Of a stretch of DNA of 37,297 nucleotides, positions 1 through 37,297 are shown piece after piece. Positions within the stretch are counted from its first letter, which is position 1. The number at the start of each line of letters is the position of its first letter. Below the pieces are notes generated by a model. That model did not search any database. It had not been told where the DNA came from and saw only the letters and a program-made list of their open reading frames with translations. This DNA is from a virus, in the IMG/VR virus record IMGVR_UViG_3300045534_000037, positions 1-37,297 of that record; one strand, written 5' to 3'. Both the position numbers and the translations under genes were made by a program.

Positions 1-250
1 CTGCGTATCCGTCTGCCGGACCGCGCTCTGGTGACTGACGGTGCCGCGCTGCAAACGCAAGACGACAACGAGCAATACACCACGCTGTCGGTTGCTTCTC
101 AAAAGCATATCGGCATCAACTTCACGTCCGCTGAACTCACCATGCAGTTGGACGATTTTGCCGACCGCGTGTTGAAACCTCGTATTAGCCAACTGGCGTC
201 TTCTATTGATGCTGATGTGGCGAACGCTTACAAGTTCATTGGGAACAGCG
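1..250 (+). repeat. terminal overlap, left copy
   Basis: Bases 1-250 match 37048-37297 except at 48 (G/T), 99 (T/G) and 123 (C/T). The overlap shows that the contig is circular or circularly permuted, with a unit of about 37,047 bp. Confidence 0.9.
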
Positions 251-1062
251 TGGGCACTCCCGGCACGACTCCCAGCACTTCGCTGGTGCTGCTGCAAGCT
301 CAGCAAAAGCTGAACGAAAACGCGGCTATCATGTCGCCCCGTTATGCCACCGTGAATCCGGCTGCTAACGCTGGCCTCGTGGAAGGCATGAAAGGTTTGT
401 TCAATCCCACCGACACCGTCAGCAAGCAGTTCAAGAATGGCATGATGGGCACCGGCGTGCTGGGCTTTGACGAAATCAACATGTCTCAGTCGATCAAACA
501 GCACACCACTGGCGATTGGGGCACTGGCATTTCGCTTGGCGCGTCTGTGACGACCGAAGGCGCTTCGTCCATCAGCATTTCTTTCACTGGCTCCAGCAAG
601 ACTTGGAAAGTGGGCGACGTATTCACTATCGCTGACGTGTATGCAGTCAATCCGCAGACCCGTGAATCGACTGGTTCGCTCCAGCAATTCGTGGTGACGG
701 AAGATCTGACCGCTTCCACTTCTGGCACGCTCAAGTTTTACCCGGCGCTGTACTCCTCGGCTCACGCTCTGGCTACCGTCAATGCGCTGCCTGTCAGCGG
801 CAAGACTGTGACCATGCTGGGTTCGGCCAACAGCCAATACGCGCAAAACCTTGTGTATCACAAAGATGCGATTACGTTTGCCACCGCTGACCTCCTCCTG
901 CCGCAAGGTGTGGATATGGCTTCGCGTGCTGTGCATAACGGCATCAGCCTGCGTGTTGTGCGTCAGTACGACATCAACAATGACCGTATGCCTTGCCGGG
1001 TTGATGTGCTGTATGGCTACAGCGTTATTCGTCCGCAGATGGCCGTTCGGATGTGGGGCTAA
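1..1062 (+). CDS. major capsid (coat) protein, P22 coat-like, C-terminal part
   Basis: The reading frame is open from base 1, so the gene enters from outside the window; its first 47 codons are at 36907-37047 at the other end. Joined across the ends, the protein is 400 residues, close to the about 430 of P22 gp5. Similarity to the P22 coat family is by recognition of the overall pattern: an N-terminal region with IGINFTSAELTMQLDDFADR, a central helical segment, a beta-rich insertion-like part around window codons 180-280, and the C-terminal SVIRPQMAVRMWG. The protein forms the icosahedral shell together with the scaffold encoded just upstream at 36109-36888. A methionine-like start at base 31 is an artefact of the cut. 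A strong stem-loop terminator follows. Confidence is high for coat protein and moderate for the exact family. Confidence 0.88.
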   Translation: MRIRLPDRALVTDGAALQTQDDNEQYTTLSVASQKHIGINFTSAELTMQLDDFADRVLKPRISQLASSIDADVANAYKFIGNSVGTPGTTPSTSLVLLQAQQKLNENAAIMSPRYATVNPAANAGLVEGMKGLFNPTDTVSKQFKNGMMGTGVLGFDEINMSQSIKQHTTGDWGTGISLGASVTTEGASSISISFTGSSKTWKVGDVFTIADVYAVNPQTRESTGSLQQFVVTEDLTASTSGTLKFYPALYSSAHALATVNALPVSGKTVTMLGSANSQYAQNLVYHKDAITFATADLLLPQGVDMASRAVHNGISLRVVRQYDINNDRMPCRVDVLYGYSVIRPQMAVRMWG

Positions 1063-1070
1063 TCTTGCAC

Positions 1071-1095
1071 TCCCCCGGTTCTCCGGGGGATTTTT
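1071..1095 (+). terminator. stem-loop terminator after the coat gene
   Basis: Arms TCCCCCGG and CCGGGGGA (8 bp) enclose the loop TTCT and are followed by five T. It starts 8 bases after the coat stop codon. As the next gene on the same strand follows at once, it probably terminates partially or protects the coat mRNA 3' end. Confidence 0.75.
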
Positions 1096-1116
1096 AACGA
1101 TTGAAAGGATTAAATT

Positions 1117-1521
1117 ATGGCTCTTCCTAATGGTGCAGGTGGGTATCAGGTCGGCTCTGGCAATAACAATGAAACTATTCTTAGTTATTCTGCTGCTCCG
1201 CAAACGGCTACTGACACGGCCACTTTGACGGCGGCTCAGATTGTTGGCGGTATCTTGGTGGCGACGCCCACGGCTAACGCAACTCTTACGTTGCCCACGG
1301 CTGCGCTGATTGACGCTGCTATCCCCAACGCTCGCGTTGGCAGCACGTTTGATTTGGCGCTTATCAATGCCGCTGCAGCGACTTACACGGCGGCGTTGGC
1401 CCTTAGCACTGGCGTGACTAATGGCGGTAATGCTGTTGTGTCTTTGGCGGCTGCAACCAGCGCTTTGTTCCGTTTCCGTAAAACCGGCGACGCGGCATAC
1501 GTTGTTTACAAAATCGCTTAA
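1117..1521 (+). CDS. small structural protein, putative head decoration protein
   Basis: A 134-residue protein rich in Ala, Thr and small residues, with no signal peptide. The segment around residues 30-70 (TLTAAQIVGGILVATPT) resembles small phage structural proteins of beta-sheet type that sit beside coat genes. AAAGGA lies 8 bases before the ATG. It lies between the coat terminator and a second stem-loop, so it has its own transcript 3' end, which suits an abundant virion component. Decoration of the capsid is inferred from position and composition only; a head-fibre role is also possible. Confidence 0.6.
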   Translation: MALPNGAGGYQVGSGNNNETILSYSAAPQTATDTATLTAAQIVGGILVATPTANATLTLPTAALIDAAIPNARVGSTFDLALINAAAATYTAALALSTGVTNGGNAVVSLAAATSALFRFRKTGDAAYVVYKIA

Positions 1522-1528
1522 GGTTAAA

Positions 1529-1551
1529 CGGGGGCTTCGGCCCCTGTTTTT
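1529..1551 (+). terminator. UUCG stem-loop terminator
   Basis: Arms CGGGGGC and GCCCCTG (one G-T pair) close a TTCG tetraloop and lead to five T. It begins 8 bases after the preceding stop codon. The C(UUCG)G loop is known to be unusually stable in RNA. Confidence 0.7.
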
Positions 1552-1563
1552 GAAAGGGTTACT

Positions 1564-1977
1564 ATGTCACATACCAAACCTATCGGCGTGGCGTATCTTG
1601 ACCAAGATATTAACGGTGCAGATGTTGTCTATTCTGACCGTGAGCTTGGTTATACCGCTGCGGCTCAAGGCTCCGTTACGCAGCAAACCAGTAAATCTAC
1701 CCCGGTCACTTTGAACAAGTCGGCGGGGCAGATCACCATGAACAACGCCACTTTGAACGCTACGACCACCGTGAATTTCACGCTGAACAATAGCTTCATT
1801 TCGGCGAATGACACGGTGATTCTGACCTTGGCAAACAGCGGGGCAACGCCGGGGTCTTATACGGCAATCGTCAGCGCATTGACTACGGGTGCGGCAACGA
1901 TCACGGTGCGAAACATTAGTGCGGGAAACCTGTCCGAAGCTATTGTTTTGAACTTTGCTCTGATTCACTGCGTGTAA
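1564..1977 (+). CDS. small beta-rich structural protein, second decoration-like protein
   Basis: A 137-residue protein. The N-terminus (MSHTKPIGVAYLDQDINGAD) is polar; residues 45-137 alternate Thr, Asn, Ser and hydrophobics in a pattern typical of beta-sandwich virion proteins (TLNATTTVNFTLNNSF and similar). GAAAGGG is the ribosome site 5 bases before the ATG. It is flanked by stem-loops on both sides, like its upstream neighbour, which supports a separately tuned abundant structural protein. No enzyme motif is seen. The family is not named with certainty. Confidence 0.55.
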   Translation: MSHTKPIGVAYLDQDINGADVVYSDRELGYTAAAQGSVTQQTSKSTPVTLNKSAGQITMNNATLNATTTVNFTLNNSFISANDTVILTLANSGATPGSYTAIVSALTTGAATITVRNISAGNLSEAIVLNFALIHCV

Positions 1978-1982
1978 AAGAT

Positions 1983-2000
1983 GGGGGCTTTGGCCCCCTT
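1983..2000 (+). terminator. stem-loop, weak terminator
   Basis: Arms GGGGGC and GCCCCC (6 bp) enclose TTTG and are followed only by TTCT. The T-tract is poor, so it may act as a 3'-end stabiliser or a leaky terminator. It is the third such hairpin after three consecutive structural genes. Confidence 0.5.
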
Positions 2001-2008
2001 CTGAAATT

Positions 2009-2197
2009 ATGAACATCTATCTTAGACACGAGCGCCACGGCACCAAAATTGCCACCATGGAAATGGAAGCCGAGTTCGATGAAGAGCATGGTTGGGTGCG
2101 CTATAATCCAGAAGAATCAAACACGTTCGAAGACAATGCGTTTATCAATGCGCTGCAAGTAAAACGTCGAGGGCGACCGCCCAAAGTTTCGGCATAA
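2009..2197 (+). CDS. small hypothetical protein with AT-hook-like C-terminus
   Basis: A 62-residue acidic-then-basic protein. Residues about 15-30 are acidic (MEMEAEFDEEHGW) and the C-terminus carries KRRGRPPK, which matches the AT-hook core RGRP known to bind the minor groove of AT-rich DNA. It sits between the decoration-like gene and the tail accessory gene at 2207, so a virion or packaging role is likely but not shown. The RGRP motif is seen; DNA binding is inference. Confidence 0.6.
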   Translation: MNIYLRHERHGTKIATMEMEAEFDEEHGWVRYNPEESNTFEDNAFINALQVKRRGRPPKVSA

Positions 2198-2206
2198 GGG
2201 GAACAC

Positions 2207-2917
2207 ATGGCAACGGCTGGCGACATCATCAACGGTGCTTTGCGTCTGCTCGGTGTGCTGGCCGAAGGTGAAACGCCTTCTCCTGAAACATCTGCTGATG
2301 CGCTGTTTGCCATGAATCAGATGATTGATTCGTGGAACACTGAGCGTTTGTCTGTGTTTTCTACTCAAGACCAGACATTTACTTGGCCCGCAGGTGAAAT
2401 CACTCGCACTCTTGGCCCATCTGGGAATTTTGTCGGGAACCGACCAGTTCGGCTTGATGATGCCACGTACTACCGCGACCCTAGCACCAACGTATCCTTT
2501 GGTATTAAGTTCATCAATCAACAGCAATATGACGGCATCGCCGTTAAAACGGTCACTTCCACCTATCCGCAAGTGATCTTTGTCAATGAGACGTTTCCTG
2601 ACGTGACAATGACCATCTACCCAAAACCGACGCGTGTTTTGGAATGGCATTTCATCTCCGTCGAACCGCTTTCCCAGCCTGCAACATTGGCGACTGACCT
2701 AGCATTTCCTCCGGGCTATCTTCGAGCTTTCCGGTACAACCTTGCTTGTGAAATGGCCCCGGAGTTCGGCGTAGAGCCTTCTTTGCAAGTGAAACGAATT
2801 GCAATGGTGTCCAAGCGCAACATCAAGCGCATCAACAATCCTGACGACATCATGAGCCTGCCGTACTCGCTGGTAGCGACGCGTCAGCGGTTCAATGTGT
2901 ATGCGGGCAACTATTGA
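2207..2917 (+). CDS. tail accessory factor, P22 gp4-like (head completion)
   Basis: A 236-residue protein. The N-terminus (GDIINGALRLLGVLAEGE, then a helical MNQMIDSWN segment) has the pattern of the P22 gp4-type head-tail connector family that binds under the portal ring and seals packaged DNA. It is longer than P22 gp4 (166 residues), as seen in other family members. Order also supports it: coat, then this, then the gp10-like protein, as in P22. AAGGGG precedes the ATG. Assignment combines pattern recognition and synteny. Confidence 0.72.
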   Translation: MATAGDIINGALRLLGVLAEGETPSPETSADALFAMNQMIDSWNTERLSVFSTQDQTFTWPAGEITRTLGPSGNFVGNRPVRLDDATYYRDPSTNVSFGIKFINQQQYDGIAVKTVTSTYPQVIFVNETFPDVTMTIYPKPTRVLEWHFISVEPLSQPATLATDLAFPPGYLRAFRYNLACEMAPEFGVEPSLQVKRIAMVSKRNIKRINNPDDIMSLPYSLVATRQRFNVYAGNY

Positions 2918-2918
2918 T

Positions 2919-3161
2919 ATGGAACTATCTTTCAAATCTCGCTTGTTTGAGTTTGTAATCAGAACCAGCCCAACATATGAAATGGCTACGGAAGAAGGAC
3001 TGCGTCCTCGTTATGCAGCGTTTCGCCTGTGGGAGTTTTCTTGGTCAAAGAAAAACGGCTTTAGAGATTTGCGGAAGGTAAGAGCAAAAGAAGACGTCGA
3101 AAACGCAGCGCAAGTTGCTGCTGAGGCTGTGGCTATGCAAAAATTGCTGGATCAGCGATAA
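2919..3161 (+). CDS. small hypothetical protein between gp4-like and gp10-like genes
   Basis: An 80-residue charged protein. I chose the ATG at 2919, one base after the gp4-like stop codon, because earlier in-frame starts lie inside that gene; translation is probably coupled, as no clear ribosome site is visible. The second half is helical and charged (LRKVRAKEDVENAAQVAAEA). No known domain was recognised. Three bases separate it from the next gene, so it belongs to the tail-assembly operon. Confidence 0.6.
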   Translation: MELSFKSRLFEFVIRTSPTYEMATEEGLRPRYAAFRLWEFSWSKKNGFRDLRKVRAKEDVENAAQVAAEAVAMQKLLDQR

Positions 3162-3164
3162 AAG

Positions 3165-4691
3165 ATGAAATCCCCAATCCTCGGCTCTAGCTATGTGGCC
3201 CGCAGCCCAAGTGCTGACGATAACCGCATGGTCAATCTGTTTCCAGAGATTGTGCCCGAGGGCGGCAAGGAAGCTGCGTTTCTGCAACGTGCGCCGGGGC
3301 TTCGTAAGCTGGCGTCTGTAGGAAATGGGCCGATTCGCGGGCTGTGGCAGTTTGGCGGATATGGATACGTTGTAAGCGGAAACGGCCTGTATCGTGTCAA
3401 TTCAAGCTGGGCAGCAACTTCTCTTGGCACTGTGTCTGGCACCGGCCCTGTATCCATGTCAGACAATGGCACACAGCTTTTTGTCGCCTGTAATGGCCCA
3501 AGTTACATTTACAATTCCTCCACTTCTGTTTTCCAACAGATCACCGACCCGGATTTTCCGGGCGCGGTTACGGTGGGGTATTTGGATGGGTACTTTGTAT
3601 TCAATGAGCCTAACAGCCAAAAAGTTTGGGTTACAGGTCTGCTTGAGGGTACTCAAGTGGATTCACTCGATTTTGCCAGTGCGGAAGGGTCGCCGGACGG
3701 ACTTGTCTCGCTGATTGTCGATCACCGCGAAGCATGGCTGTTTGGCACAAACTCGGTTGAAGTCTGGTATGACGCTGGCAATGCAGACTTCCCTTTAGCG
3801 AGAATCCAAGGCGCTTTTAATGAAATCGGGTGCGCTGCGCCGTATTCCGTTGCCAAGCTGGACAATGGCATCTTTTGGCTAGGATCTGACGCTCGAGGCA
3901 ATGGCATTGTTTATCGAGCCAACGGATACACCGGGCAGCGTGTCAGCACTCATGCTGTTGAATGGCAGATCCAGCAATACGCCAGCATTTCAGACGCGAT
4001 TGCCTACACCTATCAGCAAGACGGCCACGCTTTCTATGTGCTGATCTTTCCCACGGCAAACACCACATGGGTTTATGACGTAGCGACGCAAGCTTGGCAC
4101 GAACGCGCTGGGTTTATTGATGGGCAATTTACTCGCCACCGCAGCAATTGCCAAATGAACCTTGGCGGTGAAATTGTTGTCGGAGACTATGAGAACGGCA
4201 ACATCTACGCATTTGATCTGGATTTTTACTCAGACAATGGATCGCTGCAAAAGTGGCTGCGTTCGTGGCGAGCATTACCAACCGGGCAAAACAATCTTAA
4301 AAGAACGACGCACCACAGCTTGCAACTGGATTGCGAAGCTGGCGTTGGGTTAGATGGCAATGATGTATTTTCATTGCTTACTACACTAGACACCGAAAGC
4401 GGCAATACGCTACTAGCAGAAAACGGCGTAGATATTTTGGTGTCCGTTTCGACCGTTCAAGGAACCGATCCTCAGGTAATGCTTCGTTGGTCAGATGACG
4501 GCGGTTTTACTTGGAGCAATGAACATTGGCGCAGCATGGGCAAGATCGGTGAAAAAGGAAAACGCATCATCTGGCGCAGGCTTGGCATGACGCAAAAGCT
4601 GCGTGACAGGGTGTATGAGATTTCAGGCACTGATCCTGTAAAAATCACCATAGTGGGTGCAGAACTCATTTTGAGCGCCACCGATGCCTAG
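3165..4691 (+). CDS. tail accessory / DNA stabilisation protein, P22 gp10-like
   Basis: A 508-residue beta-rich protein. The N-terminus (SSYVARSPSADDNRMVNLFPE) and the repeated Gly-aromatic pattern (GLWQFGGYGYVVSGNGLYRV) match the packaged-DNA stabilisation protein family of P22 gp10 (472 residues), which forms a hexamer in the tail below gp4 and holds the needle and tailspikes. It follows the gp4-like gene as in P22. It overlaps the next gene by 8 bases. Confidence rests on family pattern and synteny together. Confidence 0.82.
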   Translation: MKSPILGSSYVARSPSADDNRMVNLFPEIVPEGGKEAAFLQRAPGLRKLASVGNGPIRGLWQFGGYGYVVSGNGLYRVNSSWAATSLGTVSGTGPVSMSDNGTQLFVACNGPSYIYNSSTSVFQQITDPDFPGAVTVGYLDGYFVFNEPNSQKVWVTGLLEGTQVDSLDFASAEGSPDGLVSLIVDHREAWLFGTNSVEVWYDAGNADFPLARIQGAFNEIGCAAPYSVAKLDNGIFWLGSDARGNGIVYRANGYTGQRVSTHAVEWQIQQYASISDAIAYTYQQDGHAFYVLIFPTANTTWVYDVATQAWHERAGFIDGQFTRHRSNCQMNLGGEIVVGDYENGNIYAFDLDFYSDNGSLQKWLRSWRALPTGQNNLKRTTHHSLQLDCEAGVGLDGNDVFSLLTTLDTESGNTLLAENGVDILVSVSTVQGTDPQVMLRWSDDGGFTWSNEHWRSMGKIGEKGKRIIWRRLGMTQKLRDRVYEISGTDPVKITIVGAELILSATDA

Positions 4692-5583
4692 TCCTATCAA
4701 CATCACAAACATTCCAGCGCCTCGGGTTGATTTTATCGACCCGCGCACTGGTTTGATGGCGCGTGAATGGTATCGATTCTTTTTTAACCTGTTCAAGTTG
4801 ACAGGTAGCGGCACAAGCGAAGTTTCGCTGACTGATCTGCAAATTGGGCCGCCTGTATATGATTTCACAGGCGAGATTGCACAGATTAGCGATACAACAC
4901 AGCTTGCCACGCAATCGCCCACGAACACGGATCAACTGTCAGAAAGTTTGAAACGTGTTGATGCTTTGGAAGACGCCCCATATTCAAATAATGGAGACTT
5001 GCTTTTTGAAAGCTTGAAGCGCATTGATGCGTTAGAACAATTACCAGTCAGCGCCGATCAAATTTACGAAGCAATCAAACGGATTGAAGCATTAGAAGCT
5101 GCGCCACTTCCACAAGCCTACACAAGGCGAGCGGCATATGGCTCGTTTTACGACACCACCACGCAAACGGCTGCGGCTATCAATACTGCTTACGCAATGA
5201 CATTCAACACGACAGATTTGTCGTTTGGTGTCACTCGCGGTTCGCCAACATCAAGGATTTATGTTGATTCGGGTGGCGTTTATAACATTCAATTTTCTGC
5301 CCAGCTTGACAACACGAGTGGCGGCAGTCATTTAATTTACATTTGGATTCGAATCAATGGTGTAGATGTTCCATATTCAGCTAGCCAAGTGCGCCTCAAA
5401 GGAACTGACGGCGAACTTGTGGCAGCATGGAATTTTGTGGAAATGTTGAAAGCAAACGACTATTTTGAAATTATGTGGTCAGTAACGGACACCACCGTTC
5501 AAATAACGTCGTCTGCCGCTGTTGCTCCAGTCCCCGCCATTCCTTCTGTTATCCTTACCGTTACAGACAATATCAGCACGTAG
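4684..5583 (+). CDS. virion protein in tail-needle position, with helical repeats and beta-rich tip
   Basis: A 299-residue protein. Residues 14-40 (VDFIDPRTGLMAREWYRFFF) form a conserved-looking phage attachment segment. Residues 83-141 contain three copies of a repeat of about 21 residues with core E(S/A)(L/I)KR(V/I)(D/E)ALE, suited to a trimeric coiled stalk. Residues 150-299 are beta-rich (SGGVYNIQFSAQLDNTSGG) like TNF/C1q-type tips. It occupies the place of the P22 needle gene 26 directly after gp10. Some P22-like needles (Sf6) carry a TNF-like knob, so a needle is plausible; a short fibre is the main alternative. Confidence 0.5.
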   Translation: MPSPINITNIPAPRVDFIDPRTGLMAREWYRFFFNLFKLTGSGTSEVSLTDLQIGPPVYDFTGEIAQISDTTQLATQSPTNTDQLSESLKRVDALEDAPYSNNGDLLFESLKRIDALEQLPVSADQIYEAIKRIEALEAAPLPQAYTRRAAYGSFYDTTTQTAAAINTAYAMTFNTTDLSFGVTRGSPTSRIYVDSGGVYNIQFSAQLDNTSGGSHLIYIWIRINGVDVPYSASQVRLKGTDGELVAAWNFVEMLKANDYFEIMWSVTDTTVQITSSAAVAPVPAIPSVILTVTDNIST

Positions 5584-5590
5584 GCTATCA

Positions 5591-6016
5591 ATGACAACTT
5601 TGACCCCTACCCCCAAGCAACAATTCCTTGATGCCAATGGCAATCCGCTATCAGGAGGCAAGGTTTACACTTACGCAGCCGGAACTACTACGCCACTGGT
5701 GACATACACCGACTCAAGCGGTTCAGTGCCTAACACCAACCCGGTGATTCTGGACAGCCGTGGCGAGGCTGCTATTTGGCTCGGGGTAGCATCGTACAAA
5801 CTTAAACTTACCACCTCTACTGATGTTGAAATCTGGACGGTGGATAACATCAGTGGCGCTAGTATTGCTGTTCAAAAAGGAGCAAGCGCCGGAAGGCCGA
5901 CACCAAGTGCAACAGATTACGGTGTTATGTATTTTGATACTACACTTGATGCCGATGGAAAACCTATTTGGTGGAATGGCACCGCGTGGGTTGATGCTAC
6001 TGGCGCAGTTGTTTAA
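5591..6016 (+). CDS. tailspike head-binding-type protein
   Basis: A 141-residue protein. Residues 9-75 follow the pattern FLDANGNPLSGGKVYTYAAG, then NTNPVILDSRGEAAIWLG, then IWTVDNISG, which is the recurring head-binding or tail-adapter motif of P22-type tailspikes and many podovirus tail proteins. The C-terminal part has a second common phage motif (YFDTTLDADGKPIWWNGTAW). I chose the ATG at 5591; an upstream in-frame start would lie inside the previous gene. It is too short for a complete spike, so it is an adapter or a spike anchor. The true spike is probably at 34477. Confidence 0.65.
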   Translation: MTTLTPTPKQQFLDANGNPLSGGKVYTYAAGTTTPLVTYTDSSGSVPNTNPVILDSRGEAAIWLGVASYKLKLTTSTDVEIWTVDNISGASIAVQKGASAGRPTPSATDYGVMYFDTTLDADGKPIWWNGTAWVDATGAVV

Positions 6017-6025
6017 GGAACCAAC

Positions 6026-6361
6026 ATGACCATTACCGTAAAAGTACTGATCCCGGCTAAGACTGCCGAAAACACGCAGACCACGCAATACACCGCGTCG
6101 GGGGTCACCACCATCATCGACAAATTCACCGCCACAAACTACAACACGGCAGCGGCGACGATTTCGGTCAATCTTGTCACCTCGGCGGATACGGCAGGCA
6201 ATCAGAACTTGATTGTCAAAACCAAGACGCTGCAACCTGCCGAGACTTACACTTTCCCTGAGCTGGTCGGGCAAGTGTTGATGGCTAGTGGGTTCATCAG
6301 CACGATTGCCGGGACTGCATCTGCAATCAACATTCGGGCTTCTGGGCGTGAAGTTAGCTGA
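6026..6361 (+). CDS. small phage structural-type protein, unknown function
   Basis: A 111-residue Thr/Ala-rich protein with predicted alternating beta strands (VTTIIDKFTATNYNTAAATI, then LVGQVLMASGFISTIAGTAS). The pattern resembles small virion proteins in podovirus tail clusters, but I cannot name the family. AAGGA stands 7 bases before the ATG. Its 3' end overlaps the start of the SET-domain gene by about 14 bases, so the two are translationally linked. Confidence 0.55.
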   Translation: MTITVKVLIPAKTAENTQTTQYTASGVTTIIDKFTATNYNTAAATISVNLVTSADTAGNQNLIVKTKTLQPAETYTFPELVGQVLMASGFISTIAGTASAINIRASGREVS

Positions 6362-7190
6362 GTTGAAATCAGCGGGGGCTTTGCTTACTAAAAAAGTTCA
6401 GGCGCTTGAAACTGAGCTATTGAAGTTGCCGCAAGCTGCAATTGTTACTGAACATGTTTTTAAGCCCGGAATCTACGAGCGGAAAATCATCATTCCAGCT
6501 TGGACAGTCTTGACTGGTGCGAAACACAAAACTGATTACAAAGTTCGATTGGAAAAAGGAACAATTGCCGTCAATACTGATGACGGCGTAAAAATTTTGA
6601 CTGCGCCGCTTGAATTTGAAGCAAAAGCCGGGATGCAGCGTGCAGGACGCGTGTTTGATCAAGAAGTTATTTGGGTTGATGTGTATGAAAATCCTGATAA
6701 CTGCACGAATCTTGCTGAACTTGAAGCAAAACTGTACGTGGTGCCGGAGTGCGGTCTTGCAGATAGCAGAACCGCAGTGCAAAAAGCAAGAATTGATTTC
6801 AACGCGTTTTTACATCAAACAGGACTGACGCAAGACGAAATGGATGCGCTAGTGCATATTGAATCTGATCTAATAGATATGCCGCCAAATGTTGATGTTG
6901 AACTGCGAGATTCAATGATTCATGGAAAAGGATTATTTGCTCTTCGTGATTTTAACGTAGGACAAATTGTTTGCCCTGGAAGGCTTAACGGCAAAAGAAC
7001 CCCCGGCGGCAGATTCATAAATCATTCGTGTTTTCCAAATGTTACGCCTAAAAAATTTGGCGACGACATTTATGCGGTGGCTATACGAAAGATTTACGCT
7101 GGTGATGAATTGTTGGTAAATTACAGAAAATCAATACAAGTAAACTTTGGCATTGTGCTACAAGGAGAACAATTATGTCAGGTTGGGTAG
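6348..7190 (+). CDS. cupin-like plus SET-domain protein, putative protein lysine methyltransferase
   Basis: With the chosen GTG start at 6348 the protein has 280 residues; a TTG at 6363 is an alternative, and the ATG at 6288 lies deep inside the previous gene. Residues 1-30 are helical. Residues 35-130 are beta-rich and resemble a double-stranded beta-helix (cupin-like) fold, without an obvious full metal-ligand set. Residues 184-262 form a short SET domain: HGKGLFAL (GxG cofactor loop), GRFINHSCFPNV (the NHSCxPN motif that binds S-adenosylmethionine) and AGDELLVNY (ExxxY end of the active site). The segment between GxG and NHS is only about 30 residues, much shorter than in typical SET enzymes. 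Substrate unknown. Neighbours are virion genes, so a virion or injected protein is plausible. Confidence 0.75.
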   Translation: MKLAELKSAGALLTKKVQALETELLKLPQAAIVTEHVFKPGIYERKIIIPAWTVLTGAKHKTDYKVRLEKGTIAVNTDDGVKILTAPLEFEAKAGMQRAGRVFDQEVIWVDVYENPDNCTNLAELEAKLYVVPECGLADSRTAVQKARIDFNAFLHQTGLTQDEMDALVHIESDLIDMPPNVDVELRDSMIHGKGLFALRDFNVGQIVCPGRLNGKRTPGGRFINHSCFPNVTPKKFGDDIYAVAIRKIYAGDELLVNYRKSIQVNFGIVLQGEQLCQVG

Positions 7191-7879
7191 CTGGAGCAGT
7201 TGTTGTTGGGTCTTTAATAGGTTCAGAGGCTTCTGAAGACGCAGCAGAAACTCAAGCGCAATCTGCGGAGAAAGCATCAAACCTTCAATATAGACAATTT
7301 AAGGAATCAATCGCTTTACAAGAGCCTTGGCGCAAAGCTGGCGAAGAAGCACTTAACAAACTTATTCCATTAGCATCCGAATATACGCCATTTGGAATGC
7401 GACAATTTCAACAAGACCCCGGTTATGCATTTAGAATGTCTGAGGGAATGAAGGCGCTTGATCGTACTGCGGCGGCTCGTGGTGGCTTGTTGTCTGGCGC
7501 TACGCTTAAGGGCGCGCAGCGTTTTGGGCAAGAGCTTGGAAGCCAAGAATATCAAAACGCTTTCAATCGTTATCAAGCAGAACGTACTGCACGCCTAAAT
7601 CCTTTGCAATCTTTGGCCGGAATTGGGCAAACAACGGCCCAACAAATTGCACAATCTGGGATGAATATGGCCCAAAATGTTGGGAACATTCAACAAGCAG
7701 GAGCGGCTGCAAGAGCTTCTGGTTATGTTGGGCAAGCAAATGCACTTACAGGCGCGTTAAATACGGGCTTAAACTATTATCAAAATCAAAACTTGATGAA
7801 CAGAATGTTCCCTCAAGCTGGTGGCGGCATGGGGCAATCTGATTTTTCTCGCGGTTGGACTCCTGAAAATTACGGTTAA
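7175..7879 (+). CDS. DNA ejection protein, P22 gp7-like
   Basis: A 234-residue protein. The N-terminus is hydrophobic (GWVAGAVVVGSLIGSEAS), followed by helical Gln/Ala-rich repeats (QQIAQSGMNMAQNVGNIQQA), the typical look of P22 gp7 and related ejection proteins that are packaged in the head and injected to form a channel across the envelope. AGGAG stands before the ATG, which overlaps the SET gene end by 16 bases. It is the first of three tandem ejection-type genes, as in P22 (7, 20, 16). Confidence 0.72.
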   Translation: MSGWVAGAVVVGSLIGSEASEDAAETQAQSAEKASNLQYRQFKESIALQEPWRKAGEEALNKLIPLASEYTPFGMRQFQQDPGYAFRMSEGMKALDRTAAARGGLLSGATLKGAQRFGQELGSQEYQNAFNRYQAERTARLNPLQSLAGIGQTTAQQIAQSGMNMAQNVGNIQQAGAAARASGYVGQANALTGALNTGLNYYQNQNLMNRMFPQAGGGMGQSDFSRGWTPENYG

Positions 7880-7884
7880 AAACT

Positions 7885-9246
7885 ATGCCTATTGATCCTA
7901 ATATCGCGCTTTCCGTTAAAGGAATTGAAGTCCAAGACCCTTTAGTACAATATGGAAAAATTGCGGCCATTCAAAACGCGCAAAATCAAAACGCATTGGC
8001 CCAATATAAACTTGGGGCAGAGCAACGCGCTGAAAATGTTCAAAATGTTTTATCTAATGCGTATGCTAAATCAATTGATCCTATTACAGGAAAAATTGAC
8101 TATAACAAATTAAATAGTTTGGTAGCATCAGGCGGGGCCGGATCGCAACTTCCAGCTATTCAGAAATCTCAAACTGAAATGGAAACTGCGGCTCTTACTC
8201 GCCAAAAAACAATGGCGGAAGTATTAAAGGCTAAACAAGAATTTATCGCCCAAGTTCAGCGCGATACAAGTCAAAACCCTTCGGACGCAAACATTACCGC
8301 GTACAAAGAAGATTTGATGGCAAATCCCATGTTTTCTGATGAAGAAAAACAGAAAATGTTTGCGGGCGCTGATCGTATTTTAGCTATGCCTTTTGAGCAG
8401 CGTAAAGCATTCATGGCTAGTCAAGGCGCAAAAGTTAACGAATTAAAACCAACTGTGAGCGTTGGGCGGACTGGTATTGTGCAAACACCAGCGTTTGGTG
8501 GTGCAGCTACTGTAGTTCCGGGGACAGAAGCCGCTTTTCAAGCCACTCCCGGCGAACGCATGGCTGACGCTCGCGCTCGAGCTCAAATGGCCCAAGCAGA
8601 GCGTCATTTTCAAGCACAACAAGCCAATCCAAGCAAAGAAATCAAAGAAACTGAACAAGGTCTATTTGCTATTGATAAAAAAACTGGTGCCGCTACGCCA
8701 GTTACAATGGAAGGCAAGCCTTTGCAAGCCGGCAAAGCTCTTACAGAATATCAAGGAAAATCTACTGGCTTCGCACTTCGTGCTAAAGAAGCTCATGACA
8801 TTCTTGGCAACCTTGATTACTCTCCTGCCGCGGTATCAACCAAACAATCTCTTGAATCATATAGAGGCGTTGGCGGTCCTTTGGGGGTTGCGGCTAATGT
8901 CATGATGTCGCCACAATCTCAACAAGCAGATCAAGCGCAAAGAAATTTTGTAAATGCTATTCTCCGGCAAGAGTCTGGCGCGGCGATTTCAGAATCTGAA
9001 TTTCAAAACGCCAGAAAACAATATTTTCCGCAGCCAGGAGATAGCGCAAAAGTCATTGAGCAAAAACGACAAAATAGAGAAACCGCTATCAAGTCTCTTG
9101 AAGTTTCTGCTGGGCCGGGGATGAAAAAAATTCAACCTTTAAAAGCTGAATTTTCAGACATGGACAAACAAGCTCTTGAATGGGCTAACGCTAATCCTAA
9201 TGATCCTCGAGCAGCCAAAATTAAACAGAAACTTGGGGCGCAATGA
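7885..9246 (+). CDS. DNA ejection / internal virion protein (gp20-position)
   Basis: A 453-residue, Gln- and Ala-rich, mostly helical protein with no membrane segment. Residues about 375-415 contain QRNFVNAILRQESGAAIS and YFPQPGD, a conserved motif I recognise from ejection-type proteins of other podoviruses. It lies in the position of P22 gene 20. Its TGA overlaps the ATG of the next gene (ATGA). No lysozyme-like catalytic motif can be confirmed. Role as an injected protein is inferred from position, composition and motif. Confidence 0.65.
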   Translation: MPIDPNIALSVKGIEVQDPLVQYGKIAAIQNAQNQNALAQYKLGAEQRAENVQNVLSNAYAKSIDPITGKIDYNKLNSLVASGGAGSQLPAIQKSQTEMETAALTRQKTMAEVLKAKQEFIAQVQRDTSQNPSDANITAYKEDLMANPMFSDEEKQKMFAGADRILAMPFEQRKAFMASQGAKVNELKPTVSVGRTGIVQTPAFGGAATVVPGTEAAFQATPGERMADARARAQMAQAERHFQAQQANPSKEIKETEQGLFAIDKKTGAATPVTMEGKPLQAGKALTEYQGKSTGFALRAKEAHDILGNLDYSPAAVSTKQSLESYRGVGGPLGVAANVMMSPQSQQADQAQRNFVNAILRQESGAAISESEFQNARKQYFPQPGDSAKVIEQKRQNRETAIKSLEVSAGPGMKKIQPLKAEFSDMDKQALEWANANPNDPRAAKIKQKLGAQ

Positions 9247-10982
9247 TGGCTAAGTTTGATCCTGATGCTTATCTGAAAGAAACTGCGCCAGCATTTGACC
9301 CCGACCAGTATCTTGGCACAAAGCCACAGCCTCGCGGCACTGTGCCGGAAGAAGCGCCGCTGATTGATGTTCGAGCCAAAAGACTTGGCCCAGACATTTC
9401 CAAAATGGGAATGGGCGCAACTGGCGTACAAACTGCTCCTTCTGGCGTTGAATCATTGCAAGGTCCGGCCACGATGCCGGGTGCTATTGCTCAAGGATTG
9501 GCAGGGGGGGCTGCAAACATAGCAGCAGGAGCATTAGATATTGGGTCTCGTCTTGCCGGATCTGAAACAGGAAAAAAGACTGCTAAAGATATTAGGAAGG
9601 CAATTTCTTCTGGATTAGAAAAATACAAATCTGCATATCCTATGACGACAGGTGCCGCTCAATTTGCTGGTGAAATGGCGGCAACGCTGCCTGTTGGCGG
9701 ATTGCTTGCAAAGCCAGTGCAGGCTATTGGCGCGGCTTTGCCAAGCACGGCTAGGGTGACTGCACCACTTGCACAGTCAATCGCCTCTGGCGGCTTTCAA
9801 ACAGGCTTGCAGCCGGGGGTTGCTAATATGCTTACAAAAGCTGCGGGTGGAGCAGTTTTTGGAAAAGCAAGCGGGGCATTAATTAACCCAGAAGATTCTA
9901 ATACTTCTATGTTGGTTGGCGCCGTTTTGCCCGGCGCAAGCAACGTTCTTGCAGGCGCTCGCAAATTAGTTCGAGGTGCCGAACAAACTCCACAAATGCA
10001 AGCTGCTATCCAGTCCGCTCGTGAAGCTGGCTATGTTATTCCGCCGTCTCAGGCGCGTGATTCTGCAATTAATAAAGCGCTTGAAGGTGTGGCGGGCAAA
10101 GCGTCAGTTTCTCAGGCAGCAAGTGCCAAAAATCAATCTGTCACGAATAGATTGGCAAACGAAACTATCGGCCTTGCGCCAGATGTTCAACTTAAGCCAG
10201 AAGTTTTGGATGCGGTTCGAGCAGAAGCAGGAAAAGCATACCAAGCCGTTTCTGGACTTGGGGATTTTTCCATAACTGGCGGCGTAAAACTGCCCGCAGA
10301 AGTCAATGTAAAAAGCGTTCTTGATCCTTATACAATGACTTACAGCAATAAGGTAGATTCTGGCGAATTGGTGCGGGCTTGGAAGCAAGCAAACTCAGAT
10401 GCCACTGCATACTATCGCGCGTATGGGCGCGACGCCAATCCTGAAACTCTTGCTAAAGCAAAAGCTGCTTCTGACACAGCAAAACAAGTCGATCAATTCT
10501 TAAATGATCAACTCAAAAAAGCAAAATTTGATGATTTGCTGAGTGAGCTTAAAGCCGCTCGCGTTCAAATAGCCAAAACTTACAGCATAGAAAATGCGTT
10601 AAATCCTGTTACTGGTAACGTGGATGCGCGAAAGCTTGCTGCACAACTACAAAAGGGCAAGGTTCTTTCTGGCGGATTGGAAACGGCTGGGCGTTTTGCT
10701 AGTCAATTCAAACAATCGGCTCAAGTGCCGGAACAGATGGGCAGCATTCCGGGGTTTAGTCCGCTAGATGTGCTTATGGCGGGAGGAGCTTCTGCCGCTC
10801 TTTCAAGTCCAGTTGGCGCTTTGGCCGCATTTACTAGACCAGTGACTAGAGCAGCCACTATGTCGAATATTGTGCAAAACAGACTTTTACAAAAGCCACA
10901 AGCTGAGTTTTACAACAAACTTATTCAAGGCGGTCCAAATTATACTATTGGAACGGTACAACCTTTGGTCGAAAGGCAATAA
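9243..10982 (+). CDS. DNA ejection / internal virion protein (gp16-position)
   Basis: A 579-residue protein, the largest of the three ejection candidates. Two N-terminal DPDAYL/DPDQYL copies precede a Gly/Ala-rich amphipathic region (AQGLAGGAANIAAGALDIG; later LPVGGLLAKPVQAIGAA), suited to membrane insertion after injection. The rest is helical and charged. The start ATG overlaps the preceding stop as ATGA. Synteny with P22 gene 16 supports an ejection role. No transglycosylase glutamate motif was identified. Confidence 0.62.
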   Translation: MMAKFDPDAYLKETAPAFDPDQYLGTKPQPRGTVPEEAPLIDVRAKRLGPDISKMGMGATGVQTAPSGVESLQGPATMPGAIAQGLAGGAANIAAGALDIGSRLAGSETGKKTAKDIRKAISSGLEKYKSAYPMTTGAAQFAGEMAATLPVGGLLAKPVQAIGAALPSTARVTAPLAQSIASGGFQTGLQPGVANMLTKAAGGAVFGKASGALINPEDSNTSMLVGAVLPGASNVLAGARKLVRGAEQTPQMQAAIQSAREAGYVIPPSQARDSAINKALEGVAGKASVSQAASAKNQSVTNRLANETIGLAPDVQLKPEVLDAVRAEAGKAYQAVSGLGDFSITGGVKLPAEVNVKSVLDPYTMTYSNKVDSGELVRAWKQANSDATAYYRAYGRDANPETLAKAKAASDTAKQVDQFLNDQLKKAKFDDLLSELKAARVQIAKTYSIENALNPVTGNVDARKLAAQLQKGKVLSGGLETAGRFASQFKQSAQVPEQMGSIPGFSPLDVLMAGGASAALSSPVGALAAFTRPVTRAATMSNIVQNRLLQKPQAEFYNKLIQGGPNYTIGTVQPLVERQ

Positions 10983-11219
10983 GTGGAAAAAGCCGTCCTG
11001 ACAGAATTGCTTTTGATTTTAGTAGCCTCAATGTTTGGGATACTAGTGGCAGTGTTTGGGTGGTTGTCCAATAAGCTCTACGAAAAACTAGAGTTTATGA
11101 ATAGTAGTCTGCAAGAAATTGAAAACGGGCTAATAAATAAAATCCACGAGATAGATAAAAGGGTTATTAAAGTGGAAACAGAAGCGCCACAACCAAAGAT
11201 AGTGAGTATAAAAAAATGA
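10983..11219 (+). CDS. small single-span membrane protein, lysis-cassette paralogue A
   Basis: A 78-residue protein starting with GTG immediately after the ejection gene stop codon. Residues 6-28 form one membrane helix (LTELLLILVASMFGILVAVF), followed by an amphipathic coiled-coil-like tail. It is clearly related to the next protein, also 78 residues: both share the core FG.LVAV.GW..NK.Y..LE and a DKR/DRR...ET ending. Position directly before the endolysin suggests a holin, holin regulator or spanin-like role. None can be assigned from sequence alone. Confidence 0.68.
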   Translation: MEKAVLTELLLILVASMFGILVAVFGWLSNKLYEKLEFMNSSLQEIENGLINKIHEIDKRVIKVETEAPQPKIVSIKK

Positions 11220-11452
11220 GTGAAAACTTTATTATTACAATTGCCACTTCTTTGGTGGCGGTGTTTTTTGGGCTTTTGGTGGCAGTGCTTGGTTGGATAG
11301 GGAACAAAATTTACACCAGTCTTGAAAACGTAAGCCGTGGTCTTCGAGACATGGAAAAAGAGCTGATGCTGAAACTCACGGATATGGACAGGCGTATCAC
11401 TAGAATAGAAACGGTGCATCACGCAACCATCACGGCACACAAAGTGAAATGA
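11216..11452 (+). CDS. small single-span membrane protein, lysis-cassette paralogue B
   Basis: A 78-residue paralogue of the preceding protein, overlapping it as ATGA and overlapping the endolysin the same way. The membrane helix is at residues 7-29 (ITIATSLVAVFFGLLVAVLG); the tail is helical and charged (RDMEKELMLKLTDMDRRI). Two adjacent related membrane proteins in a lysis cassette often act as an effector and an inhibitor, as in known holin/antiholin pairs, but those are usually dual-start products rather than duplicated genes. The function is inferred. Confidence 0.68.
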   Translation: MSENFIITIATSLVAVFFGLLVAVLGWIGNKIYTSLENVSRGLRDMEKELMLKLTDMDRRITRIETVHHATITAHKVK

Positions 11453-11880
11453 TAAACAGCCGCAACCTTTCCGATTTGCATCCTGTATGTAAGGCAAAAG
11501 CTGAAAGCTTTCTTAAGCTTGCCAAAGAAAACGGAATTGATTTGCTTGTCACCAGCACCTATCGTGACAATGAGAGCCAAGAAGCTTTGTATGCTCAAGG
11601 GCGAACTAAACCCGGTGCAATTGTCACCAATGCTAAACCGGGGCAATCTTGGCATAACTGGCGATGCGCGTTTGATGTGGTGCCTATTAGGAACGGCAAG
11701 CCAGTATGGGGAACAAGCGGGCCTGATGGAGACTTGTGGCGCAAGGTTGGAGAGCTTGGAGAATCAGTTGGGCTAGAATGGGCAGGGCGTTGGACTGGTA
11801 AGCTGCGCGAAATGGCGCATTTTCAATACACTGGCGGGCTTACGCTCGTTCAATTGCAATCAGGAAAGGTGCCAGCATGA
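11449..11880 (+). CDS. endolysin, M15-family L-alanyl-D-glutamate peptidase
   Basis: A 143-residue enzyme. The metal-binding pattern of the M15/VanY group is visible: SWHNWRCAFD (His69 and Asp76) and MAHFQ (His124). An upstream STYRD segment (Arg39) fits the substrate-binding arginine. It would cut the peptide stem of host peptidoglycan at the end of infection. No signal peptide is present, so it needs a holin. Neighbours on both sides are small membrane proteins, and all three junctions are ATGA overlaps, so the cassette is tightly coupled. Confidence 0.9.
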   Translation: MINSRNLSDLHPVCKAKAESFLKLAKENGIDLLVTSTYRDNESQEALYAQGRTKPGAIVTNAKPGQSWHNWRCAFDVVPIRNGKPVWGTSGPDGDLWRKVGELGESVGLEWAGRWTGKLREMAHFQYTGGLTLVQLQSGKVPA

Positions 11881-12068
11881 AAGGTTATAAAACCGCCGTA
11901 TTCAATGGGGCTGTTGTTGCGTTGCCGTTGGTTGATTGGATTGCTACTAACGGCACATTTATTACGCCTTTCCTTGGCGCGCATGCTGGCGCTGTGTTGT
12001 CGGTCGTGGGGCTTGCCAACATGGTGCTTCGTTGGGTCACCACCACGCCGATTTTTAAGGAAGAATAA
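11877..12068 (+). CDS. holin-like two-span membrane protein
   Basis: A 63-residue protein with two hydrophobic stretches (about residues 8-24 and 33-53), a short basic N-terminus (MKGYK) and a charged C-terminus (FKEE), typical of small phage holins. It overlaps the endolysin stop as ATGA and ends the rightward late operon. The next gene is convergent and its stop begins at the next base. Holin function is inferred from topology and position. Confidence 0.65.
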   Translation: MKGYKTAVFNGAVVALPLVDWIATNGTFITPFLGAHAGAVLSVVGLANMVLRWVTTTPIFKEE

Positions 12069-12473
12069 TCAAACAGGGCAAGGGTCTTGTGCCCTTTCTG
12101 CCATTTCCGCGCCTTGCTGTTTGATTTCAGCGGTACGTTTGCCAGCTATCAGAAAAAGCACCAAGCAGGACACGGCCAACCCGGCTGGAATCATCCAGCC
12201 GTTTTTGACAAAAAACGCGCAAGCGATGGCAGGGAAAGCAAGCGTTCCGCAACCAAGCGCAAGGCGATAAGTAAATGTTTTTACCTTGTCATGAAGGCTC
12301 ACCGTCGGCACTTCTGCGGCTCGCATTTGCGCCTGCAATCGTTGCGCGTAAATGTGGGTTTGCGCCAAGTCTGAATTGCGCCAGCTCCCTTCTATTCTGG
12401 CGTTTTGGCTGCTTGGCGAAAATGATTGCGGCTGCTCAACGATTACCGGCAATTTGATCGGCTGGATGGTCAT
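12069..12473 (-). CDS. two-span membrane protein of unknown function
   Basis: A 134-residue protein, the last gene of the leftward operon. Residues 1-65 are soluble and probably cytoplasmic. Two membrane helices lie at about 71-89 (LALGCGTLAFPAIACAFFV) and 93-111. The C-terminus is charged. It abuts the holin-like gene tail to tail without a gap. It could be a superinfection or envelope-modifying protein, but nothing in the sequence identifies it. Confidence 0.55.
   Translation of the reverse strand: MTIQPIKLPVIVEQPQSFSPSSQNARIEGSWRNSDLAQTHIYAQRLQAQMRAAEVPTVSLHDKVKTFTYRLALGCGTLAFPAIACAFFVKNGWMIPAGLAVSCLVLFLIAGKRTAEIKQQGAEMAERAQDPCPV
12075..12099. terminator. possible bidirectional terminator at the convergent gene ends
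   Basis: AGGGCA and TGCCCT pair across a 9-base loop, followed on the plus strand by TTTCT; on the minus strand a short TGTTT follows. It lies just inside the end of the leftward gene where both operons meet. The stem is only 6 bp, so support is moderate. Confidence 0.35.
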
Positions 12474-12612
12474 ATGTTTTGGCTTTTATTCTCAAAGCGG
12501 TTAAACGTCTCATAAACGCAGCTTCGCCAATTCGATGAATTGGGTGAAGTCGCATCAGTTCCAAAACTGAATCAATCGCGTCATTCCAAATTTTTCGTTC
12601 TTTTTCGGTCAT
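12436..12612 (-). CDS. small hypothetical protein
   Basis: A 58-residue charged helical protein (MTEKERKIWNDAIDSVLELM). I chose the ATG at 12612 because AAGGA stands 8 bases before it; an upstream in-frame start would extend further into the preceding gene. It overlaps the next gene's start by 38 bases. It has no known domain. The run of short overlapping leftward genes is typical of accessory early phage genes. Confidence 0.5.
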   Translation of the reverse strand: MTEKERKIWNDAIDSVLELMRLHPIHRIGEAAFMRRLTALRIKAKTYDHPADQIAGNR

Positions 12613-12916
12613 TTTCAATTTCCTTATCAACGGTTTTTTGAACTTCATAAAGATGGCGTTCCCCGCCCTGTGAAAGAATAATCTTCTGCATCACTCTCCA
12701 CCGGGCCGCATCTGCCACCGCCTTATCACGCTCTTGCATCAAACCCATATTGGCTTGTGATAGTTGCTGCACGTCTTCTTCGAACTTCTTAATCGTCGTT
12801 TGCTGTTCCCAAAGCACCGTGTTTTTGTATTCGATGTCCTGTTTCAGAAACGCATTTTCTGCGCTGAGGTAGTTATAGTTCGGTGCGATGTTTGTGTGGA
12901 TTGGCACGTAGTTCAT
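12581..12916 (-). CDS. coiled-coil hypothetical protein
   Basis: A 111-residue protein. Residues 15-75 are a heptad-like coiled coil (FLKQDIEYKNTVLWEQQTTI), followed by AVADAARWRVMQKIIL, a segment common in small early phage proteins. It overlaps the 36-aa gene upstream (ATGA) and the 58-aa gene downstream. Function is unknown. Confidence 0.6.
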   Translation of the reverse strand: MNYVPIHTNIAPNYNYLSAENAFLKQDIEYKNTVLWEQQTTIKKFEEDVQQLSQANMGLMQERDKAVADAARWRVMQKIILSQGGERHLYEVQKTVDKEIENDRKRTKNLE

Positions 12917-13023
12917 TTCCTAACCTCACAAGCCTGTGGTTGATCAATAGCCGACGTGACTTTAGTGCCGCCCCACCAGCCGATTGCGGTAAAGAATCCA
13001 ACGATAAGTGCGGTTGCTATCAT
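12913..13023 (-). CDS. 36-residue membrane microprotein
   Basis: An open frame of 36 residues (MIATALIVGFFTAIGWWGG then a polar tail ending QACEVRK), with one predicted membrane helix at residues 2-18. Its ATG overlaps the stop of the upstream gene and its TGA overlaps the ATG of the downstream gene, both as ATGA, so it fits the operon exactly. Function is unknown. Confidence 0.6.
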   Translation of the reverse strand: MIATALIVGFFTAIGWWGGTKVTSAIDQPQACEVRK

Positions 13024-13283
13024 TTTTGGCTCCTTGCTCGGATTGCGGCGGCTGCTGCTTCTAAGCCCGCATCTGCACCTTGCCGAATGATTTGCATCGT
13101 CGGCTTGTTACAATCAAATACTTTGCCCTCAATCCAGATTTCTCCTTCGCACACCTTCGCACACGCCTCACGTTCGGCAGCTGCAACAAGGGTGGCGAAG
13201 CGTTCAAGATCCTGCGGCGTGCGTATAGCCACTTCGCTAAATCCAGACTCCCGCGCCATGCGGATGATGTCTTTTTGGGTCAT
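13020..13283 (-). CDS. early phage hypothetical protein
   Basis: An 87-residue protein with the frequent phage pattern DLERFATLVAAAEREACAKV followed by an Ala-rich C-terminus (LEAAAAAIRARSQK). Such proteins occur in early operons of many proteobacterial phages and have no known function. ATGA overlaps join it to the genes on both sides. Confidence 0.65.
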   Translation of the reverse strand: MTQKDIIRMARESGFSEVAIRTPQDLERFATLVAAAEREACAKVCEGEIWIEGKVFDCNKPTMQIIRQGADAGLEAAAAAIRARSQK

Positions 13284-13606
13284 TTCATCACCTTTCCAAT
13301 TTCTGCCGCAGCTCTGACGATTGCGCGGCGGGTGGCGGCGTATGGGTCAAGGTTTTTGTTGTTTTGACCGATCCCCAGCGCCTGTGCATAGTTGAACGAA
13401 AACGCGGTATCAACATCACGCCGATACTCCACAACAATTTCCAACCGTACAGCCAGCCGCAGTGCGTCGCCGTCGTCGTCTAGTGGGTTCCACTCGATAA
13501 AATCTTCTCCGTATGGCTCAATAAAGGCGTTTTCCTCATCGCTCCACATTCCGTGGTATTCCCCCGCCGCTTTCGCGGCGAGTTCTAGCAATTCGCGGTC
13601 AGTCAT
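13280..13606 (-). CDS. early phage hypothetical protein
   Basis: A 108-residue protein with MTDRELLELAAKAAGEYHGM at the N-terminus, WNPLDDDGDALRLAVRL in the middle and ATRRAIVRAAAEIGKVM at the end. I recognise this pattern from many phage and prophage early regions; its function is not known. The start overlaps the upstream gene by 8 bases and the stop overlaps the next ATG. Confidence 0.68.
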   Translation of the reverse strand: MTDRELLELAAKAAGEYHGMWSDEENAFIEPYGEDFIEWNPLDDDGDALRLAVRLEIVVEYRRDVDTAFSFNYAQALGIGQNNKNLDPYAATRRAIVRAAAEIGKVMK

Positions 13607-14000
13607 GGTTCTTCTCCTTTAGCTTGGCCTCAATCCCAGCAAACACTTCGGCATCCATTTTTTCATCAAGCCACGAACTGAATAGGCGAATCTCATCATC
13701 CGTCAGCCCAACCCACTCACGGCTGGATGCTTCGTAAAGCGGCACCGCATCCACCTTAAACGCCGCATCGGCATCCTCGGCCTTACGGAACCAGCCGGTG
13801 TGCTTGCATAGATAGGCGATTGGCTCCCCCATTTTGTTGGCGCCACCAGAATGCTCTATTTCCTGCTGCACATCCGTAAGCCGCTGCATGGATGCTTCGG
13901 CTATGGCGGCGCGGAGGGCGGTGATTTCATCCTTTACGTCGTATTCACCGTCAAAGTACTCCAACGCCTCAAGCGCCTGTTTCATAACCTCAACACTCAT
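13599..14000 (-). CDS. early phage hypothetical protein
   Basis: A 133-residue protein. I chose the ATG at 14000 because GGAGG lies at the right distance; the longer frame upstream is covered by another small gene. The N-terminus (MKQALEALEYFDGEYDVKDE, then ITALRAAIAEA) is a frequent early-phage helical motif; the C-terminus (WVGLTDDEIRLFSSWLDEKM) is another. Function is unknown, possibly a composite of two common phage modules. Confidence 0.65.
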   Translation of the reverse strand: MSVEVMKQALEALEYFDGEYDVKDEITALRAAIAEASMQRLTDVQQEIEHSGGANKMGEPIAYLCKHTGWFRKAEDADAAFKVDAVPLYEASSREWVGLTDDEIRLFSSWLDEKMDAEVFAGIEAKLKEKNHD

Positions 14001-14160
14001 TTTTTTTCCTCCGTCTACGTTCTTTCTGTTTGGCCTTGGCTTCTGGGGTGTTGCGTTTTTGTCTAGCCAATTCTTTTTCTCTAACCCGCTGCTCATCTAA
14101 TTTTGACGGTCTGATTTCGCGGGTAAGTTGGGCAAACATGCTTAAGGGATCTGGATTCAT
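13990..14160 (-). CDS. 56-residue highly basic protein
   Basis: A frame of 56 residues with a very basic C-terminus (KAKQKERRRRKKNEC). It overlaps the next gene's start by 11 bases, and the ribosome site of that gene lies within its arginine-rich end. Its own ribosome site is weak. Composition suggests nucleic-acid contact. The A/G-rich DNA needed for the neighbour's ribosome site may partly explain the basic tail, so confidence is moderate. Confidence 0.45.
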   Translation of the reverse strand: MNPDPLSMFAQLTREIRPSKLDEQRVREKELARQKRNTPEAKAKQKERRRRKKNEC

Positions 14161-14163
14161 TTT

Positions 14164-14376
14164 TTACACCGGCAAGAAACACAACACAAAACCACACAAG
14201 ATGCAGGTAATGACAACAGCATCATCGCGATCAGCAGACAAAATCCACTTTTTGCCTAGTTTCATCATGCTGCGAACCCAGCCCTTTCTTTGGTGAATAA
14301 CGGCTCGACGGTCTGCGTAATCACGCATTGGAAAAATCTGCACTGCTCTGCGGGCCAATTGTTGTTTGTTTTTCAT
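14164..14376 (-). CDS. small tail-anchored membrane protein
   Basis: A 70-residue protein. The ATG at 14376 has GGAGG five bases upstream, which decides the start. The N-terminal 50 residues are basic (KNKQQLARRAVQIFPMRDYA); residues 51-70 form a C-terminal membrane segment (AVVITCILCGFVLCFLPV). This tail-anchor topology would place the basic domain in the cytoplasm. Function is unknown. Confidence 0.55.
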   Translation of the reverse strand: MKNKQQLARRAVQIFPMRDYADRRAVIHQRKGWVRSMMKLGKKWILSADRDDAVVITCILCGFVLCFLPV

Positions 14377-14390
14377 GATTGCCTCCATAA

Positions 14391-14406
14391 GCCCCCCGAA
14401 GGGGGC
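14391..14406 (-). other. UUCG stem-loop in front of a ribosome site
   Basis: On the minus strand GCCCCC and GGGGGC pair around TTCG. No T-run follows, so it is not a standard terminator. It sits between a stop codon at 14414 and the GGAGG of the next gene, so it could be an RNA processing or stability element. Confidence 0.5.
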
Positions 14407-14413
14407 GGGTTGG

Positions 14414-14749
14414 TTACCGATTACGCAAGAATTTGTCGTAGGCTTCTTGCATAGCCGTATATTGCTCATCCTCTGTCAAACCAAGGAATTTAACGCTGCC
14501 AAAATTGGTAGTGGAAAGCTCCCATTCGCAGACGATTGGATCGTCATACCCAACATCCGGCTCCTCGGAACGAATGTCCATCCACACCAAGACCGGGAAA
14601 CCGCCACGAACCGTCACTGTGCGGCAGTCGTTGTAGTAAGCATGCAGGCGACGCTCGTTTTTTTCCTTGGTGAAAACACGCTTGATCTCAGCGCGGGACA
14701 CTTCGGCGGCTTGGGTGAGAATTTGTGCGACTTGTTCAAGTGTTTGCAT
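14414..14749 (-). CDS. early hypothetical protein, first gene of the left early operon
   Basis: A 111-residue protein with a helical N-terminus (LEQVAQILTQAAEVSRAEIK) and a beta-rich middle (RTVTVRGGFPVLVWMD). GGAG lies 7 bases before the ATG, and a good sigma70-like promoter lies about 42 bases upstream. No domain was recognised. It opens the run of small genes that ends at 12069. Confidence 0.6.
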   Translation of the reverse strand: MQTLEQVAQILTQAAEVSRAEIKRVFTKEKNERRLHAYYNDCRTVTVRGGFPVLVWMDIRSEEPDVGYDDPIVCEWELSTTNFGSVKFLGLTEDEQYTAMQEAYDKFLRNR

Positions 14750-14790
14750 GATGCAGCTCCTTGGTTGGTGTTGCGTTGTTGATGTATCGA

Positions 14791-14819
14791 ACTATACGCA
14801 CACTGGACGCAGGATGCAA
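14791..14819 (-). promoter_or_regulatory. sigma70-type promoter, left early operon
   Basis: On the minus strand the -35 element TTGCAT (14819-14814), a 17-base spacer and the -10 element TATAGT (14796-14791) lie upstream of the gene at 14749. The same TTGCA(A/T)-17-TATAGTTC pattern is found at 21576-21604, and both are preceded by TTTTGTTAAAAA. Confidence 0.65.
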
Positions 14820-14860
14820 GTCTTTTTAACAAAAGAATGTAAAAAAAGTGTTGAGGCGAT

Positions 14861-14885
14861 AAAAAACCCGCCTCGTGAGCGGGTT
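14861..14885 (-). terminator. Rho-independent terminator of the right early operon
   Basis: On the minus strand AACCCGC and GCGGGTT pair around a 7-base loop and run into six T. It closes transcription coming from the recombination genes just before the second early promoter. Confidence 0.8.
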
Positions 14886-15175
14886 AGTTGTTGATGGCCG
14901 GTGCTGATCTCCGGCTTGAGGACGGCATTACCCTCGACATACCCGCAGCCTTTCGGCGTCGCGCATCAGCCTGCACATTCACCAACACGGCTGGAGACTA
15001 ACCTAGCGGGGCTAGGCGCTGTCTATCAGCATCGGATACCTGCGGTCTCCTACGGATTTTCACCGCTAATCCCCATGCGTGTTGATGCCGTCTTTCCGGC
15101 TGTCAGTTGGCAAAACAAGGCTTTCTTGACGCGCCATGACAGCACCCCGCCCCATATCGCCAACACGGCTGCTGA
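14886..15175 (-). ncRNA. non-coding trailer, possible structured RNA
   Basis: About 290 bases between the VRR-NUC stop codon and the terminator hold no convincing gene. The plus-strand frame across 14901-15266 runs antisense into VRR-NUC and has no ribosome site. Several short hairpins are visible: CCTAGC/GCTAGG around GGG (15002-15016), GCCGG/CCGGC near 14897 and GCCG/CGGC near 15094. Two direct repeats flank the section. With a terminator at its 3' end on the minus strand it could be a structured RNA or a long 3' UTR. RNA function is inference. Confidence 0.3.
14983..15003 (+). repeat. direct repeat copy 1 (CAACACGGCTG core)
   Basis: CAACACGGCTG is identical to the copy at 15161; the following bases (GAGACTAACC against CTGACTACACC) are also similar. 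The copies lie about 178 bases apart within or at the edge of the non-coding trailer. Confidence 0.55.
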
Positions 15176-15182
15176 CTACACC
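15161..15182 (+). repeat. direct repeat copy 2 (CAACACGGCTG core)
   Basis: Second copy of the repeat at 14983. It overlaps the VRR-NUC stop codon (15176-15178), so the gene end may have been shaped by the repeat. Confidence 0.55.
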
Positions 15183-15574
15183 TCATGCACCGGGCTTACT
15201 TGGCCGGCCCTCGCGGAGCGTTCGCAATCAGCATGCGTCTTGATGCAAACAAGAATCTGCCTTTGAGCATCTTCATTGCCTTTTCCTACTATAACAAAAT
15301 CGCCAATACTTTCAAGGTACGCATGCCAGTCTTTTTGATCTGGCGGGACTGCCCCGCCTTTGGTGCGCTTCATCTCGACCCACGTGCGCCACGCCGGAAT
15401 GTAAAGATCTGGCACGCCTTTGGACACGCCCTCGGCCTTGAGTCGTCCCGCCACGCTTGGCGATCTTGCCCCGCCGTTGGGAATGGCAAAAATTCTCACA
15501 CCGGGGTAGGTCTGGCGGAACCATCGAACGAACTCGCGCTGTTCTTCGTGCTCGGTGGGGATGCGCTCAGTCAT
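15176..15574 (-). CDS. VRR-NUC domain nuclease
   Basis: A 132-residue protein. The VRR-NUC core (a PD-(D/E)XK-type nuclease fold) is visible: AIPNGGARSP, AGRLKAEGVSKGVPDLYIP with the catalytic Asp, then WVEMKRTKGG with the Glu-x-Lys pair, and DQKDWHAYL. I chose the ATG at 15574, preceded by AGGGG; a TTG further upstream is less likely. In phages such nucleases act in recombination or branched-DNA cleavage. It follows a helicase and a Cas4-like nuclease in the same operon, which supports a role in DNA processing. Confidence 0.88.
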   Translation of the reverse strand: MTERIPTEHEEQREFVRWFRQTYPGVRIFAIPNGGARSPSVAGRLKAEGVSKGVPDLYIPAWRTWVEMKRTKGGAVPPDQKDWHAYLESIGDFVIVGKGNEDAQRQILVCIKTHADCERSARAGQVSPVHEV

Positions 15575-15737
15575 ATTCGCCCCTAAGCACTTTTTCAATT
15601 TGCTCAAGTTTTATCTTAAGATCGACGTTTTCCCACATCATTTTTCTATAGTTGTCCCATTGCTTTTCTGACCGCTCGCGCTCGGCAGCAAGCAAGCGTT
15701 CAAGCCGCTCCATTTGTAACCGCTCTTTTTTGGTCAT
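15567..15737 (-). CDS. small coiled-coil protein
   Basis: A frame of 56 residues from the ATG at 15737, or 58 from an in-frame ATG at 15743. The sequence is a continuous charged helix (MERLERLLAAERERSEKQWD). The 15737 start overlaps the helicase stop as ATGA; its end overlaps the VRR-NUC start by 8 bases. Such small helical proteins between phage nuclease genes are common; function is unknown. Confidence 0.55.
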   Translation of the reverse strand: MTKKERLQMERLERLLAAERERSEKQWDNYRKMMWENVDLKIKLEQIEKVLRGEYD

Positions 15738-17317
15738 TGCCATGATCTAGTTAGCACCCTGTAAAATTTGCCGTCTTGTTTGTAAGTGATGGTGGTAGGG
15801 GCTACGCCTTTATTCATAGCATCGGCTATGCCATCGAGCGAAGATTCCTCAGTGTTCGGCGCACAGCTTTTACGCTTTGCCTCTACCAGCCTTTCTAGCG
15901 CCTTTTGGCCTGCATAGCCTTCGTGGTTGATGGGCAGATATTCGGTGATCGGCTTATCGCTCAACGCCCCGTAATACGTCACGGCGAGCATTTCTTTGCC
16001 TGATGCTTTGCTGACGTGCATGCGCCAGTTCCAAGATGTCACTTCCAGCTCCTGCGCCTCGATGCCCATAATGTCATCGGTGTGCAGCTCGAAACGCTTC
16101 GGCTCTGGAGCCGGGAACTCAGCGCCACATGCCGGACACACACGAGCGGAGATCGGGCAAAGCTCGTTGCATGTATCGCACACCTTGACTGGTGCCTCGC
16201 CTTCGCCCGATCCCGCTTTCTTTGGTGGTTGCACTGCCGTGATCGGGCCGTGAGTCTCCACCACGCCAGCAAAATCCAGCACTAGGCAATGATCGGTGTG
16301 ACTCTTTGGCCTCATCCCTCGGCCTGCCATTTGCACGTAAAGACTCGGCGACATGGTAGGCCTTAGCATGGCGATCAGGTCAATGTCGGGGTAGTCAAAG
16401 CCCGTCGTCAGCACGTTGGCGTTAGTGAGTGCGCGGAGTTTGCCTGCCTTAAAATCCGCAAGAATTGCGGCCCTTTCAGCCTTGGGCGTGTCGCCAGTCA
16501 CACAAGCGGCTGCGATGCCGTACTCTTGCAAAACCTCGGCCACATGGCGAGCATGGGCCACGCCAGTGCAGAAAAACAGCCATGCCTTGCGATCTTCTGC
16601 CCTAGCAATGACTTCCCGCACCACGGCGTGATTCTGGTCGTCGGTATCCACCGCACGCTGAAGATCGGCCTCAATGTACTCACCGCCGCGTTTCTTGACC
16701 TTTGATACATCAAGCCGCGCACCTGTTACCTTGCTTCGCAGCTTTGACAGGTAGCCCCGGAAAACAAGCTCCTCAATGCTCACCGGCTCAATAAGATCGG
16801 CAAAAATTGCCGGTGCGTCTGTAATAAGGCCATGCCCAAGGCGGTACGGGGTAGCGGTAAGCCCCACCACACGCAATGCCGGGTTAATAGCTTGAAGTTC
16901 GGCCAAAAAAGTTCGGTATCCGCCCTCATCCTTGTGATTTACCAAGTGGCATTCATCAATACACACCAGGTCAATGTGCCCGACCAAATTCGCACTAGTG
17001 CGTATTGATTGGATACCCGCGAATGTAATCGGCTCTCCTAATTCTTTACGCCCGATGCTGGCCGAATAAATCCCCATCGGCGCACCCGGCCAGTGCTGGC
17101 GCATCTTTTGAGCGTTTTGCTCGATCAGCTCTTTGACGTGAGTCAGCATCAGCACTCGAGTCTCGGGCCAGTTTTGCAGGGCATCCTTGCACAGCGCCGC
17201 GACAATATGACTCTTGCCTGAGCCAGTCGGCAGCACCAAGCATGGATTGCCCTGATTGCCTGCGGCGAACCATGCGTAAAGCTGGTCGATGGCGCGTTGT
17301 TGGTAGTCTCTCAACAT
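15734..17317 (-). CDS. superfamily 2 DNA helicase (DEAD/DEAH-type) with zinc ribbon
   Basis: A 527-residue enzyme. The N-terminus has the Q-motif-like LRDYQQRAI; Walker A is LPTGSGKS (residues 29-36), motif II is DECH (121-124), motif III is GLTATP, and motif VI is QMAGRGMRP. After the helicase core comes a four-cysteine zinc ribbon (VCDTCNELCPISARVCPACG). The ATG at 17317 shares one base with the previous stop (TGATG); a GTG lies one codon earlier. Together with the nuclease upstream and VRR-NUC downstream it probably unwinds DNA for recombination or repair. Confidence 0.92.
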   Translation of the reverse strand: MLRDYQQRAIDQLYAWFAAGNQGNPCLVLPTGSGKSHIVAALCKDALQNWPETRVLMLTHVKELIEQNAQKMRQHWPGAPMGIYSASIGRKELGEPITFAGIQSIRTSANLVGHIDLVCIDECHLVNHKDEGGYRTFLAELQAINPALRVVGLTATPYRLGHGLITDAPAIFADLIEPVSIEELVFRGYLSKLRSKVTGARLDVSKVKKRGGEYIEADLQRAVDTDDQNHAVVREVIARAEDRKAWLFFCTGVAHARHVAEVLQEYGIAAACVTGDTPKAERAAILADFKAGKLRALTNANVLTTGFDYPDIDLIAMLRPTMSPSLYVQMAGRGMRPKSHTDHCLVLDFAGVVETHGPITAVQPPKKAGSGEGEAPVKVCDTCNELCPISARVCPACGAEFPAPEPKRFELHTDDIMGIEAQELEVTSWNWRMHVSKASGKEMLAVTYYGALSDKPITEYLPINHEGYAGQKALERLVEAKRKSCAPNTEESSLDGIADAMNKGVAPTTITYKQDGKFYRVLTRSWQ

Positions 17318-18330
17318 CACCCAATCACCCTCCCCCCAATCTCGCGCATTTCCTTCACAAACTTGTCAGGATTCGCGCACATTGATGGATTCGCCAGAAT
17401 CTCCTTGCTGGTGAATGTCGTTTCGTTCGGCTCGCCGTTTGCCACGTCTTTTCCATCAATCACATAAACGGCGGTCATGGCATCCGGGCCTTGCTTGATG
17501 TCCCACGGCACTAAATGCGGGTGCAATACATGGCTGTCACAGCCGTTTCTTTGCCAATCGACTGGAATCAATTCGTTGTCGTGTCTGGCGCAGGTAAATG
17601 TGTTTTCAGGCGTAGCGGTAGAATGCGCGCAAGTTCGGCAATTCACTTCTTTTGTGGTGTTTGTTTTGTGGCAAAACTCATTTGCCGGACACCATTTGCA
17701 TTGATACCAGCTCGGATCAGTGCTTATAGGCTCAGGCATACGGTCTGACAACGCAATTCGCTTGCCGCGCTCAACAAGTTTATTGGCAAATTCTGAGTCA
17801 AAATTTATTTGCTCCGTCCAGATGCGGTCATCATCTTTGCAGATGCCGACATAAAGGGCGCGGTCAATCTTTGTTCCAAGCATATAAACCTGCATCTGAG
17901 CGTAATGCATCGGATGCGCCAGCTTTACGCCGTCTTCTTCAAGCTTTTTATAAGACTTCAAGCTGTGTGTTTTGAACTCCACCACATAGCGTTTGCCGTC
18001 CCCAAAAGGCACTCCACATTCGGCGATTCCATCGACTGAGCCTGCAATATGGCTTCCAAATTCCACTCGGCTCTGAGCCTTGCCAGTGCGCTGAATGTCA
18101 ATACCAATTGCTCGCAAGTCGCTGACTAGCGTTTGCTCTTCAAGTTGGCCACGGCGGAAAAGGCGCAGGATACGTCCGGGAAACTTTTCTCTGACGGCCC
18201 ACCGAAAAGACAGCCACAGCCAACGGTCGCAAGGGTGGCCCAACAATGACGCGCCCAGGTGAGGACGTGGCGGCTCTTGCCGATCTTCGTGGGCCTTGTC
18301 TATCAATTCAGCAATGGTGTATTGTTCCAC
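17317..18330 (-). CDS. Cas4-like PD-(D/E)XK exonuclease with probable 4Fe-4S cluster
   Basis: A 337-residue protein from the GTG at 18330, chosen because GGAG lies 7 bases upstream; the longer frame would run through a hairpin. Catalytic residues are visible: GSVDG (Asp100) and VVEFKTHS (Glu118, Lys120). A cysteine at residue 34 (GHPCDRW) and a C-terminal CKWCPANEFC (CxxCx5C) give the four-cysteine layout known from Cas4 and AddB-type iron-sulfur nucleases. A further CRTC...CARH group follows. It likely resects DNA ends for the Sak4-like recombinase and DUF669 protein encoded upstream. Confidence 0.85.
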   Translation of the reverse strand: MEQYTIAELIDKAHEDRQEPPRPHLGASLLGHPCDRWLWLSFRWAVREKFPGRILRLFRRGQLEEQTLVSDLRAIGIDIQRTGKAQSRVEFGSHIAGSVDGIAECGVPFGDGKRYVVEFKTHSLKSYKKLEEDGVKLAHPMHYAQMQVYMLGTKIDRALYVGICKDDDRIWTEQINFDSEFANKLVERGKRIALSDRMPEPISTDPSWYQCKWCPANEFCHKTNTTKEVNCRTCAHSTATPENTFTCARHDNELIPVDWQRNGCDSHVLHPHLVPWDIKQGPDAMTAVYVIDGKDVANGEPNETTFTSKEILANPSMCANPDKFVKEMREIGGRVIG

Positions 18331-18356
18331 TGTTGTTCTCCGGTCTGTTGAAATTG

Positions 18357-18387
18357 AATGCCCACCCGTTCGGATGGGCATTTTTTT
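18357..18387 (+). terminator. plus-strand terminator inside the minus-strand operon
   Basis: AATGCCCA and TGGGCATT (8 bp, with inner CCG/CGG) form a hairpin followed on the plus strand by seven T. It lies in the gap between two leftward genes, so it would stop antisense rather than sense transcription. Confidence 0.65.
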
Positions 18388-18392
18388 ACGCG

Positions 18393-18602
18393 CTACAGAA
18401 CGTGGTTCCACGTTTCAAACTGAACAATCCTTTCAATTGTTCGCACATGCACTTTATATTTCTCGGCAAGTGCTTGATTAGTTAAATGATCGTCAATGTA
18501 ATTGCGTAAATTTTCACGCTGCCTCACATCTGACCGAATCGATTTAACGTCATCTTCGTTCAGTTTTGCATGTGGCAATTCGCTCCCGTGTTTTATCGGC
18601 AT
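18393..18602 (-). CDS. small helix-turn-helix DNA-binding protein
   Basis: A 69-residue protein. AKLNEDDVKSIRSDVRQREN leads into a helix-turn-helix (LTNQALAEKYKVHVRTIERI) and a closing WNHV. This is the layout of the DNA-binding module found in many HNH homing endonucleases and phage regulators (NAKLT..DV..IR...LA..Y.VS..TI..I...W). No nuclease part is present, so it is either a free regulator or a remnant. It shares one base with the DUF669 stop (TAATG). Confidence 0.65.
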   Translation of the reverse strand: MPIKHGSELPHAKLNEDDVKSIRSDVRQRENLRNYIDDHLTNQALAEKYKVHVRTIERIVQFETWNHVL

Positions 18603-19120
18603 TATTTTTTACCTACCATCCAAGGAGGCGCAGAACTTTCGGCCTTCGGTGCAGTCGCGGCGGCAGGTTTTGAAAACGCAGCGGGCATTGCATCTCCGGA
18701 CGGCTTGTACGCTTTGACGCTGTTACCGGCTTCGTACGTCTTGCCGGTGTTTTTATCGACTCGAGCTTCTGTAATCCCGAGCTTGATAGACAAATTTTTC
18801 CCGACAAATTGATCGGTATCGGTCACGTGATTAAGAGCGCAGGCACGCATCAAGTTGCCAAAATACCCTAACCCTTTGTTTTCTCTTTCTAAATCATTGT
18901 GCTTAATAGTGATGTTTGAAAACACCACGCGGCCTTGGTGCGTTGGTCCGGTAATATCAAACCGAACAGAAATGTATTGTCCAGAACTGTCTTTGAAATT
19001 CTTTATTTCCGTTGAGGTTATTTTTGCGTTGTACCACCCTTCCGGCAGTGGTTTGAAATCACCATCGCTAGTGGATTCAGGCAGGTCGTCAAGGCTGATT
19101 GCGTGTTCAAGGAATGCCAT
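18602..19120 (-). CDS. DUF669 protein, putative ssDNA-binding protein
   Basis: A 172-residue protein with the DUF669 pattern: PLPEGWYNAKITSTEIKNFK, then YISVRFDITGPTHQGRVVF, then NLMRACALNHV and FVGKNLSIKLGI. The fold is thought to be an OB type. The C-terminus is a flexible Ala/Pro/Lys tail ending PPWMVGKK, comparable to the interaction tails of SSB proteins. In phages DUF669 genes are regularly neighbours of Sak4-type ATPases and Cas4-like nucleases, as here. GGAGA precedes the ATG. Confidence 0.82.
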   Translation of the reverse strand: MAFLEHAISLDDLPESTSDGDFKPLPEGWYNAKITSTEIKNFKDSSGQYISVRFDITGPTHQGRVVFSNITIKHNDLERENKGLGYFGNLMRACALNHVTDTDQFVGKNLSIKLGITEARVDKNTGKTYEAGNSVKAYKPSGDAMPAAFSKPAAATAPKAESSAPPWMVGKK

Positions 19121-19121
19121 G

Positions 19122-19517
19122 TTATTTCTCCAGTGTGATTGAAAACGAAGGCCGCGAGGCCGTTACGGTAACTGCATCGGCCAATAACACCGTGATCTCT
19201 GGCGCAGTGGCCTTCCACGCCGTGAGGTTAATTTCAGGTTTCCAACGGAACAAGCTAGACAAGTGTTCGGTCAAGCCATGCTCAGCGGCGAGCTCTTGCA
19301 CCTTTTCGGCATCAACTTTGCGAGTCAGCCGCCCGGTAATCTTGATCTGGTGCCCAGTCAATGTCTTGGCGTTAAAGGTGCCCTCCATCTGTTCGCCAAT
19401 AGCAAAGGCTTTGACTAATTCATCTTCGACAGCGCGGCGGGCTTCTACGGCCATGCGCTCGGCTTCTTTGGCTTGCAGCCACGCTTCCGATAACTGAAAC
19501 AATTCTTCTTCTTTCAT
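19122..19517 (-). CDS. recombination-cluster hypothetical protein
   Basis: A 131-residue protein from the ATG at 19517, supported by GGAGG upstream. The N-terminal 45 residues are a charged helix (WLQAKEAERMAVEARRAVED); the rest is beta-rich (VTASRPSFSITLEK at the end). It sits directly before the DUF669 gene, where many phages have an uncharacterised protein with the same helix-plus-beta layout. A function in the recombination complex is suggested only by position. Confidence 0.6.
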   Translation of the reverse strand: MKEEELFQLSEAWLQAKEAERMAVEARRAVEDELVKAFAIGEQMEGTFNAKTLTGHQIKITGRLTRKVDAEKVQELAAEHGLTEHLSSLFRWKPEINLTAWKATAPEITVLLADAVTVTASRPSFSITLEK

Positions 19518-19690
19518 TACACATCCTCCCGCACTGACATCATTGCATCGGCCAGCATGTAGCACTGCACGGCCACCATTTCTTCGATTTCCATTCCAGC
19601 GTTGACCGCATCACGGTCTGTGGTGTTGGCGAGGTAATGCGGTATTGCTAGAGCTGCGAATAGGTCGCGCAAAGATTCGGGCGTGCTCAT
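19517..19690 (-). CDS. 57-residue hypothetical protein
   Basis: A frame of 57 residues (MSTPESLRDLFAALAIPHYL and a C-terminal half EMVAVQCYMLADAMMSVRED). Its TAA shares one base with the ATG of the next gene and its ATG overlaps the stop of the gene before it, so it fits the operon exactly. The LADAM pattern is common in small early phage proteins of unknown function. Confidence 0.6.
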   Translation of the reverse strand: MSTPESLRDLFAALAIPHYLANTTDRDAVNAGMEIEEMVAVQCYMLADAMMSVREDV

Positions 19691-20079
19691 TCTGTTTCTC
19701 CAGTTGCTTTGTCAATTGCAGCCTGTGCTATATCTGACAAATACTTAAATTCAGCCGAATCTCCGTCTGGCTCTTCGATGTCTTCGGCTTCCAGTCCGCT
19801 AAAATCGCGAGGAAATGCAGGGTGATCTTGCAATCGTTTATTGATCTCTTGCAAAGCTGACAATAGATCAGGAGCGGCGGCAATGAGTCGAGCATTGGCA
19901 GCTTTGATCAAGTTGCATCCGTCGCATGTGCCGCAAATGCTTTCGCGCTCGTAAAATTCACCGTCACCTGATGCGCGTATATGCTCGGCGAATGTTTTTT
20001 CGGGAATCCAATCATCAGTTTCGGGGCACCACATATCCGTCCACTGAATCTCCCACGGCCCGGGCGTGTGTTTATTCAT
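19687..20079 (-). CDS. HTPGPW-motif early protein, copy 1
   Basis: A 130-residue protein from the ATG at 20079. It begins MNKHTPGPWEI and contains ANARLIAAAPDLLSAL, the two signatures of a widespread early-phage family of unknown function. Between them is a four-cysteine-like patch (ICGTCDGCN). It is one of three such genes in this operon (see 20072 and 21004). A longer upstream start lacks the typical N-terminus. Confidence 0.7.
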   Translation of the reverse strand: MNKHTPGPWEIQWTDMWCPETDDWIPEKTFAEHIRASGDGEFYERESICGTCDGCNLIKAANARLIAAAPDLLSALQEINKRLQDHPAFPRDFSGLEAEDIEEPDGDSAEFKYLSDIAQAAIDKATGETE

Positions 20080-20326
20080 TGTTTTCCCCCTTGGCTTTTG
20101 CAATAACGGCGCGGGCGTCTTTTAACATTGCGCCGTTCAAAAGATTTTTGCTAACGACTTCTTGCAACATCTGAAGCAACTCGGGCGCGGCAGCAATAAG
20201 ACGGGCGTCATTTGCATTGTTTGGATTTCGGCCTCCATAAGTGCAATTGGCAATCACTTTTTCGGTTTTGGTTTCGATTATTTGATAATCATTGTGTTTC
20301 CACGGCCCGGGCGTGTGCTTGCTCAT
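20072..20326 (-). CDS. HTPGPW-motif early protein, copy 2
   Basis: An 84-residue protein beginning MSKHTPGPWKHN, with DARLIAAAPELLQMLQ near the centre. The ATG at 20326 overlaps the stop of the Sak4-like gene as ATGA, which fixes the start. It is the shortest of the three paralogues. The DNA at the three N-termini is almost identical (CACGGCCCGGGCGTGTG on the plus strand, with one change in copy 3), indicating duplication within phages or strong conservation. Confidence 0.7.
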   Translation of the reverse strand: MSKHTPGPWKHNDYQIIETKTEKVIANCTYGGRNPNNANDARLIAAAPELLQMLQEVVSKNLLNGAMLKDARAVIAKAKGENNE

Positions 20327-21003
20327 TTTTGACCACCAATCTTGCCAATGATCTCGCCCAGATCCGGCGCTTCCCAAGCCGCCAGCTTTCCGGAGCGGTC
20401 TTTTGCCAACCATGCCCCGTCACCGTCACACATCAAAGCGCGTTGGCTCTGACCTTCGGAGTCTTTTTCCACACGCAAAGCCAGCACTTCGTCGAAAAAG
20501 TACGGCAGGCTTTGGGATAGCGTCTTGCCCGGCATGCTCGGGCCGTACATCACCTTGCCCATTTCGTCTTGCAGCTTCTCCAGTTTGGCCGACATATAGA
20601 CATGCAAGCCGGGCAGGTCGCGGAAGGAGCGAATCAGCTCGGTCATGGTGCTGTTCATTTCACCGTAAGCCGCGCGTCCGTCTTTAGTTGTTTTCTTCTC
20701 GGCGTTCAACACCACCTCGGCCACTTCGCTGATGCTATCCAGCGCCACCGATTGAAATGCTTTTGCCTCGGCACTGTCGCGCAGCCACACATAAGCCTCG
20801 CGCAGGTCATCCATTGAGCCGATTTCGATATAAGGCACGTCGGCATCAGCGATGGACAGCAAACCTCCCTCTGCCGACAACACCACCGGGTTTGGCAGTG
20901 TTTTAATCAGGCTGGTTTTTCCCGCGCCTGCTTGCCCATAGACAAGCAGCTTTACACCATCGGCAGTCACCAGTTGACTGCTACGTTTAAGATTGATTGC
21001 CAT
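20323..21003 (-). CDS. Sak4-like RecA-fold ATPase (phage nucleotide-binding protein)
   Basis: A 226-residue protein. Walker A is GQAGAGKTSL (residues 23-32) and Walker B is SVALDSIS (Asp89); YMSAKLEKLQDEMG and a late acidic tail follow. This is the AAA_24 / Sak4 type, a minimal RecA-core protein that in phages promotes single-strand annealing. Its neighbours, the DUF669 protein, the Cas4-like nuclease and the helicase, make a complete recombination module. AGGAAA precedes the ATG. Confidence 0.85.
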   Translation of the reverse strand: MAINLKRSSQLVTADGVKLLVYGQAGAGKTSLIKTLPNPVVLSAEGGLLSIADADVPYIEIGSMDDLREAYVWLRDSAEAKAFQSVALDSISEVAEVVLNAEKKTTKDGRAAYGEMNSTMTELIRSFRDLPGLHVYMSAKLEKLQDEMGKVMYGPSMPGKTLSQSLPYFFDEVLALRVEKDSEGQSQRALMCDGDGAWLAKDRSGKLAAWEAPDLGEIIGKIGGQK

Positions 21004-21300
21004 TTAGATTTCCTTTCCTGTTGCTTTGGCGATTGCTGCTCGGGCTGCTTCAACAGCATCCTCCGTTTCAATGTCGCGTTCGATGTCGTAGCAGCAGGCG
21101 AGCATTGCCCTGAGCGCAGCCAGCAGCTCAGGCGCGGCGGCGACTAGTCGGGCATCAGCTTCACTCGTTGCGATAATTGCCGTCGCCCCGTACTCGTAAT
21201 TGTGATGATCGGCAGGGCGAACCATGAGCGCGTTATCCAGCCGCGCGGTTTTGACGCGCTCACTAATGAGCCACGGCCCAGGCGTGTGTTTTGTTGTCAT
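21004..21300 (-). CDS. HTPGPW-motif early protein, copy 3
   Basis: A 98-residue protein beginning MTTKHTPGPWLI with DARLVAAAPELLAALRAML and a C-terminal AVEAARAAIAKATG. GAGGG stands 7 bases upstream of the ATG at 21300. It directly follows the first gene of the operon and touches the Sak4-like gene. Function is unknown. Confidence 0.7.
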   Translation of the reverse strand: MTTKHTPGPWLISERVKTARLDNALMVRPADHHNYEYGATAIIATSEADARLVAAAPELLAALRAMLACCYDIERDIETEDAVEAARAAIAKATGKEI

Positions 21301-21302
21301 GA

Positions 21303-21521
21303 TCAAGCCCTCGCGGTCATGATTGGCGCCATCGAATAACGACCCCAAGGCATAAAACACTCACCGCCGAAAGGATCTTTTGAAAGGCGGAAGGTTTTTT
21401 CTTCGCCGCGCACTACGCAAGTCACGGTCTTATCTGTGCGCTTTTTGATTGTCACAGTAATAACGCAATCGCTGTTGCAAACGCTGCGAGTGGTGTAGGT
21501 TTTGCCTGTTTGGAATTGCAT
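21303..21521 (-). CDS. first gene of the right early operon, small beta-rich protein
   Basis: A 72-residue protein (MQFQTGKTYTTRSVCNSDCV, then TIKKRTDKTVTCVVRGEEK), predicted all-beta. The start at 21521 has AGGAGA upstream. This type of protein is frequent in early operons of phages from several Gram-negative hosts and has no known function. It lies about 50 bases downstream of the leftward switch promoter and is therefore expected to be among the first proteins made. Confidence 0.65.
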   Translation of the reverse strand: MQFQTGKTYTTRSVCNSDCVITVTIKKRTDKTVTCVVRGEEKTFRLSKDPFGGECFMPWGRYSMAPIMTARA

Positions 21522-21571
21522 TTTTCCATCTCCTGTAACCTGCACCGTCGGCCAGTCCGTTCGTGCAGTGG

Positions 21572-21600
21572 TTGAACTATAGCAAGCAATCTGCTAGATT
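21572..21600 (+). promoter_or_regulatory. rightward promoter of the divergent switch
   Basis: TTGAAC (21572-21577), a 17-base spacer and TAGATT (21595-21600) point to the HTH and primase genes. Each hexamer matches consensus at four of six positions. It occupies almost the same bases as the leftward promoter, so both cannot be bound at once. Confidence 0.5.
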
Positions 21601-21604
21601 GCAA
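21576..21604 (-). promoter_or_regulatory. leftward promoter of the divergent switch
   Basis: On the minus strand TTGCAA (21604-21599), a 17-base spacer and TATAGT (21581-21576) precede the right early operon. It is close in form to the promoter at 14791-14819. Confidence 0.65.
21586..21602. promoter_or_regulatory. perfect inverted repeat, candidate operator
   Basis: GCAATCT and AGATTGC are exact 7-bp inverted arms around GCT, placed between the -10 and -35 of the leftward promoter and over the -10 of the rightward one. A further GCAAT half-site lies at 21614-21618. The small HTH protein at 21644 is the obvious candidate ligand; this is inference. Confidence 0.6.
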
Positions 21605-21643
21605 CAATCAAATGCAATTTTTTTAACAAAAGAGGAAAAAAGA

Positions 21644-21823
21644 ATGACGCTTGAAGACATCCGCGCGGCACTGCGGGATCGAAAAATCTCAGTTGTGGCG
21701 AAGGCTACGGCTATCCATCCGAACACCATTCGCAGCATTGTTAAAGATCAAGAAGCAAACCCGACGCACCGTGTAATCAAGGCCCTGTCTGACTACCTGA
21801 GCGCCGGGGTGCGTAATGGCTGA
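21644..21823 (+). CDS. Cro-like small helix-turn-helix regulator
   Basis: A 59-residue protein (MTLEDIRAALRDRKISVVAK, then ATAIHPNTIRSIVKD, then a short helix ALSDYL). The helix-turn-helix spans about residues 14-36, with IHPNTIRSI as the probable recognition helix. Size and position fit phage Cro-type repressors. The ATG at 21644 has AGAGG upstream; an earlier in-frame start would lie within the promoter. The last 8 bases overlap the primase-helicase gene. Confidence 0.75.
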   Translation: MTLEDIRAALRDRKISVVAKATAIHPNTIRSIVKDQEANPTHRVIKALSDYLSAGVRNG

Positions 21824-23852
21824 CCTCACAAAGATATTGGGCGGGCCTTGGACGCCCCCACCTGAGCCAGCCTACGCACCGCCCGAAGTGCAGTTTCGCG
21901 AGGCGATTCTGAAGGCGGGCGTGTCGCCACCGGATGAAATCATCCTTGACGGACAATTGCGCCGGTTCCGCACTGACCCGAAGAAGCACGATCGCTCGGG
22001 TTGGTACGTGGGCCACGCCGATGGCGTCTGCACCATGATATGGGGCGACTGGCGGATGGGCATAGAACAAACGGTGAAGGCCGACACCGGGCGGAAATTG
22101 ACCGTGGCCGATGAGATGGCCCATGTCGCCCGCGTTGCCGCAGCCAAAGCCGCAAGGGACGCCGAGCGCAAAAAACAAAACGAAGCCGCCGCTAGCACCG
22201 TTGAAATAATTTGGAGCGAAGGAGCAGCCGCCAGTCCCGAGCATCCGTATTTTAAGCGTAAAGGCATCCAGCCTCACGGGGCAAAAATCACCGGCGACGG
22301 GCGCTTGATGGTGCCGCTCTTTGACGCAGACGGCGCGTTATCTAGCCTGCAATACATCGACGCCGACGGCGGCAAGTTGTATCACCCCGGCGGCAGCGTA
22401 GGCGGTAAATTTTGCCTAATCGGTACGTTGGACGTGCCAGGCGTGTTGTACGTGGCCGAAGGCTTCGCCACTGCCGCTACTATTCACGAAGTAAGCAATC
22501 GCCCCGTCATCGTGGCTTACAGTGCATCCAATCTGGTGCCCGTCACCGGCACACTGCGTGATTTATACGGTCAGGCTCAGGACATCGTAATAGTGGCCGA
22601 CAACGATGCAAGCGGCGTGGGCCAAAAATACGCAGAGCAAGCCTGCGCCAAGTACGGGGCAAGGATGGTGATGCCATCAGTTCTCGGGGACGCCAATGAT
22701 TACGCGCAGGCTGGGCATGACCTAGCAGGGCTGCTCAATCCACAGTCCGATAAAACCATGTTGGACAAGCTCAAGGTAGTTTTCGGGGACGGCCTATCCA
22801 CCGACTATGAAGCCCCGAATGAGTTGGTCGAGGACTTCATGACCATCGGTGGCATGGCCGTTTTGTACGGGGATAGCAACAGCGGAAAGACATTTTTTGC
22901 GCTTTCCCTAGCTGCCCACATCGCCACCGGCCAGCCATTCTTCAAGCGCCAAATAGACCCCGGCCTAGTGGTGTATTTAGCCAGCGAAGCCCCCGGCTCA
23001 ATTCGCTCCCGCATGCAGGCAATCAAAAAGTTCTATGGGTGCAGCCTAGAGAATTTGGCAATGGTGCCAGTGCCGCTTAATTTTTACGCCAACCAAGGCG
23101 ACGCAAACGACGTGATCGAGCTGGTCAAAACAATTGAGCAGATCAAGGGCCAGCCAGTGCGCTTAATTATTGGCGACACGCTGGCGCGGATGTCAGCCGG
23201 GGCAAACGAAAACAGCGGCGAGGACATGGGGCCAGTCATGGCGCGGTTCGACGCCGTGGCACAAGCCACCGGCGCAGCCATGCTGATCATCCACCACAAC
23301 GGCAAAGACCAAGCCAAAGGCGCACGTGGATGGTCAGGGATTCGGGCGCATATTGATACAGAAATAGAGGTAATGGAAAAGGACGGAATAAGGTCTGCTA
23401 CCATAACCAAGCAAAGGGAATTACCGGGCAAAGGTGAGATTATATATTTCCGGCTCGAAGTGGTTGAGATGGGCATCACCAAGTTCGGCAAACCTGCCAC
23501 AACTTGCGTTGCAGTGCCCGATGAATCCGCCAGCACAGAGCAGCCACACAAAAAGCCCACCAAGCACGATGAGAACGTCAGGACGTTTGAGCGTGCGTGG
23601 TTTAATAGCGGCGCGGAAATAAGGGAAGATAAACCATATATAAGCCGTTCCGCATTAAGGGAATTACTTATATCTGATGGTATGTCAGAGCGCACAGCCA
23701 AGAACAAAACCGAAGCCAGCCGATCAGATGGCCTCATCGCGCCCATGCTCAACGCCGGGGCCATCGCACCGTTTGAGCATGGCTGGGTGGTCATTGATGG
23801 GGTGCAGGGCAGCGCAATGAGGCTCAAAAAAAGTGCCCCTAAGTGCCCCTGA
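21816..23852 (+). CDS. bifunctional TOPRIM primase and RepA-type replicative helicase
   Basis: A 678-residue protein. Residues 130-310 carry a TOPRIM primase part: YFKRKGI, the TOPRIM glutamate in VAEGFATA (Glu215), and ADNDASG (261-267). Residues 335-560 form a RecA-fold helicase of the RSF1010 RepA type: Walker A GDSNSGKT (352-359), Walker B RLIIGDT (about 449-455), and IIHHNGKD (491-498). A winged-helix-like C-terminal part (SRSALRELLISDGMSERTAK) follows. It would prime and unwind at the phage origin; the adjacent iteron field starts within its last codons. No phage polymerase gene is seen, so host polymerase is probably used. Confidence 0.9.
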   Translation: MADLTKILGGPWTPPPEPAYAPPEVQFREAILKAGVSPPDEIILDGQLRRFRTDPKKHDRSGWYVGHADGVCTMIWGDWRMGIEQTVKADTGRKLTVADEMAHVARVAAAKAARDAERKKQNEAAASTVEIIWSEGAAASPEHPYFKRKGIQPHGAKITGDGRLMVPLFDADGALSSLQYIDADGGKLYHPGGSVGGKFCLIGTLDVPGVLYVAEGFATAATIHEVSNRPVIVAYSASNLVPVTGTLRDLYGQAQDIVIVADNDASGVGQKYAEQACAKYGARMVMPSVLGDANDYAQAGHDLAGLLNPQSDKTMLDKLKVVFGDGLSTDYEAPNELVEDFMTIGGMAVLYGDSNSGKTFFALSLAAHIATGQPFFKRQIDPGLVVYLASEAPGSIRSRMQAIKKFYGCSLENLAMVPVPLNFYANQGDANDVIELVKTIEQIKGQPVRLIIGDTLARMSAGANENSGEDMGPVMARFDAVAQATGAAMLIIHHNGKDQAKGARGWSGIRAHIDTEIEVMEKDGIRSATITKQRELPGKGEIIYFRLEVVEMGITKFGKPATTCVAVPDESASTEQPHKKPTKHDENVRTFERAWFNSGAEIREDKPYISRSALRELLISDGMSERTAKNKTEASRSDGLIAPMLNAGAIAPFEHGWVVIDGVQGSAMRLKKSAPKCP

Positions 23853-23988
23853 CTGCCCCTAGGGGCTTTAGGGGCGTTTCGGGGCGATTGTGGAAAAATC
23901 AACAAAAAACGCCCCGCCCCTGCCCCTGACACGTATACGTCAGGGGCGGTAGGGGCATTGTTGATTCGGCAGGGGCAGGGGTAGGGGT
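23834..23988 (+). repeat. GCCCC/GGGGC iteron field, candidate replication origin
   Basis: Six GCCCC and six GGGGC pentamers plus two GGGGT lie in about 155 bases. TGCCCCT occurs three times at an exact 10-base period (23834, 23844, 23854), the third forming the palindrome GCCCCTAGGGGC. An A-rich stretch (GGAAAAATCAACAAAAAAC) interrupts the field. The 179 bases from 23853 to 24031 contain no gene. Position behind the primase-helicase supports an origin; a regulatory array is the alternative. Confidence 0.5.
23916..23956. other. long hairpin within the iteron field
   Basis: GCCCCTGAC and GTCAGGGGC (9 bp) enclose ACGTATAC. Outside them GCCCCT and AGGGGC add 6 bp across a bulge of three bases. 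No T-run follows on either strand, so a terminator is unlikely; an origin hairpin or protein site fits better. Confidence 0.55.
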
Positions 23989-23996
23989 TGCGTACT

Positions 23997-24025
23997 TTGT
24001 ACGTTTGCGAACAATGTGCTAGGAT
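23997..24025 (+). promoter_or_regulatory. possible rightward promoter before the DUF3310 gene
   Basis: TTGTAC, 17 bases, TAGGAT. The hexamers are weak, but the spacer contains TGCGAACAATGTGC, 12 of 14 bases identical to the spacer motif at 24842-24855. The predicted start would fall at the ATG itself, so the mRNA may be leaderless or the true start may differ. Confidence 0.4.
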
Positions 24026-24031
24026 GAGGAC

Positions 24032-24238
24032 ATGGATCAGATCGGCGGCAAGCACTATCAAAAAGGCATCCAGCCTGTTGAGGCGATGGAGGCGTGGATG
24101 AGCCTTGTAGAGTTGCAGGGCTTTTACTGGGGCAACGTCATTAAGTACGTGGCGCGATGGAAGGACAAGGGCGGCAGGCAGGATCTAGAAAAGGCACAGG
24201 ATTATTTGGGGCGACTAATTAAAACACTGGAGGAATAA
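24032..24238 (+). CDS. DUF3310 family small protein
   Basis: A 68-residue protein with the DUF3310 pattern: GGKHYQKGIQPVEAMEAW, then FYWGNVIKYVARWKDKGG, then DLEKAQDYLGRLI. The family is common in phages, often near nucleotide-metabolism or replication genes, and its activity is not settled. AGGA lies 7 bases before the ATG. It is the first gene after the iteron field and opens the rightward gene block. Confidence 0.85.
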   Translation: MDQIGGKHYQKGIQPVEAMEAWMSLVELQGFYWGNVIKYVARWKDKGGRQDLEKAQDYLGRLIKTLEE

Positions 24239-24239
24239 C

Positions 24240-24305
24240 ATGTTTGAATTGGCTTTGGTGTTTATTGTTAGCGTGGTTATTATTGCTGTTTTATTTGTTG
24301 ATTGA
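24240..24305 (+). CDS. 21-residue hydrophobic microprotein A
   Basis: An ATG with a textbook GGAGG six bases upstream opens a 21-codon frame (ELALVFIVSVVIIAVLFVD), almost entirely one membrane helix. The preceding gene ends one base before it. It is too short for homology judgement, but the ribosome site is among the best in the window. Candidate membrane peptide; function unknown. Confidence 0.5.
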   Translation: MFELALVFIVSVVIIAVLFVD

Positions 24306-24307
24306 TT

Positions 24308-24376
24308 ATGTTTATTCCTTGGTGGGTTATTGTTGTATTCATTGGGTTGTGGTTTTATTTTTATGGGGATCAATGA
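24308..24376 (+). CDS. 22-residue hydrophobic microprotein B
   Basis: A frame of 22 codons (FIPWWVIVVFIGLWFYFYGD) starting two bases after the stop of microprotein A, in another frame, and ending as an overlap with the terminase ATG. It has no ribosome site of its own, so reinitiation after A would be required. Tryptophan/aromatic-rich single membrane span. It could instead serve only to couple translation to the small terminase. Confidence 0.4.
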   Translation: MFIPWWVIVVFIGLWFYFYGDQ

Positions 24377-24837
24377 TGGGTCGCATGATTACCAAACGAT
24401 TCCCCGAGAAAATAAACGGCATCCTTGAAATGATGCAGTCGGGAAAAAGTTTGCGTAACGCTTGCGAGGCACATAACGTATCTTCTGGGTCGTTTATGCT
24501 TTGGGTTAGCGAAGACCGCAACTTAGCTGAGCAATACAAAGCTGCTCGTGAGGCGATGATCGATAAGATTGCAGACGATACGGTGGCCCTTGCTGATGCT
24601 GACCCTGAGCGTGGGCCCGATGGCAAGATTGATAGCGGTTGGGTGTCGAATCAGCGGCTGAAGATTGATACGCGAAAGTGGTTGTTGAGCAAGCTCGCGC
24701 CCAAGAAGTACGGCGACAAAATCGAGGTCTCAGGTGACTCCGATAACCCGCTCAAGATCGAGCGTATCGAGCGCGTGGTGGTCGGCGAAGTGATCGAGCA
24801 GCAAGCTCTATCAAAAAAAATTGAAGATGATGCTTGA
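24373..24837 (+). CDS. terS: terminase small subunit
   Basis: A 154-residue protein from the ATG at 24373; another ATG follows at once. A helix-turn-helix-like N-terminus (INGILEMMQSGKSLRNACEA) is followed by SSGSFMLWVSEDRNLAEQYK and RLKIDTRKWLLSKLAPKKYG, the usual pattern of small terminases of the terminase 5 / gp1-like type. The C-terminus is acidic. It recognises packaging sites on concatemeric DNA. A longer frame reaching back to 24244 would add a hydrophobic segment that belongs to the microproteins. Confidence 0.82.
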   Translation: MMGRMITKRFPEKINGILEMMQSGKSLRNACEAHNVSSGSFMLWVSEDRNLAEQYKAAREAMIDKIADDTVALADADPERGPDGKIDSGWVSNQRLKIDTRKWLLSKLAPKKYGDKIEVSGDSDNPLKIERIERVVVGEVIEQQALSKKIEDDA

Positions 24838-24862
24838 CAACTGCGAACGTTGTGCGTAGTAT
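24834..24862 (+). promoter_or_regulatory. strong sigma70 promoter with operator-like spacer
   Basis: TTGACA (consensus -35), 17 bases, TAGTAT. The spacer and -10 contain the dyad ACTnCGnACnnnGTnCGnAGT (24840-24860). It overlaps the end of the small terminase gene and drives the gene at 24901, whose AGGAGA site lies nearby. Confidence 0.75.
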
Positions 24863-24900
24863 TCAGTTCAGCAGCACATCACAACAGACAGGAGAAAAAA

Positions 24901-25182
24901 ATGCTGAGATTTTTTTACAACGGGATCAAGGGCAGCGATAACAATCTGCAAAAGTGTTTTTATTCTGAGCAAAAAAACGGAACTATCTGGATTTGTGGGA
25001 AAAAATACAAAGATTTTAGCAACGAAATTCGCCAAGTGTTTCAGGTGGAAAACAACACCGACATGGCGACGGATTTTTTCCAGAATGACTCAATTTTTGT
25101 TTTGCCTGAGCATCCTTTATATCCTCAAGTGTTTGAAGCAATGCAAAAAGCAAAAGCAAAAGTACAAAAACGAGCTGCTTGA
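24901..25182 (+). CDS. phage hypothetical protein after a strong promoter
   Basis: A 93-residue protein (MLRFFYNGIKGSDNNLQKCF, then FSNEIRQVFQVENNTDM, then FVLPEHPLYPQVFEAM). AGGAGA lies upstream of the ATG at 24901; the longer frame starts inside the promoter. I recognise this pattern from early genes of other phages, without known function. It ends with tandem stop codons TGATAA. Confidence 0.7.
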   Translation: MLRFFYNGIKGSDNNLQKCFYSEQKNGTIWICGKKYKDFSNEIRQVFQVENNTDMATDFFQNDSIFVLPEHPLYPQVFEAMQKAKAKVQKRAA

Positions 25183-25183
25183 T

Positions 25184-25205
25184 AAAAACCCGCCGCTTCG
25201 GCGGG
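25184..25205 (-). terminator. minus-strand terminator inside the plus-strand operon
   Basis: CCCGCCG and CGGCGGG pair around CTT. Read on the minus strand the hairpin is followed by five T. It would stop leftward antisense transcription. On the plus strand it is only a stem-loop. Confidence 0.55.
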
Positions 25206-25224
25206 GCACAACACGGAGATCACC

Positions 25225-25386
25225 ATGGGCTACCACACCTACCACCAAATAGGCAACGCAACGCTAATCATCACACACGCGCCGGACGGCGAAGAGGTCG
25301 AGTACCAAGTGCAGACCGCTGGCGGCCTGCGGTCTTGCTACTTTGACCAGCGCGCTGACGCCGAAACCTTGGCGAGGGCTTTGTAA
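25225..25386 (+). CDS. 53-residue hypothetical protein
   Basis: A frame of 53 residues (MGYHTYHQIGNATLIITHAP, ending FDQRADAETLARAL). GGAG lies 7 bases before the ATG and the TAA shares a base with the next ATG. It is predicted beta-rich with a final helix and has no recognised domain. Confidence 0.6.
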   Translation: MGYHTYHQIGNATLIITHAPDGEEVEYQVQTAGGLRSCYFDQRADAETLARAL

Positions 25387-25598
25387 TGCACTACATAACC
25401 GGCATCAACGGCATGCGCTACCGCATCCTTGCTGGGCCGTACAAAAGCGCACAGGCGGCATCAGCAGACATCGAGCGGGCGCAAGAGGCTGCGGCAACGT
25501 ATCACGATGGGCAATTCGACCGGCTTGAGGTCGAAAACTTGCAAGGCTTCAACGGCCCCGCCGCGCTCAATCTCAGAGGCTTTCAGAGTGCCGGATAG
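25386..25598 (+). CDS. small hypothetical protein
   Basis: A 70-residue protein (MHYITGINGMRYRILAGPYK, then SAQAASADIERAQEAA). The start shares one base with the preceding stop (TAATG). It overlaps the HTH gene by 11 bases. The Y..GPYKS pattern with an Ala-rich helix resembles small accessory phage proteins; function is not known. Confidence 0.6.
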   Translation: MHYITGINGMRYRILAGPYKSAQAASADIERAQEAAATYHDGQFDRLEVENLQGFNGPAALNLRGFQSAG

Positions 25599-25782
25599 CC
25601 CTACCCCTCAACAGGTGCGCGAAACCCGCTCAAAGGCGGGTTTAAGCGCGTCCAAAGCCGCAGCATTGATCTATCGCAGCACTCGCAACTGGCAACAGTG
25701 GGAGCTGGGCGAGCGTGCGATGGACCCGGCGCTTTTTGAACTCTTTTGCCTAAAGGTGACGCATGTACGATCCGGCGAGTGA
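25588..25782 (+). CDS. small HTH (XRE-like) regulator
   Basis: A 64-residue protein from the GTG at 25588 (AGAGG upstream). TPQQVRETRSKAGLSASKAA then LIYRSTRNWQQWELGER is an XRE-type helix-turn-helix with the frequent WQQWE..ER ending seen in small phage and plasmid regulators. A longer frame from 25429 would run through two other genes. A candidate regulator of the rightward promoters, or an antirepressor partner; both are inference. Confidence 0.65.
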   Translation: MPDSPTPQQVRETRSKAGLSASKAAALIYRSTRNWQQWELGERAMDPALFELFCLKVTHVRSGE

Positions 25783-25924
25783 TTTGATAGCCCTTAAAAA
25801 GTTGTGCAACGAGTTGCAGCGTGAGCTGGCGTATTCACAGGCCGACCGTGAGGCTGTGGCTCGATTGGCGCGAGACGTTGAGTATCTGGCAGGGCGGTTT
25901 ATCGCTTGGGCGGGGGTTGAGTGA
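25763..25924 (+). CDS. 53-residue helical protein
   Basis: A frame of 53 residues (SDLIALKKLCNELQRELAYS, ending FIAWAGVE), one long amphipathic helix. It overlaps the HTH gene by 20 bases and the methyltransferase start by 4 (GTGA). Function is unknown; possibly a partner of one neighbour. Confidence 0.5.
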   Translation: MYDPASDLIALKKLCNELQRELAYSQADREAVARLARDVEYLAGRFIAWAGVE

Positions 25925-26997
25925 TACATCACGGCGACTGTCTTGAGGTGCTGCAAACGCTGCCTGATAACAGCGTGGATGCAGTAGTGACCGACCCGCC
26001 TTATGGCCTGTCGTTTATGGGCAAGCGCTGGGACTATGACGTGCCGAGCGTTGAGGTCTGGGCCGAGTGCCTGCGCGTGCTGAAACCGGGCGGGCACCTG
26101 CTGGCGTTTGCAGGCACCCGCACGCAGCACCGCATGGCCGTGCGGATTGAGGATGCTGGGTTCGAGATTCGCGACATGATCACGTGGGTGTATGGCAGCG
26201 GTTTCCCGAAATCGTTGGATGTGAGCAAGGCGATTGATAAGGCGGCGGGAGCAGAGCGCACAGAAGTTATCGGAATTTCGAGCGTGACAGGGGCGCGCGC
26301 CGGGTCGTCGTTTGATGACGGATGCAAGGGTACGAGGCGCACTTTCCAGAACGATAACTGCGTCAAGAACTACATCACATCACCCGCCACCGACGCCGCC
26401 CGCCAGTGGCAAGGCTGGGGCACCGCGCTCAAGCCTGCCCTTGAGCCAATTACCGTCGCCCGCAAGCCGCTCGTCGGCACCGTGGCCGAGAACGTGCTGG
26501 AGCATGGGACGGGGGCGATCAATGTGGATGGATGCAGGGTGGGGGGCACGGTTGAGACGTGGCCCGCAACTCGCAGTTACGCGGCAGGGCAAATGCAACC
26601 GGGCCATAGTGGCGACACACAGCCAACCGGGAACGCACCCTCTGGCCGCTGGCCCGCCAACCTGATCCACGACGGCAGCGACGAAGTAACGCGCTTAATG
26701 ACAGGCGGTGAAGCTCGATTCTTTTATACGGCGAAGGCTGGGAAAGAGGATCGGGAAGATGGAAACACTCACCCCACCGTCAAGCCCACCGACCTGATGC
26801 GCTACCTATGCCGACTGATGACGCCACCCGGTGGCGTGGTGCTTGACCCATTCACTGGCAGCGGCAGCACAGGCAAGGCTGCGATTCTGGAAGGTTTCAG
26901 ATTTATAGGAATCGAGCGTGAGGCGGAATATGTGGAGATTGCCAAGGCTCGTATTGCTGCGGATCAGGCGATGCCTAAACAGGGGGAATTGTTTTGA
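25921..26997 (+). CDS. DNA (adenine-N6 or cytosine-N4) methyltransferase, beta class
   Basis: A 358-residue enzyme starting with GTG. The catalytic motif IV TDPPYG is near the N-terminus (residues 24-29) and the S-adenosylmethionine motif DPFTGSGSTG near the C-terminus (309-318), with PTVKP between, the order of the beta class. A target-recognition region lies at about 90-280. No partner restriction enzyme is present, so it is an orphan methyltransferase, possibly protecting phage DNA against host restriction. It overlaps the large terminase start as TTGA. Confidence 0.93.
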   Translation: MIHHGDCLEVLQTLPDNSVDAVVTDPPYGLSFMGKRWDYDVPSVEVWAECLRVLKPGGHLLAFAGTRTQHRMAVRIEDAGFEIRDMITWVYGSGFPKSLDVSKAIDKAAGAERTEVIGISSVTGARAGSSFDDGCKGTRRTFQNDNCVKNYITSPATDAARQWQGWGTALKPALEPITVARKPLVGTVAENVLEHGTGAINVDGCRVGGTVETWPATRSYAAGQMQPGHSGDTQPTGNAPSGRWPANLIHDGSDEVTRLMTGGEARFFYTAKAGKEDREDGNTHPTVKPTDLMRYLCRLMTPPGGVVLDPFTGSGSTGKAAILEGFRFIGIEREAEYVEIAKARIAADQAMPKQGELF

Positions 26998-28238
26998 CCA
27001 CCCTAAAGATCCAAACCCCGCGCTGGGCGTTGCCCCTGCTCAAGCCCGCGCGGTACAAGGGCGCTTACGGTGGGCGTGGCTCAGGCAAGTCTCATTGCTT
27101 TGCCGAAATGCTTATCGAGGCGCACATTATGGATCAGGCGCAATCCTCGGTGTGCGTGCGCGAGATTCAGAAGTCGCTTAATCAGTCGGTCAAGCGCCTC
27201 ATCGAGCACAAGATCAGCGCAATGAACGCGGGCGCTTACTTCGAGGTGCAGGATGCAGTAATCAAGTGCAAGCATGGGCCGGGGCTGATTATCTTTCAGG
27301 GCATGCAAAACCACACGGCGGATAGCATCAAGTCGCTGGAGGGCTATGACCGGGCGTGGGTAGAAGAGGCGCAGAGCTTAAGTCAGCGCAGCCTTGATTT
27401 GCTGCGCCCGACGATTCGCAAACCGGGGTCTGAGCTGTGGTTCACATGGAACCCACACAGCGCCGATGACCCGGTGGATGTGCTACTTCGTGGTGACACG
27501 CCCCCGCCGGATGCCGTGGTGATTGCGGTCAATTACGAGGATAATCCGTGGTTTCCAGACGTCTTGCGGGACGAGATGAACTACGACCGCAAGCGTGACC
27601 CGGATAAGTGGCAGCACGTATGGCGCGGTGAGTATCTAAAAAACAGCGAGGCGCGTGTTTTCAAAAATTGGGTTGTGGAGGAGTTTGAGCGGCCCGACGG
27701 CACCATTTACCGGCTCGGTGCTGACTGGGGTTTCAGCGTCGATCCATCTGTGCTGGTGCGCTGTTCAATCGAGGGAAACCGTCTATACGTCGATTACGAG
27801 GCGTACATGATCGGGTGCGAGATTGTGAATCTGCCTGACCTATTTGATCGTGTGCCGGAGTCTCGCAAGTGGTTCATCCGCGCAGACTCAGCGCGGCCTG
27901 AAACCATCAATTACATGCAGAAACATGGCTATCCTAAAGTTCAAGCGGCGGCAAAGGGCAAGGGATCGGTGGAGGAAGGCATTGCGTTTTTGCAGTCGCA
28001 CGACATTGTGGTTCATCCTCGGTGCGTGCATCTTATTGATGAGCTTAATTCCTATTCTTACAAGATAGACCCGCAAACTAATGAGGTTTTGCCTATAATT
28101 GAGGACAAAAATAACCATGTAATCGACGCTTTGCGCTATGCTTGCGAGGGCATACGTCGAGCCAAGCCGGTCAAGCGTGAAATTGTCGATGTCAAACAGC
28201 GGCCTTTTTACGGGGCCACGGGATGGATGGGGTCCTGA
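26994..28238 (+). CDS. terL: terminase large subunit
   Basis: A 414-residue packaging motor. Walker A is GGRGSGKS (residues 26-33), Walker B is YDRAWVEEAQ (118-127), and the C-terminal RNase H-like nuclease has GADWGFSVDP (Asp244), IRADSARPE (Asp298) and a late DKNNHVIDALRY. It is of the PBSX/phage_term_2 type. The TTG at 26994, with AGGGGG upstream, overlaps the methyltransferase stop. It cuts concatemers and pumps DNA through the portal. Headful packaging, as in P22, is likely, and the circularly closed contig agrees. Confidence 0.93.
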   Translation: MTTLKIQTPRWALPLLKPARYKGAYGGRGSGKSHCFAEMLIEAHIMDQAQSSVCVREIQKSLNQSVKRLIEHKISAMNAGAYFEVQDAVIKCKHGPGLIIFQGMQNHTADSIKSLEGYDRAWVEEAQSLSQRSLDLLRPTIRKPGSELWFTWNPHSADDPVDVLLRGDTPPPDAVVIAVNYEDNPWFPDVLRDEMNYDRKRDPDKWQHVWRGEYLKNSEARVFKNWVVEEFERPDGTIYRLGADWGFSVDPSVLVRCSIEGNRLYVDYEAYMIGCEIVNLPDLFDRVPESRKWFIRADSARPETINYMQKHGYPKVQAAAKGKGSVEEGIAFLQSHDIVVHPRCVHLIDELNSYSYKIDPQTNEVLPIIEDKNNHVIDALRYACEGIRRAKPVKREIVDVKQRPFYGATGWMGS

Positions 28239-28382
28239 ATGCCTCTCAAAAAATCAGCCAGCAAAGCTGCCTTTTCCAAGAACGTAAAGACTGAAATGGC
28301 GCATGGCAAGCCGCAAAAGCAGGCAGTGGCGATTGCGTATTCGGTGCAGCGCAAAGCTGCGGCACCCAAAAAGGGCAAGTAA
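28239..28382 (+). CDS. 47-residue basic protein between terminase and portal
   Basis: A frame of 47 residues (MPLKKSASKAAFSKNVKTEM, then GKPQKQAVAIAYSVQRKA, ending KKGK). The ATG is the next base after the terminase stop and the TAA shares a base with the portal ATG. I recognise the KPQKQAVAIAYS pattern from other phages at this position. It may bind DNA or the portal; function unproven. Confidence 0.7.
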   Translation: MPLKKSASKAAFSKNVKTEMAHGKPQKQAVAIAYSVQRKAAAPKKGK

Positions 28383-30517
28383 TGGCAAAACGTGATGATG
28401 AGCTGCTATCTACCGCACGTGACCGCCTGAATCTGGCGATTTCGGCGTATTCGGAAAGTCGCGAGGACGAGCTGGACGATCTGCGCTTTTATGCAGGCAG
28501 CCCGGACAATCACTGGCAATGGCCAGCCGATGTGCTGGCGACTCGTGGCGCGGTGCAGGGGCAGACTATCAACGCGCGGCCTTGCCTCACCATCAACAAG
28601 CTACCGCAACACGTCAAGCAAGTCACCAACGATCAGCGCCAAAATCGTCCGTCCTGCAAGATTATCCCGGTGGATGATGTGGCCGACCCGGAAGTCGCCG
28701 AGATTTTCGACGGCATTGTTCGCCACATTGAATACATTTCAGACGCTGACGTTGCCTATGACACCGCTTGCGAAAATCAGGTGGCGTATGGCGAAGGCTA
28801 TATCCGCATCCTGACTGAGTATTGCGACGACGATACGTTTGACCAAGACATCAAGATTGGTCGCGTGCGGAATTCCTTTTCGGTTTATATGGATCCGCTG
28901 ATTCAAGATCCATGCGGGGCGGATGCTCGCTGGTGTTTTATCACCGAAGACATTAGCAAGGATGACTACGAGCGCATGTTTCCCGATGCTTCGCCCGTCA
29001 CCACCTTGCAGCAGATGGGCGTGGGCGATCAGTCCATCAATCAATGGCTGAATGAAAACACCATCCGCATTGCCGAATATTTTTACGTTGAGCATGAGCC
29101 AGCCACGCTGAACCTGTACTACGGCGGCGCTACTGCGTTTGAAGGCTCTCCTGAGGACAAGCAACTTAAAGCCAATGGCATGAAGCCGGTTAAGACCCGG
29201 CGCGTGGATCGTCGCAAAGTCAAATGGTGCAAGATCAATGGCTATGAAATTCTTGAAGAGCGCGATTGGGCGGGTAAATACATTCCTGTCGTGCGTGTGG
29301 TCGGAAATGAGTTTGAAGTTGATGGTCGTATTTATCTATCTGGCCTCGTGCGTAACGCAAAAGATGCACAGCGAATGTATAACTATTGGGTCAGTCAGGA
29401 AGCCGAAATGCTGGCCTTGGCCCCGAAAGCCCCGTTCATAGGCTACGGCGGGCAGTTTGAAGGGTACGAAACGCAGTGGAAGACGGCGAATACGCAGAAT
29501 TGGCCCTATTTGGAGGTCAATCCTGACGCTACAGACGGCTTAGGCAATCCGTTGCCATTGCCCCAGCGTGCAATGCCTCCGATGGCTCAGACGGGCTTGA
29601 TTCAAGCCAAAATCGGCGCGTCGGATGACATCAAGGCTACCACGGCGCAGTATGATGCCTCGCTTGGCATGGCGGGTAATGAGAAGTCAGGCAAAGCTAT
29701 TCTGGCTCGTGAGCGCCAGTCTGACACCGGCACATATCACTACGTTGATAACCTGGCTCGCGCGGTGCGTCATGTGGCTCGCCAGTTGGTGGATATGATC
29801 CCCAAGATTTACGACACCCAGCGCATCGCCCGGATTATTGGCATTGATGGCGAAGCTGACATGGCGATGATCGACCCGACCCAGCCTGAGCCGGTGAAAA
29901 AGATTGTCGATCAGCAAACCGGGGCGGTTATCAAGAAGATTTACAACCCCAGCGTGGGCAAATACGACGTGTGCGTAACCACTGGTCCGAGCTACATGAC
30001 CAAGCGCCAAGAGGCTGCCGAAAGCATGGCGCAAGTGCTGCAAGGCAATCCGCAGCTTTGGACGGTGGCGGGCGATTTGCTGGTGCAAAATCTTGACTGG
30101 CCGGGCGCTGATGAGCTTGCCAAGCGTCTCAAGAAGATGGTTGATCCCAAGCTGCTGCAAGACGAAAATGACATGCCGCCCGAGCTGATGGCCGCGCAGC
30201 AACAGATGCAGGCAATGGGGCAGGAGCTTGATCAACTACATCAAATGCTGCAAAACGTGTCGCAGTCTATGGAAGCGCGCGATTTGGAGATCAAAGAATT
30301 TGACGCCAAAGTGCGGGCATATCAGGCCGAAACGCAGCGCATCAGCGCAGTACAGGCCAGTATGTCGCCCGAACAGATTCAGGATATTGTCATGGGTACG
30401 GTGCATGGCATGATTACCTCTGGCGATTTGGTGGGCGAGATGCCGGGAAGCGAATTGCCGGGTGAAGATATGCAAGAAACGGGGCAACAACCTCAAGAAA
30501 TGGGGCAATTACAATGA
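28382..30517 (+). CDS. portal protein, P22 gp1-like
   Basis: A 711-residue protein, close to P22 gp1 (725). The N-terminus (SEDELDDLRFYAGSPDNHW-like region at residues 22-42), the QNRPSCKIIPVDD segment and the long C-terminal Gln/Met-rich helix (residues about 600-711) match the P22-type portal family, whose C-terminal barrel extends into the head. It forms the dodecameric DNA channel. It lies directly behind the large terminase. It overlaps the next gene as ATGA. Confidence 0.9.
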   Translation: MAKRDDELLSTARDRLNLAISAYSESREDELDDLRFYAGSPDNHWQWPADVLATRGAVQGQTINARPCLTINKLPQHVKQVTNDQRQNRPSCKIIPVDDVADPEVAEIFDGIVRHIEYISDADVAYDTACENQVAYGEGYIRILTEYCDDDTFDQDIKIGRVRNSFSVYMDPLIQDPCGADARWCFITEDISKDDYERMFPDASPVTTLQQMGVGDQSINQWLNENTIRIAEYFYVEHEPATLNLYYGGATAFEGSPEDKQLKANGMKPVKTRRVDRRKVKWCKINGYEILEERDWAGKYIPVVRVVGNEFEVDGRIYLSGLVRNAKDAQRMYNYWVSQEAEMLALAPKAPFIGYGGQFEGYETQWKTANTQNWPYLEVNPDATDGLGNPLPLPQRAMPPMAQTGLIQAKIGASDDIKATTAQYDASLGMAGNEKSGKAILARERQSDTGTYHYVDNLARAVRHVARQLVDMIPKIYDTQRIARIIGIDGEADMAMIDPTQPEPVKKIVDQQTGAVIKKIYNPSVGKYDVCVTTGPSYMTKRQEAAESMAQVLQGNPQLWTVAGDLLVQNLDWPGADELAKRLKKMVDPKLLQDENDMPPELMAAQQQMQAMGQELDQLHQMLQNVSQSMEARDLEIKEFDAKVRAYQAETQRISAVQASMSPEQIQDIVMGTVHGMITSGDLVGEMPGSELPGEDMQETGQQPQEMGQLQ

Positions 30518-30876
30518 AATGCGCTGATTTTGTCGGGCTTTTGTTTCTTGGGCGTGATGTTGCCCATTCAGTGCATCTGAACACCCGGAGTTATGCCAAA
30601 CACATGGCGCTGCAAGGTTTTTACGAAGGCATCGTTGATTTGGCGGATTCGTTTGCCGAGGCGTATCAGGGGAAATATGGGCTAATTGGCGGGATTACGC
30701 TGCAATCAGCCAAAAAAACGGCAAATATCGTAGAATTCTTGCAGGATCAGTTGGACGAAATTGAAGCAAACCGCTATAAAGTAGTCGATAAAGACTGCAC
30801 AGCTTTGCAAAACATTATTGATGAAATTGTTGGGCTTTACCTTTCTACAATTTATAAATTACGGTTTCTTGCTTAA
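30514..30876 (+). CDS. DUF5856 family protein
   Basis: A 120-residue helical protein with LFLGRDVAHSVHLNTRSYAK, then YEGIVDLADSFAEAYQGKYG and QNIIDEIVGLYLSTIYKLRF. I recognise this as the DUF5856 phage family; its members look like ferritin-type helical bundles, but no activity is established. Its stop lies 52 bases before the next small frame. Confidence 0.72.
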   Translation: MKCADFVGLLFLGRDVAHSVHLNTRSYAKHMALQGFYEGIVDLADSFAEAYQGKYGLIGGITLQSAKKTANIVEFLQDQLDEIEANRYKVVDKDCTALQNIIDEIVGLYLSTIYKLRFLA

Positions 30877-30928
30877 TTATGACCTTTACCCTTGCCGGGT
30901 CACTTATCACGCAAAGCGGGAAACATAA

Positions 30929-31006
30929 ATGCCAATAACTGTCTCTAATGCCCAGAATCTCAGCACGCTGGCCGTAAGCAAAAGCGTAGCTTCGGAGATT
31001 GAATAA
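30929..31006 (+). CDS. possible 25-residue microprotein before the fibre gene
   Basis: A frame of 25 codons (MPITVSNAQNLSTLAVSKSV and five more) ending directly before the ATG of the 798-residue protein. GCGGG stands 8-12 bases upstream. It may serve translational coupling or be a remnant of a displaced gene. Weak support. Confidence 0.3.
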   Translation: MPITVSNAQNLSTLAVSKSVASEIE

Positions 31007-33403
31007 ATGACCATCAGCGGGATAACCGCAAGCGTTGTAAACGGTGTGCAGGAGGTCGCGACGGCGCAGGGGGTCACCTCCGGCGCAATCACATCTGAGA
31101 GCGTCCTGATTCTGACGAGCGGCGCGATTCGCGCGAGCGGCACGGCGAATATCGTCATCGACCGTACAAACATTTTCGTAAACAATGCCGGCTCATTTAC
31201 TGCAGACCCATACTCTTCTGCGATCTCATTCAATGCAGACGGCCCGGAGAGATGGGTTACGAACAAAGCAATACGTTTTCGGCGTTCCAGCATCATCTAC
31301 AGAACCACGGAGCGACGCAATGTTTTCATTACGGAGTTGACAGACTCTAATGTGTTCGAGGTCAATAACACGTTGCAGCTTTTCGTTTATACGCCGCCGA
31401 CCGCGATTTTGGAAAATACGAAATTTGTAGGGATTAACACATGGGAGGTTGTTGGGACGCCGGCGCGCGCGGCTGGTCTCACGTTTGAAAACGTCGGCGC
31501 GGCCTTTTTCAACTATCAAGCCGGGCGTCTCGACTTTGTTAGGATTAACGTCACGTCGTTCGTAAACGCCTCCTGCTACATTGGCCTCGGATCGGCAAGC
31601 AACTCAGTTTGGAACTGGGACCCTGTAAGTTTCGACCGCACAAAAGTGTCTCGCGTGCTGGCTACGAATCTCTATTACGAGGGCGTGACAGCTTCTTGGG
31701 AGTTCCGAAACCGCGACACGCTCGCGGCCCTGCCGAACGTGTTGGTGATTTACCGAGACAATCGCTCTGGTTCTGTGGCCGAGCGCGGTCGCTATGTCAC
31801 GAATGCGAACGGCAGAATGGCGGGAACACACGACAGCCGGCTCGGAACCAATTCAACAAACACTGAGCGTCCGACACTGTTTTTGCTCCGGTATCAGATC
31901 GCCGACAACGCGACGACCGGGGCTTACTCAGCCCCGAGCCATGATGGTTCGGCAGGCCGCCGCTATGATCTGGTTACCGTGCAACCACGCATCGAAATCC
32001 GCTCGTATCTCCATGAAGCGCAGAGCAGTTTTGGACCAAGCAGCACTTATAGTGGGACCGCCAGTGCGGGAGTGATTAACGGCGATTACACGGTCGCTCA
32101 ATATTCGACGTTCCTTCTCCCCGCCGACGCCGCCGTCACACAGACGAACATGGCGACCGTAATGGGATATTCCAGCATCAACACACTCGACCAATTTTAT
32201 GATCGGGTGAAAGCGGAGTGGAGGACGTTCGACAATTATCCCTATGCGACCGCCTCCGGTTCGGTTATCAACCTCGGGGCCATTGATCTCGTTGTCAGCG
32301 CCACGGCGGCGAATGCGTACGCATTTTCCTCCTCAACGATCACCATAAAAAGCTCCGCGCTGACGGCTGGGTCGAAATTCTCGTCGATCCTCACCACTGG
32401 AACGATCTCGCTTCAGAACGGCGCGGCTGTTTCCGCTACGTTGACTGGCACAATCATTTTCGACAACGCTGGCGCATGGTCTCCGACGCTTGACAAAGCG
32501 ACCGTGCGCTTCACGGCGGCGGGCGAATACGATCTGCGCGGCGCCACGATCACGGGCACCCTTACCCTGACCAACACCAGCGGCGGAGCGGTGACTGTAA
32601 GGCTTGTGCCAGGGCTTACGATTGTAAATTCAGGACCGAATATCACCGTCGATCAGTCAGTTGCTGGCACAGGGTCAATTACCAACATTGTGTCCGGGTC
32701 TCGCATCCAGATTTACAACGTCACTACGGCCACGGAACTGGTGAATGCAATCGTAAGCGGCACGTCTTACACCTACAGCTACACGGTAGGCACACAAATA
32801 TCCAGCGGAAACACAATCCGCGTACGGCTTACGTATCAAAGCGGAGTCACCGCAAAAGCGCGGTTTGAGTCCTTGGCAGTGGCTGGGGCTACCGGGTTCT
32901 CAGTGCTCGCGCAACAAACCGACGATGAGGTTTACAACCTGATTGGCATAGACGGCTCCACGGCGACGGAATTTTCTGCGGATTATCCGAATGTCGAAGT
33001 CAATGTTTCTGACCCAGACAACTCGACCAGCGTTTTGCGCATGTATGCTTGGTGGGTATCAAACGAATTTACCGCTGACGGCATACGCCAATTTTTTGGC
33101 GGGATCGATGCTGATGACGCAGCAAACTTCAAAATTGTCACCTCGCGGGCAAGCATCAAAATAGACAACACCTCTAGTACAGGCGTGACTTTTACGGGCG
33201 ATATTCGTTTGTATCGTGACGATGGAGCCACTCCGCTTGTGGCATCTACCACCGGTGGGGGTTCGATTACGCTCTACGCTGGGAAAGTCTATACTGTGGA
33301 GACTGGCGTTTCTGGGCTTACCCCAGCAGAATCGGCAAAGTTGATGTCAATTCCTGACGCAACATCAAACGCCAACGCCGTTTGGGCTAAAGTTCTTCCA
33401 TGA
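31007..33403 (+). CDS. large beta-rich virion protein, putative tail fibre
   Basis: A 798-residue protein with no signal peptide. The first 450 residues are Ser/Thr/Asn-rich with predicted parallel strands (GAIRASGTANIVIDRTNIFV). Residues 460-600 show simple beta repeats (SGSVINLGAIDLVVSATA; LRGATITGTLTLTNTSGG). Residues 650-798 contain DGSTATEFSADYPNVEVNVS, IRQFFGGIDADD and a final DATSNANAVWAKVLP, a C-terminal layout I recognise from phage fibre proteins. Its base use is more GC-rich than the following genes. It lies where P22 has no gene, between portal and scaffold, and is likely part of a host-recognition block. Confidence 0.6.
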   Translation: MTISGITASVVNGVQEVATAQGVTSGAITSESVLILTSGAIRASGTANIVIDRTNIFVNNAGSFTADPYSSAISFNADGPERWVTNKAIRFRRSSIIYRTTERRNVFITELTDSNVFEVNNTLQLFVYTPPTAILENTKFVGINTWEVVGTPARAAGLTFENVGAAFFNYQAGRLDFVRINVTSFVNASCYIGLGSASNSVWNWDPVSFDRTKVSRVLATNLYYEGVTASWEFRNRDTLAALPNVLVIYRDNRSGSVAERGRYVTNANGRMAGTHDSRLGTNSTNTERPTLFLLRYQIADNATTGAYSAPSHDGSAGRRYDLVTVQPRIEIRSYLHEAQSSFGPSSTYSGTASAGVINGDYTVAQYSTFLLPADAAVTQTNMATVMGYSSINTLDQFYDRVKAEWRTFDNYPYATASGSVINLGAIDLVVSATAANAYAFSSSTITIKSSALTAGSKFSSILTTGTISLQNGAAVSATLTGTIIFDNAGAWSPTLDKATVRFTAAGEYDLRGATITGTLTLTNTSGGAVTVRLVPGLTIVNSGPNITVDQSVAGTGSITNIVSGSRIQIYNVTTATELVNAIVSGTSYTYSYTVGTQISSGNTIRVRLTYQSGVTAKARFESLAVAGATGFSVLAQQTDDEVYNLIGIDGSTATEFSADYPNVEVNVSDPDNSTSVLRMYAWWVSNEFTADGIRQFFGGIDADDAANFKIVTSRASIKIDNTSSTGVTFTGDIRLYRDDGATPLVASTTGGGSITLYAGKVYTVETGVSGLTPAESAKLMSIPDATSNANAVWAKVLP

Positions 33404-33648
33404 CAACAACAGGGGAAAAGCTGGCATCGCTATCAGGATTGCCGTCTGGCACGGTAATTGAACATTTGATGGCAATTTCTCCTGCAGTTTCTTTTGGAAC
33501 AGGGCTAAACACCGGGCAGAGACTGGTGCAGCTATCAAAATTAGCTACTGGAACGGCAATGCAACATTTGCTTAGTGTCAGTCCAGTTTTGGATGAAAGT
33601 TTTTATTTTGTTAGACTCAGGTCTATGACTGAAAGATGGAGGATGTAA
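33400..33648 (+). CDS. 82-residue protein with a duplicated 24-residue motif
   Basis: The start overlaps the fibre stop (ATGA). Residues 5-28 and 39-62 are two copies of the pattern G(E/Q)(K/R)L..LS.L..GT...HL...SP. No known domain was recognised. Tight coupling to the fibre gene suggests an assembly chaperone or a fibre-associated protein. Confidence 0.55.
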   Translation: MTTTGEKLASLSGLPSGTVIEHLMAISPAVSFGTGLNTGQRLVQLSKLATGTAMQHLLSVSPVLDESFYFVRLRSMTERWRM

Positions 33649-33649
33649 C

Positions 33650-33955
33650 ATGGCGATGAATTTGAAAGCAATTACTTCTTGCATTGGCTACGAACAAATT
33701 ACTTCCGTGAGTTCGTCCACCGCTTTGAATGTGCCTTTGGTAGATAAAAATGGCTTGTCCTGTAAAGCCTCGTTTGCTTTGATTACTCCTGAAACTCAGT
33801 CTGTAAGATGGAGAGACGACGGCACCGCCCCAACGTCCTCGGTTGGGATGCCTTTGTCTGCTGGGGTAACTTTGCAATATGACGGTGATTTGTCAAAAAT
33901 CAGGTTTATTGAACAATTGTCTGGCGCAAAACTTAATGTGTCGTACTACGTTTAA
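33650..33955 (+). CDS. small structural protein, conserved phage type
   Basis: A 101-residue beta-rich protein. VRWRDDGTAPTSSVGMPLSA, then LQYDGDLSKIRFIEQ and a final LNVSYYV make a pattern I recognise from many podovirus and siphovirus virion genes. GGAGG stands upstream of the ATG. It probably accompanies the fibre or spike proteins. Confidence 0.65.
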   Translation: MAMNLKAITSCIGYEQITSVSSSTALNVPLVDKNGLSCKASFALITPETQSVRWRDDGTAPTSSVGMPLSAGVTLQYDGDLSKIRFIEQLSGAKLNVSYYV

Positions 33956-33964
33956 GGAACAAGT

Positions 33965-34453
33965 ATGAACATAGTGAATGACCAAGGAAATTTTGATTAC
34001 GTTAGTTATATCGCTAATCAACTTCCGAAAGATTTGGCAAATTTAATTAAAATTAGAGATGAGCTTGCTATTAGACAAGGTGCTTTGAGCGCTGTTGAAG
34101 CAGCAGCCAAAGATAGAGAACTTGCTAAACAAGAACTTCAAAATGCAAAAGAAGAAGCTGAAAAGCTAAAAAAAGAATCTAATGAATTGATGCTAAAAAA
34201 CAAACAAGCTGAAATGTTTTTGTCTGAAAACAAAAAACAGTTTGAAGAAAATTCAAGCAAACAAAAATTAGAAATTGAAAGCAAAGAAAAAATTTTGTTG
34301 CAAAAAGAAAAACAACTAAAAGACAAAGAAGAAGCTTTAACAAAACTTGAAGCTGAAACAAATAAAAAAAGCCTTATTTTGGATTCTTTAATTAAAGATC
34401 ATGAAAACAAGGTAAAAGCGTTTCATCAAAAAGTGGCGCAAATTGGTATTTAA
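33965..34453 (+). CDS. long coiled-coil protein
   Basis: A 162-residue protein. After a polar start (MNIVNDQGNFDYVSYIANQL), residues 50-155 are an uninterrupted Lys/Glu-rich coiled coil (KQELQNAKEEAEKLKKESNE). The DNA is visibly A-rich compared with the neighbours. It stands between the fibre-type genes and the tailspike, so it may be a stalk, chaperone or ruler; no specific family was recognised. Confidence 0.6.
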   Translation: MNIVNDQGNFDYVSYIANQLPKDLANLIKIRDELAIRQGALSAVEAAAKDRELAKQELQNAKEEAEKLKKESNELMLKNKQAEMFLSENKKQFEENSSKQKLEIESKEKILLQKEKQLKDKEEALTKLEAETNKKSLILDSLIKDHENKVKAFHQKVAQIGI

Positions 34454-34476
34454 CTATATTTAATTGAGCGAATAAC

Positions 34477-36048
34477 ATGGCCGGCACAAAAATTTCCGAA
34501 TTGCCCGTTGCAACTTTGCCACTTGCTGGCACTGAACTTGTGCCGGTTGTGCAGAGTGGGGCGACTAAGCAAACCACGCTTGCTGCCATGCCTTATGTGC
34601 CTGCGGGCACTGGAGCGGTTACGACTACCGTTCAGGCCAAGCTGCGTGAGTCCGTGTCTGTTAAGGATTTTGGTGCTAAAGGCGATGGCGTTACGGATGA
34701 TACTGCGGCGATTCAGGCGGCTATTGATTCTGGCAAACCTGTATTTGTCCCGACAGGAACTTACTATCTTGCTACATCGTTAAAAGTTGAAAATGGAAAT
34801 GTGATTTATGGAGTAAATGGTAGAGGAGCTGGTTATTCTTTTGAAACAACAGGATCGTATTTCAAGCCTGCTACTTGTGCTATACAGACAAAAGATTACA
34901 CACACCAATATAGTAATTTTACTTTGCACAATATTGGGTTTCTTGGCGGAACAATACAAGTTGATTTAGGATTGTTTCACGAAGTTGATATTACAGATTG
35001 TTGGTTTGTAAATCCTTCTGTTGGGTGCCTTGTTATTGTTCGCGGCGAAAAACAGCGCATTGAGCGCGTCAGATGCGATAGTAATGGCACAGGTGCTGCA
35101 ATTTTCGGTTTTTCGTTAGGACGTTGGGAAGAATCGCTTTATAACGGGTATAGCAACGCATATTTTGCTCCCGGCGGCGCATTTTTTGACCGCGCATCGA
35201 TCAAAGACGTAGCCATGCAATCTGGCGTAGGCTCTTCGTGTTTTGCCTACGGAATAAAAAGTAACATTTTGTCGGGTGCCGTTATCTCTAATTTTATTGT
35301 TCATGGCATTCAAGATGCCAGAGAACAAAATGTCATCTACATTAGAGATAGAATTCAACAATCTCAAATTATTGGATGCTCACCGGATACTTTTGGAAAT
35401 GCTTCATCCCCCGCACCGGCTATTTTTGAGTTTCAACAAGTCAAACAATGCACGTTTCTAAACGTAAGCCCTGCTTTTTCCGGGAACAACAACTACGTTA
35501 AAGGAATTACGGCAACCAGCGGATTTTTTGGTGCGACATTTACATCTTGCCGTGTAGGCGGCAATAACTCTACATACTACGGATTTTACATTCCTGTTTG
35601 GGTAGGGCAAGACGCCGTACTAATTGATTGCGACGGCGCATATTTTAGCGCCAGTGCTAACACGTTAATTAAAAGTCAAATAACTCAAATTAGCTGTAGA
35701 TTTGACTACAACAACGGTTTTAATTCATCTTCCGTTATTCAAAATAATCAAAATAAATATGATTTGATGATGGCAGATTTTAACGGAGCCGTCTCCTGCA
35801 CTTCTAGTTGGGGTGTTTTATTTGCTAAAGGAAGTGGAAATTTTGCAGTTCCTTTTTCTGTGCAAAACGACAGAATTTCTTTAAACGGTCAAAGTGTTCT
35901 ATATGCGTCGGCCGCCCCTACCACTGGCACGTGGAGTCGTGGTGACATTGTGTATAACACTGCGCCAGCATCAGCCGGATATGTTGGGTGGGTCTGCACT
36001 GCGGCTGGAACCCCCGGAACGTGGAAAGCATTTGGCTTAATTACTTGA
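34477..36048 (+). CDS. tailspike with pectate-lyase-like beta-helix, putative depolymerase
   Basis: A 523-residue protein. Residues 1-45 (MAGTKISELPVATLPLAGTE) are a recurring phage attachment segment. Residues 60-85 contain VKDFGAKGDGVTDDTAAIQA, the entry of the pectate lyase 3 type right-handed beta-helix. The helix continues to about residue 460, and the C-terminus has APTTGTWSRGDIVYN and GWVCTAAGTPGTWKAFG, a common end domain. Such spikes bind and often cleave host capsule or O-antigen. Catalytic residues cannot be assigned from sequence alone. It immediately precedes the scaffold. Confidence 0.82.
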   Translation: MAGTKISELPVATLPLAGTELVPVVQSGATKQTTLAAMPYVPAGTGAVTTTVQAKLRESVSVKDFGAKGDGVTDDTAAIQAAIDSGKPVFVPTGTYYLATSLKVENGNVIYGVNGRGAGYSFETTGSYFKPATCAIQTKDYTHQYSNFTLHNIGFLGGTIQVDLGLFHEVDITDCWFVNPSVGCLVIVRGEKQRIERVRCDSNGTGAAIFGFSLGRWEESLYNGYSNAYFAPGGAFFDRASIKDVAMQSGVGSSCFAYGIKSNILSGAVISNFIVHGIQDAREQNVIYIRDRIQQSQIIGCSPDTFGNASSPAPAIFEFQQVKQCTFLNVSPAFSGNNNYVKGITATSGFFGATFTSCRVGGNNSTYYGFYIPVWVGQDAVLIDCDGAYFSASANTLIKSQITQISCRFDYNNGFNSSSVIQNNQNKYDLMMADFNGAVSCTSSWGVLFAKGSGNFAVPFSVQNDRISLNGQSVLYASAAPTTGTWSRGDIVYNTAPASAGYVGWVCTAAGTPGTWKAFGLIT

Positions 36049-36108
36049 TTGTGTATTAGAATCACCCCGTACTGGCCCGTTTGACCAGGGATTCTTAGGA
36101 ATCAAACC

Positions 36109-36888
36109 ATGAATGAAGAAGTACAAATAGCGGAAGTGCCCGCGCCGGAACAGGTTGAGACGGCATCGCCTGAACCCGAAGTTTCATCGCCGGAAGTTGT
36201 CGAAGCGGCACCCAAGACCTTCACACAAGAAGAATTAGATGCGGCTATCGGCAAAAGGCTCGCAAGAGAGCAAAGGAAATGGGAACGAGAGCAACAGCGT
36301 AAGGCTGAGGAAGCGCAAGCCGTAAGGTCTGCACCTCCTGCCGATCTTCCTCCTGTCGAACAGTTTGAAAGCCCCGAAGCTTATGCGGAAGCATTGGCGT
36401 ATCGTAAGGCCGAAGAATTGCTCGCACAGCGTGAGCAGGCTAAACAGCAAGCCGCTATGCTTGAAGGCTATCAGGAGCGTGAAGAGCAAGCTCGGGACAA
36501 ATACGAGGACTTTGAACAAGTCGCGTATAACCCAAATTTGCGAATTACAAACGTGATGGCAGAAACGATTCAGGCTTCTGAAATTGGCCCCGATGTGGCG
36601 TATTACCTCGGCATCAACCCTAAAGAAGCTGATCGTATTTCCCGCCTGTCGCCATTCTTGCAAGCTAAGGAAATCGGGAAGATTGAGGCTAAACTGTCCG
36701 ATAATCCGCCCGCGAAGAAAACAACCAGTGCTCCGGCTCCGATTGCGCCCGTCACTGCCCGCACTTCTGGTGCGCCTGCGTATGACACCACCGATCCTCG
36801 CTCAATCAAAACCATGAGCGTTTCGGACTGGATTGAAGCAGAACGGCAAAGGCAAATTCGGAAATGGGAAGCACAACGCAACCGCTAA
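36109..36888 (+). CDS. scaffolding protein
   Basis: A 259-residue protein with an acidic Pro/Glu N-terminus (EVPAPEQVETASPEPEVSSP), a long charged coiled coil (about residues 40-130; REQRKWEREQQRKAEEAQAV), a central helical part and a basic C-terminus (RQRQIRKWEAQRNR). Basic helical C-termini bind coat protein in P22 gp8. It lies 18 bases before the coat gene, as in P22. AGGAATC precedes the ATG. The 60 bases before it hold no gene. Confidence 0.82.
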   Translation: MNEEVQIAEVPAPEQVETASPEPEVSSPEVVEAAPKTFTQEELDAAIGKRLAREQRKWEREQQRKAEEAQAVRSAPPADLPPVEQFESPEAYAEALAYRKAEELLAQREQAKQQAAMLEGYQEREEQARDKYEDFEQVAYNPNLRITNVMAETIQASEIGPDVAYYLGINPKEADRISRLSPFLQAKEIGKIEAKLSDNPPAKKTTSAPAPIAPVTARTSGAPAYDTTDPRSIKTMSVSDWIEAERQRQIRKWEAQRNR

Positions 36889-36906
36889 CTTCTTTAAGGA
36901 ATCATC

Positions 36907-37297
36907 ATGGCAAATAATTTGCTTACCATTGACATGATCACCCGGAAAATTCAGGAAATTCTTGAAAATAACTTGGTGCTCACCCGTAACGTTAACCGCC
37001 AGTACGACGACTCGTTTGCCGTTGAAGGCGCAAAAATCGGCTCCACGCTGCGTATCCGTCTGCCGGACCGCGCTCTGGTGACTGACGGTGCCGCTCTGCA
37101 AACGCAAGACGACAACGAGCAATACACCACGCTGTCGGTTGCTTCGCAAAAGCATATCGGCATCAACTTTACGTCCGCTGAACTCACCATGCAGTTGGAC
37201 GATTTTGCCGACCGCGTGTTGAAACCTCGTATTAGCCAACTGGCGTCTTCTATTGATGCTGATGTGGCGAACGCTTACAAGTTCATTGGGAACAGCG
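36907..37297 (+). CDS. major capsid (coat) protein, N-terminal part
   Basis: A 130-residue start of the coat protein, open at the window end. It begins MANNLLTIDMITRKIQEILE; the AAGGA before the ATG supports the start. Its codons from 37048 on repeat those at 1-250, so the gene continues at the window start. Three synonymous third-base differences separate the two copies. Confidence 0.88.
   Translation, partial: MANNLLTIDMITRKIQEILENNLVLTRNVNRQYDDSFAVEGAKIGSTLRIRLPDRALVTDGAALQTQDDNEQYTTLSVASQKHIGINFTSAELTMQLDDFADRVLKPRISQLASSIDADVANAYKFIGNS
37048..37297 (+). repeat. terminal overlap, right copy
   Basis: Right copy of the 250-base overlap. The three differences from the left copy are all at third codon positions and silent (Ala, Ser, Phe). 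Confidence 0.9.

Follow-up and report, generated by a model that had tools for sequence, protein, structure and literature searches.

To our knowledge, SET enzymes have been studied almost solely as eukaryotic chromatin modifiers. The MLL/KMT2-type SET methyltransferases (PDB 7u5v, 7w6j) share with the phage domain described here the SET core and the GxG, RFxNHSxxPN and E-L-x-x-D/N-Y motifs. Unlike them, the phage domain has neither the post-SET nor a stretch of about 40 residues comprising SET-I and adjacent strands, and it is fused to a cupin, with no histone context. The vSET protein of chlorella virus PBCV-1 (PDB 1n3j, 3kma), an H3K27 methyltransferase of 119 aa, is a viral minimal SET without post-SET. 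It matches the phage domain at 2.5 Å over 81 residues with 26% identity (profile E=6.9e-8), but is free-standing, belongs to a virus of a eukaryote and has a longer GxG-NHS stretch. In phages, the same short SET with RTPxG..xNHS is found in PHROG 28741 and the mini-SETs of P-RSM6, P-SSM7 and Kolga, which differ in having no linker or cupin and in belonging to T4-like and other phages, where their gene neighbours vary. The same cupin, in the same slot before a gp7-like gene, is found in PHROGs 12032 and 24280 (Shewanella X14, Thalassomonas BA3 and Vibrio podophages), whose proteins end after the cupin, without SET. PHROG 34170, of which the protein studied here is a member, is given no function or domain description in PHROGs. 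A description of a cupin-SET protein was not found in the open-access text of the literature on phage SET proteins. The SET fold and motifs, the phage SET database records and the PHROG membership are already known, and the descriptions of the cupin-linker-SET architecture, the exact gained or lost unit, the natural pairs with and without SET, the separated forms and the link to marine mini-SETs are new.

The analysed stretch of DNA (the window) comprises positions 1 to 37,297 of the IMG/VR virus record IMGVR_UViG_3300045534_000037. It is a P22-type podovirus genome in which the coat, adaptor, gp10-like, cupin-SET and gp7-like genes follow in order. The genes around the cupin-SET gene are:

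31..1062, + strand: P22-like coat protein (PF11651, E=1.5e-33)
2207..2917, + strand: head-tail adaptor, Ad3-like, in the P22 gp4 position (PHROG 637, E=2.9e-10, first 49 aa)
3165..4691, + strand: P22 gp10-like head-closure gene, Hc3 (PHROG 578, E=1e-137)
7175..7879, + strand: gp7-like DNA ejection gene (PHROG 598, E=1.4e-46)

The location between tail and ejection genes, given in the initial annotation, was confirmed by the gp4- and gp10-like genes upstream and the gp7-like gene downstream. The downstream gene belonged to one similarity component (gp7-like) in 228 of the 241 fetched loci, and the upstream gene was variable. The start of the cupin-SET ORF shares 14 nt with the preceding ORF, and the start and ribosome-binding site of the gp7-like gene are nested inside the 3′ end of the cupin-SET gene, whose last codons (7160-7190) contain both. 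This overlap may account for a conserved C-terminal peptide, which is also present in SET-less forms. A small ORF upstream (5627-6016) has a C-terminal match to phrog_20787 and phrog_29706 (virion structural protein and tail-spike profiles). The region from the portal gene (28382-30517) to the scaffold gene (36109-36888) contains a tail-spike-like gene (34477-36048) and an ORF of 798 aa without PHROG match (31007-33403), an unusual location compared with P22.

The gene and the parts of its product are:

6348..7190, + strand: cupin-SET protein gene (ORF, 280 aa, GTG start)
6354..6419, + strand: N-terminal helix, aa 3-24 (AlphaFold model)
6435..6746, + strand: cupin barrel, aa 30-133 (PHROGs 12032 and 24280, predicted fold)
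6759..6875, + strand: helical linker, aa 138-176, with D150, F/Y151 and D174, co-inherited with SET
6876..7148, + strand: mini-SET domain, aa 177-267 (Pfam SET match, predicted fold)
6924..6932, + strand: GxG motif, G193-K194-G195 (conservation)
6996..7031, + strand: RTPxGR[FY]xNHS motif, with R217-T218, G221-R222-F223 and N225-H226-S-C (conservation)
7107..7124, + strand: terminal ExxxxY motif, E254 to Y259, the putative catalytic Tyr (conservation)
6783..7166, + strand: block present or absent among sister phages, approximate (homology to L287 4393-4779, inexact boundaries)

One motif scan of IMG/VR yielded 499 stretches, of which 498 were relatives; counts from further IMG/VR motif scans are lower bounds, and the fetched sequences form 84 clusters. 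Among annotated phages, full-length homologues are carried by zth2-2, Rhodoferax phage P26218 and Pseudoalteromonas phage PH1, and also by Manatee Spring contigs, one of which is labelled after the PBCV-1 histone methyltransferase. In bacterial genomes, the contigs with homologues bear labels such as Burkholderiales, Paraburkholderia and Rhodocyclales. The PHROG 34170 profile (296 aa) spans both cupin and SET of the window protein (E=7e-37). Among the fetched loci, fusion of SET to the cupin beside ejection genes greatly outnumbers the other forms, and this fusion is old (84 clusters). A SET core one third smaller than usual is widespread in podoviruses, within the tail/ejection gene cluster.

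The SET domain was identified by profile, sequence and structure comparisons. PF00856 matched the window protein with E=1.1e-10 (42.3 bits against a curated cut-off of 22.4) and 78 of 79 diverse homologues at E<=0.01, and MLL1 was the top match in PDB sequence searches with the window protein. The full-length model (AlphaFold, 79 homologues in the alignment) had a pLDDT of 92.5 and showed helix 3-24, followed by the cupin barrel, two further helices (143-158 and 162-169) and SET. In the SET core, pLDDT was >95 and the GxG, NHS and terminal Tyr segments were in register; the predicted SET part superposed on human MLL1 with Z 10.7 and 1.6-1.7 Å over 78 residues at 38% identity. Modelled alone, the linker helices and SET reached pLDDT 91.9 and retrieved, among the matches listed, SET proteins only. 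The GxG, NHxxxPN and ExxxxY residues are present across the 84 clusters, in 99-100% of which S189, G193, G195, N225, H226, N231, E254 and Y259 are kept. The distance from G193 to N225 was 32 residues in 83 of the 83 clusters measured. The proposal, first made from the letters alone, of a cupin-like domain joined to a minimal SET with intact NHSCxPN, GxG and terminal Tyr motifs and about 30 residues between GxG and NHS is therefore borne out, including the SET fold that structure prediction was to check. The proposed length of about 80 residues holds for the SET core; the conserved unit extends beyond it and also includes about 40 residues of the preceding helices (aa 138-176), where D150, the aromatic residue 151 and D174 are nearly invariant.

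The mini-SET is about 40 residues shorter than the aligned MLL1 span, and the missing residues correspond to the SET-I region. In known SET enzymes, SET-I helps to build the cofactor and lysine sites. No conserved aromatic residue replacing the SET-I tyrosines was found within the SET core in the cluster alignment: the conserved aromatics there are F197, F/Y223 and Y259 only, and of the usual active-site tyrosines Y259 alone is certain. The post-SET cysteine cluster was not seen in the phage protein. The conserved positive residues of the core are R212, R217 and R222, and the segment standing in for SET-I contains R212 (97% conserved) and R217 and T218 (both 100%). As R217, T218, G221, R222 and N225 belonged to the homologue search pattern, their invariance is partly selected. 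The absence of SET-I aromatics together with the invariant Arg212 and Arg217 leaves more than one chemistry possible for the putative enzyme. One such chemistry would be that of an active SET-type enzyme in which Arg212, Arg217 and Thr218 form a positive site for an acidic group or nucleotide rather than lysine. The position of these residues and the occurrence of RTPxG in both the podovirus family and the cyanophage mini-SETs are consistent with such a substrate, but R217-T218 invariance in the podoviruses is affected by the search pattern, and the Arg residues may have a structural role or take part in SAM binding; we regard this explanation as improbable. A broader proposal is that of a phage-specific mini-SET family which works without SET-I, is completed by its own N-terminal helices (D150, aromatic 151, D174) and the Arg-Thr segment, and acts on ejection proteins of the phage or on proteins of the host, perhaps at residues other than lysine. 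This proposal is on the doubtful side; if true, these SET enzymes would form a class of their own and would be a rare example of phages having integrated protein methylation into assembly or entry.

The cupin part resembles known cupins in its predicted fold (Foldseek E ~1e-5, VIA Z ~10.5), and the Pfam cupin match is marginal for single members. The window protein matched the PHROG 12032 profile with E=1.4e-22. The His/Glu metal-binding motif of cupins is not conserved in the alignments, where the usual His positions differ among clades, with Tyr at the second one in the window protein, and a metal-dependent cupin enzyme was rejected for this reason. The names of PHROGs 12032 and 24280 are short tail fiber protein and tail fiber adhesin, and the family bears short-tail-fibre names in annotated phages too; this tail-fibre label is a database annotation, and virion proteomics or a structure showing the cupin protein as a fibre was not found in the open-access papers examined. 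The cupin is also found without SET in the slot before the gp7-like gene; what stays constant in the tail/ejection gene cluster is therefore the cupin and not the SET.

We tentatively favour, with confidence a little short of even, a reading in which the protein belongs to the morphogenesis cluster of P22-type podoviruses, has the cupin barrel as its constant part, and carries an optional linker and mini-SET (~129 aa) that act as a SAM-dependent protein methyltransferase docked on the tail/ejection machinery. We infer SAM binding, catalysis, the substrate and the docking role of the cupin as follows. The protein would be expressed late, along with the gp7-like ejection protein, and its cupin would anchor it to the tail/ejection assembly. 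In the SET core, SAM would be bound by the GxG loop together with segment N225-H226, and Y259 would lie at the active site. The methyl group would go to a neighbouring virion or ejection protein, where lysine is the simplest candidate for the modified residue. Methylation may then tune assembly, stability or host entry. The docked methyltransferase is favoured by the retention of the terminal Tyr and of the residues on the cofactor side, by the rigid spacing, and by the conserved fusion and position. Against it stand the missing SET-I, the loss of SET without loss of the cupin, and the location of SET near replication genes in three prophages. If the enzyme is active, it would reveal how small a working SET can be, and that proteins are methylated by phages as they assemble or enter the host. 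When the gp7-like proteins of phages with and without SET were compared crudely, no clear substrate lysine was found; K93 and K112 were commoner in phages with SET (73% vs 30-40%), in a crude comparison of small related samples.

Short relatives of the window protein stop after the cupin, without SET. The clade of the window itself includes SET-less proteins, whose cupins share 67-75% identity with the window cupin. In the clearest case, the sister loci L287 and L291, 387 bp (129 aa, linker and SET) are swapped for 18 bp, and the flanking DNA is 93-95% identical upstream and 85% downstream. The gained or lost unit is therefore the helices plus SET, ~129 aa. On the cupin tree (108 representatives), SET presence changes 11 times in all and at least 7 times on well-supported branches; the tree has few columns and many forks are unresolved. 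In locus L272 (3824-4537), an intact cupin is followed by a decayed SET remnant with an internal deletion. Because of this remnant and the wide presence of SET, repeated loss is favoured over gain. No DNA repeats were seen by eye at the domain boundaries in the sister-pair junctions or in the window, and excision via such repeats was rejected. The idea that SET-less phages keep the SET elsewhere was also rejected, with no match in the L278 and L280 records (34-35 kb) or in L297 (13.8 kb fragment). As SET has been lost repeatedly while the cupin stays, it is not needed for assembly; that close relatives have gained or lost it again and again points to an optional tool for modifying proteins, and sister phages with and without SET provide a natural experiment. 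The cultured carriers, Rhodoferax phage P26218 and Pseudoalteromonas phage PH1, make the question testable.

Within the window clade, dN/dS was 0.10 (SET), 0.16 (linker) and 0.07 (cupin), all rough values because most pairs are near synonymous saturation. These ratios indicate that SET is under purifying selection. A dispensable yet constrained SET would be typical of an accessory function that pays under some conditions only. Receptor-binding domains usually diversify fast, and the selection on SET is unlike theirs. This bears on the explanation that the SET fold has been kept as a beta-clip domain that does not methylate but has a structural role or binds a ligand; it could, for instance, mediate oligomerisation or lie on the surface of a short tail fibre. 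The lack of SET-I and its aromatics, with Y259 as the sole certain active-site tyrosine, and the short-tail-fibre name of the carrier in PHROGs are in line with a non-catalytic domain, as is the C-terminal domain swapping, which is typical of tail fibres (PMC10386132). However, the invariant cofactor-side residues and Y259, the spacing that never varies, the purifying selection and the existence of SET outside any tail protein argue against it, and we consider a non-catalytic domain quite unlikely.

SET modules outside the fusion were found in two settings:

L249:7093-8540, L253:7749-8315 and L255:7869-8426: separate SET-module genes, betaproteobacterial contigs
L260:5974-6273, L261:5968-6276 and L262:5980-6279, also L302-L381: free-standing mini-SETs of 100 aa, cyanophages and pelagiphage

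In the first setting, three prophages encode SET as a separate gene beside replication genes. On the Paraburkholderia ferrariae contig (L249), separate neighbouring genes encode cupin and SET and adjoin a DnaB-like helicase gene, and in L253 and L255 a linker-SET gene lies near primase, helicase or SSB genes. The cupin of the window family had no match in these last two draft genomes. Some of the separate genes carry extra C-terminal sequence. In the second setting, cyanophages P-RSM6 and P-SSM7 and Pelagibacter phage Kolga encode mini-SETs of ~100 aa sharing RTPxG..xNHS, and 444 relatives of these marine mini-SETs were found in a scan of viral contigs. Profile-profile comparison of the window-family SET with the marine mini-SETs (PHROG 28741) gave 98.9% and E=1.6e-17 over 79 columns. 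The mini-SET of P-RSM6 adjoins a gp25-like baseplate gene, and that of P-SSM7 adjoins nrdA/nrdB.

The free SET genes beside replication genes weaken the candidate role of SET as a tail-only structural part. A virion-tied role, suggested in the initial annotation, agrees with the position in the tail/ejection cluster, but the SET is dispensable and portable and also occurs apart from the cupin or free-standing. As it is dispensable, lies beside replication genes and is free in marine phages, a function in the podovirus virion only is not the sole good reading. The mini-SET is accessory and portable, probably a SAM-dependent methyltransferase, rather than a required tail part. Such an enzyme could be host-directed or serve counter-defence. 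Delivered alongside the ejection proteins or synthesised in the cell, it would methylate a protein of the host, e.g. one of the nucleoid or of a defence system, and the cupin fusion would be only one way of deployment. Its repeated gain or loss among close relatives, the separate genes beside primase, helicase and SSB genes in the three prophages, and the free-standing mini-SETs in T4-like cyanophages and a pelagiphage fit this explanation, which accounts for the portability of SET as well as, or better than, the docked methyltransferase. Set against it is the old fusion to the cupin next to ejection genes, the commonest form among fetched loci, and we hold host-directed activity to be unlikely, though not by far.

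The slot of the cupin-SET gene, between the tail genes and the first ejection gene, is held in P22 by gene 14 and in T7 by gene 13. P22 gp14 (DUF2824) and T7 gp13 have no detectable homology to the cupin-SET protein, and the cupin profile scored 5.6 bits only against P22 gp14. The cupin family was present in 10 of 10 cupin phages and not in P22 or T7. DUF2824 and phrog_308 had no match in the window genome; among the cupin phages tested, DUF2824 was not found and the T7 gp13 family was found in one (G011). The slot is thus common to cupin-SET and to P22 gp14/T7 gp13, and both of the latter families are absent from most cupin phages. That cupin-SET replaces the GNAT-like P22 gp14/T7 gp13 as an alternative modifying enzyme is only a lead, because G011 carries both and the GNAT character is one sub-threshold Pfam hit. 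In locus L102 (5418-5975), a T7 gp13-family gene (phrog_308) with a weak GNAT acetyltransferase match lies directly upstream of the cupin-SET gene.
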